Part shown: one piece after another, positions 1-64,000 of the stretch | Layout: every line of letters begins with the position of its first letter | Position numbering within the stretch: position 1 is the stretch's first letter | DNA from: Shinella sp. WSJ-2 | GTDB taxonomy: Bacteria; Pseudomonadota; Alphaproteobacteria; Rhizobiales; Rhizobiaceae | NCBI RefSeq assembly: GCF_003432075.1 | Contig: NZ_QWBU01000001.1 | Coordinates: 248,001-312,000 of the forward strand | Length of the DNA stretch: 64,000 nt | Direction: 5' to 3' | The notes under the pieces: model-generated | What the model saw: only the letters and a program-made list of their open reading frames with translations | What the model was told of the DNA's origin: nothing | Database searches by the model: none | Program-made: the position numbers and the translations under genes

Positions 1-1050
1 GATATGCTTGGGGAAGACATTGGCAAAGTCGAAGGCCGGTGAAACGAAGTTGGCCACGACGTTAATGCCGAGCGTGGCCACCGCGAAGGTGAGCGCGGCG
101 AGCAGCGCCAGGAACACGCTGTCGAACTTGGCCGAGATCTGGTCGGGATGCAGCAGCACCTCGCCATAAACGTTATACGCCGCGATCGTGGTGACGCCAG
201 CGACCAGCGAGAACAGGATGAGGTTGACCGGCAGGCCCCAGAGATTGCCGACCGTCAGCGAACGCTCGCTCGGGCAGTAGCGCGAGAAATCGCAGAAGTT
301 GAGATAGAGCGCCGAGAAATAGGTGACCCAGATCGCCGCGACCGCACCGAGAGCGGCAAGCGAGCCCGGTACACCCGGTACGCCGGCATCCTTGGTCTTC
401 TCCAGCAGCACGTCCATCGGGATCGTGTGGCTCAGCGAGAAACCGCCGGCCTTGACGACGAGATAGACGGCAAGCAGCAGCATCATGACCCATACGGCGG
501 GACCGGCCCAGTCCTGGAACTTGCGTACCGTTTCCATGCCGTTCTGGATGATCAGCAGCTGAAGACCCCAGACGACGACATAGCAGATCAGTTCCAGCGT
601 CGAATGGCCGAGCATATGGCTAGACTGGTGGAACTGCAGCAAGCTCTCGTTGCGGATGAGCAGCGCGACGATGGCACCGGAAGCGGCGGCCGTCTGCGCG
701 CCATACCAGAAGCAGGCGACGATGGCCCGCACGATGGCCGGGAAGTTCGCGCCCCAGATGCCGAAAGAGGCGCGGGCGAGAACCGGGAACGGCACGCCGG
801 TGCGCACGCCGGCAAGGCCAACCATGTGCATCAGGACGAAGATGATCAGCGAACCGACGCCGATGGCGAGCAGGAAGTTCACGAAGCTTCCGCAGAAAAG
901 GAAGAGGCTGGCGGCGAGATAATAGCCCCACAGGCTGTGCACGTCCGATGTCCAGACATTGAAGATAGAAAAGGCCCCCCAGTTGCGCTCCTTCGCGGGC
1001 GCAAGGTCCTCGTTATACAGTTGCGGTGATGCACCGGGTGGTATCGTCAT
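1..1050 (-). CDS. NCS1-family nucleobase/hydantoin permease, partial (C-terminus off the left edge)
   Basis: This is the N-terminal 350 codons of an inner-membrane permease. The start is ATG at 1050, preceded by AGGAGG about eight bases upstream. The early stretch RNWGAFSIFNVWTSDVHSLW resembles the N-terminus of the nucleobase:cation symporter-1 family, which imports cytosine, uracil, allantoin, hydantoins or thiamine with Na+ or H+. Several hydrophobic helices follow, for example the one starting YYLAASLFLFCGSF. Family members are usually 450-500 residues, so roughly a quarter is missing. Open frames on the plus strand here are antisense shadows. The substrate cannot be read from the fragment. 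Family assignment is fairly sure and is based on recalled motifs, not a search. Confidence 0.85.
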   Translation of the reverse strand, partial: MTIPPGASPQLYNEDLAPAKERNWGAFSIFNVWTSDVHSLWGYYLAASLFLFCGSFVNFLLAIGVGSLIIFVLMHMVGLAGVRTGVPFPVLARASFGIWGANFPAIVRAIVACFWYGAQTAAASGAIVALLIRNESLLQFHQSSHMLGHSTLELICYVVVWGLQLLIIQNGMETVRKFQDWAGPAVWVMMLLLAVYLVVKAGGFSLSHTIPMDVLLEKTKDAGVPGVPGSLAALGAVAAIWVTYFSALYLNFCDFSRYCPSERSLTVGNLWGLPVNLILFSLVAGVTTIAAYNVYGEVLLHPDQISAKFDSVFLALLAALTFAVATLGINVVANFVSPAFDFANVFPKHI

Positions 1051-1384
1051 CCTAATCCCTCCTGACGTTTGACCCCTGTGCGAGCTATCTGATCCCACGT
1101 TTCAAGGGTGTCAATCGAGCAAAAATAGCCTGCGCCATCAGCAGCTTGAGGGAGAAAGAGGCCGCCATCACGAAATTGTTAACAAAAACAGCTTGCTATC
1201 GTGCACAGCGACGTCTGTGGCACAGAAGTCCGCGTTCGAAAGCGAACAAGACTTTCAATGTCGGGAATAAAATCTTTCGCATCAGATCGGGGTAATTTGC
1301 CTGCGCGCCGTAGCAGATTTGTACTTTTGCAAAGACACGGCCGGGCAATACGCCCGGCTCGCGTTCCATCGATATAGTGGCTTG
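1051..1384. other. Intergenic region without a supportable gene
   Basis: These 334 bases lie upstream of the NCS1 permease and downstream of the minus-strand membrane-protein gene. They should hold the permease promoter, but I cannot name -35/-10 boxes with confidence. The only clear structure is a GC-rich hairpin at 1340-1358. Short minus-strand frames across 1179-1667 overlap the real gene in another frame and look like chance. Confidence 0.6.
1340..1358 (-). terminator. Possible terminator hairpin of the 1385-2392 operon
   Basis: GCCGGGC and GCCCGGC are separated by a five-base loop, giving a seven-pair GC stem 27 bases beyond the stop codon of the minus-strand gene. On the minus strand no proper T-run follows, so it is either a weak terminator or a 3'-end stabilising hairpin. 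Confidence 0.35.
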
Positions 1385-1816
1385 TCAGGCGCTCCCAGCT
1401 CGCACGGCTCGTGACCGGTTCCGCTCTACCTTGGCCAACAGAACCAGCGAAACCGCCAGCATCAGTCCGCCGTTGAACGGGTGCAGCGCCTGTAAAACGC
1501 CTGAACCACTGCTCTTTCCGATCGCAATCGACGCTACCTGCCCAAGATAGAGCACCGCCAGCAATCCGGCCCACCAGCGCAAGGGACGAGCGGCCCGCCC
1601 CAGCCATGCCGCGAACGCCATCGCGGCAATGGGCAGCAGAAGGAACAGGCCAAGCCCACCGTGCCAACTCCAGAACCGGCCGTCATGGAAAAGACCGAGC
1701 CCCGCCAGAAGGTATTGCAGGAGAATACCCGCCGACACCCCGCGCGCCGCCTGCCCATACCAGAATGGCGTCACCGCCCGCATTTTAGAGGCTGCCGGGG
1801 CATCAATGATTGTCAT
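1385..1816 (-). CDS. Small four-helix membrane protein, function unknown
   Basis: This 143-residue protein has about four hydrophobic segments. One begins ARGVSAGILLQYLLAGLGLF, a second follows WHGGLGLFLLLPIAAMAF, and the last follows LHPFNGGLMLAVSLVLL. Histidines in the second and last helices and the overall layout recall small b561/DUF6220-like membrane proteins, so haem binding is possible but unproven. The start is ATG at 1816, three bases beyond the stop of the quinone-reductase-like gene at 1820-2392, so the two are surely cotranscribed. Redox function is suggested by that partner only. I do not recognise the family with certainty. Confidence 0.75.
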   Translation of the reverse strand: MTIIDAPAASKMRAVTPFWYGQAARGVSAGILLQYLLAGLGLFHDGRFWSWHGGLGLFLLLPIAAMAFAAWLGRAARPLRWWAGLLAVLYLGQVASIAIGKSSGSGVLQALHPFNGGLMLAVSLVLLAKVERNRSRAVRAGSA

Positions 1817-1819
1817 GGC

Positions 1820-2392
1820 TCACCCCCACGCTTCGACGAGGAAGCGCCGCGCATCCTGCCGCCGCCAGGTTTCTAAGATCGCCGCATAGTCCTTCGCCGC
1901 GCCGTGCAGCGAGAGATCATCGAGCTTGTCCGCGCGATAGACGAGGAACGGCGCCTGCCACGGCAGGCCACACCGATGGGCCGTCGCCTCCAGCGGGCGC
2001 AGCAACTCTTCCATGGTGAATTTGTTGGCGCCGCCGCGCTGATAGGCCTCCGGCACATTGCCGGCGGTCGCGACGACGAGCAGTGGCTTGCCCTCCAGCA
2101 GGCGACCCTCGGTCGGATAGGCAATGTAGAACATGCGGGTCAGCACCGCATCCTTCCACGCCTGCAACAGCGGCGGGGTGGCATACCACTGGATGGGGAA
2201 CTGCAGCACGATCCGGTCGGCCGAGAGCAGCCGCGCCACCTCGCGATCTGCATCGATCTTGCCATCGGGATAGAGTGCATACATGTCGGCGACCTCGGTA
2301 CCCGGCAGGCGGGCGGCCGCAGCGGCCAGCGCCGCATTGGCGCGCGAGCGTTTGAGATCGGGGTGGAAGAGAAGGATCAAGGTCTTGCTCAT
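1820..2392 (-). CDS. NAD(P)H-dependent flavodoxin-fold oxidoreductase (MdaB/KefF-like)
   Basis: The 190-residue protein starts MSKTLILLFHPDLKRSRANA, the phosphate-binding loop of the flavodoxin-like NAD(P)H:quinone reductases (PF02525). FPIQWYATPPLLQAWKD and a later GLPW segment also fit that fold. Such soluble FMN enzymes make two-electron reductions of quinones, or act as ancillary subunits of glutathione-gated K+ channels. No KefB/C channel is nearby. It is first in a two-gene operon with the membrane protein downstream and is divergent from a LysR regulator 88 bases away, which probably controls it. The physiological substrate cannot be told from sequence. Confidence 0.85.
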   Translation of the reverse strand: MSKTLILLFHPDLKRSRANAALAAAAARLPGTEVADMYALYPDGKIDADREVARLLSADRIVLQFPIQWYATPPLLQAWKDAVLTRMFYIAYPTEGRLLEGKPLLVVATAGNVPEAYQRGGANKFTMEELLRPLEATAHRCGLPWQAPFLVYRADKLDDLSLHGAAKDYAAILETWRRQDARRFLVEAWG

Positions 2393-2480
2393 GGCGTCGT
2401 CTCCTGTGTTGACGCCATTAGGATGCCGCGCATGCCGAAATCATTCCAATGGATGATTTGTATATGCTATTATCGATTTC

Positions 2481-3389
2481 ATGAATTTAAGATCCGTCGA
2501 CCTGAACCTTCTCGTCATCCTCGATGCATTGCTAGACGAGGCCCATGTCTCGCGCGCCGCCGCCAAGCTGAACCTGTCGCAGCCCGCCACGTCGAGCGCG
2601 CTCGACCGCTGCCGCCATCTCTTCGGTGATCCGTTGCTGGAGCGCGGCAAGGGCGGCATGCGCCTGACGCCGAAGGCGGAAAGCCTGCGCGACCCGCTGA
2701 AAGCCCTCCTCGTCGGCATCGCCGCCGTGGTCGATGCACCGGAAGAGCCGCTCGCCGAAATCCGCCAGACCGTGCGTATTCTCACCGCCGATTTTCCCGG
2801 CATCCTGATCGCCGGCGCCCTGCACCGCGCGCTGGCCCGTTCGGCCCCCGGCATCGACCTGGTCATCCAACCCTGGCACGGCGCGCCAGAGGCGCTCGAA
2901 TCGCTGGCTCGCGGCGTCAGCGACATCGCCCTCTCGGTTTTCCCGACCTTGGACGGGGCCGCCTTCCACCGCGAGACGCTGGTCGAGGAGCATTATGTCA
3001 TCGCCATGCGCAAGGACCATCCCGCCGCGCAACACGTCACGCTGGAAAACTGGCTCGCGTTTCCGCACATCCTCGTCTCCGGCCGTGGCGACACGCGCAC
3101 ACCCTTCGACGACCAGCTTGCCGCCCTCGGTAAGACCCGCCGCGTCGGCATCGTCGTGCCGAGCTTCCTGATGGTGCCGTCGCTTCTGGAAGACAGCAAT
3201 CTCATCGCCATGATGCCCAGCCACTGCCTGCCGCCGGAGGTCGCAACGCGCTTCCACGTCGCCCTTCCGCCCATCCCCGTCACCGGCTTCCCCCTCCACC
3301 TCGCCTGGCACCGCCGCCGCGACAAGGACCGCGCGGTGCGGCATGTGGCGGATGAAGTGCGCACGCTTTTCGGTGCGTTGACGACCTAA
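2481..3389 (+). CDS. LysR-family transcriptional regulator
   Basis: This is a 302-residue protein of normal LysR length. Residues 1-60 carry the winged helix-turn-helix (NLLVILDALLDEAHVSRAAA, then LSQPATSSALDRCRHLFGDP), and the rest is the periplasmic-binding-protein-like effector domain. The N-terminus resembles the NodD/SyrM-like branch. It is divergent from the flavodoxin-fold reductase gene, the classic arrangement in which a LysR protein controls its neighbour from the shared 88-bp intergenic region. The effector is unknown; a quinone or other electrophile would fit the target but is a guess. Its last four bases overlap the end of the convergent DUF3137 gene. Confidence 0.92.
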   Translation: MNLRSVDLNLLVILDALLDEAHVSRAAAKLNLSQPATSSALDRCRHLFGDPLLERGKGGMRLTPKAESLRDPLKALLVGIAAVVDAPEEPLAEIRQTVRILTADFPGILIAGALHRALARSAPGIDLVIQPWHGAPEALESLARGVSDIALSVFPTLDGAAFHRETLVEEHYVIAMRKDHPAAQHVTLENWLAFPHILVSGRGDTRTPFDDQLAALGKTRRVGIVVPSFLMVPSLLEDSNLIAMMPSHCLPPEVATRFHVALPPIPVTGFPLHLAWHRRRDKDRAVRHVADEVRTLFGALTT

Positions 3390-4333
3390 CCGATCTTGCT
3401 GACCAGCTTCGCCATCGCCAGCAATGCGACGAGGTCGCGGATCATCGGCTTCAGGTGCCGGTCGAAATCGATGGGTGTATCCACCGGCGGCAACTCGAAA
3501 AAGTCCTTTTTGGAAGGCAGCAGCAGGTAACAATCGCGGCCCTTCAGCGCCAACCGCACCACGTCGTCGCGCCATTCCATCGAGAGATAATCGAGCGCCT
3601 TGGCAAGGGCGCCCTGCACGATGGGCGTGGCGGCATCCGGTCGGTCGGTACGGAATTCATGCGCTGCATCGATTTCAGGATTGCCGCTGGTCACCAGCGG
3701 CATCGTGCTGCCGCCGAAAAGATCGCGAATGAACAATTGTACGGTATTCGGTTTGCGTGCCACCAGCAGCACACCGGGAAACTCTTCGTCCCGCGTGAAA
3801 TAGAAAATCAAGCCTTTGAAAGTGGTCTCGCGACTCTTGCCGCTGCCGGCGATCAGTTCCGTCTCGGACAGCGTGAAGGTCAGCCCCTCATGACGACCGA
3901 CGATCATGTCGCCATGTTCGCTGCGGTCGCGCCGCACGAGTTCCTTGCCCGGCATCCGGCCCATGAAGCGCGGCTGGACGCCGTGCAAATACTGCACCTC
4001 GTCGATGAAGCCGAAGACCAGCGGCAGCATGCGGTCGCGCAAATCCTGCTGGAAGCGTTTCGACGGCGCCCGCGCGACCCGCCAGACCACCGTGCCGCCG
4101 AAGAACAGCAGGCCCAGCACGATGCCGACAATATCCTTGTCGATCTCGGTGAAGGCGATATAGGCGAAGATGCCGGCCAGAACGACATAGCCGCCGAATA
4201 GCAGCACCATGTTCACGTAGAGCCTGTTCGTCACCCGGCCGCGCTCGGCATTGTAGGCCGCAACCGCCGTGTGCAGCTCTTCCAGCGCGCGCTGCTTCGG
4301 CATCAGTGCCGTCTCGTCAATCACCGTATCCAT
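3386..4333 (-). CDS. DUF3137 membrane protein, function unknown
   Basis: This 315-residue protein begins MDTVIDETALMPKQRALEEL. Two adjacent hydrophobic helices (about residues 40-85, around LYVNMVLLFGGYVVLAGIFA and IVGIVLGLLFFGGTVVW) are followed by a long soluble domain, the layout of DUF3137 proteins. I chose ATG 4333, with GAGGGG upstream, over a TTG 24 codons earlier that lacks a ribosome site. DUF3137 proteins have no established function. It is divergent from uvrB with 113 bases between and overlaps the LysR gene end by four bases. Nothing in the context reveals its role. Confidence 0.8.
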   Translation of the reverse strand: MDTVIDETALMPKQRALEELHTAVAAYNAERGRVTNRLYVNMVLLFGGYVVLAGIFAYIAFTEIDKDIVGIVLGLLFFGGTVVWRVARAPSKRFQQDLRDRMLPLVFGFIDEVQYLHGVQPRFMGRMPGKELVRRDRSEHGDMIVGRHEGLTFTLSETELIAGSGKSRETTFKGLIFYFTRDEEFPGVLLVARKPNTVQLFIRDLFGGSTMPLVTSGNPEIDAAHEFRTDRPDAATPIVQGALAKALDYLSMEWRDDVVRLALKGRDCYLLLPSKKDFFELPPVDTPIDFDRHLKPMIRDLVALLAMAKLVSKIG

Positions 4334-4446
4334 GATCGCCCCTCGCCCTGCCTTGCCAGATAACGGCCGGAGGCGGCCGCAAATTCGTTTCCCTTTTGTA
4401 CTCAAAACCCCTTTTCTTTCGGCATGACTCTCTCCATATTCCGCAC

Positions 4447-7647
<3,201 letters not shown>

Positions 7648-7659
7648 CCGTATTCATTC

Positions 7660-9564
7660 CTACATTCGCCTAGCGGTATCTATTATCTGATCCAAGACCC
7701 GAAAATTGATGTCAGACGCTCTTGCCCTTAGCAAGAATGCACTGACAACCGCAGGCGTCTTTAGTGCATCGGTCCGGCTCAAGCCGAAATCATCACATAC
7801 ACGAATCATGAATTCGTGATATCGGTCTCCAGTTGTTGCCTCCAGATAGCTTTCCAAATTTCCGTCAAAACACGAATATAGATCGGAAACACCTACAGGA
7901 AAATCTTCTGGATCATTCACACCACATATAATTTGTATATTTCTATTTCTTTTCGCCGATGCTTTTTGATCGGCAGCTGCGCTGTCATTGTCGAATACAA
8001 CGTGAACAGGAATACCAAGAGCTCTAAATGCGAAAAGGGGCTTGTCAATTTTGGTCTTTCCGCCCACCTCAATTATCGAAATCCCCTCCCGATGCGCAGA
8101 GCTATTATCAAGTAGCAATGCAGCTTCTAATATTGCTTTATCAGAAACTCCTTCTACAAGTATAATCTTCTCAGCAAGAAACCCTTCAGATACTTCACGA
8201 TTAAAGATGTGCAGTCCTGCCGAGAACGCCTCATCACTAAGAGGCCTAGCTGCGCCTATCACTGCGGCCATTCCACTACTAAAATCAGATATTGAAAGAG
8301 ATTTTACGTGCGTAGCAACGTCTTCTAAACCGACCCTCTTCGAGATAATTCTGATGTTCGATATTTCCTTTATTGAAACGAATTTTTCAGAATGCGTGGC
8401 AAAAATTACCTGAATTCGAATCCCGCTTTGGCGATTAAAATCCGCCGAGATTTCCTTAAAAGCATCATAAAACAGAGCTTGCTTTATAGGATGCTGGTAT
8501 ATTTCCGGCTCTTCAATCAAAAGAATAATATCACTTTGAGCCTCAGAAAATTCTAGTGCCTCCGCGCCGTTGGATTTCCCAGCGTGCTCCTCCGCTAGAA
8601 ATTGAACTAAGGAGAAAAAAATAGCGCGCTGCAACCCATGCCCGACATCCGCCACATCAACCTTCAGCCCCCTGTGGACAACATTTATTAATGGACTCGG
8701 AAATGTTACATTTATTTCGTTCGCTTTATTTAAATCAGCAATTAAGTTCGTATCAGAGTAATACCTCGATACAGCGCTCGTAAGCCGGTCACTGATCCCG
8801 GCCAGCTGCGGGACACTTGTCGGATCTGAGAGTTCAGCTATCCTCCTGTTCGCAAGAGCGATGAACTCAGTGAATTCACTCTTGTTTTCAAATGTTTGCT
8901 TGACGATTTCACTAAGAAGACCAACAACAGGACTACGCTTCGCATCACTTGTCTCTTCAGAGGCGTCTTTAACAGCAGGAACAAGCCTTACCGAGGTCTT
9001 CTTTTTTAGCTTACCGTTCGCAACATTTTTTGCGCCAAAGAACCCTTTGATTTTCTTAAAATCAAGCTCTGAAGGGTGTTCACGCTCCCAAGCGCGAAGA
9101 TTCTCCTCCATTTCTTCACCGGTTGCAGCACCTAAGTCACTAAACCTCTTTCGAAGATCGGCATATATTGATCTCTTTTTAGTTCCGTTGTTTTCATTTC
9201 TAAACTCTTCAAAGGCCGGGTTCACATCAGCATATACGGCGTATTCTCCCGTCTCTTGTGCCACCCCTCCAAATTCTCTAACTATATGAAGTCGACCGCC
9301 TTTTACGGAATTTCCAAATTCTTTGACTTCTTCTGGCGTTAACTTCTCGAATTCTATTGAGATCGAGATTGTGCGCGCTTGATCATGCATATAATAATCG
9401 GCCGCTGCTACCTTCGCAGCGGCATCAAAAAATAGATCAATCGCCTTTAGAACGGTAGATTTTCCGCAGTTATTGGCGCCCACCAAAGAAGTTAATTTTT
9501 CGAAATCGATTTCCAAACGTTCAATTGAACGAAAATTTTCTAGTGATACTTTCGCTATCTGCAT
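7660..9564 (-). CDS. OLD-family ATPase with TOPRIM nuclease domain
   Basis: The 634-residue protein starts MQIAKVSLENFRSIERLEID, typical of SMC/RecF-like and OLD ATPases. Walker A GANNCGKST is at residues 29-37, a Walker B-like ILLIEEPEIYQHP lies in the middle, and a C-terminal TOPRIM domain carries ILVEGVSDKA (Glu about 471) and VFDND (Asp about 525 and 527). OLD (overcoming lysogenization defect) proteins are DNA nucleases in phage defence and related processes. Start ATG 9564 has AGGAGG six bases upstream. Base use is strikingly AT-rich compared with all neighbours, pointing to acquisition. No UvrD-like helicase partner (as in Gabija) or reverse transcriptase is adjacent, so it looks like a single-gene class 1 OLD. 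It ends 12 bases after uvrB, convergently. Confidence 0.88.
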   Translation of the reverse strand: MQIAKVSLENFRSIERLEIDFEKLTSLVGANNCGKSTVLKAIDLFFDAAAKVAAADYYMHDQARTISISIEFEKLTPEEVKEFGNSVKGGRLHIVREFGGVAQETGEYAVYADVNPAFEEFRNENNGTKKRSIYADLRKRFSDLGAATGEEMEENLRAWEREHPSELDFKKIKGFFGAKNVANGKLKKKTSVRLVPAVKDASEETSDAKRSPVVGLLSEIVKQTFENKSEFTEFIALANRRIAELSDPTSVPQLAGISDRLTSAVSRYYSDTNLIADLNKANEINVTFPSPLINVVHRGLKVDVADVGHGLQRAIFFSLVQFLAEEHAGKSNGAEALEFSEAQSDIILLIEEPEIYQHPIKQALFYDAFKEISADFNRQSGIRIQVIFATHSEKFVSIKEISNIRIISKRVGLEDVATHVKSLSISDFSSGMAAVIGAARPLSDEAFSAGLHIFNREVSEGFLAEKIILVEGVSDKAILEAALLLDNSSAHREGISIIEVGGKTKIDKPLFAFRALGIPVHVVFDNDSAAADQKASAKRNRNIQIICGVNDPEDFPVGVSDLYSCFDGNLESYLEATTGDRYHEFMIRVCDDFGLSRTDALKTPAVVSAFLLRARASDINFRVLDQIIDTARRM

Positions 9565-10106
9565 GCGCGCCTCCTGCAAGACGGATGATGCACGATTTAG
9601 TTGTATTTGCAACGCTAAGCCTAGCTTCTGCGATCACCTACACGACGATTTGCGGACATCATTTTCCCCACCCCAATCCCCCATGCCATACTCCCCTCAT
9701 CCCGCCGCGGATACACCGCAAGGCGTTGCGGCGAGGCCGGGTCGGCGCTTTTGGGGAGGGACGGACGTAAGCCGTCTCCAGAAGGGTCTGCGGAAAGTGG
9801 TCTCCCTCCGGCGACATGGGGGAAGCGGCGGGGCGTCGGACCGGGCCCTTCGTTTCATCCCCTGACGGCGCGCCGGATGTGCCTGTGCGGCACGCAAGGG
9901 GGCTGGGACTGGCGGATGCGTCGGCATCGTCCGCCGGAGCGGTGTCTTCCCGGGAAAGGCGAAACTCTTTCCGTCCGGGCCGGGCTCGATGGAGAGTTCT
10001 GCGCGGATGTCAAAACCGGCCAAAGGCCCGCCCCGGAAACCGACGGCAAACCGCCGCCAATCCAGCCTTTGCAGAGAGACCGGAGTCGCAGGCAAAAACC
10101 GCTGAA

Positions 10107-10164
10107 CGGGGCGCTGAAAGGTGTCACATCTATAACTTTTGACGAGACAGCTTTGAGCGCCCCG
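10107..10164. repeat. Inverted repeat, 14-base arms, 30-base loop
   Basis: The left arm CGGGGCGCTGAAAG (10107-10120) pairs with CTTTGAGCGCCCCG (10151-10164) with one mismatch. The loop is conspicuously AT-richer than its surroundings and includes ATCTATAACTTTTGACG. There is no T-run on either side, so it is not a standard terminator. Confidence 0.8.
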
Positions 10165-10199
10165 TCCGAAGCCTGATCCAGACCCCGGCGTTTCACGCG

Positions 10200-10222
10200 C
10201 GGGACGGTTTTCGCGCGTCCCG
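10200..10222. repeat. Short hairpin in intergenic DNA
   Basis: CGGGACG and CGTCCCG flank the nine-base loop GTTTTCGCG, forming a seven-pair stem about 120 bases before the 10342 start codon. Function unknown. Confidence 0.5.
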
Positions 10223-10341
10223 TCGAGCGGCAGGCCCAAAGGCGGTGCCCGGCGACGGCCGATCCGGCCCCGCGAAAACCAGCCCGGATGCCACGCGCCG
10301 GGCGCACCGTCCGCCTTCCCTTCCCGAAAACAGGAGTCCCC

Positions 10342-10764
10342 ATGCCCTGCGAACCCCTCCCACTGAGCCGCCCGCTGCTTGCCCGCACCGCCGAAATGCT
10401 GGCTATCCCGGAGCGCATCTGCCGCCGTCGCGACTGCCGGCGCCGGCATCGCTGCAACTGGTTCTTCCGTGCGACGCAGCAGCCCTGCTGCCTTGCCAAT
10501 CTCGACGCCGACCAGCGCCGCCTCTTTGATGAACTGGCGCAGACCGTGGCGGATGCCGAGCATTTCGGCTATCTCGCGAGCAAGATCACGATGAGCTCGC
10601 CCTATCGCGAGACGCGCGCCCTTCAGGACGCCGCCGTCGAGACCGCCCATGCGCTCGTTTCCGGCCGCAAGCGAAAGGCCTTTCGCGCCTTCGAGAAAAT
10701 GCGCGCCGCGCAGCCCGCACCAAAATACGACGGAGAGGAGCCGCCGCTGCCGAAGCACTGGTGA
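10342..10764 (+). CDS. Conserved-looking cysteine-rich small protein, function unknown
   Basis: The 140-residue protein begins at ATG 10342 with CAGGAG six bases upstream. The N-terminal third contains clustered cysteines (C27, C32, C38, C49, C50) among arginines in ICRRRDCRRRHRCNWFF, suggesting metal or nucleic-acid binding. The remainder is a helical-looking region ending KYDGEEPPLPKHW. I believe similar proteins exist across Rhizobiales but cannot name a family or function. It is convergent with the J-domain gene, the two stops being six bases apart. Codon use is like that of chromosomal neighbours, unlike the OLD gene. Confidence 0.7.
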   Translation: MPCEPLPLSRPLLARTAEMLAIPERICRRRDCRRRHRCNWFFRATQQPCCLANLDADQRRLFDELAQTVADAEHFGYLASKITMSSPYRETRALQDAAVETAHALVSGRKRKAFRAFEKMRAAQPAPKYDGEEPPLPKHW

Positions 10765-10770
10765 ACGGGC

Positions 10771-11376
10771 CTATTCGGCCGCCTCGCCCTTGACGAGCAC
10801 AGGCGCGGGATCGAGCGCGGCGGCCAGTTCGTAGGAATAGCCTTCCAGCATGGCATAGGCCTGCTCGATGGACTGGATCTGGGTCTCGGCATTGCGGATC
10901 GCCTCGGCGATCGATTGCGAGCGGGCGCGCAGCATGGAGCCCAAAAAGTCCGTGCCGGCCTTGCGGCCGAGGCGGTCGATATGCTGGCGCACGCGGTTGC
11001 GGTGGCGCTCCAGCTCCAGGATGTGGAAGCGGCTCTTGACGATATCGTCTGAGAGTTTTCGGCGCATCGCCGCCAGCGGATCGAAGCTGCCCGGCTCGCG
11101 CTCGTCGAGGATGACGTCGTTGACCAGCGGTTCCAGCAGCATCAGGCCCTTCAGGTCGCGCGGGTCGGCGAGCTGCGGGTCGAAGCCGGTGTCGTCGAAG
11201 ACCTTGCGGCGCACCGGGTCGCGCAGCAGGTCGTAGCAGGCCTGCAGGCGGGCGAACTGGTCGGCATCGCCGCCCGAATCGGGATGCATGCCCTTCGCGG
11301 CCTTGCGATAGGCAGCCTTGACCGCGTTGTCGTCTGCATCGCGCTCCAGTCCGAGCATGGTGTAGGGATCGATCAC
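10771..11376 (-). CDS. J-domain (DnaJ-like) protein
   Basis: This 201-residue protein has an N-terminal J domain: DPYTMLGLERDADDNAVKAA, then AYRKAAKGMHPDSGG with the essential HPD motif, then YDLLRDPVRRKVFDDTGFD. The remaining residues lack the Gly/Phe and zinc-finger regions of true DnaJ and form a helical tail. It probably recruits and stimulates a DnaK-type chaperone for a specific client. The start is taken as GTG 11376 with AGGTG about seven bases upstream; ATG 11358 inside the J domain is the alternative. It lies downstream of dusA in the same direction with 107 bases between, so it may be cotranscribed or have its own promoter. Confidence 0.85.
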   Translation of the reverse strand: MIDPYTMLGLERDADDNAVKAAYRKAAKGMHPDSGGDADQFARLQACYDLLRDPVRRKVFDDTGFDPQLADPRDLKGLMLLEPLVNDVILDEREPGSFDPLAAMRRKLSDDIVKSRFHILELERHRNRVRQHIDRLGRKAGTDFLGSMLRARSQSIAEAIRNAETQIQSIEQAYAMLEGYSYELAAALDPAPVLVKGEAAE

Positions 11377-11483
11377 GCAGGCACCTGTTGTTCTTCGAAT
11401 GCGTCGTTCGTTGTTTACGCCGTTTTCCGACCCCGAGGGGACGAAATTGTGGTCACGCCGCGACGATGCACAGAAAGCGCTAG

Positions 11484-12560
11484 CTACTCCGCCGCGTCGC
11501 GCGCCTCGCCCCGCGCCGAGAGCACTGCGGCAAAGGCATTGGCAATCACCTCCGGCCCCGCCCCTGGCTTGGTGGCATCGGTGGAGAGGATCTGCCGGTA
11601 GCGCCGCACGCCCGGAAAGCCCTGGAACAGCCCGACCATATGCCGCGTGACATGCGCCACCCGCCCGCCCCGGGCGATCACCTCGGCCGCATAGGCCACC
11701 ATCGCATCCCGCACCGCCTCCCACCGCTCGACGGGAAGCGCCTGCGGATTGGAGATAGCGCCGGATGGCTGGCCTCCCGTCAGGGGATGCGGAAAAAGAT
11801 CATCCACGCCGGTGAGAACACCGCTATCCTGATAGGCGGCTCGGCCAAGCATGACACCGTCAAGCCCGTCCATCTCTTCGACAGCCTGACTCAAAGTATG
11901 AAGCCCGCCGTTCAGGCCGATGAAAAGACCGGGATTTTCGCTTTTAAGCCGGCGCACCAGACCGTAGTCCAGCGGCGGGATATCGCGGTTCTCCTTCGGC
12001 GACAGGCCTTGCAGCCACGCCTTGCGCGCATGGACCCAGACGGCATCCGTACCCGCAGCTTTCACGCGGGAGACAAGATCGCGCAGCGCCACCTCGGGGT
12101 CCTGGTCATCGACGCCGATGCGGCATTTCACCGTGACGGGAATGGCCACCGCCGCCTTCATCGCCGCCACGCAATCGGCCACGAGGTCCGGCTCACGCAT
12201 CAGGCAGGCACCAAAGGTGCCGGATTGCACGCGGTCCGAGGGGCAGCCGACATTGAGGTTGATCTCGGCATAGCCGAACGCCTCGCCGATCCGCGCCGCC
12301 TCGGCAAGCTTCCGCGGATCATTGCCGCCGAGCTGCAAGGCGACGGGCTGCTCCACGGCATCGAAGCCCAGCAGCCGCTCGCGATTGCCGCGCAGGATGG
12401 CATCGGCGACGATCATCTCGGTGAAGAGCAGCGCATGCTGGGTGAGCTGCCGCGCAAACACGCGATAGTGCCGGTCACTCCAGTCGATCATCGGCGCGGT
12501 GGCGAAAATCTTCGTCTCCGCGGTCACGGCCTGGCTGTAGAATGTCGCTGCGTTCGTCAT
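11484..12560 (-). CDS. dusA: tRNA-dihydrouridine synthase A
   Basis: DusA reduces specific uridines (U20/U20a in E. coli) of tRNA to dihydrouridine with FMN and NADPH. The sequence shows FATAPMIDWSDRHYR near residue 20, the FMN-binding TIM barrel, and EINLNVGCPSDRVQSGTFGA with the catalytic cysteine. HARKAWLQGLSPKENRDIPP and GLNGGLHT are typical of the DusA branch. The encoded length is about 358 residues from ATG 12560; an ATG four codons upstream is equally possible. Its start faces the gamma-carbonic anhydrase gene across about 110 bases. Confidence 0.95.
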   Translation of the reverse strand: MTNAATFYSQAVTAETKIFATAPMIDWSDRHYRVFARQLTQHALLFTEMIVADAILRGNRERLLGFDAVEQPVALQLGGNDPRKLAEAARIGEAFGYAEINLNVGCPSDRVQSGTFGACLMREPDLVADCVAAMKAAVAIPVTVKCRIGVDDQDPEVALRDLVSRVKAAGTDAVWVHARKAWLQGLSPKENRDIPPLDYGLVRRLKSENPGLFIGLNGGLHTLSQAVEEMDGLDGVMLGRAAYQDSGVLTGVDDLFPHPLTGGQPSGAISNPQALPVERWEAVRDAMVAYAAEVIARGGRVAHVTRHMVGLFQGFPGVRRYRQILSTDATKPGAGPEVIANAFAAVLSARGEARDAAE

Positions 12561-12669
12561 GGCCGGGCTCATACTCCATCCCATCGGCAAAAACCACCCT
12601 TCACCCTTTCCCCGCCGCGGCGGGCGGGTGCTAGAGTGGGGTCGAGGAATCAAACCGCCGGAGGAAACC

Positions 12670-13200
12670 ATGCCGCTTTACGCCCTCGACGACCGCGCCC
12701 CGACACTGCCCGCCGACGACCGCTACTGGGTGGCGCCGGATGCCAATGTCATCGGCAAGGTCATCATCGGCGAAGATGTCGGCATCTGGTTCGGCGCCAC
12801 GCTGCGCGGCGACAACGAGCCGATCATCCTCGGCGCGCGCTCCAATATCCAGGAGGGCGTGGTGGTGCATACGGACCCTGGAAAACCCGTCGTCATCGGC
12901 GAAGGCTGCACGATCGGCCACAGCGCCATCATCCACGGCTGCACGATCGGCAACAATTCGCTCATCGGCATGGGCGCGACGGTGCTGAACGGCGCGGTCA
13001 TCGGCAACAACTGCCTCGTCGGCGCCAATGCGCTGGTGACGGAAGGCAAGGTCTTTCCGGACAATTCGCTGATCGTCGGTTCGCCGGCAAAGGCCATCCG
13101 CACGCTGGACGCGGAGGCTATCGAGGGCCTGAAGCGCTCGGCCGAAAGCTATGTGCGCAACTGGCAGCGCTTCAAGAAGGGTCTCAAGCCGATCGGTTAG
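12670..13200 (+). CDS. Gamma-carbonic anhydrase-like hexapeptide-repeat protein
   Basis: The 176-residue protein is a left-handed beta-helix of hexapeptide repeats (IGKVIIGEDVGIWFGATLRG, then IGHSAIIHGCTIGNNSLIG). Three histidines in the positions of the metal site (about H67, H84 and H89) match the YrdA/CaiE/PaaY group of gamma-carbonic anhydrases. These trimeric enzymes bind Zn, Fe or Co; many homologues have weak or unknown activity. GAGG lies five bases before ATG 12670. The stop overlaps that of zur by four bases, convergently. Activity is likely but not certain. Confidence 0.88.
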   Translation: MPLYALDDRAPTLPADDRYWVAPDANVIGKVIIGEDVGIWFGATLRGDNEPIILGARSNIQEGVVVHTDPGKPVVIGEGCTIGHSAIIHGCTIGNNSLIGMGATVLNGAVIGNNCLVGANALVTEGKVFPDNSLIVGSPAKAIRTLDAEAIEGLKRSAESYVRNWQRFKKGLKPIG

Positions 13201-13592
13201 GCGCAGCCCGCGCAGGTGCCGCGGATCTCGATCGTCGTTTTGCCGGTCTTGAAATTGCGGTCCTTCGCAAAGCTTTTCAGCCGGTCCTCGATCACGTGAT
13301 CGTGGAACTCCGTCACCTTGCCGCAGGTCTCGCAGATCGTGAAGGCGGTAATGCCGTGGGCATGGCACCCCTCGTCGGGATGGGCGCAGGCGACGAAGGC
13401 ATTGATGCTTTCGAGACGGTGCACGAGGCCGAATTCCAGGAGCTTGTCGAGCGCACGATAGACCTGCAACGGCGCACGAAACCCGCTGTCGCGCAGCTTG
13501 TCGAGGATCGTATAGGCGCTAAGTGGCCCCTCGGAATGCGAGAGCACATCAAGCACGAGGCCCTGGTTGCGCGTCAAAGTCTGGGTCGTCAT
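13197..13592 (-). CDS. zur: Fur-family zinc uptake regulator Zur
   Basis: This 131-residue Fur-family repressor contains a winged helix (LTRNQGLVLDVLSHSEGPLS, then APLQVYRALDKLLEFGLVHR). Its histidine-rich sensor segment is HPDEGCHAHG, and the CxxC pairs CETC and CAGC bind structural zinc. The ATG overlaps the stop of znuB by four bases, making znuC-znuB-zur one operon, which strongly indicates the zinc-responsive paralogue rather than Fur. With Zn bound it would block transcription at the palindromes between znuC and znuA and before the COG0523 gene. Confidence 0.93.
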   Translation of the reverse strand: MTTQTLTRNQGLVLDVLSHSEGPLSAYTILDKLRDSGFRAPLQVYRALDKLLEFGLVHRLESINAFVACAHPDEGCHAHGITAFTICETCGKVTEFHDHVIEDRLKSFAKDRNFKTGKTTIEIRGTCAGCA

Positions 13593-14419
13593 GCCTGGCC
13601 TCCCTGGCTGGCGGTTGAAGAATCCACGCCGCTCGTCCTCGGCTTGGTCAGCAGGCTTAGAATGAACAGGCCAAGCGCTGCAACGACAATCGAGGGGCCG
13701 GAGGGTGTGTCAAACTTCAAGGAGCCGAACAGCCCGCCGATGACGGCAAGTGCCCCGATGACGGAGGCGAGCACCGCCATGATCTCCGGGCTGGTGGAAA
13801 AGCGCCGCGCCGTGGCGGCCGGAATGATCAGCAGCGAGGTGATCAGCAGGATGCCGACGATCTTCATGGCGATGGCGATAACGAGCGCCATCAGGAGCAT
13901 GAAGATAAGCCGGGTCTTTTCCGGCTCCATGCCCTCGGCCTCCGCCAGTTCCGGATTGACGGTCGAAGCGATCAGCGGACGCCACATCCAGATGATGGCG
14001 AAGGTGACCAGAATGCCGCCGCCCCAGACCAGATCCACATCGGCGCGCGAGACGGCAAGGATATCGCCGAACAGGAACCCGACGAGATCGATGCGTACCC
14101 AGGTCATGAAGGAGACCATGACGAGGCCGATCGCCAGCGTGGCATGCGAGAGGATACCGAGCAGCGCATCAGTGGAGAGCGTGCCGCGCTTCTGGAGGAG
14201 AAGCAGCAGGATCGAGACGGTCGCGGCGACGATGAAGACGCTGAGGAGCAGGTTGAAACCCATCAGAAGCGACAGCGCAACGCCGAGCAAAGCCGAATGG
14301 GCCATCGTATCGCCGAAATACGCCATGCGCCGCCAGACGACGAAACAGCCGAGCGGCCCGGCGGTGAGCGCGAGCCCCACACCGGCGACGAGCGCGCGCA
14401 TGAAAAAGTCATCAAGCAT
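13589..14419 (-). CDS. znuB: High-affinity zinc ABC transporter permease ZnuB
   Basis: The 276-residue inner-membrane permease starts MLDDFFMRALVAGVGLALTA at ATG 14419. Residues GCFVVWRRMAYFGDTMAHSA are the signature of ABC-3 metal permeases (ZnuB/MntB). Several hydrophobic helices follow, including ALVIAIAMKIVGILLITSLL. The start lies inside the end of znuC (eight-base overlap) and the stop overlaps zur, so translation is coupled. It forms the membrane channel for Zn2+ delivered by ZnuA and driven by ZnuC. Confidence 0.95.
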   Translation of the reverse strand: MLDDFFMRALVAGVGLALTAGPLGCFVVWRRMAYFGDTMAHSALLGVALSLLMGFNLLLSVFIVAATVSILLLLLQKRGTLSTDALLGILSHATLAIGLVMVSFMTWVRIDLVGFLFGDILAVSRADVDLVWGGGILVTFAIIWMWRPLIASTVNPELAEAEGMEPEKTRLIFMLLMALVIAIAMKIVGILLITSLLIIPAATARRFSTSPEIMAVLASVIGALAVIGGLFGSLKFDTPSGPSIVVAALGLFILSLLTKPRTSGVDSSTASQGGQA

Positions 14420-15359
14420 CGCGGCGCGCCCCCTTGCTGTCTTCCGAGCGGGGTGCGGCGTCGTGGCCACAGCCGCAATTCGGCCCGTGAACGTGTCCGC
14501 TGCCCAGCCCGAGGCGCATCGGCCCGGCGCGGCCGCCGGTCGGCAGGATATCGCCGTGATGCCCGTCGTTCGGCCGGCAGTCGTCGGTGATCGAGCCATC
14601 GGCATGCAGCACGCGGCCGTCGGGCAGATGCGTATGGTCGTGGTTATGGTTGTAGAAGGCCAGCGTCTGGCCGCCGCGCGCGCCGAACAGGCGCTGGTAT
14701 TCCGGGCTCTGGCTGACGATATCGGGCGTGCCGCGGCAGCAGACATGGCCGTTGAGGCAGATGACGGTGTCCGTCTCGGCCATCACGACATGCAGGTCGT
14801 GCGAAATCAACAGGATGCCGCAGCCGGTCGTGTTGCGGATGGTCTTGATGAGATCATAGAGCGCGATCTCGCCGGAGAAATCGACGCCCTGCACCGGCTC
14901 GTCGAGCACCAGCAGGTCCGGCTTGCGGGCAATGGCGCGGGCGAGCAGCGCACGCTGGAACTCGCCGCCCGAGAGATGCTGCACCTCGGCGCGGGCAAGA
15001 TGGCGGATGCCGGTCGCTTCCAGTGCGGCATCGATTTCCGCGCCCTTGAGCGAGGAGGTCAGCGTCATCAGCCGGTCGACGGTGAGCGGCATCGTCCAGT
15101 CGACCGCCAGCTTCTGCGGCACATAGCCGACCTTGAGGCCGGCCTTGCGCTCCACCCTGCCCTCATCGGCCTTCAAGACACCGATCGCCGTCTTGGCGGT
15201 CGTCGATTTGCCGGAACCATTGGGGCCGATCAGCGTGACGATCTCGCCGGGTGCGATGGAAAACTCCACGCCGCGCACGAGCCAGCGGCCCTGGCGGCGC
15301 ACGCCGACGCCGGAAAGCGAGACGAGCGGCTGGACGGTCTTGGTTGGGGTCTGCAGCAT
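14412..15359 (-). CDS. znuC: Zinc ABC transporter ATP-binding protein ZnuC
   Basis: This 315-residue ABC ATPase has Walker A GPNGSGKST, the signature HLSGGEFQRALLARAIARKP and Walker B DLLVLDEPVQGVD. The C-terminal tail is rich in histidine (FYNHNHDHTHLPDGR, DGHHGD, GSGHVHGPNCGCGHD), an extension typical of alphaproteobacterial ZnuC and probably a cytoplasmic zinc-buffering segment. The start is ATG 15359. It is first in the znuCB-zur operon and divergent from znuA across 99 bases that hold two Zur-like palindromes. Confidence 0.95.
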   Translation of the reverse strand: MLQTPTKTVQPLVSLSGVGVRRQGRWLVRGVEFSIAPGEIVTLIGPNGSGKSTTAKTAIGVLKADEGRVERKAGLKVGYVPQKLAVDWTMPLTVDRLMTLTSSLKGAEIDAALEATGIRHLARAEVQHLSGGEFQRALLARAIARKPDLLVLDEPVQGVDFSGEIALYDLIKTIRNTTGCGILLISHDLHVVMAETDTVICLNGHVCCRGTPDIVSQSPEYQRLFGARGGQTLAFYNHNHDHTHLPDGRVLHADGSITDDCRPNDGHHGDILPTGGRAGPMRLGLGSGHVHGPNCGCGHDAAPRSEDSKGARRDA

Positions 15360-15399
15360 GATTTTTCCAAAATGCCTGTTGCATGAGGATATGGCACAC

Positions 15400-15412
15400 G
15401 TTATAGCATAAC
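15400..15412. promoter_or_regulatory. Candidate Zur operator 1 (znuC side)
   Basis: GTTATAGCATAAC has perfect five-base arms around AGC. It lies 41 bases upstream of znuC and 47 upstream of znuA. The AT-rich dyad fits the general form of alphaproteobacterial Zur boxes, but it is shorter than the neighbouring site. Confidence 0.5.
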
Positions 15413-15419
15413 GCAATTG

Positions 15420-15436
15420 ATGTAATAACATTACAT
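15420..15436. promoter_or_regulatory. Candidate Zur operator 2 (znuA side)
   Basis: ATGTAATAACATTACAT has perfect seven-base arms (ATGTAAT/ATTACAT) around AAC. It sits 23 bases before the znuA start, in the znuCB-zur/znuA divergent promoter region. A near copy precedes the COG0523 gene at 16601, which supports a shared regulator, most simply Zur. Confidence 0.75.
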
Positions 15437-15458
15437 TTCAATTCAAGCGGAGTATCCC

Positions 15459-16472
15459 ATGCAAAAGACCGTGCGCACCCTCCTTCTCTCCACTGTCGTC
15501 CTTGCCGCCGGCACGCTTGCCGCACGCGCCGAGGCGCCGGATGTGGTGGTGTCGATCAAGCCGATCCACTCGCTCGTCGCCGCCGTCATGCAGGGGGTGG
15601 GCGAGCCGAAGCTGATCGTCGAAGGCGCGGCCTCCCCACATACCTATTCGCTGAAGCCATCCAATGCCGCCGCCCTCCAGGATGCGGACCTCGTCTTCTG
15701 GGTCGGCCACGGGCTGGAAGCATTCTTGGAAAAGCCGCTGGAATCGCTCGGCGGCAAGGCGACCATCGTCGAGCTCGACGACGCGCCCGGCATGGAGAAG
15801 CTGCAATTCCGCGAAGGCGGCCCTTTCGAGGCGCATACGCATGAGGGCGAGGAAGGGCACGATCATGCGCATGAGGAAGAGGGTCACGACCAAGCCAAGG
15901 CGGCAGACGCTGGCCACGACCACGAAGGGGAAGCCGGTCATCAGCATGAGGAGCATGGCGAATTCGACATGCATCTGTGGCTGAGCCCCGACAATGCCCG
16001 CGCCATCGCCACAGAAGCCGCCCGCGTGCTCTCGGAAAAGGACCCGGCCAATGCCGAAACCTACAACAAGAACCTCGCGGCCCTGAACGACAAGCTCGCC
16101 GCACTTAACACCGAAATCACCGAGACCATCGCCCCCGTGAAGGAAAAGCCCTTCATCGTCTTCCACGATGCCTATCAGTATTTCGAGCATCACTACGGCG
16201 TGCACGCCGCCGGCTCCATCACCGTCAGTCCGGAAACCCTGCCGGGCGCCGAGCGCCTGACGCAGATCCGCGACAAGGTCAAAACCCTCGGCGCCACCTG
16301 CGTCTTCGCCGAACCGCAATTCGAGCCGAAGCTGGTCAACGTGGTGATCGAGGGAACGTCTGCCAAGTCAGGCGTGCTCGACCCGGAAGCCGCCACGCTG
16401 GAGCCGGGGCCAGAACTGTACTTCACGCTGATGCGGAGCATCGCCACGTCGCTGCGCGATTGCCTGGGGTAG
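15459..16472 (+). CDS. znuA: Periplasmic zinc-binding protein ZnuA
   Basis: This 337-residue solute-binding protein has a signal peptide (MQKTVRTLLLSTVVLAAGTL, cleavage probably after ARA). The mature part begins with VVVSIKPIHSLVAAVMQGVG, typical of cluster A-I metal binders. A long His/Asp/Glu loop, roughly residues 125-168 (for example HTHEGEEGHDHAHEEEGHD), is the hallmark of zinc-specific ZnuA and captures Zn2+ in the periplasm. FHDAYQYFEHHYGV and the closing ATSLRDCLG also fit the family. It is transcribed alone, divergently from znuCB-zur, and ends before a clear terminator. Confidence 0.96.
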   Translation: MQKTVRTLLLSTVVLAAGTLAARAEAPDVVVSIKPIHSLVAAVMQGVGEPKLIVEGAASPHTYSLKPSNAAALQDADLVFWVGHGLEAFLEKPLESLGGKATIVELDDAPGMEKLQFREGGPFEAHTHEGEEGHDHAHEEEGHDQAKAADAGHDHEGEAGHQHEEHGEFDMHLWLSPDNARAIATEAARVLSEKDPANAETYNKNLAALNDKLAALNTEITETIAPVKEKPFIVFHDAYQYFEHHYGVHAAGSITVSPETLPGAERLTQIRDKVKTLGATCVFAEPQFEPKLVNVVIEGTSAKSGVLDPEAATLEPGPELYFTLMRSIATSLRDCLG

Positions 16473-16567
16473 CCGCGCTAGGTTCTGGAAAGCGCCTTGC
16501 GCTCCCCTCCGTCTCCCGGTCCTGTGAGCGGGACGACGGAAGGTGCGGCGGGCCTGAACGGACAAAC

Positions 16568-16589
16568 GGCGGGGTCATCCCGCCTTTTT
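16568..16589 (+). terminator. Rho-independent terminator of znuA
   Basis: GGCGGG and CCCGCC flank the loop GTCAT and are followed at once by TTTTTC. It lies 96 bases after the znuA stop and before the COG0523 promoter region, so the two genes are separate transcripts. Confidence 0.85.
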
Positions 16590-16600
16590 CAGCCCAAATG

Positions 16601-16617
16601 ATGTAATTATATAACAT
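16601..16617 (+). promoter_or_regulatory. Candidate Zur operator before the COG0523 GTPase gene
   Basis: ATGTAATTATATAACAT has the same seven-base left arm as the site at 15420 and a right arm with one substitution. It ends 14 bases before the start codon at 16632. This position and similarity support zinc control of the gene. Confidence 0.65.
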
Positions 16618-16631
16618 TAAAGGCAAGAACG

Positions 16632-17837
16632 ATGGACAAACGCCTCCCCGTTACCGTGCTCTCCGGCTTCTTGGGCGCCGGCAAGACGACGCTGCTCAAC
16701 CATGTCCTGAACAACCGCAGCGGCCTGCGCGTTGCGGTCATCGTCAACGACATGAGCGAGGTGAATATCGACGCCGCCCTTATCCGTGAAGGCGGGGCCG
16801 ATTTTTCCCGCACGGACGAACAGTTGGTGGAGATGACCAATGGCTGCATCTGTTGCACGCTGCGCGACGACCTGCTGGCGGAGGTCCGGCGGCTCGCGGA
16901 GATGAACCGCTTCGACTACCTTTTGATCGAATCGAGCGGCATTTCTGAACCCCTGCCCGTCGCCACCACCTTCGATTTCCGCGATGAACACGGCTGGAGC
17001 CTGTCGGATATCGCCCGGCTCGATACGATGGTGACGGTGGTCGATGCCGCAAACCTCCTGAAAGACTACGGCTCCCAGGATTTCCTGGCGCAGCGCGGCG
17101 AGACGGCCGGCGAAGGCGATACGCGCACTCTGGTGGAACTGCTCGTCGAACAGATCGAATTCGCCGACGTCGTCGTGCTCAACAAGACGGGTGCAGCGAG
17201 CCCCACTGACCTTATCGCCGCCCGCCAGATCGTCGGCGGTCTCAATGCTGCCGCCCGCATCATCGAGACGGATTTCGGCCGGGTGGCGCTCACCGATATC
17301 CTCGGTACCGGCCTTTTCGATTTTGCCAAGGCGAGCGAACATCCGCTGTGGTTCAAGGAGTTGCACGGCTTCAACGACCATGTGCCGGAAACCGAGGAAT
17401 ACGGCATCCGCTCCTTCGTCTACCGAGCCAAAAGGCCGTTCCACCCGGCGCGATTCAAGGCGTTTCTCGATGAGAGCTGGCCCGGCGTCATCCGTGCCAA
17501 GGGCTTTTTCTGGCTGGCGACGCGGCCGCACCATGTCGGCGAGATGAGCCAGGCGGGCGCGCTGGTCAGAAGTGGCCGGCTCGGCCTTTGGTGGGCCGCC
17601 GTACCGCGCCAGCATTGGCCTGAGGACAAGGCGGCGCTCGAGGCGATCGCGACATACACCGATCCCGTCTGGGGTGACCGGCGGCAGGAACTCGTCTTCA
17701 TCGGCGCGGATCCGATGGATGAAGCCGACCTCCGCCGCCGACTGGACGCCTGCCTCGTCGAGGCGGAAAGCTTCGACCCCGCCCGCTGGGCGAACTTCCC
17801 GGATCCGTTCCCGCTCTGGGTCCGGCAGGCCGGCTGA
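16632..17837 (+). CDS. COG0523 (CobW/ZagA-type) metallochaperone GTPase, probably Zur-regulated
   Basis: This 401-residue P-loop GTPase has Walker [10 protein letters not shown] (residues 12-20), the metal-binding CxCC motif in NGCICC (C72, C74, C75), a Walker B-like [11 protein letters not shown] and the guanine-specificity region VVLNKTG. A CobW C-terminal domain follows. COG0523 proteins deliver or buffer metals. Those under Zur (YciC/ZagA in Bacillus, ZigA in Acinetobacter, yciA in Agrobacterium) act in zinc starvation. The Zur-like palindrome 14 bases upstream and the znu genes next door put this member in that class rather than in cobalamin synthesis, although cob genes lie elsewhere in the window. 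The stop abuts the GH43 stop. Confidence 0.9.
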
Positions 17838-19448
17838 TCAGGAGAGCGCGGTGTAGCGGAAGTTCGCAAAATCCCCGCCACGCCCGCTTCCGGTAATATC
17901 GAAGGCGAACAGACCAATGAAGGCGCCGGTGAACGAGCCATGCTCGCCCCGCCCGCCCTCGTCGGACACGACGCCGGCATCCAGCACCGGGCCGATCGCC
18001 CGCCAGGCATCGGCGCCGGCAGGCCGCCAGAAGAACTGGAGATCGTTGCCGTGCACTTCCGCCGCCAGATCCAGTGGCCCCTCGCCCACTGCGACGCCGC
18101 TACCGGCCGGAAATGTCAGGTTTCCATCCGGATAATCCCCCGGGCAGGACAGGATCGTCAGCGCGCGGCCCAGCACCTCGTGCCGGGTCAGCCCCAGCGC
18201 ATGGAACTTGTAGCGGTTATAGTAGTGCGTGAGGCCCGCGACCTGCTGATAGACCTCCGGCTCCGCCTCGATCACCGTCTCGACGCGAAAATCGTGATGT
18301 TCCTGCCGGCGCGCCACCAGCGCCTGCTCGAACCAGCTGCCGATGCTTTCGCGCCCGAACAGCCGCAGATGCCCCGGTCGCACCGAGAGCGAGAAAATCC
18401 GCTCGGGCTCCGGCGTGCGCAGCCACTGGAAATCCGCGGGCAGCGTGCCTTCGGAAAAATCATAGGCCATACTCACCGGCTTCTCGATGGGCACGGCGCC
18501 AGGCGGTGCCTCGACCTCGACGGCCGGCACCGGCGAACCACGCTCCAGATAGAGCCAATCGTCGTCGCGCCACACGCACTTCTGCAGCGCCGTCTCCCGG
18601 CCCAGCGTGCAGCGGCGCAAGGGTTCCAGCGGCCGGCCGCAGAGATGCGTGTGATAGGCCTCCCCATCGGGCGTCTCGACATATTGGCCATGCCCTGCCC
18701 GCTGAAGCGGCGCATCAGGATGATCCTTGGCCGTGATCAGGTAGAGATCCGGATGCGCTTCATAGGGGCCGTCGATCGTCCGGGACCGCGCCATGGTGAC
18801 GGTGTGGTTGTAACCCGTGCCGCCTTCCGCCGTCGTGAGATAGTACCAGCCGTTGCGGCGGAAGAGATGCGGCGCCTCCACCAGGCCCTGCTTTGTGCCG
18901 GGAAAGATGTTCTTCACCGGCCCGACCAGACGCTTCGTCCCGGCATCCCATTCCTGAAGCAGGATGCCGTCGAAGGCATTGTGCGCAGCCCCCGTATGGT
19001 TTTCCGGCCGGTGGTTCCACTGCATGTTGACGAACCATTTCCGCCCGTCCTCGTCATGGAACAGCGAGGGGTCGAAGCCGGAGGAATTGACGTAAACCGG
19101 ATCGGACCACTCCCCCTCGACCGACGCGGCCGTAACGATGTAGTTGTGCGCATCCTTGAAGCTGCCGTCGAAACGTTTGACGTCCGTATAGACCAACCAG
19201 AACAACCCGTCGGCATGGGAGAGGCACGGCGCCCAAACACCGCAGCTGTCGGGATTGCCGCGCATGTCGAGCTGGCTCCTGCGCTCCAGCGGCCGCTTGA
19301 CCAGCGTCCAGTTCACCAGATCGCGCGAATGATGAATCTGCACGCCCGGATACCATTCGAAGGTGGAGGTTGCGATATAATAGTCCTGCCCCACCCGGCA
19401 GATCGAGGGGTCCGGGTTGAAGCCCGGCAAGATCGGGTTGCGGATCAT
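17838..19448 (-). CDS. Glycoside hydrolase family 43 (beta-xylosidase/arabinofuranosidase-like)
   Basis: The 536-residue enzyme opens MIRNPILPGFNPDPSICRVG, the GH43 five-blade propeller start with the general-base Asp (D13). GFDPS supplies the transition-state Asp (about D126) and KQGLVEAPHLF the general-acid Glu (about E191). The C-terminal part has the jelly-roll domain of two-domain beta-xylosidases. No signal peptide is seen, so it acts in the cytoplasm on imported oligosaccharides. Start ATG 19448 follows GGAGG. It is last in line behind the sugar operon, but a terminator at 19490-19519 separates it from the aldo/keto reductase, so it may depend on read-through or its own promoter. Confidence 0.9.
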   Translation of the reverse strand: MIRNPILPGFNPDPSICRVGQDYYIATSTFEWYPGVQIHHSRDLVNWTLVKRPLERRSQLDMRGNPDSCGVWAPCLSHADGLFWLVYTDVKRFDGSFKDAHNYIVTAASVEGEWSDPVYVNSSGFDPSLFHDEDGRKWFVNMQWNHRPENHTGAAHNAFDGILLQEWDAGTKRLVGPVKNIFPGTKQGLVEAPHLFRRNGWYYLTTAEGGTGYNHTVTMARSRTIDGPYEAHPDLYLITAKDHPDAPLQRAGHGQYVETPDGEAYHTHLCGRPLEPLRRCTLGRETALQKCVWRDDDWLYLERGSPVPAVEVEAPPGAVPIEKPVSMAYDFSEGTLPADFQWLRTPEPERIFSLSVRPGHLRLFGRESIGSWFEQALVARRQEHHDFRVETVIEAEPEVYQQVAGLTHYYNRYKFHALGLTRHEVLGRALTILSCPGDYPDGNLTFPAGSGVAVGEGPLDLAAEVHGNDLQFFWRPAGADAWRAIGPVLDAGVVSDEGGRGEHGSFTGAFIGLFAFDITGSGRGGDFANFRYTALS

Positions 19449-19489
19449 CGTTTCCTCCAAAATGATGCACGTACGTCAGATCATGCGCG

Positions 19490-19519
19490 AAAAAGGCCGC
19501 TCGGTTTTCCCGGGCGGCC
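19490..19519 (-). terminator. Terminator after the aldo/keto reductase gene
   Basis: Read on the minus strand, GGCCGCCCGG, loop GAAAA and CCGAGCGGCC form a ten-base stem with one mismatch, followed by TTTTTCG. It starts eight bases after the reductase stop codon and precedes the GH43 start. Confidence 0.75.
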
Positions 19520-19526
19520 CGAAAAA

Positions 19527-20558
<1,032 letters not shown>

Positions 20559-20612
20559 TGTAAAATTCCTTCATTTGAATCGGGACGTGTTTCGTACAGC
20601 CCGGATATGCCA

Positions 20613-20641
20613 GCCGGCAAGGGACATCCGCCCTCGCCGGC
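20613..20641 (-). repeat. Intra-operon stem-loop between the Gfo/Idh/MocA and reductase genes
   Basis: GCCGGC-A-AGGG pairs with CCCT-C-GCCGGC around a seven-base loop, giving about ten pairs with one mismatch. No T-run follows on the minus strand. It probably stabilises or processes the operon mRNA. Confidence 0.55.
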
Positions 20642-20655
20642 CGATTGTTCGCAGG

Positions 20656-21789
20656 CTAGCGCAGGAGTGCGCGCGCTTCCTCGATGCCGAGCGCTTCCGG
20701 CTGGGTGCAGGTCGTCACGATATCGACGGCCTTGCCCTCTTCCGCCGAACGCAGGATCGACGTCAGGACGTCGATCGTGTGCAGCGAGCGGTCGAGCGAG
20801 CAGCGATAGTCGCGGCCGGTCGTCACCGCCTCCATCATGTCGGCAAGGCCGATACCGCGGTAGTTGGCCTGCGTGCCCCAGTCGAACTGGTAGTTCTGCG
20901 CCGTCAGCGGGTGATCCCAGACCTCCACCTCCTTCGGCTCGCGGTCGTTGCCGGCCACCTCCACCTTCCCGCCGAAGAAGTTCGGATCCGGCACGAAGAC
21001 GGCGCCATCGGTGCCGTAAAGCTCCATGTTCTGGTGGCGATGGGCCCAGACGTCCCAGCTCGCCATCAGCGCGATCTGCGCGCCGTTCTCGAATTCGAGG
21101 ATGGCGTGGATGTTGGTGGCGACGATGACCGGCACGGCCTGGCCAAGCCGTGGACCGTTGCCGATGATGCGCTCCTCGCGCGCCTTGTTGGCCAGCGCCA
21201 CGACGCGCTTCACCGGGCCGACAAGGTTGACGAGGTTGTTGACGTAGTAGGGACCGAGATCGAGGATCGGTCCGCCGCCCGGCGCGAAGAAGAAGTCCGG
21301 GTTCGGATGCCAGCTCTCCATACCGGGCGAGAGCACATGCGCCGTGCCCGACATGATCTTGCCGACCTTGCCGCTGTCGATGAGATGGCGGGCGAACTGG
21401 TGCGAGCCGCCGAGATAGGTATCCGGCGCCGAACCGACCTTGAGACCCTTGGCGTCGGCGATGCGGCGCAGGTCCTCGCCCTGTTCGATGGAGAGAACGA
21501 AGGGCTTTTCCGAATAGACGTGTTTGCCCGCCTCCAGCGCCGCCTTCGAGACGGGGTAGTGCGCCTCCGGGATCGTCAGGTTGACGACGACGTCGACCGC
21601 CGGATTGGCGAGCAGCGCGTCGATCTCCTGCGCCGCGACGCCGAACTCTTCCGAGCGTGCCTTGGAGGCTGCGGGGTTGATATCGGCGCAGGCGACAAGC
21701 TTCAGGTTCCTGAACATCGGGATCAGCTTGAAATAAGCGCCCGAAATGTTGCCGCAGCCGATAATGCCGACTCCGTATTCCTTGCTCAT
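20656..21789 (-). CDS. Gfo/Idh/MocA-family NAD(P)-dependent sugar oxidoreductase
   Basis: The 377-residue enzyme has an N-terminal Rossmann fold (YGVGIIGCGNISGAYFKLIP) and the EKPFVLSIEQGEDL segment whose EKP lysine is conserved in the family. A C-terminal alpha/beta domain includes GGPILDLGPYYVNNLVNLVG. Family members oxidise or reduce cyclic sugars, inositols and sugar acids. It lies 12 bases behind the isomerase/epimerase gene in the same operon, so the pair may interconvert a keto-sugar intermediate. The exact substrate is not readable. Confidence 0.92.
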   Translation of the reverse strand: MSKEYGVGIIGCGNISGAYFKLIPMFRNLKLVACADINPAASKARSEEFGVAAQEIDALLANPAVDVVVNLTIPEAHYPVSKAALEAGKHVYSEKPFVLSIEQGEDLRRIADAKGLKVGSAPDTYLGGSHQFARHLIDSGKVGKIMSGTAHVLSPGMESWHPNPDFFFAPGGGPILDLGPYYVNNLVNLVGPVKRVVALANKAREERIIGNGPRLGQAVPVIVATNIHAILEFENGAQIALMASWDVWAHRHQNMELYGTDGAVFVPDPNFFGGKVEVAGNDREPKEVEVWDHPLTAQNYQFDWGTQANYRGIGLADMMEAVTTGRDYRCSLDRSLHTIDVLTSILRSAEEGKAVDIVTTCTQPEALGIEEARALLR

Positions 21790-21801
21790 GGTGGTCAGTC
21801 C

Positions 21802-22563
21802 TCAGAATGCCTTGATGGTCTTGATCGAGCGGGTGGCAAGACGGGTGATGTCCTTGGGATTGTCATGCTCGACGATGAAGTGTTTTGCAGGCGTGCCGGC
21901 GAGCGCCTTGGCGAGGTCGCCCCAGGCAACGGTGCCGTAACCGACATCCGCCCAGCCGTCCTCATCCGTGGCCTCGCCCTTCGGCGCGATGTCCTTGACG
22001 TGCACGGCAGTGATGCGGCTGCCGTATTTCTGGATCCACGCGAAGGGATCGGCCCCGCCGCGGATGACCCAGGCAATATCCGCTTCCCAGGTGAGATCCG
22101 GACCGCCGGCGAAGATATGGTCCTGCGGTACGGAGCCATCCGGCAGCGCGAAGAACTCGAAATCGTGGTTGTGCCAGCCGAAGACGAGACCCGCCTTGCG
22201 CAGCGGCTCGCCGGCCTTCTGCAGGCGTGCGCCAAAAGCGTGCCAGCCGGCGGCGTCCGTCGGACGGTGTTCGGGCAGCAGATAGGGGCAATAGACCGCC
22301 TCAATGCCGAGCGTGCGGCAAATCTCGATGACGCGGTCCGGCTCGCCCTCGATCATATCGAGGCCGAAATGGGCGGTCGGCATGGTGAGGCCGTTCCTGT
22401 CGAGATCGACCTTCACCTGCTGGATGGCAGCATCGTCGAGCGATGCATAAAGCGCGCCGTAGCCCTCGACTTCCTTGTAGCCGGCATCGGCGAGGATGCG
22501 GAACACTTCGGCGAAGGGCTGGAAATTGCGGGCGCTGTAAAGCTGGAAACTGACGGTCTGCAT
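21802..22563 (-). CDS. Sugar phosphate isomerase/epimerase (xylose isomerase-like TIM barrel)
   Basis: This 253-residue protein begins MQTVSFQLYSARNFQPFAEV and belongs to the AP-endonuclease-2/IolE-like TIM barrels. Metal-ligand candidates are seen in FGWHNHDFEF, EADIAWVIRGG and VHVKDIAPKG. Such enzymes isomerise, epimerise or dehydrate keto-sugars. A GAGGAGA ribosome site precedes ATG 22563. It is 15 bases after the GH2 gene and 12 before the Gfo/Idh/MocA gene, a common catabolic pairing. Confidence 0.88.
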   Translation of the reverse strand: MQTVSFQLYSARNFQPFAEVFRILADAGYKEVEGYGALYASLDDAAIQQVKVDLDRNGLTMPTAHFGLDMIEGEPDRVIEICRTLGIEAVYCPYLLPEHRPTDAAGWHAFGARLQKAGEPLRKAGLVFGWHNHDFEFFALPDGSVPQDHIFAGGPDLTWEADIAWVIRGGADPFAWIQKYGSRITAVHVKDIAPKGEATDEDGWADVGYGTVAWGDLAKALAGTPAKHFIVEHDNPKDITRLATRSIKTIKAF

Positions 22564-22578
22564 TGTTGTCTCCTCGTA

Positions 22579-25038
22579 TTACTCTTGGGAAGTCTGGCAG
22601 GAATGAAGATCGAGCCAGTGGAAGTGCGGGGTCGCGCCCCTTTCGGCGGGCGTGAAAATCACGGTTTTCCGCTCTCCGGCGGTGAGGTCGAAGGCGTTGT
22701 CGGACCAGCGGCCGGGGATGTCGGCCTCCAGCATGACATGCAGCGCAAGGCCCGTTGCCGAGGCGGTGACGGCAAAGGCGCCGTCCTCAAGTGGCGCGAC
22801 GTCGAGCGTCAGGCCGGAGGCTTCGAGATCGAGCGCCTTGTAGGTGCCGGAGACATGGTGCCCCTCGCCCGTCATGCCGTTCGAGGCTTCGAAGGACCAG
22901 AACAGCAGCGTATCCTCGGGAAGATCGGCGGCGAAGACGGAGAACAGCATTTCCGCCTTGTCAGGCCCGCAGGCCCCCTCGACGCTGCGATGCGGACGGC
23001 GCTCGCCGCTGAGCGAGACGAGCCAGGTGTCGAGCTTCACCGTGACGGCCTCGGCCGTGTCGTTGACGACGGAGAAGCCGATGGTCTCGCCGTCCTTCGA
23101 CGGAATGGCGGCGACGGCGACGGGCTGGAAGAAACGGCGCACCATATAGTGCATGGCCTTCCAGCTGCCGCCGTAATCGAGGCTCGACCAGGAGGCGACC
23201 GGCCAGGTGTCGTTGAGCTGCCAGTAGAGCGTGCCCATGCAATGCGGCTTCAGCGAGCGCCAGTATTCGACGGCGGTGCGGATGGCGAGGCCCTGCTGGA
23301 TCTGGCTGAGATAGACGAAGCTCGGGAAATCCTTGGGGAAGCGGAAATAGCGGAACATGGTCCCGGCAATGCGCTCGTTGCCGCCGGCGTTCTTCTGGTG
23401 GCTCTCCATCACCGGCGAGGCGATGTTCATGTCCCTAGCATCGGCGAAGGTCTTCATGACCGGCATGGACGTGTAGGACTGGAAGCCGAATTCCGAGCAG
23501 AAGCGCGGGCGCACGGTGCGGTAATTGTCGAAGGACTTGTTCTCGTGCCAGACGGACCAATAGTGCATGTCGCCGGAACCGTCCGCATGCCAGGCATCGC
23601 CGAAGTCGAGATAACCGGAAGCGGGGCTCGACGGCCACCAGATCGCACCGGGTGCTGCCTTCTTCATCGCCACTTCGATGGTGCGGTTGAGGCGATCGTA
23701 GGAGACGAGATAACGGTCGCGGTTCTCGCGGCTGACATCGAACCAGGTGAGCGCGCCGACCAGTTCATTATCACCGCACCACAGAACGATCGAGGGATGC
23801 GAGGCAAGGCGCTTGACCTGGTACTCAACCTCGGCGGCGACATTGTCGAGGAAATCGACCGTCGAGGGATAGAGGTTGCAGGCGAACATGAAGTCCTGCC
23901 AGACCATCAGGCCAAGCTCGTCGCAGAGGTCGTAGAACCAGTCCGGCTCGTAGAAGCCGCCGCCCCAGACGCGCAGCATGTTCATGTTGGCATCGACAGC
24001 CGATTGCAGCAGGTCGCGCACCGCAACGGGATTGATGCGCGACGGCAGCGCGTCGGCGGGGATCCAGTTGGCGCCACGGCAGAAGATTTCGCGGCCGTTG
24101 ACCTTGAGCGCAAAGCGGCTGCCCGGCTCGTCCTTGTCGATCAGAAGCTCGACCTGGCGCAGGCCGATGCGGCGCACCACCGTCTCCGTCGGCGTCTCGA
24201 CGCGCACGGCATAGATCGCCTGCTCGCCATGGCCCTTCGGCCACCAGAGCGCCGGCTTCTCGATGCGGAACATGTGGGTGAGCTGCGTCTCGCCGGCATT
24301 AACCCCGATATCGAGCCGCACCCGCTCCTCGCCCAGCGCGAAATGCACCGGCAGGATGCCCGGCTGTTCGGCATGGAAGGTGGCGGTGACATAGAGATCG
24401 ACGGCGCCATCCGCATGGTGGAACTGCCGCGTCGTGACATGCTCGATGCGCGCGGCCTCCAGCTTGCGCAGGACGATCTCGCCATAGATGCCGAGCGGCG
24501 CGATCGCGATGTTCCAGTCCCAGCCGAAATGGCACTGCGGCTTGCGCAGCATATTGCCGTTCGGGATCGGCGAATTGCCGGTCGACCACGGAATGAAGAA
24601 CGGCTGCTCCGCCTGCCGCAGCGCACCGGCCGTCACGCTCGAATGGATCAGCACCTTCAGCGTGTTCTCGCCGACCTTCAGCGCATCGGTGACGTCAGGC
24701 CGGTACCGGCGGAAGCAATTGTCCGTGTCGAGCACCAGCACGCCGTTGACATAGACCGAGGCGACCGTGTCGACGCTGCCGATATCGAGATACCAGTCCC
24801 CCTCCAGCATTTCCGGCGCGATCTCGAACGTCCGCTCGATCGCCCAGTTCTTCTCCGCCACCCATTGGATATCGCGCTCATTGCGGCCGGCGTAGGGATC
24901 GGGAATGAGGCCGGCGGCCAGAAGCGCGCTGTGCACGTCGCCGGGCACGCGCATCAGCGCGGTCTTCTCCGCATCGGTGCTGGTGACGGTCCAGAGGCCG
25001 GAAAGGTCGATGGAGGTGATGTCGGATGTGTGGGTCAT
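22579..25038 (-). CDS. Glycoside hydrolase family 2, beta-mannosidase-like
   Basis: The 819-residue enzyme shows the GH2 order of sugar-binding jelly roll, immunoglobulin-like domain and TIM barrel. FCRGANWIPADALPSRINPV and NMLRVWGGGFYEPDWFYDLC are characteristic of beta-mannosidases. The acid/base Glu is in VLWCGDNELVGAL (about residue 421) and the nucleophile in FCSEFGFQSYTS (about 513). There is no signal peptide, so it acts on imported beta-mannosides in the cytoplasm. Start ATG 25038 is taken; an upstream in-frame extension has no support. It follows the ABC ATPase by 84 bases. Other beta-glycosides cannot be excluded. Confidence 0.9.
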   Translation of the reverse strand: MTHTSDITSIDLSGLWTVTSTDAEKTALMRVPGDVHSALLAAGLIPDPYAGRNERDIQWVAEKNWAIERTFEIAPEMLEGDWYLDIGSVDTVASVYVNGVLVLDTDNCFRRYRPDVTDALKVGENTLKVLIHSSVTAGALRQAEQPFFIPWSTGNSPIPNGNMLRKPQCHFGWDWNIAIAPLGIYGEIVLRKLEAARIEHVTTRQFHHADGAVDLYVTATFHAEQPGILPVHFALGEERVRLDIGVNAGETQLTHMFRIEKPALWWPKGHGEQAIYAVRVETPTETVVRRIGLRQVELLIDKDEPGSRFALKVNGREIFCRGANWIPADALPSRINPVAVRDLLQSAVDANMNMLRVWGGGFYEPDWFYDLCDELGLMVWQDFMFACNLYPSTVDFLDNVAAEVEYQVKRLASHPSIVLWCGDNELVGALTWFDVSRENRDRYLVSYDRLNRTIEVAMKKAAPGAIWWPSSPASGYLDFGDAWHADGSGDMHYWSVWHENKSFDNYRTVRPRFCSEFGFQSYTSMPVMKTFADARDMNIASPVMESHQKNAGGNERIAGTMFRYFRFPKDFPSFVYLSQIQQGLAIRTAVEYWRSLKPHCMGTLYWQLNDTWPVASWSSLDYGGSWKAMHYMVRRFFQPVAVAAIPSKDGETIGFSVVNDTAEAVTVKLDTWLVSLSGERRPHRSVEGACGPDKAEMLFSVFAADLPEDTLLFWSFEASNGMTGEGHHVSGTYKALDLEASGLTLDVAPLEDGAFAVTASATGLALHVMLEADIPGRWSDNAFDLTAGERKTVIFTPAERGATPHFHWLDLHSCQTSQE

Positions 25039-25122
25039 GGCAGTCTCTCGGCGGTTTCTCTTGCCGCAGGAAGGTATGTCCCTCCGGCCACACGGCCAGA
25101 GGGTTGCTTGCAAAGGGCAGCG

Positions 25123-26211
<1,089 letters not shown>

Positions 26212-26214
26212 GGC

Positions 26215-27153
26215 TTAACCCTTGACTGCGCCGGCGGCGATGCCGCGGACGAACAGGCGTCCCGACACGAAATAAACGAAGAGCGGAACCGCGCCGGTAA
26301 GCAGAGTCGCGGCCATGTTGACGTTGTATTCCTTCACCCCCTGGACGGAGTTGACGATGTTGTTGAGCTGCACGGTCATCGGGTAATATTCCGGCCGCGT
26401 GAACACGACGCCGAACAGGAAGTCGTTCCAGATGCCGGTGATCTGCAGGATCATGGCGACGACGAAGATCGGCAGCGACATGGGCAGCATGATGCGGAAA
26501 TAGATCTGCCAGAAACCGGCGCCATCGATGCGCGCCGCCTTGAACAATTCTTCCGGCAAAGACGAGAAGTAGTTGCGGAAGAGCAGCGTCAGGATCGGCA
26601 TGCCGAAGATCGTGTGCACGATGATGAGGCCGGTCAGTGTGCCGTAGATGCCCATTTCCCGGAGCACGATGACGATCGGGTAGATCATCACCTGATAGGG
26701 AATGAAGGCACCGACGATGAGGATCGTGAAGAACAGGTCGGCCCCCTTGAACTTCCAGTTGGCGAGCGCATAGCCGTTGACCGAGGCGACGAGGATCGAG
26801 ATCAGCGTCGAAGGCACGGTGATACGCACCGAATTCCAGAAGCCGCGCGACAACCCATCGCAGTTGAGGCCGGTGCAGGCGGTGGCCCACGCTTTGGCCC
26901 AAGGCTCGAAGGTCACTTCCAGCGGCGGCGAGAAGATGTTGCCGAGCCGGATTTCGGGCATGCCCTTCAGGGAGGTCACGACCATCACGTAGAGCGGCAG
27001 CAGGTAGTAGAGTGCTGCAACGGCGAGCGTGCCGTACAGCATGATGTTGCGGCCGGAGAGTGTGCGGCGCGGTTTGGCGCCACGGGGCTCGATGCCGGCT
27101 TTCGTCGCGGCGGCAAGCGCCGGGCCGGGCTTGATGGAGACGGTATCAGCCAC
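26215..27153 (-). CDS. Carbohydrate ABC transporter permease, MalG type
   Basis: The 312-residue inner-membrane protein has about six helices. The EAA loop is around EELFKAARIDGAGFWQIYFR, which contacts the ATPase. I chose GTG 27153, with GGAGG seven bases upstream, over a TTG five codons earlier. It overlaps the MalF-type permease gene by eight bases, so translation is coupled. Together with that permease it forms the membrane channel for the sugar bound by the 28153-29388 product. Confidence 0.93.
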   Translation of the reverse strand: MADTVSIKPGPALAAATKAGIEPRGAKPRRTLSGRNIMLYGTLAVAALYYLLPLYVMVVTSLKGMPEIRLGNIFSPPLEVTFEPWAKAWATACTGLNCDGLSRGFWNSVRITVPSTLISILVASVNGYALANWKFKGADLFFTILIVGAFIPYQVMIYPIVIVLREMGIYGTLTGLIIVHTIFGMPILTLLFRNYFSSLPEELFKAARIDGAGFWQIYFRIMLPMSLPIFVVAMILQITGIWNDFLFGVVFTRPEYYPMTVQLNNIVNSVQGVKEYNVNMAATLLTGAVPLFVYFVSGRLFVRGIAAGAVKG

Positions 27154-28048
27154 GCTTGCGTCCTCCAAATTCGAGATAGGCCCAGGGCACGATGATGATG
27201 GCGACGGTCACGAGCATCATGGTGGAGGCAGCGAAGCCCTGTCCGAGGTTCTGGGCCTGGAACATGTAGTCATAGACATATTTCGCCGGCACTTCCGACG
27301 AGATGCCCGGACCGCCGCTCGTCTGCGCCACCACGAGGTCGTAGACCTTGACGATGCCGCTCGCGATGATCACCAGCGTCGTTATGAAGACCGGGCGCAT
27401 CATGGGAATGACGATGAAGAGATAGGTCTTCCACATCGGGATGCCGTCGACGCGCGCCGCCTTCCAGATGTCCTCATCGATGCCGCGAAGGCCGGCGAGC
27501 AGCAGGCACATGACGAGCCCCGTGCCCTGCCAGAGCCCGGCGATCAGCACGCCGTAGATGACGATGTCGGAATTGTAGAGCGGATCGAAGGTGAAGCTTT
27601 CCCAGCCAAGCGAGCGCACGACGGACTGCACGCCAAATTCTGGATTGAGGATCCATTGCCAGACGAGGCCGGTCACGATGAAGGACAGCGCGAAGGGATA
27701 GAGGAAGATCGTGCGAAAGGTGTTTTCGAAGCGGATCTTCTGGTCCATCAGCGCCGCCAAAAGGAAGCCGATGACGAGGCTGAAAATCAGGGTAAAGATG
27801 CCGTAGATCGCCAGATTCTGGATCGATACGATCCAGCGCGGCGCATCCCACAAGCGTTCGTACTGGTCGAGCCCAACGAACTTCGCCCGAGGCAGCAGCT
27901 TGGAATTGGTGAACGAATAGACGACCGTCCAGACCGTGCCGCCGAGAAAGATGACGACGGCGGTAAGCATCATGGGAATGGAAGCAATCTTGGAACTGAG
28001 ATTGCGCAGCAATTTACTGGGGCGACCGGTGTGTGCCTGGCCCGTCAT
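27146..28048 (-). CDS. Carbohydrate ABC transporter permease, MalF type
   Basis: This 300-residue protein has about six membrane helices. The EAA-type cytoplasmic loop is near EDIWKAARVDGIPMWKTYLF, and FENTFRTIFLYPFALSFIVT is a typical MalF/UgpA helix. The N-terminus (MTGQAHTGRPSKLLRNLSSK) is polar. It is the second gene of the operon, 104 bases after the binding-protein gene; that gap holds two stem-loops. Substrate specificity is set by the binding protein and is unknown. Confidence 0.93.
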   Translation of the reverse strand: MTGQAHTGRPSKLLRNLSSKIASIPMMLTAVVIFLGGTVWTVVYSFTNSKLLPRAKFVGLDQYERLWDAPRWIVSIQNLAIYGIFTLIFSLVIGFLLAALMDQKIRFENTFRTIFLYPFALSFIVTGLVWQWILNPEFGVQSVVRSLGWESFTFDPLYNSDIVIYGVLIAGLWQGTGLVMCLLLAGLRGIDEDIWKAARVDGIPMWKTYLFIVIPMMRPVFITTLVIIASGIVKVYDLVVAQTSGGPGISSEVPAKYVYDYMFQAQNLGQGFAASTMMLVTVAIIIVPWAYLEFGGRKRG

Positions 28049-28083
28049 GGGTCACTCCTCCTTGGTCTCGATCAGAGATGATC

Positions 28084-28134
28084 GGCGCCCCTCCTCATCG
28101 GGCGCCGGAACCGGCCGGCAGAGAACTGCCGGCC
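28084..28134 (-). repeat. Two tandem stem-loops between binding-protein and permease genes
   Basis: GGCGCCC...GGGCGCC (28084-28106) and GGCCGGCA...TGCCGGCC (28113-28134) are adjacent perfect hairpins. There is no T-run. In ABC-transporter operons, hairpins at this place commonly protect the 5' part of the transcript and so raise binding protein over permeases. Confidence 0.7.
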
Positions 28135-28152
28135 GATGTCACTAAGGTCTGA

Positions 28153-29388
28153 TCACTCCGCCGAAGCGATGATGTCGGCGAAACGCTTCTGGGCGTCCTC
28201 CGGCGTCATGGACGGGTTGGCAAAGAATTCGGAGAAGAGGTCTTCCTTCTGCTTCTGGCTGTCGGCCGAAAGCAGCTGGTCGGTGCCTTCGATCACATTG
28301 CCCTTGGCAAGGATGTCGAGGCCCTTCTTCATGCAGTCATTGGCGGCGGCGAGGTCGACGTCGCCGCGCACCGGCAGCGAGCCCTTCTTCAGATTGAAGG
28401 CGACCTGGGTGGCCGGCGCCAAGAGTGTCGAGGCCAGCACTTCCTGCGCCTTGGACTTCTCTTCATCCTTGAGCAGCGGGAAATAGAAGGCGTCGCCGCC
28501 CGTCGAGATGACCTCGTTCACGCCCAGCCCCGGAAGGCAGGTATAGTCCTTGCCGGCGGTCTGGCCGGCCAGCGCGAATTCGCCCTGCGCCCAGTCGCCC
28601 ATGATCTGGCCGCCGGCCTTACCGGTGATGACCATGTTGGTCGCCTGATTCCAGTCCTGCACATTGGTGCCCTTGGACATTCGACGGGCATCGTCAGCGG
28701 CCTTGAAGACCTTGGCGATCTCGGCACCGGCAGCGACGTCCTCGTCCTTGTCCTTAAACACCTTGTAGTAGGTGTCCTTGCCAGCAATGGCGACCATCAG
28801 CACGTCAAACGCGCCGGCTGCCTGCCAGGGCTGACCACCGACGGCGAGCGGAACGATGCCGGCCTTTTCCAGCGCCGGACCAGCCGCAACGAACTCATCC
28901 CAGTTCTTCGGAACCGCCACGCCCGCCTTCTCAAAGGCGGCGTTGGACAGCCAGAGCCACTGCCAGGAATGGATATTGACCGGCGCGCAATAAATCTTGC
29001 CGTCGATCGTGCAGCTGTCGAGCAGGCTCGCCGGCTTGATGATCTCTTTCCATTTCTCCTTGGTCGCGACATCGGTCAGGTCGCGCATCAGGCCGGCTTC
29101 GACCAGCTCCTCAGCCTGGCGGCCGTGATTGAACTGCGTTGCGCCCATAGGGTCGCCGCCGGTGATACGGCTGACCATGATCGGACGCGCCGTGCCGCCG
29201 GAGCCGGCGATCGCGCCGTCCACCCACTTGTTGCCCGTCGCGTCGAATGCCTTTGCCAGTTCGGCGACCGCCGCGGCCTCCCCGCCGGACGTCCACCAAT
29301 GGGTCACTTCCAGATCGGTCGCATTGGCTGCGGCGAACGGCAGGACCACGGTCGCTGCCAATATAGCAGCCATAGAGCGAATTTTCAT
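28153..29388 (-). CDS. Carbohydrate ABC transporter periplasmic binding protein
   Basis: This 411-residue protein has a Sec signal peptide (MKIRSMAAILAATVVLPFAA, cleavage probably after ANA). The mature start DLEVTHWWTSGGEAAAVAEL is typical of family 1 extracellular sugar-binding proteins. It captures the oligosaccharide or sugar for the downstream permeases and ATPase. It is first in the operon and so nearest to the LacI-controlled promoter. A possible operator (29432-29441) lies 44 bases upstream. The GH2 and GH43 genes downstream suggest a plant-derived beta-linked oligosaccharide. Confidence 0.93.
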   Translation of the reverse strand: MKIRSMAAILAATVVLPFAAANATDLEVTHWWTSGGEAAAVAELAKAFDATGNKWVDGAIAGSGGTARPIMVSRITGGDPMGATQFNHGRQAEELVEAGLMRDLTDVATKEKWKEIIKPASLLDSCTIDGKIYCAPVNIHSWQWLWLSNAAFEKAGVAVPKNWDEFVAAGPALEKAGIVPLAVGGQPWQAAGAFDVLMVAIAGKDTYYKVFKDKDEDVAAGAEIAKVFKAADDARRMSKGTNVQDWNQATNMVITGKAGGQIMGDWAQGEFALAGQTAGKDYTCLPGLGVNEVISTGGDAFYFPLLKDEEKSKAQEVLASTLLAPATQVAFNLKKGSLPVRGDVDLAAANDCMKKGLDILAKGNVIEGTDQLLSADSQKQKEDLFSEFFANPSMTPEDAQKRFADIIASAE

Positions 29389-29801
29389 GAGTTCTCCTCC
29401 CTCACTGAAACGTTGCCGGAAAAACCTAGTCCAATCGATTTAATCGCGCAACAGGGCATGGAGAATTAATGCGAGATTTCTTTCAAACGCTTGTTTTAGC
29501 GGCAACTTATCGCACAAAACTCGACCTCTGAAAGAACATAGGAATATATATAAATAATTGAATATAAACAATAAATCTAAAATTCTGCGATCAAACGCAT
29601 GACGCGGCCTTCGCAAGTGCATAAATTATCGATTTGCGGCGCAATACACTGCCCAAATAACGGCATCTACAAATTTCAGGAAATTTCACCTCGACAAACA
29701 ACCTGTATCGTTACAGATTTATAGCCATCTTCTGGAGGGAGTAGCGGCCGGGGTTAAAAGATGTATAACCGGCCGCTCATATGGAGAGGTGCAGGCAGGG
29801 G
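29389..29801. promoter_or_regulatory. Divergent promoter region of the sugar operon and its LacI-type regulator
   Basis: This AT-rich 413-base spacer contains four CG-centred dyads of the kind LacI-family proteins bind: CAATCGATTT (29432-29441), CAAACGCTTG (29484-29493), TTATCGATTT (29626-29635) and CTGTATCGTTACAG (29703-29716). I cannot tell which are used. No gene is supported here. Confidence 0.55.
29703..29716. promoter_or_regulatory. Candidate LacI-family operator
   Basis: CTGTATCGTTACAG is a 14-base dyad with perfect five-base arms and a central CG, matching the general LacI-family operator form. It lies 86 bases before the regulator's start codon, suiting autoregulation. Confidence 0.5.
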
Positions 29802-30845
29802 ATGGACAACAAGAAGAGCGAGGGCCAGGCGGCAGCGCTTCCGCCCCCCAATGAACGGCCGACGCTGAAGACGATCGCCTTCATGACCGGCCTCGGCATC
29901 ACCACCGTCTCCCGCGCCCTGAAAGACGCTTCCGACATCAGCGCCGAGACGAAGGAGCGCGTGCGCCTCGTCGCGCGGCAGATCGGCTATCAGCCGAACC
30001 GCGCCGGCGTACGCCTTCGCACCGGCAAGACCAATGTCATCAGCCTGATCCTCAGCCTCGAGGAAGAGATCATGGGCCTGACAAGCCCGATGGTGATCGG
30101 CATCTCGGAGATCCTGGCCTCGACGCAGTATCATCTGGTCGTGACGCCATACCGGACCCAGGGCAACGCGCTCGATCCCGTGCGCTACGTCCTGGAGACC
30201 GGGGCCGCCGACGGCGTCATCATCTCCCGCACTGAGCCGAAGGACCCGCGCGTCACGTTGATGATGGAACGCAACTTCCCCTTCGTGACGCATGGCCGCA
30301 CGGAAATGGGGCTCGTGCACCCCTATCACGACTTCGACAACGAGCGCTTTGCCTATGAGGCCGTGCGCAAGCTCACCGAAATGGGCCGCAAGCGCCTGGT
30401 GCTGCTGCAGCCGCCGCCCTATCTGACCTTCTATCTGCACATGCACGGCGGTTTCGAACGCGGTGTTCGCGATTTCGGTGCGACGGCGATTCCGTTCAAT
30501 ACCGTCAATCTCGACAACAATCTCGTCGATATCCGCAAGGCCGCAGAAACCCTGTTCAGCGGCCCGGATGCCCCTGACGGCATCGTCGCCGGCAGCGGCG
30601 GAGGCGCGGTGGCGCTCATCGCGGCGCTGGAGGCAACCGGCAGGAAGCTCGGCCATGACATCGACATGGTCTCCAAGGAACCGCACATGTTCCTGCAATG
30701 GCTGCGGCCGGAGGTGTCGACCATGCGCGAGGACATCCGCCTCGCCGGCCGGGAACTCGCCAAGGCCGTCATCGCCCGCATCGAGGGCATTCCGCCGGAA
30801 GAGCTTCAGACATTGAGCTATCCAATCCCGACGGAACATATCTGA
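29802..30845 (+). CDS. LacI-family transcriptional regulator of the sugar operon
   Basis: The 347-residue protein has the LacI helix-turn-helix (LKTIAFMTGLGITTVSRALK) and hinge helix region (YQPNRAGVRLRTGKTNVISL), followed by a periplasmic-binding-protein-like sugar domain. ATG 29802 with AGGGG just upstream is preferred; ATG 29781 in frame is an alternative. It is divergent from the nine-gene carbohydrate locus and is probably its repressor, released by a sugar from the pathway. It ends at a strong terminator shared with gnd. Confidence 0.92.
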   Translation: MDNKKSEGQAAALPPPNERPTLKTIAFMTGLGITTVSRALKDASDISAETKERVRLVARQIGYQPNRAGVRLRTGKTNVISLILSLEEEIMGLTSPMVIGISEILASTQYHLVVTPYRTQGNALDPVRYVLETGAADGVIISRTEPKDPRVTLMMERNFPFVTHGRTEMGLVHPYHDFDNERFAYEAVRKLTEMGRKRLVLLQPPPYLTFYLHMHGGFERGVRDFGATAIPFNTVNLDNNLVDIRKAAETLFSGPDAPDGIVAGSGGGAVALIAALEATGRKLGHDIDMVSKEPHMFLQWLRPEVSTMREDIRLAGRELAKAVIARIEGIPPEELQTLSYPIPTEHI

Positions 30846-30850
30846 AAAGC

Positions 30851-30880
30851 AAAAGGCCCGGTCTCGCGACCGGGCCTTTT
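30851..30880. terminator. Bidirectional terminator between the LacI gene and gnd
   Basis: AAAAGGCCCGGTC and GACCGGGCCTTTT form a perfect 13-pair stem with loop TCGC. A-run and T-run flank the GC stem on both strands, serving the two convergent genes. Confidence 0.95.
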
Positions 30881-30885
30881 CATTA

Positions 30886-32316
30886 TCAGGCGTTAAGCCC
30901 CGAACCCCACGGGCCGTGATGGCTGTCGGCACCGTCGAGGCGGTCGAAGCCGTGGGCGCCGAAGAAGTCGCGCTGGGCCTGGATGATGTTGGCCGTGCCG
31001 CGGCCGCGGCGATAGCTGTCGAAATAGCCGAGGGCCGAGGCGAGCGCTGGAACCGGCAGACCATGCAGGGCGGCGGCGGAGACGACGCGACGGAGCGCCG
31101 CGTCCGTGTCCTTGACCATCGTGGCGAAGGCCGGGGTAACGATGAGATTTGCTGCATCCGGCGCTTTGGTGAAGGCGCTGGTGATCTCGTCGAGGAACTG
31201 CGAGCGGATGATGCAGCCGGCGCGCCAGATTTTGGCAATCGTCGGCATCGGCAGGTTCCAGTTATATTCCTTCGAGGCGGCGGCCATCACGGCGAAGCCC
31301 TGCGCATAGGCGCCGATCTTGCCAGCGAGAAGCGCGCTTTCGAGGTCCTTGATGAAAGCAGCCTTATCGGCGACCTGAAGGGCGGGCACATCCGGCAGGC
31401 CGAGGATCTTCTCGGCCGCTTCACGCTCGCTCTTGAAGGAGGAGATGGAGCGGGCAGCAACGGCGGCCTCTATGCCGGTTGCCGGCACGCCCATGTTCTG
31501 GGCCTCGATGGCGGACCATTTTCCGGTGCCCTTCTGGCCGGCCTTGTCGAGGATCATATCGACCATCGGACCACCGGCGATCGGGTCCGTGGCGGCCAGC
31601 ACCTTTGCAGAAATCTCGATGAGGTAGGATTCGAGGCGGCCCTTGTTCCACTCGGCAAAGACGTCGGCAATCTCCGACGCGCCCATCTTCAGGCCGTCAC
31701 GCAGGATGCCGTAGATTTCGGCGATCATCTGCATGTCGGCATATTCGATGCCGTTGTGGATGGTCTTGACGAAATGGCCGGCACCGTTTTCGCCGAGCCA
31801 GGCGACGCACGGGTCGTCATTGTACTTGGCGGAGATCGAGGTCAGCACCTTTTCGACGCGCTTCCAGGAGGCTTCCGTGCCGCCGACCATGATGGACGGG
31901 CCGTGGCGCGCGCCCTCTTCACCGCCGGAAACCCCCATGCCGATGAAGGTCAGGCCGGAATCCTTCAGCGCATCGAAGCGGCGCATCGTGTCGCGGAAGT
32001 TGGCATTGCCGGCATCGATCATGATGTCGTTGTTTTCGAGATAGGGCCGCAGCAGTTCCATCTGCTGGTCCACGGCCGCACCGGCCTGGATCATGATGAT
32101 GATCGGACGCGGCGGACGGATGGCGGCGACGAACTCTTCGATCGTTTCGCAGGGCACGATCTGGCCCTTGAGGTCGCCGGCCTCCTCGTAGAATTCCTTG
32201 GTGCGCGCGACCGTGCGGTTGAAGACCGCGATCTTGTTGCCTTTCTCGGCAATGTTGAGCGCAAGGTTCGATCCCATAACACCGAGACCGATAAGCCCGA
32301 TTTCCGCCTGTGCCAC
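30886..32316 (-). CDS. gnd: 6-phosphogluconate dehydrogenase (decarboxylating)
   Basis: Gnd converts 6-phosphogluconate to ribulose 5-phosphate with NADP+ and CO2 release in the pentose phosphate pathway. It shows IGLIGLGVMGSNLALNIAEK at the N-terminus, GMGVSGGEEGARHGPSIMVG with the substrate-binding loop, KTIHNGIEYADMQMIAEIYG with catalytic Lys, and the C-terminal GTANIIQAQRDFFGAHGFDR. From GTG 32316 it has 476 residues, the usual length. I prefer this GTG because GGAGG is seven bases upstream; the ATG two codons earlier would sit only one base from that site. It is single-gene and convergent with the LacI gene. Confidence 0.95.
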   Translation of the reverse strand: MAQAEIGLIGLGVMGSNLALNIAEKGNKIAVFNRTVARTKEFYEEAGDLKGQIVPCETIEEFVAAIRPPRPIIIMIQAGAAVDQQMELLRPYLENNDIMIDAGNANFRDTMRRFDALKDSGLTFIGMGVSGGEEGARHGPSIMVGGTEASWKRVEKVLTSISAKYNDDPCVAWLGENGAGHFVKTIHNGIEYADMQMIAEIYGILRDGLKMGASEIADVFAEWNKGRLESYLIEISAKVLAATDPIAGGPMVDMILDKAGQKGTGKWSAIEAQNMGVPATGIEAAVAARSISSFKSEREAAEKILGLPDVPALQVADKAAFIKDLESALLAGKIGAYAQGFAVMAAASKEYNWNLPMPTIAKIWRAGCIIRSQFLDEITSAFTKAPDAANLIVTPAFATMVKDTDAALRRVVSAAALHGLPVPALASALGYFDSYRRGRGTANIIQAQRDFFGAHGFDRLDGADSHHGPWGSGLNA

Positions 32317-32429
32317 GTTCATACCTCCGTAGGATGGCGCGGCGGGGGAAGTCTTCCGGCTCGATGCCGAAAACGCCGCGCGAAAAGAGCATTCAGGAGC
32401 TGTGCTCCAGCGCTGGTGTTTTGGCATTC

Positions 32430-32439
32430 AAATCGATTT
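32430..32439. promoter_or_regulatory. AAATCGATTT palindrome upstream of gnd
   Basis: This perfect ten-base dyad with central CG lies 114 bases upstream of the gnd start. It shares the ATCGATTT core with two sites in the 29.4-29.8 kb divergent promoter. It may be a LacI-family operator; the core is short and could be chance. Confidence 0.35.
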
Positions 32440-32487
32440 ACGACAAGCAAATGTTTGGTGAAACAGCGTTTTTAGAATGGTTTGAAA

Positions 32488-32643
32488 TCACCGCGCCGGC
32501 CGGTCGTCGCCATCGTCGAGCACGCGCCAGGCGGCCCCCTCGACATCGTCATACTGGCCACTCTTCAGCGACCAGAGGAAGGCTCCGAGGCCGAGTGCGC
32601 CGAGGAAGAGCGCGATTGGGATGAGGAAAATCAGCGTGTTCAT
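32488..32643 (-). CDS. fixS: Cytochrome cbb3 oxidase maturation protein FixS/CcoS
   Basis: This 51-residue protein begins MNTLIFLIPIALFLGALGLG, a single membrane helix followed by AFLWSLKSGQYDDVEGAAWR. This is the diagnostic CcoS pattern, with the short acidic Y-D-D segment. CcoS is needed to insert the haem b3-CuB centre into the cbb3 oxidase. The ATG overlaps the fixI stop by four bases, completing the fixGHIS operon. A search limited to longer reading frames would miss it. Confidence 0.95.
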   Translation of the reverse strand: MNTLIFLIPIALFLGALGLGAFLWSLKSGQYDDVEGAAWRVLDDGDDRPAR

Positions 32644-34934
32644 GCGGCTTGCACCAGGGGTCGGGCCGGGCGGGCCTCGTTCGCCCCGCGCGCCGCGAAG
32701 GCCGGAAGCCGGCCGCGCAGGCGAAGCGAATTGACCACCACGATGATTGACGACGTCGACATGGCGATGGCGGCGATCAGCGGCGTGGCATGGCCGAGAA
32801 TGGCGATCGGCACCGCGATGACATTGTAGCCGATGGCGAGCGCGAAATTCTGGCGGATGAGATGGCCGGCGCGGCGCGCGGTCTCATAGGCGAAGGGCAC
32901 GGCCTCAAGGCTTTCATGCAGGAAAACGAAATCGGCAGCCTGGCGGCCGACATCCGCCGCGGTCGCAGGTGCCATCGAGACATGGGCGGCGGCGAGTGCC
33001 GGCGCATCATTGATGCCATCGCCGACCATCAGCACGCGATGGCCGCTAGCGGCGCGCTCAGCGACAGCCTCGGTTTTTTCACGCGGCGAGAGCGCAGCGC
33101 GCCAGCGGCTGATGCCAAGCGCATCGGCAATGCGTCCGACGGCCGGCGCTCGGTCGCCCGACAGGATCGCCATGGCGATGCCTTCCTGCTTGAGGGTACG
33201 GATCGTCTCGTCGGCTCCGGTGCGCACGGCATCCTCGAAGCGGAAGGTTTCCAGTACCTCGCCATTGCGCGACAGCACGACTTCCGAAAGCCCATGCCCC
33301 GCCTCGCCGTCCACGGCCTTTCCGGTGGTGAAGGCACGGTTGCCGAGGCGCAGCAGGCCCTGCGGGGTTTCCGCCTCAAGGCCGCCGCCGGCGACTTCCC
33401 TGACGGCGTCGACGACCGGCATCGGGCCGCTGACGGCACCGGCCAAAGCAAGCGAGAGCGGGTGGCGCGAATGGGCGGCAAGAGCGGCGGCCAGCGCGAG
33501 GTTGGCGCGATTGACCTTGTCGCGATCGACGAGGCGCGGCTTGCCGAGCGTCAGCGTGCCGGTCTTGTCGAAGACGGCGGTGTCGATTTCGGCAAGGCGC
33601 TCCATGGCGGAGCCGTCCTTGACCATCACGCCACCGGCAAACAGCCGACCGGCCGCCACGACCTGCACGACGGGCACGGCAAGGCCGAGCGCGCAAGGAC
33701 AGGTGATGATCAGGACCGCGATGGCGACCAGCATGGCATGTTTCCAGTCACCGTCATAAAAGCCCCAGCCGAGGAACGAGACGAGCGCCAGGAGATGCAC
33801 GGCCGGCGAATAGATCTGCGCGGCGCGGTCGGCAATGCGGCGGTAGCGCGCCCTGCCCCCTTCGGCAGCCTCCATCAGGCCGATGACTTCCGACAGGAAG
33901 GAATTGCGTGCGGTCGCAACCGCCTCCACCAGCAGCGAGCCGGTTAGGTTCATCGCCCCGGCCTCGAGCTGTGTGCCGGGCTGCGCGGCAAGCGGATCAC
34001 TCTCCCCGTTGACGATGGAGCGATCGACATCGCTTAGCCCTGAGAGCACGCGGCAATCGACGGGGATGCGCTCGCCCGCAGCGATGGAGAGATGTTCGCC
34101 GACGGCGATCTCGTCGACTGGGCGATAGTCGCGGCTGCCATCCGGACGCACGACCATGGCACCCCGCGGCGAAAGACGGGCAAGGCCCGTTATGGCCGAG
34201 CGGGCGCGGTCGCGCATCACATGATCGAGCGTGCGGCCGATGAGCAAGAAGAACAGCAGGCTGACGGTGGCATCGAACCAGGCATGCTCGGCGCTGTGCA
34301 ACGTTTCCCAGAGCGACACGGCATAGGACAGCGTGATGGCAAGCGCGATCGGCACATCCATATTGGTGCGGCCATGGCGCAGCGCATTCCAGGCGGACTG
34401 GTAGAAGAAGCGGCCGGAATAGATCAGCGTCGGGCCGGCAATGAAGGCGGAAATCCAATGGAAGAGATCGCGCGTCGCATCCTCGGCGCCCGACCAGACG
34501 GAGACCGAGAGCAGCATGATATTGGTCGCCGCGAAACCGGCGACGGCGACGGCACGGATCAGCTGGTTCCGCAGGCGGTCGTCGCCTTCCGCGCCCAGCG
34601 CGAAGAGATGTGCGTCATAGCCCGTCGCGGCGATGGCGGCGGCAATGGCCTGCGGATCGGTGCGGCGCCCCGCAACCTCTTCCTTCCAGACTACCGAGAC
34701 GCGGCGGGTCGAGAGATTGACGCGGGCGCGCACCACTTCCGGCAACGCACTCACCGCGCCTTCGACGGTCGTGATGCAGGTGCCGCAATGCACGCCGGGC
34801 ACACTGAGATCGCTCTGGCGCAGCCCCTCGCCAAGTGGGCGGCTGGCCAGCATCAGTTCCTCGGACGACGGCAGCGCATGATTGGCGCGCTCCGCATCCA
34901 GAATGCCTTCCGTGCCGGGCGCGCAGCAGCTCAT
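32640..34934 (-). CDS. fixI: Copper-exporting P1B-type ATPase FixI/CcoI
   Basis: The 764-residue P-type ATPase starts MSCCAPGTEGILDAER. A heavy-metal-associated domain (VPGVHCGTCITTVEGAVSAL) precedes eight membrane helices. ITCPCALGLAVPV has the CPC copper site, FDKTGTLTLGK the phosphorylated Asp, and VGDGINDAPALAAAHV the hinge motif. FixI/CcoI supplies copper for assembly of the cbb3 oxidase. The start overlaps fixH by four bases and the stop overlaps fixS by four bases. ATG 34934 is chosen because of this coupling; the in-frame extension upstream lies within fixH. Confidence 0.96.
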   Translation of the reverse strand: MSCCAPGTEGILDAERANHALPSSEELMLASRPLGEGLRQSDLSVPGVHCGTCITTVEGAVSALPEVVRARVNLSTRRVSVVWKEEVAGRRTDPQAIAAAIAATGYDAHLFALGAEGDDRLRNQLIRAVAVAGFAATNIMLLSVSVWSGAEDATRDLFHWISAFIAGPTLIYSGRFFYQSAWNALRHGRTNMDVPIALAITLSYAVSLWETLHSAEHAWFDATVSLLFFLLIGRTLDHVMRDRARSAITGLARLSPRGAMVVRPDGSRDYRPVDEIAVGEHLSIAAGERIPVDCRVLSGLSDVDRSIVNGESDPLAAQPGTQLEAGAMNLTGSLLVEAVATARNSFLSEVIGLMEAAEGGRARYRRIADRAAQIYSPAVHLLALVSFLGWGFYDGDWKHAMLVAIAVLIITCPCALGLAVPVVQVVAAGRLFAGGVMVKDGSAMERLAEIDTAVFDKTGTLTLGKPRLVDRDKVNRANLALAAALAAHSRHPLSLALAGAVSGPMPVVDAVREVAGGGLEAETPQGLLRLGNRAFTTGKAVDGEAGHGLSEVVLSRNGEVLETFRFEDAVRTGADETIRTLKQEGIAMAILSGDRAPAVGRIADALGISRWRAALSPREKTEAVAERAASGHRVLMVGDGINDAPALAAAHVSMAPATAADVGRQAADFVFLHESLEAVPFAYETARRAGHLIRQNFALAIGYNVIAVPIAILGHATPLIAAIAMSTSSIIVVVNSLRLRGRLPAFAARGANEARPARPLVQAA

Positions 34935-35431
34935 TTCACGCCTCCCGCAACGACGGTGCGCACCGTCTGGTGAAAGACCTTCGTGCCGTCGCGCTTCGTG
35001 CTGATATCGACGATCCACTGGCCGGCCATGATGTCGCGCTCGGCGACGAACAGCCCCGGCCCCTTCGGCGTGAGCGCCAGCGTAAAGTCCTCACGCTCAT
35101 CGACCGGGCGCTTGAAGGTCGCGGCGATGTCGTTGGCGATGACGGGTTCGCCTTTGGCATCGACGACGTGGTAGGTGATGCGCCCGCCCTCGATCACCAG
35201 ATTGCCCTCAATGCCGCTTGCGGCAAAAGCCTTGGCCTCGGCGACCTTGCCGTTGAACTGCTGGCTGGCGACATAGGTGTTCTGCACGACAAGGCCGCTC
35301 CAGCTGTGCGAGGCGTTCCAGGCCATGATGAGGTTCACGGTGATGATCGTTCCGAAGAACAGCACCATGACGCCGAGCATGTGCCAGCCGGTGAAGACGA
35401 AGCCCTGCTGTTGTTTCTGCTGCGTGGCCAT
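34931..35431 (-). CDS. fixH: Cbb3 oxidase assembly protein FixH
   Basis: The 166-residue protein has a polar start (MATQQKQQQGFVFTGWHMLG), one membrane helix (VMVLFFGTIITVNLIMAW) and a periplasmic domain, as in FixH/CcoH. CcoH interacts with the oxidase subunits during assembly and stabilises the complex. GGGAG stands seven bases before ATG 35431, which overlaps the fixG stop; a GTG one codon earlier is also present. Position between fixG and fixI confirms identity. Confidence 0.93.
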   Translation of the reverse strand: MATQQKQQQGFVFTGWHMLGVMVLFFGTIITVNLIMAWNASHSWSGLVVQNTYVASQQFNGKVAEAKAFAASGIEGNLVIEGGRITYHVVDAKGEPVIANDIAATFKRPVDEREDFTLALTPKGPGLFVAERDIMAGQWIVDISTKRDGTKVFHQTVRTVVAGGVK

Positions 35432-37002
35432 CACTTTGCTCCCGGCGTGTTGAAATTGGCGGAATAGACGTCGCGCTCGTGGCCCTGCCGGTCCTCGGCG
35501 ATGATCTGGAACCCTTCGGCGGCCTCGGCAAGCTTCTCCTTCGGCAGGGTGACGAAGACGCGCAGCGCCGTCACCTTGTCCGGATCGACGGGCACATCGA
35601 CGCTGCGATTGTCAGCGCCGTCATGACCGGCAATCTTCATCGTCGCGCCGGGCATGCCTTCGATCGAGACGGTGATGACGCGCGGCTCGGGGATCATGTT
35701 GAGCAGCTTCACGGCATAGCCGTTGCGGATCGAGCCATCCGATTCGACGACGAATTGCGGATTGCGGTCGTGGATGACGTTGAGATCCAGCCGATCCCGC
35801 GACAGGAGCGCGAAGAGCAGCGCCAGACCGGCCAGCGACCAGATGCCGAAATAGAGGAGCGTGCGGGGGCGGAAGATGATGCGCCAGTCGAAGTGCTTGA
35901 TCTTGCCATCGAATTGACCGTCAGCATCACGCACGCGCTTGGGATCGATCGGCTCGCTGCCGCCTGCTGTCGCCAGCGCCATATTGGCGGCATAATCCGA
36001 CAGGGTCGCATAGGCGATCAGGCCGCGCTCCTTGCCGATCTTGTCCATGACATTGTCGCAGGCATCGATGCAGAGCGCGCAGGTGATACATTCCATCTGC
36101 TGGCCGTCCCTGATGTCGATGCCCATGGGACAGACGACGACGCAGGCATTGCAATCCACGCAATCGCCGACGCTTTCGCCTGATGCCACGGCCTTCTTGG
36201 CGTGGCGGGTGCGCGGTTCGCCGCGCCAGTCGTTATAGGTCACGACAAGCGAGCTTTCATCCAGCATCGCCGCCTGGATGCGCGGCCAGGGGCACATATA
36301 GGTGCAGACCTGCTCGCGCATCAGGCCGCCGAGCACATAGGTCGTAGCGGTCAGGATGGCGACGGTGATATAGGCGACGGGCGGCGCCTTGAGGGTCACG
36401 AAATCGACGAGCAGCGTTGGGGCATCGGCGAAATAGAAGATCCACGCGCCGCCGGTCGCGACCGCGATGACCAGCCAGGTGGCGTGTTTGCTGACCCGCT
36501 TCCAGAGCTTGTCGAAGGTCCAGGGGCCGGTATCGAGCTTGATGCGGGCATTGCGATCCCCCTCGATGGCGCGCTCGACGACGAGAAAGAGATCGACCCA
36601 GACGGTCTGCGGACAGGCATAACCGCACCAGGCACGGCCGACCGCCGAGGTGACGAGAAACAGCCCGAAACCCGCCATGACGAGCAGGCCCGCGACGAAG
36701 AAGAATTCCTGCGGCCAGATCTCGATGAAGAAGAAATAGAAACGCCGGCCGGCGAGATCGACCAGAACGGCCTGATCCGGCGCATGCGGGCCACGATCCC
36801 AGCGGATCCACGGCGTGAGATAGTAGATGCCGAGCGTAATCAGCATCACCAGCCACTTGAACTGCCGGAAACGGCCCTCCGCGCGCTTGGGAAAAATCTT
36901 CTTGCGCTTCTCGTAAAGCGGCTTGCGCACCTTTGCCGAGTTGACGGGCTCCGCATCGTGGCGTTCGATGGAATTGTAGATCGTGGTGGTATTTTTCTGC
37001 AT
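35431..37002 (-). CDS. fixG: Polyferredoxin-type cbb3 accessory protein FixG/CcoG
   Basis: The 523-residue membrane protein has about five helices and WCGYACPQTVW in a periplasm-near loop. Two 4Fe-4S ferredoxin motifs follow (CVDCNACVVVCPMGID and CITCALCIDACD), then an Ig-like C-terminal domain. CcoG reduces Cu2+ to Cu+ for the cbb3 assembly pathway. It begins at ATG 37002, first in fixGHIS. A good anaerobox at 37062-37075 lies upstream, indicating activation by FnrN/FixK at low oxygen. Confidence 0.95.
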   Translation of the reverse strand: MQKNTTTIYNSIERHDAEPVNSAKVRKPLYEKRKKIFPKRAEGRFRQFKWLVMLITLGIYYLTPWIRWDRGPHAPDQAVLVDLAGRRFYFFFIEIWPQEFFFVAGLLVMAGFGLFLVTSAVGRAWCGYACPQTVWVDLFLVVERAIEGDRNARIKLDTGPWTFDKLWKRVSKHATWLVIAVATGGAWIFYFADAPTLLVDFVTLKAPPVAYITVAILTATTYVLGGLMREQVCTYMCPWPRIQAAMLDESSLVVTYNDWRGEPRTRHAKKAVASGESVGDCVDCNACVVVCPMGIDIRDGQQMECITCALCIDACDNVMDKIGKERGLIAYATLSDYAANMALATAGGSEPIDPKRVRDADGQFDGKIKHFDWRIIFRPRTLLYFGIWSLAGLALLFALLSRDRLDLNVIHDRNPQFVVESDGSIRNGYAVKLLNMIPEPRVITVSIEGMPGATMKIAGHDGADNRSVDVPVDPDKVTALRVFVTLPKEKLAEAAEGFQIIAEDRQGHERDVYSANFNTPGAK

Positions 37003-37061
37003 GGGACTCGGCCGCACCTGTCGTTGTGCCACCACAATGACGCCAACGGCCCGCGCTATCG

Positions 37062-37075
37062 TTGATCTACGTCAA
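37062..37075. promoter_or_regulatory. Anaerobox (FNR/FnrN/FixK site) upstream of fixG
   Basis: TTGATCTACGTCAA matches TTGAT-N4-ATCAA in nine of ten fixed positions. Its nearer end is 59 bases from the fixG start codon, on the promoter side. It also lies 48 bases before the divergent AraC-type gene, which might therefore share oxygen control. Confidence 0.85.
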
Positions 37076-37123
37076 GTTTTGAGCAGGGAGCGGCGTGGCG
37101 GGTTGCCGCACGGAAGGACAGGA

Positions 37124-37879
37124 ATGACAGGCACGATGCTGGCCAAACGCTATGGCGACTACCGCGAATTCGCGGTCGGCGGTGCCCTTTCCGGCGCCGT
37201 TCGCTGCGCCTGGCTGCACAGCGCGCCGGTCGATGGCGTTGCTGCACGCGTCGCCGTGGTGCCGGATGGCTGCGTCGATCTGCTGTGGACGGAAAATGGC
37301 TTCATGATCGCCGGGCCGGACCGCACGGCCGCTTTTCCACCGCTGCACCCCGGCGCGACGATCCTCGGCCTGCGCTTCAAGCCGGGCATTGCGCGCCATC
37401 TGCTGCGCTGCGATCTCGATGCCCTCACCGGCAAGGTCGTGGCCTTCGACGATCTGCGGCGGGGTGGCTTCAACGCCCATCATGACCGCCTGCTGGCCGC
37501 TGACGGTGCGATGAAGCGGCTTCGGCTGCTGCGAGACATTTTCGCCGCGGAGATGGGCGATCTGCCGGCGATGCGCCACGATGCCGCCGCGCTGGAAGCG
37601 CTCTGCACGCGCCTGCCGGCGGAAGGCCTTGCCACAGCCCTCGGCGTGACGGAGCGCACCCTGCGGCGCATCAGCACCGCCGAATTCGGCTATGGCCCCA
37701 AGACGCTGGCGCGCATCCTGCGGCTTCAAAAAGTGCTTGGCCGGATCGGCGAGCACAAGATCGCGCTTGCCGATCTTGCGGCCGAAACCGGCTTTGCCGA
37801 TCAGGCCCATATGAACCGAGACGTGCTCTCCCTGACCAGCCTGACGCCCAGCGAAATTCTGCGGCAGATGCGTAGTTGA
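37124..37879 (+). CDS. AraC-family transcriptional regulator
   Basis: This 251-residue protein has an N-terminal sensor-like domain of the DUF6597 kind (RVAVVPDGCVDLLWTENGFM, LGLRFKPGIARHLL). A C-terminal AraC helix-turn-helix domain follows (LATALGVTERTLRRISTAEF, LADLAAETGFADQAHMNRDV). The start is ATG 37124 with AGGA upstream. Regulators of this type often control the next genes, here the SRPBCC and VOC pair. The effector is unknown. Confidence 0.9.
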   Translation: MTGTMLAKRYGDYREFAVGGALSGAVRCAWLHSAPVDGVAARVAVVPDGCVDLLWTENGFMIAGPDRTAAFPPLHPGATILGLRFKPGIARHLLRCDLDALTGKVVAFDDLRRGGFNAHHDRLLAADGAMKRLRLLRDIFAAEMGDLPAMRHDAAALEALCTRLPAEGLATALGVTERTLRRISTAEFGYGPKTLARILRLQKVLGRIGEHKIALADLAAETGFADQAHMNRDVLSLTSLTPSEILRQMRS

Positions 37880-37943
37880 TTGTCCGTTTCGTTCAAGACA
37901 TCGGCTCCCGATCGCGTAGGATCGCGCCAACAGGAGACAATCG

Positions 37944-38360
37944 ATGCCCACCACAACCGCCCGTATCATCCACCGGACTATCCAGCGCGACTGGCGCGCG
38001 GTCTATGCCTTCGCCGCCCGGCCGGAGAACATGCCGCTCTGGGCCTCCGGCCTTGCTGCCGGCCTGACGCGCGACGGCGAGGACTGGATCGCCGATGGTG
38101 GCCCGATCGGCAATGTGCGCGTGCGGTTTGCGCCGGAAAACGATTTCGGCGTCATCGATCACCGGGTGACGCTGCCTGATGGCCTCGTGGTCGACAACGC
38201 GCTGCGCGTCGTGCCGAACGGCGACGGGGCGGAAGTGATGTTCACGCTGCTGCGCCAGCCGGATATGGACGATACAGCCTTCGAGTCGGATGCGGCGCAT
38301 ATCGCCCGCGACCTCGAGACGCTGAAAAGACTGATGGAAGACAAGGAGAGCCCGCGATGA
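37944..38360 (+). CDS. SRPBCC-family (polyketide cyclase/START-like) protein
   Basis: The 138-residue protein begins MPTTTARIIHRTIQRDWRAV and continues YAFAARPENMPLWASGLAAG, the opening strand and helix of the START/Bet v1 fold. The closing LETLKRLMED helix also fits. Such proteins bind small hydrophobic ligands. AGGAGA lies seven bases before the start. Its stop overlaps the VOC gene by four bases, and it follows the AraC regulator by 64 bases, so the three likely form one unit. Ligand and role are unknown. Confidence 0.85.
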   Translation: MPTTTARIIHRTIQRDWRAVYAFAARPENMPLWASGLAAGLTRDGEDWIADGGPIGNVRVRFAPENDFGVIDHRVTLPDGLVVDNALRVVPNGDGAEVMFTLLRQPDMDDTAFESDAAHIARDLETLKRLMEDKESPR

Positions 38361-38713
38361 GTGGCAAGGGTGCCGATCGCAAGATCGACTATATCGAATT
38401 CAACGTCGCCGATATCGCGAAGAGCAAAGCCTTCTACAGCGGCGCCTTCGGCTGGACCTTCACCGATTACGGCCCCGAATATTGCGAATTCCAGGACGGC
38501 CGCCTCACCGGCGGCTTCACCACGCTCGCGCCCGTCTCCGCCAAGGGCGGACCGCTCGTCATCCTGTTTGCCGATGATCTGGAAGACGCACTCAGCCGCG
38601 TCGAACAGGCCGGCGGGACGATCGAAAAGCCGATCTTCTCCTTCCCCGGCGGCCGGCGTTTCCACTTCGCCGACCCCGACGGCTACGAACTCGCGGTCTG
38701 GTCCGATCGGTAA
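38357..38713 (+). CDS. VOC-family (glyoxalase/bleomycin resistance-like) protein
   Basis: This 118-residue protein contains the paired beta-alpha-beta-beta-beta units of the vicinal oxygen chelate fold. IDYIEFNVADIAKSKAFYSG opens the first and a second closes with FHFADPDGYELAVWSD, ending in the typical metal-ligand Glu position. Members include glyoxalases, dioxygenases and antibiotic-binding proteins. It is translationally coupled to the SRPBCC gene by an ATGA overlap. No more specific function can be assigned. Confidence 0.9.
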   Translation: MSGKGADRKIDYIEFNVADIAKSKAFYSGAFGWTFTDYGPEYCEFQDGRLTGGFTTLAPVSAKGGPLVILFADDLEDALSRVEQAGGTIEKPIFSFPGGRRFHFADPDGYELAVWSDR

Positions 38714-38829
38714 ATCGCCTTCCTTACGTCAATGTGATCGCCCTGACGCCTTTTAACGAAGGAATTCAGGCTTTTTCAATCGGACGCTCCTATGGCAGGC
38801 CTGCGATCAACCGCACGCGGGCCTGTTTC

Positions 38830-39567
38830 ATGTACACAATCATCGGCAAGACCTTGGCGGTCGCCGTGCTCTCCACACTGGCGTCGCTTCTCATCAGCTT
38901 CGCCTTCGTGCCGCTCATGGGCGGCCAGGTCGCTGGCGCCGGGCTCGTCATGACGATCGTCTGCCCGATCGTCATCTCCATCCCCGCCTCCTTCGCGCAT
39001 TTTTACCTCGGCGCCAAACTGCGTTCGGCCAATACGGCGCTCGCGGCTGCCCGCGACGAACTGGCCGAAGCCTATGCCCGCCTGCAACATCAGGCACGGC
39101 GCGATGCGCTCACCGGACTGCTCAACCGCGCGACCTTCATGGGCGAACTGGAAGCGCTGAGCCAGGCCGGTACGCATGGAGGCCTGCTGTTCCTCGACGT
39201 CGATCATTTCAAGTCGGTCAACGACCGGTTCGGCCACGCGACGGGTGACGAGGCGCTCGCTCTTGTCGGCGCCCTGCTCTCGGGACTTGCCCAGGACGGC
39301 GATATCGTCGGGCGGCTTGGCGGCGAGGAATTTGCGATCTTCCTGCATGCCGCCTCACCTGACCGCATGCTCGACCATTCCCAGACGGTGCGGGAGGCGG
39401 TCGAAGCCATCGACCTCTTCTCGCCCTCCGGCCAGCGCATCCCGCTGGGCATAAGCATCGGCGCCTTCCACTGCGCGCCCCGCTTCAATCCGGCAGAAGC
39501 CCTCGCCGCCTCCGACCGCAATCTCTACCGCGCGAAATCGGCGGGCAGGAATATGGTGGTCGCATGA
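38830..39567 (+). CDS. Membrane-bound diguanylate cyclase (GGDEF domain)
   Basis: The 245-residue protein has two N-terminal membrane helices (IIGKTLAVAVLSTLASLLIS and LVMTIVCPIVISIPASFAHF), a short coiled-coil linker and a GGDEF domain. DALTGLLNRATFMGELEALS opens the domain, LDVDHFKSVNDRFGHATGDE supplies metal ligands, and the active site reads GGEEF. It should make cyclic di-GMP. No RxxD inhibitory site is seen before GGEEF, so product feedback may be lacking. The start is taken as ATG 38830, with only a weak ribosome site; a GTG at 38734 is the alternative. Confidence 0.9.
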   Translation: MYTIIGKTLAVAVLSTLASLLISFAFVPLMGGQVAGAGLVMTIVCPIVISIPASFAHFYLGAKLRSANTALAAARDELAEAYARLQHQARRDALTGLLNRATFMGELEALSQAGTHGGLLFLDVDHFKSVNDRFGHATGDEALALVGALLSGLAQDGDIVGRLGGEEFAIFLHAASPDRMLDHSQTVREAVEAIDLFSPSGQRIPLGISIGAFHCAPRFNPAEALAASDRNLYRAKSAGRNMVVA

Positions 39568-39569
39568 AA

Positions 39570-39592
39570 AAGGCCGCGGAAACCGCGGCCTT
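39570..39592. terminator. Bidirectional terminator between the GGDEF gene and fixP
   Basis: AAGGCCGCGG and CCGCGGCCTT form a perfect ten-pair stem with loop AAA, flanked by an A-run on the left and TTCCTGTTTG on the right. It separates the convergent GGDEF and fixNOQP transcripts. Confidence 0.85.
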
Positions 39593-39615
39593 CCTGTTTG
39601 CACTCCTCCGGCAGA

Positions 39616-40479
39616 TTACTCGCCGCCACCCAGCGAATGGACAAAGACCGCGAGCTGTTTGACGGCGGGGTCACCGAGGCGGGGAAGCCAGGCAGGCATG
39701 ACGCCGTGTTTGGGCGAACGGACCTGCGCGGCGATGGCCGCTTCGCCCTCGCCCTTCAGCCAGATGGCATCGGCAAGATCGGGCGCGCCCATCTCGCGGT
39801 TGCCCTTGGCATCCTCGCCATGGCAGGCGGCGCAATTGTCGGCGAAGACCTGTTTGCCGGGCTCGACGAGGGCGACATCCGACGGCTTACCGGTCAGGCT
39901 GACGACATAGGCGGCGACCCGCTTGATCTGGTCAGGCTCGAGGATTTCGCCGAAGGCCGGCATTTCCGAGGTGCGGGTCTCATCATCGCCAGGATGGCGG
40001 ATGCCGTGGGCGATGGTCTGGTAGATATCCTCCACCGTGCCGCCCCAGACCCAGTCGTCGTCGTTGAGGTTCGGGAAACCCGGACCGCCCGCCGCGCCCG
40101 AGCCATGGCACTGCGCACAGTTGACCTTGAAGGCCGAGGCCCCGCCCGAGACGGCGAACTGCGAGAGCTGAGGATCGGCCAGGATCTCCTGCAACGAGGA
40201 TTTTGCGATGCGGTCGGTGAAGGCCGACTGCGCCTGCTTGGCCTCGGCGAGTTCCGTCGCGATATCGGCACGACTCGACCAGCCGAGCATGCCCTTCGTG
40301 GTGTCCGAGATCAGCGGCCAGGCCGGAAAGGCGATGGTGTAGCCGATGGCCCAGAGGATCGTCATGTAGAACGTCCAGACCCACCAGCGCGGCATCGGGT
40401 TGTTCAGTTCGCGGATGCCGTCCCATTCGTGGCCGGTGGTTTCGACGCCCGAGATTTCGTCAATGTGTTTCTCGGCCAT
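39616..40479 (-). CDS. fixP: Cytochrome cbb3 oxidase dihaem subunit FixP/CcoP
   Basis: The 287-residue protein has a cytoplasmic N-terminus with HEWDGIRELNNPMPRWWVWT, one membrane helix (about residues 35-55) and two c-type haem sites (CAQCH at 121-125 and CAACH at 216-220). It passes electrons from the bc1 complex to FixO and FixN. AAGGAGG before ATG 40479 overlaps the end of fixQ. It is last in fixNOQP and ends at a terminator. Confidence 0.97.
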   Translation of the reverse strand: MAEKHIDEISGVETTGHEWDGIRELNNPMPRWWVWTFYMTILWAIGYTIAFPAWPLISDTTKGMLGWSSRADIATELAEAKQAQSAFTDRIAKSSLQEILADPQLSQFAVSGGASAFKVNCAQCHGSGAAGGPGFPNLNDDDWVWGGTVEDIYQTIAHGIRHPGDDETRTSEMPAFGEILEPDQIKRVAAYVVSLTGKPSDVALVEPGKQVFADNCAACHGEDAKGNREMGAPDLADAIWLKGEGEAAIAAQVRSPKHGVMPAWLPRLGDPAVKQLAVFVHSLGGGE

Positions 40480-40481
40480 GA

Positions 40482-40634
40482 TCAGTCCTCCTTGAGGGGG
40501 ATTTCAGCGGCCCGTTCGGCGGCCTTGCGGCCACCGGGGCGAAGGGTGAAGACGACGACGGCGAGGAAAAACAGCGTCATGCCGAGAAGGCCCCAGCTGT
40601 CGGCAAAGTGGCGCATGGCGGTATAGGTTTCCAT
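40482..40634 (-). CDS. fixQ: Cytochrome cbb3 oxidase small subunit FixQ/CcoQ
   Basis: This 50-residue protein reads METYTAMRHFADSWGLLGMT followed by the hydrophobic LFFLAVVVFTLRPGGRKAAE. It is a single membrane helix with the typical CcoQ layout. It stabilises the interaction of FixP with the core oxidase. It lies between fixO (11-base gap) and fixP (two-base gap) in the operon and is short enough to be missed by automated length cut-offs. Confidence 0.95.
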   Translation of the reverse strand: METYTAMRHFADSWGLLGMTLFFLAVVVFTLRPGGRKAAERAAEIPLKED

Positions 40635-40645
40635 GAGCGGCCTCC

Positions 40646-41377
40646 TCAGCGATAACCGGCGGCATCGTCATAGGTGGAGAAGTCCACAAGCGTGCCGAGC
40701 ATTTGCAGGTAGGCGACGAGCGCGTCCATTTCGGTGAGCTTCGTCGGGTCGCCGTCGAAATCGCCGAGCTTGGCCTTCGGGTAACGGCCCTCGATACCTG
40801 ACGTATCGGCATTCGGATCGGCCTGCGCCTTCATGTCGGCCTCGGCGTTTTCGAGCATCTCGTCGGTATAGGGCACACCGACGGCGCGGTTGGCCGACAG
40901 ATGCATCGAGACGTTCTTCACCTCGAGCGGCGTCTCCTTGAGAAAGGCGTAGCTCGGCATCACCGATTCCGGCACGACCGAGCGCGGCTCGACCAGGTGT
41001 TGGACATGCCACTCGTTCGAGTAGCGGTCGCCGACGCGGGCGAGATCCGGCCCCGTGCGCTTCGAACCCCACTGGAACGGATGGTCGTACATCGACTCCG
41101 CCGCCAGCGAATAATGCCCGTAGCGCTCCACCTCGTCGCGGAACGGCCGGATCATCTGGCTATGACAGACGTAGCAGCCCTCGCGGACATAGATGTCGCG
41201 GCCCGCCAGTTCGAGTGGCGAATAAGGCCGCATACCCTCCACCTTCTCGATGGTATTTTCGAGGTAGAACAGCGGGGCGATCTCGACGATGCCGCCGATG
41301 GTGACGACCAGAAGCGAGCCGACGAGGAGAAGCGTCGCGTTGCGTTCGAGGATCGCGTGTTTGTCAAGAATGGACAT
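40646..41377 (-). CDS. fixO: Cytochrome cbb3 oxidase monohaem subunit FixO/CcoO
   Basis: The 243-residue protein has an N-terminal membrane anchor (residues 14-32, [20 protein letters not shown]) and a periplasmic cytochrome c domain with CYVCH at residues 68-72. The methionine and surrounding [20 protein letters not shown] are typical of FixO. It relays electrons to the FixN catalytic subunit. It is second in fixNOQP, 11 bases after fixN. Confidence 0.97.
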
Positions 41378-41388
41378 GGTGTCCCCTC

Positions 41389-43011
41389 CTATTCGGCCGG
41401 CTGGAGCGCGGGTGCGGCACCCGGGATCGGGGCTTCGTCACGCTGGTAGCCGAGGATTGTCATGGTCACGTTGTAGGCCATGATGAGCGCCCCCAAGAGG
41501 AACAGCCCGCCGCCGACGGCACGCAGTACGTAATAGGGGAACATCGCAGCGACGGTTTCGGCGAACGAATAGACCAGGAAGCCCTGCTCGTCGTATTCAC
41601 GCCACATCAGACCCTGCTGGATGCCGGCGACCCACATGACGGCCGCATAGACGACGATACCGAGGGTCGCGAGCCAGAAGTGCCAGTTGACCATGCGGAT
41701 CGAGTAGAGCCGCTCGCGTTTCCAGAGCTTCGGAACGAGGAAGTAGATCGCGCCGAAGGTGATGAGGCCGTTCCAGCCAAGGGCACCCGAGTGAACGTGG
41801 CCGATGGTCCAGTCCGTATAGTGGCTGAGCGAATTGACCGACTTGATCGACATCATCGGTCCTTCGAAGGTCGCCATGCCGTAGAAGGCGATGGCCATGA
41901 CCATCATGCGCACGATCGGATCGGTGCGGATCTTGTCCCAGGCGCCCGAGAGCGTCATCAGGCCGTTGATCATTCCACCCCACGAGGGCATCCAGAGCAT
42001 GATCGAGAAAACCATGCCGAGCGTCTGCGCCCAGTCGGGCAGCGCCGTGTAGTGCAGGTGGTGCGGGCCGGCCCAGATATACATGAAGATCAGCGCCCAG
42101 AAGTGGATGATCGACAGGCGGTAGGAATAGACCGGGCGGTTCACCTGCTTGGGCACGAAATAGTACATCATGCCCAGGAAGCCAGCCGTCAGGAAGAAGC
42201 CCACGGCATTGTGGCCGTACCACCATTGGGTCAGCGCATCCTGGACGCCCGAGAAGGCCGAGTAGCTTTTGACGCCGAGGAACGAGACCGGGACGGCCAG
42301 GTTGTTGACGATGTGCAGCATGGCCACCGTCACGATGAACGACAGGAAGAACCAGTTCGCCACATAGATGTGCGGTTCCTTGCGGGTCATGATCGTGCCA
42401 AGGAAGGCGATGAGATAGGCGACCCACACGACGGTAAGCCACAGGTCGACATACCATTCGGGCTCGGCATATTCCCTGCCCTGCGTAATGCCGAGCAGAT
42501 AGCCGGTGGCGGCCATGACGATGAAGAGCTGGTAGCCCCAGAACACGAACCAGCCGAGATTGCCGCCGAACAGGCGGGCGCGCGAGGTGCGCTGCACGAC
42601 ATAGAACGAGGTGGCAATCAGCGCATTGCCGCCGAAGGCGAAGATGACCGCCGAGGTGTGCAGCGGCCGCGTGCGGCCGAAATTCAGCCAGGGCTCGATG
42701 TTGAGATCGGGAAAAGCCAGCTGGAGCGCGATGACCACGCCGACCAGAAAGCCGACGACGCCCCAGAACACCGTGGCGATGACGCCGTATTTGATGACGT
42801 CGTCGAAATAGCCTTCGTCCCCGGAGGATGATGCGACGGCGACGGCGGGCGCGAAGGAAACGCGCCGCACCATCACGAGCGTGCTGGCCAGCAGCACGAA
42901 GAAGAGGACCCACATATGGGCCTCGAAGAGCTTGTCCTGCGCAAAGGCCGCGCCGAGCAGCGCAAGGAACGCGCCGACCGCCAGGACAATCGTTTCTGTC
43001 ATGTATTTCAC
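41389..43011 (-). CDS. fixN: Cytochrome cbb3 oxidase catalytic subunit FixN/CcoN
   Basis: FixN holds haem b, haem b3 and CuB and reduces oxygen with very high affinity. About twelve membrane helices are visible, with ligands in [40 protein letters not shown] and [19 protein letters not shown], and later histidines in [14 protein letters not shown]. The start is set at GTG 43011, giving a 540-residue protein and the N-terminus normal for rhizobial FixN; ATG 43002, three codons later, is the alternative. A consensus anaerobox is centred about 110 bases upstream. Confidence 0.97.
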
Positions 43012-43113
43012 GTTGGCATCCCCCAACTCGTCAAGGTCCCGCGTCGGCCGGCTCCCGAGCGGAATCGGCCTTTGCGCTCGGTTGAGCCTTCGCAGATGCG
43101 CGCGGAAGCATCC

Positions 43114-43127
43114 TTGATGTGGATCAA
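43114..43127. promoter_or_regulatory. Anaerobox between fixN and the hemerythrin gene
   Basis: TTGATGTGGATCAA is a perfect TTGAT-N4-ATCAA FNR-type site. It lies 103 bases from the fixN start and 95 bases from the divergent hemerythrin start, so it could serve either or both promoters. Confidence 0.93.
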
Positions 43128-43221
43128 GGCGGAGGAAGGAAGCCGGCGGCATCAAAGGACAGGTTGACGCAGCCGCGCGTCGTCGAAAGGCCGCGGCCCT
43201 CCCCCAACGAGGGAAAACAAG

Positions 43222-43704
43222 ATGACGGATTACAACGGTATTGCCCGGCTGCTTTCGGATCGCCCGACGGATGCCGCTTCGCTCGACTGGCTGAAAAAAG
43301 CCCATGACGCGCAATTGACGCTCTGCGCGGCGCTCGAGGAGATCGCCGACAGCCTGCCGGCCAACATCAACCGGCAGAAATGCATGTATGCCGCCAAGTC
43401 ACTGATTCCGCTGGTAAACGGCGTGCATCGCTATGAAGAGGAAACCGTCTTTCCGTTGCTGGAACGGCAAGCATCCGACAACAATGAGCTCGCCTCCTCC
43501 ATCGCCCGGCTGAAGTTCGAGCATGTCGAGGATGAATGTTTTGCGGAAGAGCTGACCGACACGCTGACACGGCTCGGCAGCGGCGACGGCACGGTAAACG
43601 CAGAAGCCGCGGGCTATATGCTCCGCGGCTTCTTCGAATCGATCCGGCGTCACATCGCCTTCGAACAGCAGTTCATGCTGCGCGCAGACCGGCTGGCGTC
43701 ATAG
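43222..43704 (+). CDS. Hemerythrin-like (HHE) domain protein
   Basis: This 160-residue four-helix protein has histidine/carboxylate pairs spaced as in HHE domains: H28, H69 with E73, H101 with E105, and H144 with E148. These would bind a non-haem diiron centre. Such proteins bind O2 or NO, or serve in iron-sulfur repair. It is divergent from fixN and shares the perfect anaerobox, so oxygen control is likely, and an O2-sensing, O2-delivery or NO-protection role beside the cbb3 oxidase is plausible. A true ScdA/RIC assignment is not supported because the N-terminal DUF542 is absent. Confidence 0.85.
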
Positions 43705-43707
43705 TGC

Positions 43708-44418
43708 TCACGCCGCGATTGGCCCTCGTGTTTCAAGCACGTCCTGCAAGACGAGGATGGCACCCAGCACGTTTCCGGCGGCCGACATGCACGGCGTCAT
43801 GCGGCAGCGCGTGATCGCCGAACCCCTTCGCGGCGACAGATAATCGTATTCGACAATCTCGCCGGCAAAGCAGCGGTCTAGATGTCGCTTCACGCGCCCC
43901 TCGAAGCGCTGAATGCCGATAAATTCTACGACGTGGCGGCCGACGAGATCGATCGGTTTCTCACTGAAACTGCTCGCATTCAGCGGGTTAGAGTAGAGGT
44001 AACGGTAATCTGTCGTGATGACCGCCACGCGGTCGGGCAGACTGTCGAGGATCGCCTCGTTGATGAGGCCATCCTCCATCACGCGCGGCGACATGACGGG
44101 GCGGCCGGTGTCGGGCAATTCCACGCGAAAAGGTCGCGCGGCCTCTTCAGTGCCGAAATAGCGATCCAGCAGAATTTTGAAATTGTGTGCCTGCCGGAGC
44201 ACGCAGGCCTTGTCCTCCGCCTCTTCGCGAAGAAGATCCACCACGAACTGGAACTGGATCTTGAGCTCGGAAGCGTCTGTCGCCTCCTTGTGCAGTACGG
44301 CTGCCAGAGCCGGTTCGATTTCCCTGTCCAGCATGGAAATGAGTCTCTCATTCCCAGTCTTTATTGCATGCTGGAGTTGCGAATACTTAAACCAGAACAA
44401 CTCTACAAGAGCTTTCAA
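43708..44418 (-). CDS. PAS-domain protein without output domain
   Basis: The 236-residue protein has an N-terminal helical region (QHAIKTGNERLISMLDREIE) and a C-terminal PAS domain. The PAS domain runs from about residue 120 (AILDSLPDRVAVITTDYRYL, then LVGRHVVEFIGIQRFEGRVK) to GNVLGAILVLQDV. No kinase, GGDEF or DNA-binding domain follows, so it would signal through partners or act as a ligand sensor. The start is TTG 44418 with GGGAG six bases upstream; an overlapping ATG is followed by an immediate stop. It converges on the hemerythrin gene, the stops being three bases apart. Partner unknown. Confidence 0.78.
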   Translation of the reverse strand: MKALVELFWFKYSQLQHAIKTGNERLISMLDREIEPALAAVLHKEATDASELKIQFQFVVDLLREEAEDKACVLRQAHNFKILLDRYFGTEEAARPFRVELPDTGRPVMSPRVMEDGLINEAILDSLPDRVAVITTDYRYLYSNPLNASSFSEKPIDLVGRHVVEFIGIQRFEGRVKRHLDRCFAGEIVEYDYLSPRRGSAITRCRMTPCMSAAGNVLGAILVLQDVLETRGPIAA

Positions 44419-44629
44419 TTCATGCTCCCTGAATTGCTGAAATCTACAGCAATTTGATCACTTACATTATTCAATCTGTCCGGAAATAAGATACGATTTT
44501 GATCGTCACCCCTCTGAATCCCGCTGTCCAAAGCGCTTACATTAGCGAAATGGTAACAGCGCGGGGGAGGATGTCAAACCCATATTTGATAAAATTACGT
44601 GTTTCGCAAATAATGAACACGTTCAAAAA

Positions 44630-44660
44630 TGAGTGCAAAGAAAAAAATCATAAGCACTCA
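44630..44660 (-). terminator. Terminator-like hairpin at the end of lpxXL
   Basis: On the minus strand TGAGTGC and GCACTCA enclose a 17-base loop that itself has a T-run, followed by TTTTTG. The stem overlaps the lpxXL stop codon. The stem is modest, so efficiency is uncertain. Confidence 0.5.
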
Positions 44661-45593
44661 AGTAATAAGGGTGCGCTTGATGTTCCAGCGGTCATGATAC
44701 CAGAGCCACTGGCCTGGATATTCACGCACCCACTGCTCGACCTTGTCATTCAGCATCTGCGCGGTCGCCTCGACATCTACGGCGCCGTTTTCCTTGCGCG
44801 GGATGTCCATTGCCGGTTCCAGCTCCAGCCGATAGCGATTGCCCGGCAGGCGGATACAGCGCGCCGGATAGACCTCGCAATTGAACTGACGCACCAGCTT
44901 GGCCAGCAGCGGATTGGTCTGCACGTCGCGCCCGAAGAATTTCGTCGGCAGGCCCTTGGTGAATTTCTGGTCGACAAGCACGCCCACCGGCCCACCGGCA
45001 TCGAGCTTGCGCGCCAGCGTGAAGGAGGATCCGGCATGCGACGGCACGAGATGCCCCATGCGGGCCCGGCGAAATTCGAAAACCTTGTCGGCGACATAAG
45101 GATTGTTCGGTGGGCGGAACAGCACCGTCACATCCAGCCCGAAGGCCGCGCCGGCCACCGGCAGCAGCTCGAAATTGCCGCTATGGGCGGTGAAGACGAT
45201 GAAGGGGCGCGGATTGTCGCGCAGATCCACGAAAAGCGGGATGCCGGACACCTCGATGCGGCCCGGCGTCGTCCTTTCCGGATCGAAGTCGAACAACTTG
45301 TCGAGGAAGACATATTCGGCGGCCAGCCGGCCCATATTGCCCCAGGCGTCGAGCGCGATCGCCTCGATCTCGGCCTCGGATTTTTCCGGGAAGGCATTGC
45401 GCAGATTGGTCAGCGTCAGCTTGTGCCGGCTCGTCTTCGGGCCGATCCAGCGCACGAGGCGGTCGGCGAAGTTAATCGCTCCGTCCGCGGGAAACAGTTT
45501 GAGAAGATTGAGCAGGCCGAAGGCGAACTGCGCCACCAGCCAGTCCTTGGTGTTGCGCAGCGCCAGGACGAGGCGTGTGACGAGCATCTTCAT
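44658..45593 (-). CDS. lpxXL: Lipid A very-long-chain fatty acid acyltransferase LpxXL
   Basis: The 311-residue protein belongs to the HtrB/LpxL lauroyl-acyltransferase family. FTAHSGNFELLPVAGAAFGL carries the catalytic His and Glu, and VLVDQKFTKGLPTKFFGRDV the second conserved block. A hydrophobic N-terminus anchors it to the inner membrane. LpxXL transfers the 27-hydroxyoctacosanoyl chain from AcpXL to lipid A in rhizobia. It is last in the acpXL-fabZ-fabF2-fabF1-adh-lpxXL cluster, four bases after the dehydrogenase gene, which fixes this identity over ordinary LpxL. Confidence 0.93.
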   Translation of the reverse strand: MKMLVTRLVLALRNTKDWLVAQFAFGLLNLLKLFPADGAINFADRLVRWIGPKTSRHKLTLTNLRNAFPEKSEAEIEAIALDAWGNMGRLAAEYVFLDKLFDFDPERTTPGRIEVSGIPLFVDLRDNPRPFIVFTAHSGNFELLPVAGAAFGLDVTVLFRPPNNPYVADKVFEFRRARMGHLVPSHAGSSFTLARKLDAGGPVGVLVDQKFTKGLPTKFFGRDVQTNPLLAKLVRQFNCEVYPARCIRLPGNRYRLELEPAMDIPRKENGAVDVEATAQMLNDKVEQWVREYPGQWLWYHDRWNIKRTLIT

Positions 45594-45597
45594 CGGA

Positions 45598-46626
45598 TCA
45601 ATCCAGTCTGAGGACGATCTTGCCGAAGATCTGGCGCGATTCCATGCGCTCGAGTGCGGTTGCGATGCCGTCGAAAGTCACTTCCGTATCGATGACCGGA
45701 TGCACGAGGCCCTGCGCCATCTTCTGCATGGCATCCGCCATGTTCTCCATACGGCAGCCGAAGGAGCCAAGCAGCTTGAGCTGCTGCTGGAACAGCATCA
45801 TCAGGTTCATGTCGGTGGAAACGCCCGAGGTGGAGCCGCAGGTGACGAGGCGGCCCCCGCGCTTCATGCAGAGCATGGAGCCCGCCCAGGTGTCCTTGCC
45901 GACATGTTCGAAGACGACGTCCACGCCCTTTTTCTTGGTCAGCTTGCGCACGACGCCTTCAAAGCGGTCTTCGCGGTAGTTGATGACGTGGTCGGCACCC
46001 AGCGCCTTGGCCTTCTCGATCTTGTCATTCGAACCGACGGTGGTGATGACAGTGCAGCCGATCTTCTTGGCAAGCTGGATCGCTGCCGTGCCGATGCCCG
46101 AACCACCGGCATGGACAAGGATCGTCTCGCCCGGCTGAAGCTTGGCGTTGTCGAACAGCATATGTTCGACTGTGCCGAAGGTGACGGGCGCAAGCGCCGC
46201 GCCGACCGCATCGACGCCGGGCGGTGCCGGGACGAGCAGGCGGGCAGGAAGGTTCACCTTCTCCTGCGCGAAGCCATCGAGATGGAAGCCATGCACGCCG
46301 CCGACATGTTCGCAGAGATTGTCGCGCTTCTCGCGGCAGGGCTTGCAGAGACCGCAGGTCCGCGCGCCGTAGATCGAGACGAGTTGGCCGGGCAGCACGC
46401 TGCAGACGCCCGGACCGAGTGTTTCGACGACGCCGGCGGCTTCCGCACCGATGACCAGCGGCATCTTGCGCTTGGCGAACGCCATGCCGCGCCAGCCCCA
46501 GACGTCGATATGGTTGAGGGCGACGGCCTTGACGCGCAATGTCACTTCACCCGGGCCGGGGGCCTCGGGTTCCGGGATATCGGTCAGTTCGAGCTTGCGG
46601 TCGTCGAGAAGCTGGAGGGCACGCAT
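45598..46626 (-). CDS. Zinc-type alcohol dehydrogenase of the AcpXL cluster
   Basis: This 342-residue medium-chain dehydrogenase has the catalytic-zinc region around LVIGAEAAGVVETLGPG, structural-zinc cysteines in CGLCKPCREKRDNLC and the nucleotide-binding loop HAGGSGIGTAAIQLAKK. The same gene (named adh2XL in Ensifer) stands at this place in rhizobial VLCFA clusters; by context it may be the enoyl reductase or another redox step in elongating or oxidising the C28 chain. Its exact reaction is not settled as far as I know. It is 13 bases after fabF1XL. Confidence 0.9.
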   Translation of the reverse strand: MRALQLLDDRKLELTDIPEPEAPGPGEVTLRVKAVALNHIDVWGWRGMAFAKRKMPLVIGAEAAGVVETLGPGVCSVLPGQLVSIYGARTCGLCKPCREKRDNLCEHVGGVHGFHLDGFAQEKVNLPARLLVPAPPGVDAVGAALAPVTFGTVEHMLFDNAKLQPGETILVHAGGSGIGTAAIQLAKKIGCTVITTVGSNDKIEKAKALGADHVINYREDRFEGVVRKLTKKKGVDVVFEHVGKDTWAGSMLCMKRGGRLVTCGSTSGVSTDMNLMMLFQQQLKLLGSFGCRMENMADAMQKMAQGLVHPVIDTEVTFDGIATALERMESRQIFGKIVLRLD

Positions 46627-46639
46627 TGTCTTATTCCTA

Positions 46640-47926
46640 TCAGGCCGGCTCGGCCGTCATCACGAGGCTGGCGTTCTGGCCGCCGAAGCCGAAGGAGTTG
46701 GAGAGAACCGCCGAAACCTGCTTGTCGCGCTTCACGTTCGGTACGACGTCCAGCTGGATCGTCGGGTCGGGGTTCGTGTAGTTGATCGTCGGCGGAAGCG
46801 TCCCGGTCAGCATGGTCTGGATCGAGAATACCGCCTCGACCGCGCCGGCCGCCGTCAGCGTATGGCCGATCATCGACTTGTTGGACGAGACTGCAATGCT
46901 GGCGAGCTTGTCGCCGAAGACGGTCGACATGGAGAGATACTCCATCTTGTCGTTCTCCGGCGTCGAAGTTCCGTGGGCATTGATGTAGCCGATGCTGCTC
47001 TCGTCGATGCCGGCATCTTCCAGCGCCGCGCGGATCGTCGCGATGGCCGGGCCGCCATCCGGCGAGGAGCGCGTGCGGTGGAAATGGTCGGCCTTCTCGC
47101 CGCAGCCCTTGAGGATGCCGAGCACCTTGGCGCCGCGGGCAATGGCCGATTCCAGCGATTCCAGCACGAGCGTCGCGGCACCCTCGGCAATGACGAAGCC
47201 GTCGCGGTCCTTGCTGAACGGCTTGGAGGCCTTGGTCGGCGGGTCGTTCTGGGTGGAGAGTGCGGAGAGCAGCGCAAAGCGGATGAGCGCTTCGGCCGTC
47301 ACCGAACCGTCGGTGCCGACGGTCAGCGCGCGATCGGTCCGACCCTGGCGGATCGCCTCAACGCCGAGCTGGATGGCCGTCGCGCCCGAGGCGCAGGCGG
47401 TCGACAGCGTGACCGGCAGGCCGCGCGTGCCATAGCGGTCGGAAAGGCGCTCGGAGATCGAGCCGAAGGCCCAGGCTTCGTGCAGCGCTGGTTCCGGCTT
47501 GTCGCGCAGAACGGCGAGGAAGCGGTCATAGGCATCGCCCGGACGCTGCGACGGCGGCGCGCGATCAGCGAGTTCGAAACGCTCGCGCCAGTCAGGCTCG
47601 ATCGGCGGGGCGGCAAGAAACAGCGGGCCGCCGAAGTCGCCGGAGAGACCGGCCTGCGCCAGCGCCTCGTCCGTCGTCTCGCGCGCATAGGCGTAGGAGC
47701 GTTCGACCGGATTTTCGGTGGGAACGGTGATGAAATCGACCGTGCCGGAAATGCGCGTGTTCAGCCCATCGACCGGGAAGCGGGTGATGCCGTGGATGCC
47801 GGAGACGCCGCCCGTCAGCGCGGTCCAGTTGTCCTTGAGACCCTGCCCGAGCGAGGTGACGACGCCCATGCCGGTGACGGCGACGATGGGGCGACCCAGA
47901 TGATCCCTGTAAGCGGCGTTCGTCAT
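46640..47926 (-). CDS. fabF1XL: Beta-ketoacyl-ACP synthase FabF1XL (active)
   Basis: The 428-residue condensing enzyme has the complete KAS II triad: Cys in TLSTACASGATAIQLG, His in NAHGTSTPENDKME and His in SSNKSMIGHTLTAAG. It would elongate acyl-AcpXL with malonyl units toward the C28 chain. It is tandem with the triad-lacking partner encoded at 47937-49127, with ten bases between, and the two may pair as an active/inactive heterodimer. The start is ATG 47926. Confidence 0.93.
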   Translation of the reverse strand: MTNAAYRDHLGRPIVAVTGMGVVTSLGQGLKDNWTALTGGVSGIHGITRFPVDGLNTRISGTVDFITVPTENPVERSYAYARETTDEALAQAGLSGDFGGPLFLAAPPIEPDWRERFELADRAPPSQRPGDAYDRFLAVLRDKPEPALHEAWAFGSISERLSDRYGTRGLPVTLSTACASGATAIQLGVEAIRQGRTDRALTVGTDGSVTAEALIRFALLSALSTQNDPPTKASKPFSKDRDGFVIAEGAATLVLESLESAIARGAKVLGILKGCGEKADHFHRTRSSPDGGPAIATIRAALEDAGIDESSIGYINAHGTSTPENDKMEYLSMSTVFGDKLASIAVSSNKSMIGHTLTAAGAVEAVFSIQTMLTGTLPPTINYTNPDPTIQLDVVPNVKRDKQVSAVLSNSFGFGGQNASLVMTAEPA

Positions 47927-47936
47927 GGCCGGACCC

Positions 47937-49127
47937 TCACTTCTCTGCGCTAAGAATTGCGACGCCCTCGCCGCGCGAATGGCCGACCGTCGTGACGACC
48001 GCCTTCCTGGCGGCTGCCGCCATGGCAGTCTCGGCCGTCGCATCGAACGGGGCGACTTTAACGCCGGCACCCAGCGTCAGCGCGGCTAGCGCAAGGCCCA
48101 GCGGGAACTGCGCTTCGAGCGCCTGCCCCGTCACGGCACTATAGCCGCGCACCGCACTGCCGGCAAAACGCTGACCGAGCCATGCCTTTTCACGCGCCGT
48201 CGTCTCATGCGCGCCCGAGGCGCCGGAGAACACGACGGTTCCCTCAGCATCCGCACTCTCGGCGAGACGATCTAGGCGGGCTTCCAGACGGCCTTCGTCG
48301 CGCGAGCCACGGTCGCCGCCGATGGCGTCGATCGTCGCATAGATGCGCGCGCCGCGGGCTTGCGCATGTTCGCGGGATTCAAGGATGAGGAAGGCCGAGG
48401 CCGACCCCGTAATGATGCCACCGCCGGCCTTTTCGTCACGCGACCAGAGCGGCGTCCAGCCACCGGTCGCATGGGCGCCGATGGCTTCATAAAGCAGAAT
48501 GACATCCTGCCGCTCGGCCACCAGCGCGCTGCCGACAAGCGTATGCGTCGACTGGCCGGCGCGAATGCGGTGGAAAGCGGTCTCGACGGCGCTGATACCG
48601 GCGGCTTCCTCACCCATGAAGGTGCGCGAGGAGCCGGTGACCTTGTGCACGATGGAAATGTTGCCGGCGAGCAGGTTGGAGAGCTGGGCCAGGAAGAGTG
48701 TAGGCCTGAGTTCCGTCGTCAGCTTCTCGTTGAGCAGGCGTTCGCGGTCGTTGCGCTTCAGGCCCTCGTCTACGATCAGCGAGTCGACCGCGATGTCGCG
48801 CTCGCCACCACCTGCCGCCACGATCATGTCCATGGTGCCGCAGGCTTCGGCATCGTCCTTGAAGCCGGCATCGTCGAGCGCAAGGCCCGCGGTGAAGACG
48901 CCGAGGCGCTGCCAATTTTCCATCTGGCGCTGGTCGCCGCGCTTGGCGATCTGCTGGTTCCAGTCGATTTCCGGCATCGGATGCACCGGATAGGGGGCGA
49001 AACGCTCCGTATCGATCTTGGTCTCCGGCGCCGCCGCGCCACCGAGGATCGCCACATGCGCCTCGGCCCCGACACCCTGACAGGTGACGATGCCGACGCC
49101 GGTGATCACCACATCGTTGTTGGCCAT
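47937..49127 (-). CDS. fabF2XL: Beta-ketoacyl synthase-like protein FabF2XL lacking the catalytic triad
   Basis: This 396-residue protein has the KAS fold (VVITGVGIVTCQGVGAEAHV at the start). The nucleophile position reads TGSSRTFMGEEAAG, with no Cys, and the second active-site His region reads SAVTGQALEAQFPLG with Gln. It thus resembles the chain-length factor of polyketide synthases. By analogy it would partner the active FabF1XL and set the chain length; this is inference. It lies directly between fabZXL (one-base gap) and fabF1XL. Start ATG 49127. Confidence 0.9.
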   Translation of the reverse strand: MANNDVVITGVGIVTCQGVGAEAHVAILGGAAAPETKIDTERFAPYPVHPMPEIDWNQQIAKRGDQRQMENWQRLGVFTAGLALDDAGFKDDAEACGTMDMIVAAGGGERDIAVDSLIVDEGLKRNDRERLLNEKLTTELRPTLFLAQLSNLLAGNISIVHKVTGSSRTFMGEEAAGISAVETAFHRIRAGQSTHTLVGSALVAERQDVILLYEAIGAHATGGWTPLWSRDEKAGGGIITGSASAFLILESREHAQARGARIYATIDAIGGDRGSRDEGRLEARLDRLAESADAEGTVVFSGASGAHETTAREKAWLGQRFAGSAVRGYSAVTGQALEAQFPLGLALAALTLGAGVKVAPFDATAETAMAAAARKAVVTTVGHSRGEGVAILSAEK

Positions 49128-49128
49128 A

Positions 49129-49611
49129 TCAGTTCCCCTCAGCAGACGCCGCGAGCGCCTCGAACAAACCCACCTCGCCCGCACGCTTGCGCACGATGTC
49201 CGCCAGCGGCACTTCGGCAAAGGGCATGGTGCGCAATTTCAGCTGCGCATCGCAAACCTTCTTGCCGGCGGATGTAATCCGCGTCTTGGTCACGGCATAG
49301 CCCGAACCGTCATGCTCGAGCACGGCCTCGATGTCGAGCACCGCATCCGGCTCGACGAAGGTACGCATCTTGGCGCCGTCGACGCTCATCAGGAATGGCA
49401 TGGCCGCGAAATCGGTAGCGGCCAACACGAGGAAACCGGAGGCCTGCGCCATCGTCTCGATGAGCAGCACACCCGGAACGAGCGGCATGCCGGGAAAATG
49501 CCCCTCGAAGACAGGGCTTTTGGACGGAACGACCGAGCGGGCGGTGAGCACGCGGCGCGCGCCGTCAACAGCCTCCACGCGATCGATCATCTGGAAATAT
49601 TCAAGCAGCAT
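49129..49611 (-). CDS. fabZXL: 3-hydroxyacyl-AcpXL dehydratase FabZXL
   Basis: The 160-residue hotdog-fold protein has the catalytic region VFEGHFPGMPLVPGVLLIETMAQ, with His in GHFP and Glu in LIETMAQ. It dehydrates 3-hydroxyacyl intermediates during elongation of the very-long-chain acid. It follows acpXL by 121 bases that contain a terminator-like hairpin and is one base from the next gene. ATG 49611 is chosen; an upstream in-frame extension crosses the hairpin and is unlikely to be translated. Confidence 0.92.
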   Translation of the reverse strand: MLLEYFQMIDRVEAVDGARRVLTARSVVPSKSPVFEGHFPGMPLVPGVLLIETMAQASGFLVLAATDFAAMPFLMSVDGAKMRTFVEPDAVLDIEAVLEHDGSGYAVTKTRITSAGKKVCDAQLKLRTMPFAEVPLADIVRKRAGEVGLFEALAASAEGN

Positions 49612-49647
49612 CGGATTATCGTCCCTGGCGGGGTCCGGAAATCGAAA

Positions 49648-49669
49648 GGCCTGCCGAAGACGGCAGGCC
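49648..49669 (-). terminator. Attenuator/terminator hairpin between acpXL and fabZXL
   Basis: GGCCTGCCG and CGGCAGGCC form a perfect nine-pair stem with a four-base loop; on the minus strand TTTCGATTT follows. It lies 64 bases after the acpXL stop. Partial termination here would give more AcpXL carrier than enzymes. Confidence 0.75.
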
Positions 49670-49732
49670 ATAGGTCCTGTGCACCGGGATCGTCCGGAAC
49701 AGAGCCGCGAAACGCAGCCGGACGGTCTCGCC

Positions 49733-50011
49733 TCAGGCCTTGGCGGCCCGCAGTTCGTCGATCTTCGCGCAGAGGTTCTTCAGCACGAAATACTCTTCCG
49801 TCGCGACCTTGCCTTCGTTGACATCCTGCGTCCACTTTTCCAGCGGAATCTTGATGCCGAATTCCTTGTCGATTGCGAAAACAATGTCGAGGAAGTCGAG
49901 GCTGTCAATGCCGAGATCGTCGATGGTGTGACTCTCGGGCGTGATTGTCTCGCGATCGATCTCGCTCGTCTCAGCAATGATATCGGCAACCTTATCGAAT
50001 GTAGCAGTCAC
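49733..50011 (-). CDS. acpXL: Acyl carrier protein AcpXL
   Basis: This 92-residue carrier has the phosphopantetheine serine in [20 protein letters not shown]. The length and sequence match the specialised rhizobial AcpXL, longer than the house-keeping AcpP of about 78 residues. It carries the growing C28 acyl chain for lipid A. It is first in its operon. The promoter lies in the 129 bases before hemN's end. Confidence 0.96.
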
Positions 50012-50140
50012 GCCCGTACCTCATGAATCTATAGTTGGCCGATCCTATAGGGAAAACAGACGCGATTGCCAATGGGTTTGATGAGGGACCAGCGTAGTGC
50101 ACACGGCTGTGTTGCGCAAACAACATGGCCGCCCGGAGCG

Positions 50141-51490
50141 TCAAACGGCGACGGAATGCCGCCCACGGCCGCTTGCCAGATGCGCGTCGAAGACCGCAGC
50201 AACGATGCGGGCAAAGGGCTGCCCCGCCAGTGTCAGCCGGAAGCCTCCCTCTTCGATGCGGCAGAGACCATCCCTGTCGGACGCGGCAAAGGCCTTCGCC
50301 TCTGCCCGGAGGACGCCGGCAAATGCCGTAAACCGGTCGGCGACATCCGCGAAGGAAAAGCCGAAATCGCACATGACACGTTCAATGACATAAGCGCGGG
50401 CGCGGTCCTCTTCGGTCAGCGAATAGCCACGCACGGCGGCAAGACCGCCCTCCTCCGCCCGGCGAAGATATTCGCCCGTCGCCGGCATGTTCTGGATATA
50501 ACCCTGCGGCAGTTGGCCGATGGCCGATGCACCAAGCCCGATCAGGGCATCGGCCTGATCATCGGTATAGCCCTGAAAATTGCGGCGTAGCGTACCATTG
50601 CGAGCGGCCATCGCCAAACGGTCGTTGGGTAGAGCGAAATGGTCGATGCCGACGGCCTCGTATCCTGCCGCGATCAGCATTTCCCCCGCCATCCGCATCT
50701 GCTCGAATCGCGCCCGAATGCTGGGTAAAGCGGTCTCGTCGATCATCGTCTGATGCTTCTTCATCCATGGCACATGTGCATAGCCGAAGAGTGCAACCCG
50801 ATCGGGCGAAAGCGACGTGACGGCGCGGACGGTCTCCGCAAGAGTCTCCATGGTCTGGAACGGCAGCCCGTAAAGAATGTCGCAATTGACCGAGCGCACG
50901 CCTCGCGCCCGCGCCGCCTCCACCACGCCGCGCGTCTGCTCGAAGGTCTGGATGCGGTTGATCGCCGTCTGCACCCGGGGATCGAAATCCTGGATGCCGA
51001 GGCTGGCGCGCGTCATGCCGATTTCGGCGAGCGCATCGTGCCGTTCCTCATCAAGATCGTTCGGATCCATCTCGACGGAAATCTCGGCACCGCCGGCAAA
51101 GCTGAAATTCTCCTTCAGACAGGCTTTCAATGCCCGCAGGTCATCAGGCCGCAGCAGCGTGGGAGAACCACCGCCGAAATGCAGCGCCGTGACCGGCGCG
51201 GCACGATCCACACGGCCGCCGATGGCCGCGATCTCGGCGTGAAGCCCCTTGAGATAGGCCTCGACCGGTTCGTAGCGCAGCGTCTGCTTGGTGTGACAGG
51301 CACAGAACCAGCAAAGCCGGTCGCAATAGGGGATGTGCACATAGAGCGAGAGGCGATTCGCCGGCGTCAGCGTCGACAGCCAGTCGGCATAGACCTCCGG
51401 CCCGATACTTTCGTTGAAGTGCGGGGCGGTCGGATAGCTTGTATAGCGCGGAACCGGTGATGAAAGGCGTTCGACGAGGGTATCCTGCAT
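50141..51490 (-). CDS. hemN: Oxygen-independent coproporphyrinogen III dehydrogenase
   Basis: The 449-residue radical-SAM enzyme carries SLYVHIPYCDRLCWFCACHT, with the CxxxCxxC cluster ligands and the extra HemN cysteine. ALHFGGGSPTLL and EISVEMDPNDLDEERHDALA are further HemN blocks. It decarboxylates coproporphyrinogen III to protoporphyrinogen IX without oxygen, sustaining haem synthesis when the cbb3 oxidase is needed. AGGAGAG stands before ATG 51490. It is divergent from fnrN, and a perfect anaerobox lies 50 bases upstream. Confidence 0.96.
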   Translation of the reverse strand: MQDTLVERLSSPVPRYTSYPTAPHFNESIGPEVYADWLSTLTPANRLSLYVHIPYCDRLCWFCACHTKQTLRYEPVEAYLKGLHAEIAAIGGRVDRAAPVTALHFGGGSPTLLRPDDLRALKACLKENFSFAGGAEISVEMDPNDLDEERHDALAEIGMTRASLGIQDFDPRVQTAINRIQTFEQTRGVVEAARARGVRSVNCDILYGLPFQTMETLAETVRAVTSLSPDRVALFGYAHVPWMKKHQTMIDETALPSIRARFEQMRMAGEMLIAAGYEAVGIDHFALPNDRLAMAARNGTLRRNFQGYTDDQADALIGLGASAIGQLPQGYIQNMPATGEYLRRAEEGGLAAVRGYSLTEEDRARAYVIERVMCDFGFSFADVADRFTAFAGVLRAEAKAFAASDRDGLCRIEEGGFRLTLAGQPFARIVAAVFDAHLASGRGRHSVAV

Positions 51491-51539
51491 GGGTCTCTCC
51501 TGCTTGCGCAGGAAATAACCCGAAGAACCCGCACGCCAT

Positions 51540-51553
51540 TTGATTTTGATCAA
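51540..51553. promoter_or_regulatory. Anaerobox 1 between hemN and fnrN
   Basis: TTGATTTTGATCAA is a perfect FNR-type site. It lies 50 bases upstream of hemN and 147 upstream of fnrN, a suitable activating position for hemN and for the distal control of fnrN. Confidence 0.93.
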
Positions 51554-51581
51554 GTGCAAAGCGGATTGGTTGCGCTAGCAT

Positions 51582-51595
51582 TTGACAATAGTCAG
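51582..51595. promoter_or_regulatory. Candidate second, weaker anaerobox before fnrN
   Basis: TTGACAATAGTCAG matches the FNR consensus in seven of ten fixed positions and keeps the N4 spacing. It is closer to fnrN than the first site. In Rhizobium leguminosarum, fnrN has two anaeroboxes, the proximal one serving autorepression; this arrangement would be analogous. Confidence 0.5.
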
Positions 51596-51699
51596 GAAGC
51601 GCTATTTTGCCGCGAGACGGCACGCTTTATGTTCACGGCTGCGTGCGGTAGCACGGCAATGTTGCGCCGCTTAGCCGCCGGGCGAGAAGGAAAACCGCC

Positions 51700-52425
51700 A
51701 TGGAAGTTCGCCGCCGGGATATCCACAATTCCGACATTCCCGTCGTCTGCCGCGCCTGCGAGGCACGTCACGGCGGCGTCTGCGGCGCGCTGACGGCCGA
51801 GCAGCTGACCGAGCTCAACAAGCACTCCTCCCGCCATCGGCTGGAGACCGGCGCCGAAGTGATCGGCCAGGGCGAGACGGTCGTGAACTATTCCAACATC
51901 ATGCGCGGCGTGGTGAAGCTGACCAAGGTGATGGCGGACGGCCGCCAGCAGATCGTCGGCCTGCAATTCGCGCCCGATTTCCTAGGCCGCCCCTTCCTCA
52001 CCGAAAGCGCCATCACGGCGGAAGCCGCCACCGACAGCGAAGTCTGCAACTTCCCGCGCAACGTGCTCGACCGGCTCGTCAAACGGACGCCGGAGCTGGA
52101 GCATATGCTGCACCAGCAGGCGCTGAAGGAACTGGACGAGGCGCGCGATTGGATGCTGACGCTCGGCCGCAAGACGGCACAGGAAAAGGTCGCAAGCTTC
52201 CTCTACCTGATCGCCACCCATATCGACCCCGAAAGCGTCGACATGTCGGCCTTCGACCTGCCGCTCTCGCGCGCCGATATCGCCGATTTCCTCGGGCTGA
52301 CCATCGAAACGGTCAGCCGCCAGTTCACCAAGCTGCGCAAGGAAAACGTCATCCGCATCGAGAACAATCGGCATGTCACCGTTCCCGACATGGACCGCCT
52401 GATGCGCTACGCCGGCAACGATTGA
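51700..52425 (+). CDS. fnrN: Oxygen-responsive Crp/Fnr regulator FnrN
   Basis: The 241-residue regulator has an N-terminal cysteine cluster (C17, C20 and C28 in VCRACEARHGGVC) and a fourth cysteine in SEVCNFPRN, which would ligate an oxygen-labile 4Fe-4S cluster. The cyclic-nucleotide-like fold and the HTH with E-SR in LGLTIETVSRQFTKLRKENV give FNR-type DNA specificity for TTGAT-N4-ATCAA. The cysteines separate it from FixK, which lacks them. It should activate fixNOQP, fixGHIS and hemN here at low oxygen and control itself. Confidence 0.95.
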   Translation: MEVRRRDIHNSDIPVVCRACEARHGGVCGALTAEQLTELNKHSSRHRLETGAEVIGQGETVVNYSNIMRGVVKLTKVMADGRQQIVGLQFAPDFLGRPFLTESAITAEAATDSEVCNFPRNVLDRLVKRTPELEHMLHQQALKELDEARDWMLTLGRKTAQEKVASFLYLIATHIDPESVDMSAFDLPLSRADIADFLGLTIETVSRQFTKLRKENVIRIENNRHVTVPDMDRLMRYAGND

Positions 52426-52432
52426 TTGGGTC

Positions 52433-52861
52433 TCAACGCGTAATAACAATCTTCGTGTTGGACAGCCCGTTGCGGTTGGCCATCTGGAAGAAGGTCGCCG
52501 CATTGTCCGGATGCAGGCGAACGCAGCCATGCGAGGCCGGGCGACCCAGGCGCTTCGTCTCATAGGTCGCGTGCACCGCATAGCCACCCTTGAAGAACAC
52601 CGCGAACGGCATCGGCGCCATATTGTATTTGCGCGAACGGTGGTTGCGCGAGGCCCATTTCGCCGACCAGGTGCCGGTCGGCGTGCCATAGCCCTTGCGG
52701 CCGGTGGAAACGCGCCAGCGATATTTTACCATGCCGTTCTGAGTAACGACCATGGTTTGTGAAGAAAGACTGACCTGCGCCACGAGATTGGCGGAAAGGG
52801 CAACTTCGGTTTGGAATAAAACAAGAAGGAACGCGACCGCGGTCGCAAACAAGGTACGCAT
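52433..52861 (-). CDS. Small L,D-transpeptidase (YkuD domain)
   Basis: The 142-residue protein has a signal peptide (MRTLFATAVAFLLVLFQTEV, cleavage probably after LSA) and a minimal YkuD domain ending in YETKRLGRPASHGCVRLHPD. This segment contains the catalytic His and Cys of the HxxxxxHGCxR-type motif. Such periplasmic enzymes make 3-3 peptidoglycan cross-links or attach outer-membrane proteins to peptidoglycan, both common in Rhizobiales. It is convergent with fnrN, seven bases apart. Confidence 0.92.
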   Translation of the reverse strand: MRTLFATAVAFLLVLFQTEVALSANLVAQVSLSSQTMVVTQNGMVKYRWRVSTGRKGYGTPTGTWSAKWASRNHRSRKYNMAPMPFAVFFKGGYAVHATYETKRLGRPASHGCVRLHPDNAATFFQMANRNGLSNTKIVITR

Positions 52862-53013
52862 GACTTCCCCTCAAAACGTTTTTGCATGGCTTTGAAACCA
52901 TGTCTCACGACGAGACAGAATATAAACGTTTCAACCTTCCGCAATATTGACGGAGGTGGGGAAAAGAAAACGAAGTTAAGGCGTAAAATTTTATCGATCG
53001 CGTCGCCGCGCTT

Positions 53014-53994
53014 TCAAAGAAAAGCCGTCAGCAGTGCTAGAGCCAATACGAAAACGGCAAGTCCGGCGCAGGCGCCGTAGAATATCCGCAAGGAGAGATC
53101 GATATCGGCGACGGTTGCGACGGTGCGGCCGCTGGCATTCATCATGGGCTCATCGACGCGCACGCCGCCATAGATGCGTGGGCCGGCAAGGCCGACGCCG
53201 AGGGCGCCCGCCATGGCCGCTTCGGGCCAGCCGGAGTTCGGTGAACGGTGCAGGCCCGCGTCACGCAAAGCCGTGCCGACAGCCGCCCGCGCCGCCGCCT
53301 TGCTTTTATGGAGCCAGGCGCCGGCCGCGATGAAGACGATGGACAGGCGCGCTGCCGGCCAGTTAGCCAGATCGTCGAGCCGGGCGGAGGCCCAGCCGAA
53401 ATCGAGATATTTCGCATTCTTGTGGCCGATCATGGAATCGGCGGTGTTCAGCATCTTGTAGGCGAAGAGGCCGGGCAGGCCGAGCAGCGCATACCACAGC
53501 GCGGGCGCAACGACGCCGTCGGAAAAATTTTCAGCAAGACTTTCGATACCGGCCCGGCAAATGGCCGGTTCGTCGAGCGTCGCCGGATCACGCCCGACGA
53601 TCATCGACACCGCCTGGCGTCCGCCATCGAGGCCACCGCGCTTGAGGCCCCGGGAGACGGCGCGCACGTGATCGTGAAGGCTCTTCTGGGCAAGGAAGAT
53701 CGCGACGATAATGACCTCCAGCGCGAAACCGAGCGGGCCGAGCCGCCCCAGCAGCGCATGCAGAATGAGCCCAAAAAACAGGCTCGCCGCCAACAGCCCA
53801 GCAATGCCGGCCGCGCCGTTGAAGCGTTTCGTATCGGCCGAGAGACGCTTGCCATTGAACAGCTTGTCGACGAGGCCGATCGCCCGGCCGAACAGCACGA
53901 CCGGATGCGGCACGCGCCGCCACAGTTTGTCCGGATCGCCGACGAGGCGGTCGAGAATCAGCGCAAGAAAGAGGATGAGCAGTGTCGCGGTCAT
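53014..53994 (-). CDS. cobD: Adenosylcobinamide-phosphate synthase CobD (CbiB)
   Basis: This 326-residue polytopic membrane protein starts MTATLLILFLALILDRLVGD and contains DPDKLWRRVPHPVVLFGRAI, SLAENFSDGVVAPALWYALL and GWPEAAMAGALGVGLAGPR. All are hallmarks of CbiB/CobD. It attaches the aminopropanol arm to adenosylcobyric acid. It is last in cobE-A-B-C-D, three bases after cobC. Naming follows the Pseudomonas denitrificans scheme. Confidence 0.96.
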   Translation of the reverse strand: MTATLLILFLALILDRLVGDPDKLWRRVPHPVVLFGRAIGLVDKLFNGKRLSADTKRFNGAAGIAGLLAASLFFGLILHALLGRLGPLGFALEVIIVAIFLAQKSLHDHVRAVSRGLKRGGLDGGRQAVSMIVGRDPATLDEPAICRAGIESLAENFSDGVVAPALWYALLGLPGLFAYKMLNTADSMIGHKNAKYLDFGWASARLDDLANWPAARLSIVFIAAGAWLHKSKAAARAAVGTALRDAGLHRSPNSGWPEAAMAGALGVGLAGPRIYGGVRVDEPMMNASGRTVATVADIDLSLRIFYGACAGLAVFVLALALLTAFL

Positions 53995-53997
53995 CGC

Positions 53998-55005
53998 CTA
54001 CCCTGCCCTGTCCACAAGCGCCTCGGCAAGACGCCCGTCGCCGGCGCTGTCGGGCGCGATGCCGAAGCGCAACCAGTGCGGATTGTAATCGAAGGGGCGC
54101 ACGAGGATGTGATGACGGCAGAGACGGTGGTGGATGGCCGCCGCATCCGGGTGCGCGACCAGCGAGAACAGGCCGGTGCCACCGATGACTTCAAGGCCGC
54201 CGTCGGCCAGCGCGGCATCAAGCGCTGCCTTACGCGCTGCGATCGCTTCGTGGATAGCGCGGGTGTCAGATGCCATCAGCTTCGTCGCGATGGTCAGCGC
54301 CGGCCCCGAGACCGCCCAGGGGCCAAGCCCGTCCTCGACGCTTTCAAGCACAGCGCTTTCGCCGATAACGAAACCGAGGCGCAGACCGGCAAGGCCGAAG
54401 AATTTGCCGAAGGAGCGGAAGACGAGAAGGCCGGGCGTTCCGTCTCCGGCAAGCGGCGCGATGCAGGTTTCGGGACGCATGTCGCCGAAGGCCTCGTCCA
54501 CAATCAGCAAGCCACCCCTGGCGGAGACCCGCGCATGGAGCGCAAGCAGCGTCTCCCGATCGAACAGGCGGCCGGTTGGATTGTTCGGATTGACGACGAC
54601 GACGAGACCATGGGCTTCAGTGACGGCATCGAGATTGTCGATGCGGTCCACGGCGACACCGGCATTGGCGAGCACGCGGGCATATTCGCCATAGGTGGGG
54701 ACGAGCACGGCGGCGCGGCGACCGGCGGGCACGAGGCGCGGCAGGAGTTGAATGACCGATTGCGTGCCGGGCACGGGCAGCGGCAAGGCGTTCGGCGTGC
54801 CGTAATAGCGGGCGGCGGCGGCGCGGGCCTCATCCTGCCGATGACGATCCGGCAGGCGATGCCAGGCGGCTCTGTCGATTTCGGGAAGCGCGACGGGGTT
54901 CGGATTGATGCCTGTGGAGAGATCCAGCCAGTCTTCGGGGCGGCCGCCGAAGCGTGCGGCGGCTGCGGCAATGCCGCCGCCATGGACGATGCGCGGCGCG
55001 GTCAT
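53998..55005 (-). CDS. cobC: Threonine-phosphate decarboxylase CobC
   Basis: The 335-residue PLP enzyme of the histidinol-phosphate aminotransferase fold shows WLDLSTGINPNPVALPEIDR, VVVNPNNPTGRLFD, the PLP-facing VDEAFGDMRPE and a Schiff-base Lys in VFRSFGKFFGLAGLRLGFV. It makes (R)-1-amino-2-propanol phosphate for the nucleotide loop of cobalamin. The ATG overlaps the cobB stop by four bases. It works with CobD downstream. Confidence 0.94.
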   Translation of the reverse strand: MTAPRIVHGGGIAAAAARFGGRPEDWLDLSTGINPNPVALPEIDRAAWHRLPDRHRQDEARAAAARYYGTPNALPLPVPGTQSVIQLLPRLVPAGRRAAVLVPTYGEYARVLANAGVAVDRIDNLDAVTEAHGLVVVVNPNNPTGRLFDRETLLALHARVSARGGLLIVDEAFGDMRPETCIAPLAGDGTPGLLVFRSFGKFFGLAGLRLGFVIGESAVLESVEDGLGPWAVSGPALTIATKLMASDTRAIHEAIAARKAALDAALADGGLEVIGGTGLFSLVAHPDAAAIHHRLCRHHILVRPFDYNPHWLRFGIAPDSAGDGRLAEALVDRAG

Positions 55006-56306
55006 GCCGCCTCCGCCGCAAGGTCTATAAGATGCATATAGGAGCCGCTGACGGCGCCGCGGCGAAGGCCGGCGGTGCCGAGGTCTTCACCCATCGCATC
55101 GGTGACGGTGAAGAGGCGGTCCGCCTCTCCCTCATGCGCCACCTTCGAATAATGGAATTCATGCGCCGTCATGGACTGGGAAAAACCGGAGCCGGCGAGC
55201 GGGGCGACGCGGCGATAGCCGAGATGGCGGCGGCGTTCGGCAAAACTCGTCACCAGCGGCAGAAGGCCGAGCATGCCGTGGCGCGAGCCGTCGGCGGCTA
55301 CCAATCCTTCCCCCAAAGTCATGTAGCCCCCGCATTCGCCATAGATGCGCGCGTTCCGGCGCGCCGCTTCCTGCATGCCTAGGCGGAAACGGCCGGCATT
55401 GGCAAGGGTCTCAGCATGAAGCTCGGGGTAGCCGCCTGGCAAATAGATGGCATCGGCCTCTGCCGCCGGCGCCTCGTCGGCCAGCGGCGAGAAGAAGGAA
55501 AGGCTCGCACCCGCCGCGCGCCAGCCGAGCAGCAGATGCTCGTAGGCGAAGGTGAAGGCCGTGTCGCGCGCGATGGCGATGCGCTGACCGAGCGGCGGCA
55601 GGAGGGAAATGGCCGGCATGGGCGGCAAGGCATGGCGCGCGGCAACGGCGAGGAGGCGGTCGATATTGCAGCGCGCCGCAACAGCCTCCGCCGCGCGGGC
55701 GATAAACGCCTCCAGACCGCCATGTTCGGCAGCCTGCACGAGGCCGAGATGGCGTTCCGGCAAAGCAAGCCCGGCATCGCGCTCCAGCACGCCGAAAATC
55801 TCGATGCCACTGGCATCCAGCGCGCCGCGCAGCATCATTTCGTGTTTCGGGCTGCCGACCTTGTTGAGGATGACGCCCGCCACGCGGATATCGCTGCGGA
55901 AATCGGTATAGCCCTTTACCATGGCGGCGACCGACTGCGACAGGCGGCTGCAATCGACGACCAGAACGACCGGCAAGCCGAGCGTGGCGGCAAGATCGGC
56001 CGGCGAGCCGGTGCCGTCGGCAGCACCGTCGAACAGGCCCATCATCGCCTCGACCAGCAGGAAATCGCCCGCCCCCGCCTGCATGGCGGCATTGGCGCGG
56101 ATGAGTTCGGGGCGCATGGCCCAGGGATCGTAGTTAAGACAGGCGCGGCGGCTGGCGGCGGCATGGAAGGCGGGATCGATATAGTCAGGTCCGGCCTTGC
56201 CGGAGACGAGCGGCACGCCGGCATCGGCCAGCGCCCGCGCCAGCCCGAGCGTTACCGTCGTCTTGCCGGAGCCGGACGCGGGCGCTGCGATGAGCAGACC
56301 GCTCAT
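55002..56306 (-). CDS. cobB: Hydrogenobyrinic/cobyrinic acid a,c-diamide synthase CobB
   Basis: The 434-residue protein has an N-terminal dethiobiotin-synthetase-like P-loop (LIAAPASGSGKTTVTLGLAR) and a C-terminal class I glutamine amidotransferase domain with the nucleophile Cys in IYGECGGYMTLGEGLV. It amidates the a and c side chains using ATP and glutamine. ATG 56306 overlaps the end of cobA by four bases; the longer in-frame extension lies within cobA and is rejected. Confidence 0.95.
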   Translation of the reverse strand: MSGLLIAAPASGSGKTTVTLGLARALADAGVPLVSGKAGPDYIDPAFHAAASRRACLNYDPWAMRPELIRANAAMQAGAGDFLLVEAMMGLFDGAADGTGSPADLAATLGLPVVLVVDCSRLSQSVAAMVKGYTDFRSDIRVAGVILNKVGSPKHEMMLRGALDASGIEIFGVLERDAGLALPERHLGLVQAAEHGGLEAFIARAAEAVAARCNIDRLLAVAARHALPPMPAISLLPPLGQRIAIARDTAFTFAYEHLLLGWRAAGASLSFFSPLADEAPAAEADAIYLPGGYPELHAETLANAGRFRLGMQEAARRNARIYGECGGYMTLGEGLVAADGSRHGMLGLLPLVTSFAERRRHLGYRRVAPLAGSGFSQSMTAHEFHYSKVAHEGEADRLFTVTDAMGEDLGTAGLRRGAVSGSYMHLIDLAAEAA

Positions 56307-57145
56307 GCCTGGTCCTTGAATTCGCGTGAACCGAAGGGATCCGGCGCAAGCTTGCGGCCCTCGGTGAGCGCGCCCAGCCAATCGAGCGAGGCGCGCAGCC
56401 GCACCACCTCGCCTACGACGACAATGGCCGGCGGCTCGATGCCCGCGGCCTCCACATCGGCCTCGGCGCGACCGAGCGTGGTTTCCAGCACCCGCTGTTC
56501 GGGCGTTGCGGCATTGCAGACGAAGGCGACAGGCTCATCCGCCGAGCGCCCGCCGGCGATGAGGTTTTGGGCGATCTGGCCGATATGCTTCATGGCCATA
56601 TACATGACGATAACAGGAGAGCCCTTGGCGATGCCCTCCCAGTTAATCCGGTCAGGCACCACACCGGACGAATCGTGGCCGGTGAGGAAAGTGACGGCGT
56701 GATTCACCTCGCGATGGGTCACCGGGATGCCGGCATAGGCGAGGCCCCCAATACCGGCGGTGATGCCCGGCACGATGCGGAAAGGAATGCCGTGCTCGAT
56801 CAAGGTCAGGGCTTCCTCGCCGCCGCGCCCGAAAACGAAGGGATCCCCGCCCTTTAGGCGCAGCACGCGATGACCGGCACGGGCCAGTTCGACCAGCCGA
56901 AGCGAAATATCGCGCTGCTTGTGCGAGGGTTTGCCGCCGCGCTTTCCGGCAAATTCCAGGAGCACGCCGGGGCGCGCGAGCGACAGGCAGTCGGCATTGA
57001 CCAGCGCATCATGCACGATGACATCCGCCTGTTGCAGGGCATTGGCCGCATGCAGCGTCAAGAGACCTGGATCGCCGGGGCCGGCGCCGACGAGCCAGAC
57101 GCTGCCTTTTTCCATCGACGGGAGGGCGGAGAAGAGGGTCTGCAT
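56303..57145 (-). CDS. cobA: Uroporphyrinogen-III C-methyltransferase CobA (SUMT)
   Basis: This 280-residue SAM-dependent methylase has VWLVGAGPGDPGLLTLHAAN near residue 16, then VIVHDALVNADCL, RLKGGDPFVFGRGGEEALTL and GIPVTHREVNHAVTFLTGHD, all diagnostic of SUMT. It methylates C-2 and C-7 of uroporphyrinogen III to precorrin-2, the entry to cobalamin. There is no siroheme (CysG) extension. GGGAG precedes ATG 57145, which overlaps the cobE stop by one base. Confidence 0.95.
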   Translation of the reverse strand: MQTLFSALPSMEKGSVWLVGAGPGDPGLLTLHAANALQQADVIVHDALVNADCLSLARPGVLLEFAGKRGGKPSHKQRDISLRLVELARAGHRVLRLKGGDPFVFGRGGEEALTLIEHGIPFRIVPGITAGIGGLAYAGIPVTHREVNHAVTFLTGHDSSGVVPDRINWEGIAKGSPVIVMYMAMKHIGQIAQNLIAGGRSADEPVAFVCNAATPEQRVLETTLGRAEADVEAAGIEPPAIVVVGEVVRLRASLDWLGALTEGRKLAPDPFGSREFKDQA

Positions 57146-57630
57146 CACGCACGCTCCCGGCTTGAATCAGTATGCGAAGGAGCGGAATCCCTCAACGAGG
57201 AAACGGCGGCAAGCGGTTGAAACGATTCGGCGATTGCGACGGTCGCATGCGCCGACTTGGTCTTTTCCGCAACGAGCCGCCCGCCCTGTCCCGCCTGCGC
57301 AAGGGCGGCCGCCTCGGCAACACCGTGGCAACCGGTATGGGCAAAGACGATATCGGACGGGTTGGCGAGACGCGGCGTCTCGGCCTCAAGGCGCGCTGCA
57401 GGGAACGTCACCAGCGGCACGGAAAAATACCGGGCGACCGCGTGCATGGCCGGCTCCTCCGCGCGCACATCCAGCGTGGCGACGAAGGCGACCGTTTCCG
57501 GGGCGGCGCCAAGGCGCGCGAGCGCCACAAGCGAAAGGTCGAGAAGTTCCGATGGCAGGGTGCCGCGTTCGCAGCCGAGGCCGAGGACGAGAAAACGTCC
57601 GGTTCCGGGGTGTGGGGCCTCAGCGCGCAT
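57145..57630 (-). CDS. cobE: Cobalamin biosynthesis protein CobE
   Basis: The 161-residue protein starts MRAEAPHPGTGRFLVLGLGC and contains GCERGTLPSELLDLSLVAL and SDIVFAHTGCHGVAEAAALA, the pattern of CobE and of the CbiG C-terminal domain. CobE binds corrinoid intermediates in the aerobic pathway near the ring-contraction steps. It is first in the cobE-A-B-C-D operon. The start ATG 57630 directly follows the B12-box-like end of a probable riboswitch, and GAGAGA lies about seven bases upstream. Confidence 0.92.
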   Translation of the reverse strand: MRAEAPHPGTGRFLVLGLGCERGTLPSELLDLSLVALARLGAAPETVAFVATLDVRAEEPAMHAVARYFSVPLVTFPAARLEAETPRLANPSDIVFAHTGCHGVAEAAALAQAGQGGRLVAEKTKSAHATVAIAESFQPLAAVSSLRDSAPSHTDSSRERA

Positions 57631-57760
57631 GGCGGTCTCTCGCAAAATTCCACGCGAAAGAGCCCGGCTTCGCCGTCTTCCGACAGTTCCGGTTCTGGCC
57701 CCGTCTGGGTCGGCCGCACCGGACACCGCTCGGCCCGCCCAGCGGGCACCGTCGCACCGT
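57631..57760 (-). promoter_or_regulatory. Probable cobalamin riboswitch in the cobE leader
   Basis: Read on the minus strand, the leader has ACGGTGCCCGC at the 5' side, GCGGTG and CCGGTGCGGCC in the middle, GGAACTGTCGGAAGACGGC like the conserved CAACTG region, and GCGAGAGACCGCC at the 3' end, close to the B12-box consensus (GCCAGGAGACCTGCC). The box ends against the cobE ATG and covers its ribosome site, suggesting translational control. The core GGGAA element is not obvious, so a covariance-model check is needed. Confidence 0.55.
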
Positions 57761-57830
57761 TCTTAGTAACGGAGGGCGGCAGGCCGGTCAAACCGGATTG
57801 CGGCATCCGGCGCGCCGGAAGCGGCATGTG

Positions 57831-58880
57831 CTAGAGGTTCGTAAGATTGGCGAGGATGATCTCGCGCCAAACACGCGTCGGCGACACCCAGGCATCCGGC
57901 GCATTGTAATTGCCGGAGAAGATGACGCAGGCGATATCCGCCTCCGGCATCAGCCAGAGCCGCTGGCCGCCATTGCCGAAACCGGCCATCCAGGGTTTTG
58001 GTACGCCAAGAACCGGCGCCTCGCCGAGGAACCAGAAATAACCGTAGCCGAGGCCGTCATCCGTCGCGGCTTCGGGCGCTAGCGACGCCTCGATCCACGC
58101 GCGCGACACGATCGGCCGCTCGCTGATGCGCCCGCCATCCAGCACGAGGCGGCCGATGCGCAGCAGGTCACGGGCCGTGAGGCGCAGGCCCGATGCCGGC
58201 GACGCCACACCATCCGCCCCGCTCAGCCACTCGAAATGCGCAATACCGAGCGGTGCAAACAGCGCCTCGCGGGCGAAATCGTCGATCCTCTGCCCCGTGC
58301 CGCGCTCGATGATCGCGCCGACAAGTGCGGTCGCTCCACCCGAATAGGTCCAGTGCGTGCCGGGTGGCTGCACCACCGCCTGCTCGAGCGCGAAACGGTA
58401 GCGATCCGGCGCGTTCTCCATCGCGATCTCGCTGTTCAGCGGATCTGCATAGGAGCGGTACTCGTCCCAGGCGAGGCCAAGCGTCATGGACAGCGCATGG
58501 CCGATCGTCTGGCCGGCCCGGGCCGGATCCGTGGCGAGATCGGCATAGTCCGGAAACTGCGCCAGAAGCGGTGCCTCGGGCTGAGGGACCAGGCCACGGT
58601 CGAGCGCAATGCCATACAGCAGGCTGGTGACGCTCTTCGTCACCGAGCGGAGGTCGTGCAGCGTCTGCGCATCAAAGGCGACGGTGCCGAGCGAACGACC
58701 CCAGCTCTCGTCCGGCGCGGCGCGATAATGCTCCAGCACCAGCGTGTCGCCACGGTTGATCAGCACCGCATGCACGTCGCGGATCAGGCCCGATTCGATG
58801 CCGGCGAGCAGTTTGCGTTCAAGGCTGACATCGAAGCCCGCCGCCTCCGCCGCACCCGTCGTCCATTGCGTTTCCACCAT
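57831..58880 (-). CDS. Serine hydrolase of the beta-lactamase class C/penicillin-binding family
   Basis: The 349-residue protein has the SxxK nucleophile motif in LRSVTKSVTSLLYGIALDRG, the YxG motif in TYSGGATALVGAI, and a late GNGGQRLWLMPE segment at the KTG-like position. These fit PF00144 esterases/carboxypeptidases rather than true resistance enzymes. No signal peptide is visible. Start ATG 58880 is preferred over an in-frame upstream TTG-type start. It lies upstream of the cobE leader in the same direction but seems unrelated to cobalamin. Substrate unknown. Confidence 0.88.
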   Translation of the reverse strand: MVETQWTTGAAEAAGFDVSLERKLLAGIESGLIRDVHAVLINRGDTLVLEHYRAAPDESWGRSLGTVAFDAQTLHDLRSVTKSVTSLLYGIALDRGLVPQPEAPLLAQFPDYADLATDPARAGQTIGHALSMTLGLAWDEYRSYADPLNSEIAMENAPDRYRFALEQAVVQPPGTHWTYSGGATALVGAIIERGTGQRIDDFAREALFAPLGIAHFEWLSGADGVASPASGLRLTARDLLRIGRLVLDGGRISERPIVSRAWIEASLAPEAATDDGLGYGYFWFLGEAPVLGVPKPWMAGFGNGGQRLWLMPEADIACVIFSGNYNAPDAWVSPTRVWREIILANLTNL

Positions 58881-59047
58881 CGCCTCACCTCTTTGTTGGA
58901 GGATCAACCCTACAATGCAGCTCGCCTTCCGTTTGATCTGCGTTGCGCGTCCGACACAAGGCTATTGAGGCAGGCGGGCTTTGCTTTTACCCCGGCAGTC
59001 TGACAGAAGTCAGAAAACATCTTCCGCAGATCCCTTCGAGTCCCGCC

Positions 59048-59833
59048 TTGGCCGATATTGCCCTCCACGTCCTCGTCTTCCTGTTATTAGCGGCCTTCCT
59101 TGCGGGCTTCATCGATTCCATCGCCGGAGGCGGCGGCATGATCACCATTCCCGCCATGCTGATCGCCGGCATCCCGCCGCTGGAAACGCTGGGTACCAAC
59201 AAGCTGCAATCGCTGTTCGGCTCGGGCTCGGCGACCCTTGCTTATGCGTGCGCGGGCCATGTGCGGCTGTCGGAGCAATTGCCGATGGCGGCGCTGTCCG
59301 CACTCGGCGCCGTCTTCGGTGCGATACTCGCCACCATCGTGCCCGGTGATGTGCTGAAAGCAGTCCTGCCCTTCCTGCTGGTGGCGATCGCCGTCTATTT
59401 CGGGCTGAAGCCGAATATCGGCGATGTCGACCAGCACCGCCGCATGAGCGTCTTCCTCTTCACCGTGACCATCGTGCCGGCCATCGGTTTCTATGACGGC
59501 GTGTTCGGACCCGGCACCGGCTCGTTCTTCATGCTGGCCTTCGTCACGCTGGCCGGCTTCGGCGTGCTGAAGGCGACGGCGCACACCAAGCTCCTGAATT
59601 TCGGCTCGAATGTCGGCGCCTTCGCCGTCTTCCTGTTTTACGGTGTCATCCTGTGGAAGGTCGGGCTCGTGATGGGCGCGGGACAATTCCTGGGCGCACA
59701 GGCCGGTTCGCGCGTCGCGATGAAAAGCGGCGCGAAGATCATCAAGCCGCTGCTTGTCGTGACCTCGATTGCGCTCGCCATCCGCCTGATGGCTGATCCG
59801 AGCCATCCGCTACGCGTCTGGCTCGGCTGGTAA
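59048..59833 (+). CDS. TSUP (TauE/SafE) family membrane permease
   Basis: This protein of about 261 residues has seven to eight membrane helices with two repeat halves. AGFIDSIAGGGGMITIPAML and PLETLGTNKLQSLFGSGSAT mark the first, and GFYDGVFGPGTGSFFMLAFV and KLLNFGSNVGAFAVFLFYGV the second. TSUP proteins export or import sulfite, sulfoacetate, taurine-derived anions or similar. The start is uncertain: no ATG fits, and TTG 59048 gives the N-terminus expected for homologues. It is convergent with cobO, six bases apart; a link to cobalt or cobalamin is not established. Confidence 0.85.
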   Translation: MADIALHVLVFLLLAAFLAGFIDSIAGGGGMITIPAMLIAGIPPLETLGTNKLQSLFGSGSATLAYACAGHVRLSEQLPMAALSALGAVFGAILATIVPGDVLKAVLPFLLVAIAVYFGLKPNIGDVDQHRRMSVFLFTVTIVPAIGFYDGVFGPGTGSFFMLAFVTLAGFGVLKATAHTKLLNFGSNVGAFAVFLFYGVILWKVGLVMGAGQFLGAQAGSRVAMKSGAKIIKPLLVVTSIALAIRLMADPSHPLRVWLGW

Positions 59834-59839
59834 GAGGCG

Positions 59840-60481
59840 TCAGAACTCGACGCCCTGCTGGGCCTTGATGCCGGAGCGGAACGGGTGCTTGAGCAGTTCC
59901 ATCTCGGTCGCGAGATCGGCGATCTCGATCAGCTCTTCCTTGGCATTGCGGCCCGTCAGCACGACATGGGTCATGTAGGGCTTTTCGGTCTTCAGGAAGT
60001 CGATGACCGCGTTGACGTCGAGATAGTCGTAGCGCAGCGCGATGTTGATCTCGTCGAGCAGCACCATGGAATTGCGCTCGTCGCGGATCAGTTCCTTGGC
60101 CTTCTCCCAGGCCTTTTCCGCCATTGCGACGTCGCGGGCGCGGTCCTGCGTTTCCCAGGTAAAACCTTCGCCCAGCGTATAGAACTGGCAGATGTCGGAG
60201 AAATGCGTCTCGATCAGCTCTCGTTCGCCCGTCACCATGGCGCCCTTGATGAACTGCACGACGGCGCAGGGCATCTTGTGGGCGATGTGGCGGAAGATCA
60301 TGCCGAAGCCGGCCGTCGACTTACCCTTGCCCTTGCCGGTATGCACGACGATGAGGCCCTTCTCATCGGTCTTCGTCGCCATGATCTTTTCGCGGGCCTG
60401 TTTCTTCTTCGCCATCTTCTCGGAGTGGCGGGCGAGTTCGGCCTCGGTCATGCCGGCGGTTTCGTCGTGGTTCTCGGTCAT
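59840..60481 (-). CDS. cobO: Cob(I)yrinic acid a,c-diamide adenosyltransferase CobO
   Basis: The 213-residue P-loop protein shows GLIVVHTGKGKGKSTAGFGM, VQFIKGAMVTGERELIE, LLDEINIALRYDYLDVNAVI and HVVLTGRNAKEELIEIADLA, the CobA/CobO-type ATP:corrinoid adenosyltransferase pattern. It attaches the 5'-deoxyadenosyl ligand to the corrin cobalt. ATG 60481 follows the cobN stop by 11 bases with an AAGGG site. The reading frame continues upstream into cobN but has no support there. Confidence 0.96.
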   Translation of the reverse strand: MTENHDETAGMTEAELARHSEKMAKKKQAREKIMATKTDEKGLIVVHTGKGKGKSTAGFGMIFRHIAHKMPCAVVQFIKGAMVTGERELIETHFSDICQFYTLGEGFTWETQDRARDVAMAEKAWEKAKELIRDERNSMVLLDEINIALRYDYLDVNAVIDFLKTEKPYMTHVVLTGRNAKEELIEIADLATEMELLKHPFRSGIKAQQGVEF

Positions 60482-60492
60482 CTTTTTCCCTT

Positions 60493-63400
60493 TCAGGACG
60501 CCTTGCGCGCGCCCAGCATATCCAGTTCGAAACGCGCGGAATTGGAGCGCGGCGTCCACAGCCCCCGGTCGATCGCCTCTGCGAAGCGCGCCGCCATTTC
60601 GGCAAGAGCGGCCGGGTTCTTCTGCATCAGGAAATCACGCACGCGCTCGTCCAGCACATAGGCCTGATAGGCGGCCTCGAAATGATGATCCTTCACCGCC
60701 CCCGTCGTGGCGGCGAAGGCGAACATGAAATCCACCGTCGCAGCGATCTCGAAGGCCCCCTTGTAGCCATGGCGCATCACGCCATCGATCCATTTCGGAT
60801 TGACGACGCGGGCGCGCACGACGCGGCCGATCTCGTCTTCCAGCGTGCGCACGACGGGCTTTTCCGGGCGCGACAGGTCATTGTGGTAGATCACGGGCTG
60901 GTGGCCGGAGAGATGCTGCACCGCCGCCGCCATGCCGCCTTCGAACTGGTAATACTCGTCGCTGTCGAGCAGATCATGCTCACGGCTGTCCTGGTTCTGG
61001 ATGACGGCTTGCAGGCTCTTCATGCGCGCTTCAAGTCGCTCGCGCATCGGCACGCTGTCGCCCTCGCCGTCATAGGCATGCGCGCCCCATTCGAGCCAGG
61101 CTTCGGCGAGGTCGCCGCGATCCGTCCACAGCCCCTCGTCCATCATGGTTTGCAGGCCGGCGCCATAGCCGCCGGTCTTCGCACCGAAAATGCGGAAACC
61201 GGCTTGCTTGGCGGCGTCCGCATCGGATGTCCCTTGGGCGGAAAGCACGGCCGCTTCTGCCCGCATGCGGGCGGCAATCGGATTGTCCGCATCGTCCTCG
61301 TCGAGGGCGCCCACGGCGCGCACGGCGCGGTCGAAAAGCGCGATCTGCTCGGGGAAGGCATCACGGAAGAAGCCAGAGATGCGCAGCGTCACGTCGACGC
61401 GCGGATGACGCAGCACGGCGGGTGGGATGATCTCGAAGCCGGTGACGCGGCGGGACGCCATATCCCAGGTTGGCTTGACGCCAATCAGCGCCATGGCCTG
61501 CGCGATATCATCGCCGCCGGTGCGCATGTTGGAGGTGCCCCAGGCGGTGATGCCGAAGGAGGTCGGCCATTCGCCGTGATCCTGCGCATAGCGGGTGACG
61601 ATGAGTTCGGCGGATTTCTTGCCGAGTTCCCAGGCAGCCGGCGTCGGCACGGCGCGGCTGTCGACGGAGTAGAAGTTGCGCCCCGTCGGCAGCACATCCG
61701 GCCGGCCGCGCGTCGGCGCGCCGGAGGGGCCGGGTTCGATGAAACGTCCGTCGAGACCGCGCATGAGTGCCGAGATTTCGGCGGGGCCGCAGGCGGCGAT
61801 GGCCGGGCGGATGGAAGTCTCGATCGTGTCGAGCACGATGCGAGTGGCGAGCCATGTATCCGGGCAGTCCAGCGTGCCCTCCACCAGCTTTGCCGCCAGA
61901 AGCTCGATGCGCTCGACAGTGTCGCCATTGCTGCGCCAAGGCGCGTCGATCTGTTCGGCCAGCACAGCGGGGTGCGGTCCACTCCATGGATCGGAACTGA
62001 TGCAGTCGAGCGGGTCAAAGGCTATGTCGCCCAGGGCATCCGCCGCGATCGCCCGCTGCAAGCTCGCTTCACCACCTTCACCAAGACCACGCGGCACGCG
62101 GGCGAGCGCCAGCGTCAGGTCGGTGAGCAGCCGGCCCTGCGGCGAGACGCCGAAGACGTGCAGGCCGTCGCGGATCTGCATTTCCTTGAGGTCGCAGAGA
62201 TAGGCGTCGAGCTTTTGCAGCGCCGTCTCCTCGCCATCGGACTTGGCGATGCCGGCATCGCTGTCGAGGCCGATATCGCGCACGAGATCGAGGATTTGCT
62301 TCGTCAGGAGCTTGATGCGGCGCGGATCGCCGCCGGAGGCATCGTAATATTCGTCGACCAGCGCCTCGAGGTCCTTCAGCGGGCCGTAAGTCTCGGCGCG
62401 GGTCAAGGGCGGCGTCAGGTGGTCGATGATGACGGCGGCGGAACGGCGCTTGGCCTGGGTACCCTCGCCGGGATCGTTGACGATGAAGGGATAGAGGTGC
62501 GGTATCGGGCCGAGCACGGCCTCGGGATAGCACGCCTCCGACAGCGCCAGCGCCTTGCCGGGTAGCCATTCGAGATTGCCGTGTTTGCCCATATGCACGA
62601 TGGCATGCGCGCCGTAGTGCAGACGCAGGAAGGCGTAGAACGCGAGATAGCCGTGCGGCGGCACGAGGTCCGGCGAGTGGTAGGTGTCCTTCGGATCGAT
62701 ATTGTAACCGCGCGCCGGCTGGATGCCGACCAGCGTCTCGCCGAAACGGGCGAGCGGCAGGGCGAAGACGTCGCCCATCACGAAGGGATCGTCTTCCGGC
62801 GCACCCCAGCAAGCGGTCATTTCGTCCCGAATCGATTTCGGAAGTGACGCGAAGAACGCCTTGTAATGATTCAGCGAAAGCGTTTCGCGAATTTCACGGC
62901 CATCGCTCGCCGCATTGGTCGGGCCGGCCATCAGATGGGCAATCAGCGCATCGCCATCTTCGGGCAGACCAGCGACGGCATAACCTTCCGCCGCCATGGC
63001 GCGCAGCACTTCCATGGTGCCGGCGGGCGTATCGAGACCGACACCGTTGCCGAGGCGGCCGTCACGGTTGGGATAATTCGCCATGACCAGAGCGACGCGG
63101 CGCTCGGCCGGCTTCGCCCGACGGAGTTTTGCCCAGCCGGCGGCGAGTTTCGCCACGAAGCGAATGCGGTCTTCGACGGGATCGAGGCTGACGATGTTGG
63201 TTTCGACGCGCTCATCGTAACGCGCGGCGGCCTTGAAGGAAACAGCGCGGGAGAGCACGCGGCCATCGACCTCCGGCAGTGAGACATTCATGCCGAGATC
63301 GCGCGCCGTCAGCCCCTGTCCCGAGGCCTCCCACGCCTCACGCGAGGAGCCGGAGAAGACGACCTGCAACACGGGTGCGCCGGTCTCGTCCAGCACGGTC

Positions 63401-64000
63401 GGCTTGCGGCCGGCGCCCGGCGCGGAGACGGCGAAGCTCGTCGCGTTCAGCACGACCTCCGGCTGGATTTCGGCAAAGGCGGCGCGAACCGTTTCGATGG
63501 AAACCGGTTCCTTGAGACTGGAGACGAAGAGCGGCAATGCGCGGATACCCTCGGCCGCCAGCGCCTCGATCAGCATTTCTACCGGGCGGGTTTCGCCGCT
63601 CTGGACATAGGCGCGGTAGAAGGAGATGGCAGCAGTCGGAGGTTCATGACCCGCCGGGCCTGCAACCTTTGTGGTCTCTCGCCACGTCTCGACGTCCACG
63701 ACGCCCCGCCCCGGCCACCAGATGCCGGCCTTTTCCAGCGGCGTCGCGGGCTCGGGCCTGTCGCCTCCGAAGGCGACGGCATCCGCGTAAGCGAGGAAAC
63801 TGTCCGCATTGTCGGCACCACCCTCGTTGAGATAGGCCCAGAGGTTTTGGCGATCGGCATCGTCGATGCGGTTAAAGGGGATGAGGCCTTCGTCGACCCT
63901 GTCATCGCCGGGCAAGGCCACGAGCTTGATACCGTTGGCGACAGCCGTCGCCAGCAGGGCTTCCAGCACATAGCGGAAATAGCTGGCGCCGCCGAGGGCG
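60493..64000 (-). CDS. cobN: Cobaltochelatase subunit CobN, partial (N-terminus off the right edge)
   Basis: At least 1169 codons are present; CobN is usually about 1270, so around 100 N-terminal residues lie beyond the window. The frame is open to the edge (ALGGASYFRYVLEALLATAV at the border). Characteristic blocks are VALVMANYPNRDGRLGNGVG, HMGKHGNLEWLPGKALALSE, HLYPFIVNDPGEGTQAKRRS and the C-terminal SNMRTGGDDIAQAMALIGVK. CobN is the large, porphyrin-binding subunit that inserts Co2+ into hydrogenobyrinic acid a,c-diamide with CobS and CobT, which are not seen here. It is directly upstream of cobO. Confidence 0.97.
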   Translation of the reverse strand, partial: ALGGASYFRYVLEALLATAVANGIKLVALPGDDRVDEGLIPFNRIDDADRQNLWAYLNEGGADNADSFLAYADAVAFGGDRPEPATPLEKAGIWWPGRGVVDVETWRETTKVAGPAGHEPPTAAISFYRAYVQSGETRPVEMLIEALAAEGIRALPLFVSSLKEPVSIETVRAAFAEIQPEVVLNATSFAVSAPGAGRKPTVLDETGAPVLQVVFSGSSREAWEASGQGLTARDLGMNVSLPEVDGRVLSRAVSFKAAARYDERVETNIVSLDPVEDRIRFVAKLAAGWAKLRRAKPAERRVALVMANYPNRDGRLGNGVGLDTPAGTMEVLRAMAAEGYAVAGLPEDGDALIAHLMAGPTNAASDGREIRETLSLNHYKAFFASLPKSIRDEMTACWGAPEDDPFVMGDVFALPLARFGETLVGIQPARGYNIDPKDTYHSPDLVPPHGYLAFYAFLRLHYGAHAIVHMGKHGNLEWLPGKALALSEACYPEAVLGPIPHLYPFIVNDPGEGTQAKRRSAAVIIDHLTPPLTRAETYGPLKDLEALVDEYYDASGGDPRRIKLLTKQILDLVRDIGLDSDAGIAKSDGEETALQKLDAYLCDLKEMQIRDGLHVFGVSPQGRLLTDLTLALARVPRGLGEGGEASLQRAIAADALGDIAFDPLDCISSDPWSGPHPAVLAEQIDAPWRSNGDTVERIELLAAKLVEGTLDCPDTWLATRIVLDTIETSIRPAIAACGPAEISALMRGLDGRFIEPGPSGAPTRGRPDVLPTGRNFYSVDSRAVPTPAAWELGKKSAELIVTRYAQDHGEWPTSFGITAWGTSNMRTGGDDIAQAMALIGVKPTWDMASRRVTGFEIIPPAVLRHPRVDVTLRISGFFRDAFPEQIALFDRAVRAVGALDEDDADNPIAARMRAEAAVLSAQGTSDADAAKQAGFRIFGAKTGGYGAGLQTMMDEGLWTDRGDLAEAWLEWGAHAYDGEGDSVPMRERLEARMKSLQAVIQNQDSREHDLLDSDEYYQFEGGMAAAVQHLSGHQPVIYHNDLSRPEKPVVRTLEDEIGRVVRARVVNPKWIDGVMRHGYKGAFEIAATVDFMFAFAATTGAVKDHHFEAAYQAYVLDERVRDFLMQKNPAALAEMAARFAEAIDRGLWTPRSNSARFELDMLGARKAS

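Follow-up and report, generated by a model that had tools for sequence, protein, structure and literature searches.

A probable replacement-type defence slot behind uvrB in Rhizobiaceae, held in this Shinella genome by an OLD-family nuclease gene

Main finding

The stand-alone OLD-family ATPase/TOPRIM nuclease gene in the window (the whole stretch of DNA analysed, 64 000 nt) probably represents one allele at a replacement-type defence slot of Rhizobiaceae, which runs from uvrB to a dnaJ-like gene and dusA and whose cassettes we infer to be exchanged by recombination in the flanks. The slot is old and reused and not a one-off insertion, because the same gene was found at this place and in the same orientation in S. 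yambaruensis (80% amino acid identity), and a related gene (57%) in Pararhizobium haloflavum. Its far edge is an undescribed structured RNA element, which also borders such genes elsewhere in Rhizobiaceae. A single odd gene is thereby turned into a predictable address, the DNA between uvrB and dnaJ/dusA.

Position and composition of the OLD gene

The full OLD open reading frame lies on the minus strand at 7660–9612 (650 codons, opening with TTG). The start is likely the ATG at 9564, giving a gene at 7660–9564 and a predicted protein of 634 aa, because GGAGG is found just upstream and the homology of relatives starts at about this point. The gene is convergent to uvrB (4396–7647, plus strand, open reading frame from TTG), and 12 nt separate the two stop codons (7647 and 7660), the same distance that the original prediction gave. 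The low GC content noted there was also borne out, with a GC of 0.433 and a GC3 of 0.384 against 0.661 and 0.864 for uvrB, 0.659 and 0.783 for the dusA reading frame and a GC of 0.631 for the window. When low-GC runs were defined as 600 bp with GC below 0.48, the window contained two (the OLD locus and 44100–44750), and about 600 kb of control DNA from the same genus also contained two, one of which (L210) is itself cargo. The run at the OLD gene is not a chance fluctuation. No second OLD copy was found in the same genome, the next best match having an E-value of 0.025. A phage or plasmid origin was considered and rejected, as relatives there are only distant: 84 were found in plasmid records, every one below 60% identity, and five in phage records, P2 and KS5 among them.

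Family and fold of the OLD protein

Pfam searches gave AAA_15 (4.7e-44) and OLD-like_TOPRIM (PF20469, 1.1e-16), both exceeding the cut-offs. In an alignment of 16 sequences, the Walker A residues G45, N47, G50, K51 and S52 were invariant, as were E367-E368-P369-E370, H374 and H407 and, in the TOPRIM part, E487/G488/D491 and D541/D543 (16/16 for E487, D541 and D543). The ATPase and TOPRIM set is therefore complete, as had been claimed, and the protein combines, as is characteristic of Class 1, an ABC ATPase at the N terminus, complete with Walker A/B and H-loop, with a TOPRIM domain and its acidic residues at the C terminus. With PADLOC, Old (3.2e-57) scored above GajA (9.3e-34), and the nearest PDB sequence was 6p74, the Thermus Class 1 OLD (7.7e-17; GajA 2e-10). 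The structure model (pLDDT 83.8) was aligned to 6p74 with a VIA-align Z of 21.8 over 473 residues (rmsd 8.7), compared with a Z of 17.2 to GajA and 16.6 to the Eco8 OLD, and the best PDB match in Foldseek was also 6p74. The window protein is a stand-alone, Class 1-like OLD.

The neighbours, as judged by eye, are the convergent uvrB on one side and the RNA element, a small gene and the dnaJ-like gene on the other. No GajB-like helicase was seen among the neighbouring reading frames, in agreement with the lone gene originally described; UvrB is a core protein and not a GajB. A Gabija reading was thus discarded, there being no helicase neighbour and the sequence and structure matches being weaker than those to Class 1.

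The slot in Shinella

The left edge of the slot is the stop codon of uvrB, orthologues of which were found in 21/21 Shinella genomes. To the right lie the element (9661–10205, plus strand), a small Cys-rich conserved gene (10342–10764, plus strand), the DnaJ-domain-like gene (10771–11724, minus strand, named by eye) and dusA (11484–12671, minus strand, named from the original prediction and by eye), which is the conserved outer flank; the last two intervals are reading frames with the real start inside. The dnaJ-like gene follows uvrB in 19/21 genomes (it was not found in that stretch in G007 and G017), and it forms the right edge in genomes without the element. The element stands at the right edge in 13/21 genomes, and the same 13 carry the small Cys-rich gene here. 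This gene was rejected as a partner of the element, being absent from all 41 other element loci examined.

The interval between uvrB and dnaJ/dusA holds AT-rich DNA in 18/21 Shinella genomes, always as one cassette of one to three genes, and these cassettes are of 15 kinds, including OLD, PARIS, AbiL, AbiU, a retron RT-TIR, a SIR2-kinase, a GmrSD-like system and unknowns. OLD itself is present in 2/21. The earlier description of an acquired single-gene cargo in a small candidate defence site is supported by these counts, and the synteny comparison proposed with it did reveal alternative cargo in relatives: in G013, whose UvrB is 98% identical (the top of 20), a PARIS AriAB gene is found at the place of OLD. 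Species whose flanks are 92–97% identical carry different cargo, as in G000/G013 (flanks approximately 92% identical) and in G003 compared with G005 and G020 (approximately 97%). In close species, nucleotide homology breaks off at the stop codon of uvrB or no more than 3 nt from it, and resumes at a single point, window positions 9661–9662. On the uvrB tree, 18 parsimony changes were counted for 17 cargo states.

The cargo of 16 occupied Shinella genomes was scanned with PADLOC, and the shares are given as raw counts. The best E-value was 1e-20 or lower in 9/16, so that about half of the cassettes confidently match known or candidate defence systems; no confident PADLOC match was obtained for the cargo of the other 7/16 (G008, G009/G015, G011, G012, G017 and G020), which are candidates for testing. 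No integrase or transposase domain was found by Pfam in 20 Shinella cargo reading frames. Where cargo is shared, it is no more similar than the flanks: OLD is 80% identical between G000 and G018 at the amino acid level (UvrB 90%, dnaJ-like protein 95.5%), and in G009/G015 the block that runs from the uvrB tail through the cargo to the element has 84.6% identity (the rest 83–90%). Therefore, no recent exchange was caught in these two pairs.

Among other Rhizobiaceae, 18/40 genomes carry AT-rich DNA at the uvrB slot, often with defence genes, and PADLOC matches at 2e-15 or lower were obtained in 8/16 of those scanned in other genera (for some, part of the reading frames was scanned).

The RNA element

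The non-coding element at 9661–10205 (approximately 545 nt) is a candidate structured RNA, and three further copies with 77–79% identity are present in the same genome. Covariation was 0.228, against 0.137 (s.d. 0.004) in shuffled alignments, and 195 doubly changed cells were counted against 68. When the fold was derived from 15 copies and tested on the other 16, in four splits, the held-out copies were 90–92% paired compared with 43–46% when slid, and 112–144 doubly changed cells were counted, where shuffles never exceeded 75. RNAalifold gave a covariation term of −8.39 and double changes in 27/99 pairs. The 3' hairpin (helix 17, 10106–10165, plus strand) has 17 pairs, with 97.3% of cells paired. 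A conserved A+T-rich stretch (9688–9692, plus strand) lies 7–11 nt before the first helix and resembles a promoter −10 box by eye only. The reverse strand folds nearly as well (−296, compared with −315 for the plus strand and −175 for shuffles); the plus strand is favoured because G-U cells outnumber A-C cells (413 against 44), but the fold was built on that strand, which biases the count. A consensus scan of the element gave no sigma-70 promoter, and no T-run terminator was found. The element occurs in 14 plasmid records (Shinella, Rhizobium, Allorhizobium and Neorhizobium) and in none of the phage records. In its covariation the element matches a large structured RNA; it is undescribed and presumably transcribed.

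Interpretation of the slot

The slot has flanks that are conserved in nearly all genomes and, in close relatives, unrelated cargo with many defence genes (raw counts), as in a replacement hotspot. Cassettes would be swapped as alleles when the conserved flanks undergo ordinary homologous recombination. On the left this would involve the uvrB tail, and on the right the stretch made up of the RNA element, the small gene, the dnaJ-like gene and dusA; conjugation or transduction possibly helps. P2 Old is activated by RecBC inhibition. By analogy with P2 Old, an ABC-type ATPase dimer of the window OLD may sense an infection cue and switch on the TOPRIM nuclease, after which infected cells would stop supporting the phage; the defence function is accordingly put forward as a putative one. 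Three points count against this reading of the slot: no recent exchange was caught, the edge where the element begins, seen in unrelated slots, is sharper than recombination in the flanks would by itself require, and the cargo of 7/16 scanned Shinella genomes lacks a confident match.

In a second reading, the element is an insertion or exchange landmark and a trans-acting machinery sets cassettes directly 5' of it, as islands use tRNA genes, the uvrB slot being the best-occupied of its sites. We regard this as rather unlikely. Low-GC DNA was found no more than 1.5 kb 5' of 11/74 copies away from uvrB and 3' of 1/74 (sign test, two-sided p = 0.006), and at the uvrB sites of other Shinella 5' of the element in 12/12 and 3' in none. 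These copies are not independent, some being orthologous sites, and the 63/74 without 5' low-GC DNA speak against a landmark and led us to reject the element as a mobile unit that always travels with cargo. At lepA, homology between G009 (with cargo) and G018 and G004 (with none) is lost at the stop codon of lepA and picks up again where the element begins; against G019, however, it is back 57 bp ahead of the element. At a site between acnA and recR (by eye), G160 has an OLD-like gene and G034 a DUF2971 cargo between shared flanks and element, and Panacea, BrnT and putAbiC were found as further 5' cargo. Only 5 of the 11 low-GC 5' sites carry a defence- or toxin-antitoxin-type Pfam domain, the cargo at L281 is an RTX protein and L254 is the site with low GC on the 3' side. 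In other genera, uvrB sites with a confirmed element were occupied in 7/7 cases, compared with 11/33 of the others (p = 0.0017); in Shinella alone the association gave p = 0.04, and cargo is also present there at 5/8 of the uvrB sites that lack the element. Neither an integrase nor an excised form was found. A wider version of this idea appears similarly doubtful, namely that the 5' ends of an undescribed Rhizobiaceae family of structured RNA genes of approximately 500 nt mark interchangeable slots at uvrB, lepA, acnA-recR and elsewhere, each taking a single anti-phage system, with the RNA helping to place, keep or control the cassettes, so that the slots would be anchored on an RNA gene and distinct from tRNA-site islands.

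It is improbable that OLD was already present in the ancestor of Shinella and has since disappeared from all but two species. The genes of S. yambaruensis and P. haloflavum, which match it in position and orientation, would fit such a history, but the GC content is low, 16 of the 19 Shinella genomes without OLD carry different cargo between uvrB and dnaJ/dusA, and both the G000/G013 clade and the sister pair G018/G004 contain one OLD and one PARIS genome. The outcome that would have refuted the original prediction, vertical descent with gene and context shared by every close relative, was not obtained.

Still less probable is a single functional unit of OLD and the adjacent RNA, as OLD and ncRNA form in retron Eco8. 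The two are divergent neighbours approximately 100 nt apart, and the OLD proteins of certain retrons function together with an RNA, according to the available portion of the source; the same RNA, however, borders many unrelated cargos, the 63 copies noted above lack low-GC DNA on their 5' side, and no reverse transcriptase was seen by eye among the reading frames near 7660–9612. The retron_eff_Eco8 model gave 54 bits on OLD, against a cut-off of 250. A coupling of OLD to nucleotide-excision repair through uvrB, instead of a role in defence, is the least credible reading, adjacency being all that speaks for it, since the two genes are convergent and so not one transcript, unrelated genes fill the place in other species and uvrB occurs without OLD in 19/21 Shinella.

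Of these readings, the replacement-type slot is preferred. With its sharp edges and a structured RNA at the right border, the swapping of defence sites that lack an integrase becomes testable in soil bacteria.

Comparison with known systems

Class 1 OLDs (Thermus scotoductus 6p74, phage P2 Old and E. coli YbjD) share with the window OLD the ABC ATPase, the TOPRIM domain and the lone gene, and they are its best match by both sequence and fold. The residues K34, E276, H283 and H310 of Ts OLD, named in the available part of PMC7049728, align with K51, E367, H374 and H407. Identity to Ts OLD is 18–21%. A Walker A mutant of YbjD is reported to remain protective. The window protein differs in a predicted helical C-terminal stretch past the TOPRIM core and in length, with 634 aa compared with 525 (Ts) and 552 (YbjD), Class 1 proteins being approximately 50 aa shorter than Class 2 as an average. 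Gabija GajA and Class 2 OLDs have the same two domains, but Gabija includes a UvrD-like helicase, and none was seen adjacent here, and GajA was the weaker match by every measure used.

Large structured ncRNAs of Rfam resemble the element in their multibranched fold of approximately 500 nt with covariation, but the element fits no Rfam family: Rfam 15 gave no family at E ≤ 1 over 7600–11000, and the four hits that the element alone gave at E ≤ 10, the best of them at 0.84, each fell well short of the gathering score.

Literature on rhizobial defence and on structured or dispersed RNAs, surveyed by title and abstract, contained nothing on the uvrB slot locus, and no paper was found that joins uvrB with defense island and hotspot. 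The accessible part of PMC10250203 describes 'replacement islands' made up of short defence cassettes that are unrelated to one another. Like the replacement hotspots of Vibrio and E. coli and cDHS1/2 of P. aeruginosa, the uvrB slot has fixed core flanks and unrelated defence cargo per genome, with no mobility genes in the scanned cargo. It holds one short cassette of one to three genes, compared with a median of 26 kb given for cDHS1 in the accessible part of its source. Unlike those hotspots, it spans genera, and a structured RNA element forms one of its edges in many genomes.

The OLD gene and its distribution

The OLD open reading frame occupies 7660-9612 on the minus strand (650 codons with a TTG start). 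Judged from sequence, the ATG at 9564 is probably the true start, because GGAGG directly precedes it and homology with relatives starts at about that point. uvrB and OLD are convergent with stop codons 12 nt apart. OLD had a GC content of 0.433 (GC3 0.384), lower than that of uvrB (0.661, GC3 0.864) and of the window as a whole (0.631); the low GC and the position claimed in the original prediction were confirmed. A second copy was sought in the same genome and none was found. A segment is repeated in the UvrB C-terminal tail (6950-7120), the uvrB open frame varies in length among Shinella species, and a second low-GC run (GC 0.477 over 600 bp), mainly intergenic by eye, lies at 44100-44750.

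OLD was present in 2 of 21 Shinella genomes, the second being S. yambaruensis (80% amino acid identity), with identical place and orientation. A relative in Pararhizobium haloflavum (57%) adjoins uvrB convergently. The remaining 16 OLD loci examined gave no uvrB match, and in most of these OLD was lower in GC than the surrounding DNA.

Occupancy and cargo of the slot behind uvrB

uvrB was present in all 21 Shinella genomes, and the DNA behind it was inspected in the 20 others. In 17 of these an AT-rich run (600 bp, GC<0.48) adjoined the uvrB stop or lay close to it, giving 18/21 with the window. The slots of G001 and G002 were almost empty (323 bp and 47 bp), and that of G006 held 1.5 kb of mostly high-GC DNA. 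By the same criterion, about 600 kb of same-genus control DNA contained two runs, one itself a cargo (L210).

Cargo was named by PADLOC or Pfam, with the slots of G015 and G018 left unscanned, and PADLOC matches at ≤1e-20 were obtained in 9 of 16 occupied genomes scanned. Beside OLD in the window's genome (G000) and, assigned through identity, in S. yambaruensis (G018), the cargos were PARIS AriAB (G013, 9e-203; G004, lacking the N-terminal part, 4e-169), PDC-M11A with HTH/ASCH (G005, 1.9e-116), AbiLi with RloB (G007, 1.2e-88), AIPR/AbiU split over two ORFs (G010, 3.8e-51), an RT-TIR type XII retron (G019, 7e-160), SIR2_2 with a kinase (G014, 1.5e-24), GmrSD_N/NsnA (G003, 1.5e-26) and, by Pfam only, ParA-like with HEPN (G016). 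No confident PADLOC or Pfam match was obtained for G008, G009/G015 (one same gene), G011, G012, G017 and G020. Some slots may hold decaying alleles, since AIPR/AbiU is split at L100 (G010) and PARIS is N-terminally shortened at L104 (G004).

Among 40 further Rhizobiaceae genomes of other genera, 18 had an AT-rich run no more than 4 kb from the uvrB stop, with two runs in the remainder of those stretches. Cargo was scanned in 16 of the 18 (G151 and G162 left out), and PADLOC matches at ≤2e-15 were obtained in 8 of 16, in a scan confined to cargo. Cargos included PDC-S28 (G143), RT-TIR (G033), a retron RT (G022), a type III-A retron PRTase (G068), NsnA/GmrSD (G023), CapP/RmrA-like (G115), ThsA-like SIR2 with ParA (G101), PDC-S33 (G061) and a NACHT protein (G105).

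Turnover and edges

Three unrelated cargos (G003, G005, G020) lie between flanks about 97% identical, and the flanks of OLD in G000 and PARIS in G013 are 92% identical. In the uvrB tree, 17 cargo states require 18 changes; OLD and PARIS each appear once in the clade of G000 and G013 and once in the sister pair G018/G004. Within the former, G013 is more distant from G000 than G019 and G009 are. Cargo common to two genomes was no more similar than the flanks, so no case of recent transfer was caught. The uvrB slot is a replacement hotspot; the accessible part of PMC10250203 sets such replacement islands against additive ones. Titles and abstracts on defence islands, hotspots and defence in rhizobia did not yield the slot. 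The predicted acquisition of a single gene into a small defence site agrees with the low GC and varied cargo, but S. yambaruensis has the same gene there.

Inter-species homology ends at the uvrB stop codon or within 3 nt of it, and resumes at the first or second base (9661-9662) of the candidate RNA element. Shinella genomes lacking the element show divergent DNA until roughly where the dnaJ-like gene ends. Pfam gave no integrase or transposase match among 20 Shinella cargo ORFs. Mobile elements at dusA may help to move the slot, given a 359-aa ORF beside dusA in S. yambaruensis (L014:3826-4905, about 3 kb from OLD), tyrosine integrase-like by eye and without a match in a PDB sequence search, and an apparent interruption of dusA in G011.

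A candidate structured RNA at the right edge

The structured edge, a candidate RNA at 9661-10205, is the slot's unusual part. It is conserved there in 13/21 Shinella genomes, always with AT-rich cargo to the left; three further copies (77-79% identity) lie in the window's genome, and 16/21 genomes carry at least one copy anywhere. Alignment of 31 copies gave a multibranched fold of 124 pairs, in which 95.8% of cells were paired and 195 were doubly changed (68 in shuffles); covariation was 0.228 (shuffled 0.137, sd 0.004; slid ≤0.077). As this fold was derived from the alignment on which it was scored, it was retested on held-out copies: folds from 15 copies scored on 16 (four splits) paired 90-92% against 43-46% slid, with 112-144 doubly changed cells against ≤75 in shuffles, and a fold from 24 non-uvrB copies paired 87.5% in seven uvrB copies against 43-48% slid. 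RNAalifold with default scoring gave 99 pairs, 27 with double changes, and a covariation term of -8.39. The plus strand is favoured because G-U cells exceed A-C cells 413 to 44, a count biased by folding on that strand.

Rfam gave no match, and neither a sigma-70 promoter nor a T-run terminator was found at the element. A covariance model of its 5' part (90 positions, 9697-9786), used with strict filters, matched 24/199 Rhizobiaceae genomes (15/109 genera) and, in an order-wide sample, 1/150, namely the window's own. A second form with another middle module (GAAGACGGTGCCGACC...) was seen at L211, L212, L214, L215, L216, L218, L219, L221 and L225, all away from uvrB. By eye, copies near thiN-like genes (L157, L202, L211) have left genes that vary between species and common right genes, as if rearrangements had happened there.

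Cargo beside RNA copies

Low-GC DNA (500 bp, GC<0.50, within 1.5 kb) lay 5' of 11 and 3' of one of 74 non-uvrB copies with enough flank, not all independent; at uvrB sites of other Shinella it lay 5' in 12/12 and 3' in none. Defence- or toxin-antitoxin-type Pfam domains were found in 5 of the 11 non-uvrB cargos. These five were OLD-like ATPase (G160, G229), SocA_Panacea (G031), BrnT (G163) and putAbiC (G105). Of the other six, three held pentapeptide repeats with a weak nucleotidyltransferase match (G009), DUF2971 (G034) and an RTX protein (G205), and three could not be assigned: L267 and L302 had no Pfam match, and L268 no sizeable ORF. At lepA, homology between G009 (cargo) and G018 and G004 (no cargo) ends at the lepA stop and resumes at the element's first bases; with G019 it restarts 57 bp ahead of the element. 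At a site with neighbours identified by eye as acnA and recR, the G160 and G034 cargos differ between common flanks. In other genera, all 7 uvrB sites with a confirmed element were occupied, against 11/33 others (p 0.0017).

The element may merely supply homology at the right edge. A specific involvement of the element is the unlikely alternative, suggested by the 5' polarity and the layout repeated at three sites. In L271 (G061), a low-GC stretch separates an RNA copy from a TniQ-domain gene (5655-7514, minus; Pfam 2.6e-12) situated about 2.6 kb to the 5' side of that copy.

Class of the OLD protein

Pfam assigned AAA_15 (4.7e-44) and OLD-like_TOPRIM (1.1e-16), and all key residues were conserved in a 16-sequence alignment, bearing out the predicted complete ATPase and TOPRIM set. 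PADLOC ranked Old (3.2e-57) before AriA (3.1e-47, through the shared ATPase domain) and the best GajA model (9.3e-34); no NCBIfam model reached its own cut-off. The closest solved sequence was the Thermus scotoductus Class 1 OLD 6p74 (7.7e-17), followed by GajA (2e-10). K51, E367, H374 and H407 align with Ts K34, E276, H283 and H310, named as ATP-site residues in the accessible part of PMC7049728. The AlphaFold model (pLDDT 83.8) matched 6p74 best (Z 21.8, 473 residues, rmsd 8.7), above GajA (Z 17.2) and Eco8 OLD (Z 16.6); SMC and Rad50 heads, covering the ATPase part only, ranked in between. From these Pfam, PADLOC, PDB-sequence, residue and fold matches, the protein is an intact stand-alone OLD.

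According to the accessible part of PMC13261556, stand-alone OLDs have received little study and are rare, occurring in 0.45% of bacterial genomes; YbjD protects when its expression is induced and does not need its TOPRIM domain for this, and P2 Old cleaves a host tRNA upon RecBC inhibition. The window's OLD is an ordinary member of a known defence family: by sequence and predicted fold its closest class is Class 1, with GajA the weaker match by PADLOC, PDB sequence and fold.
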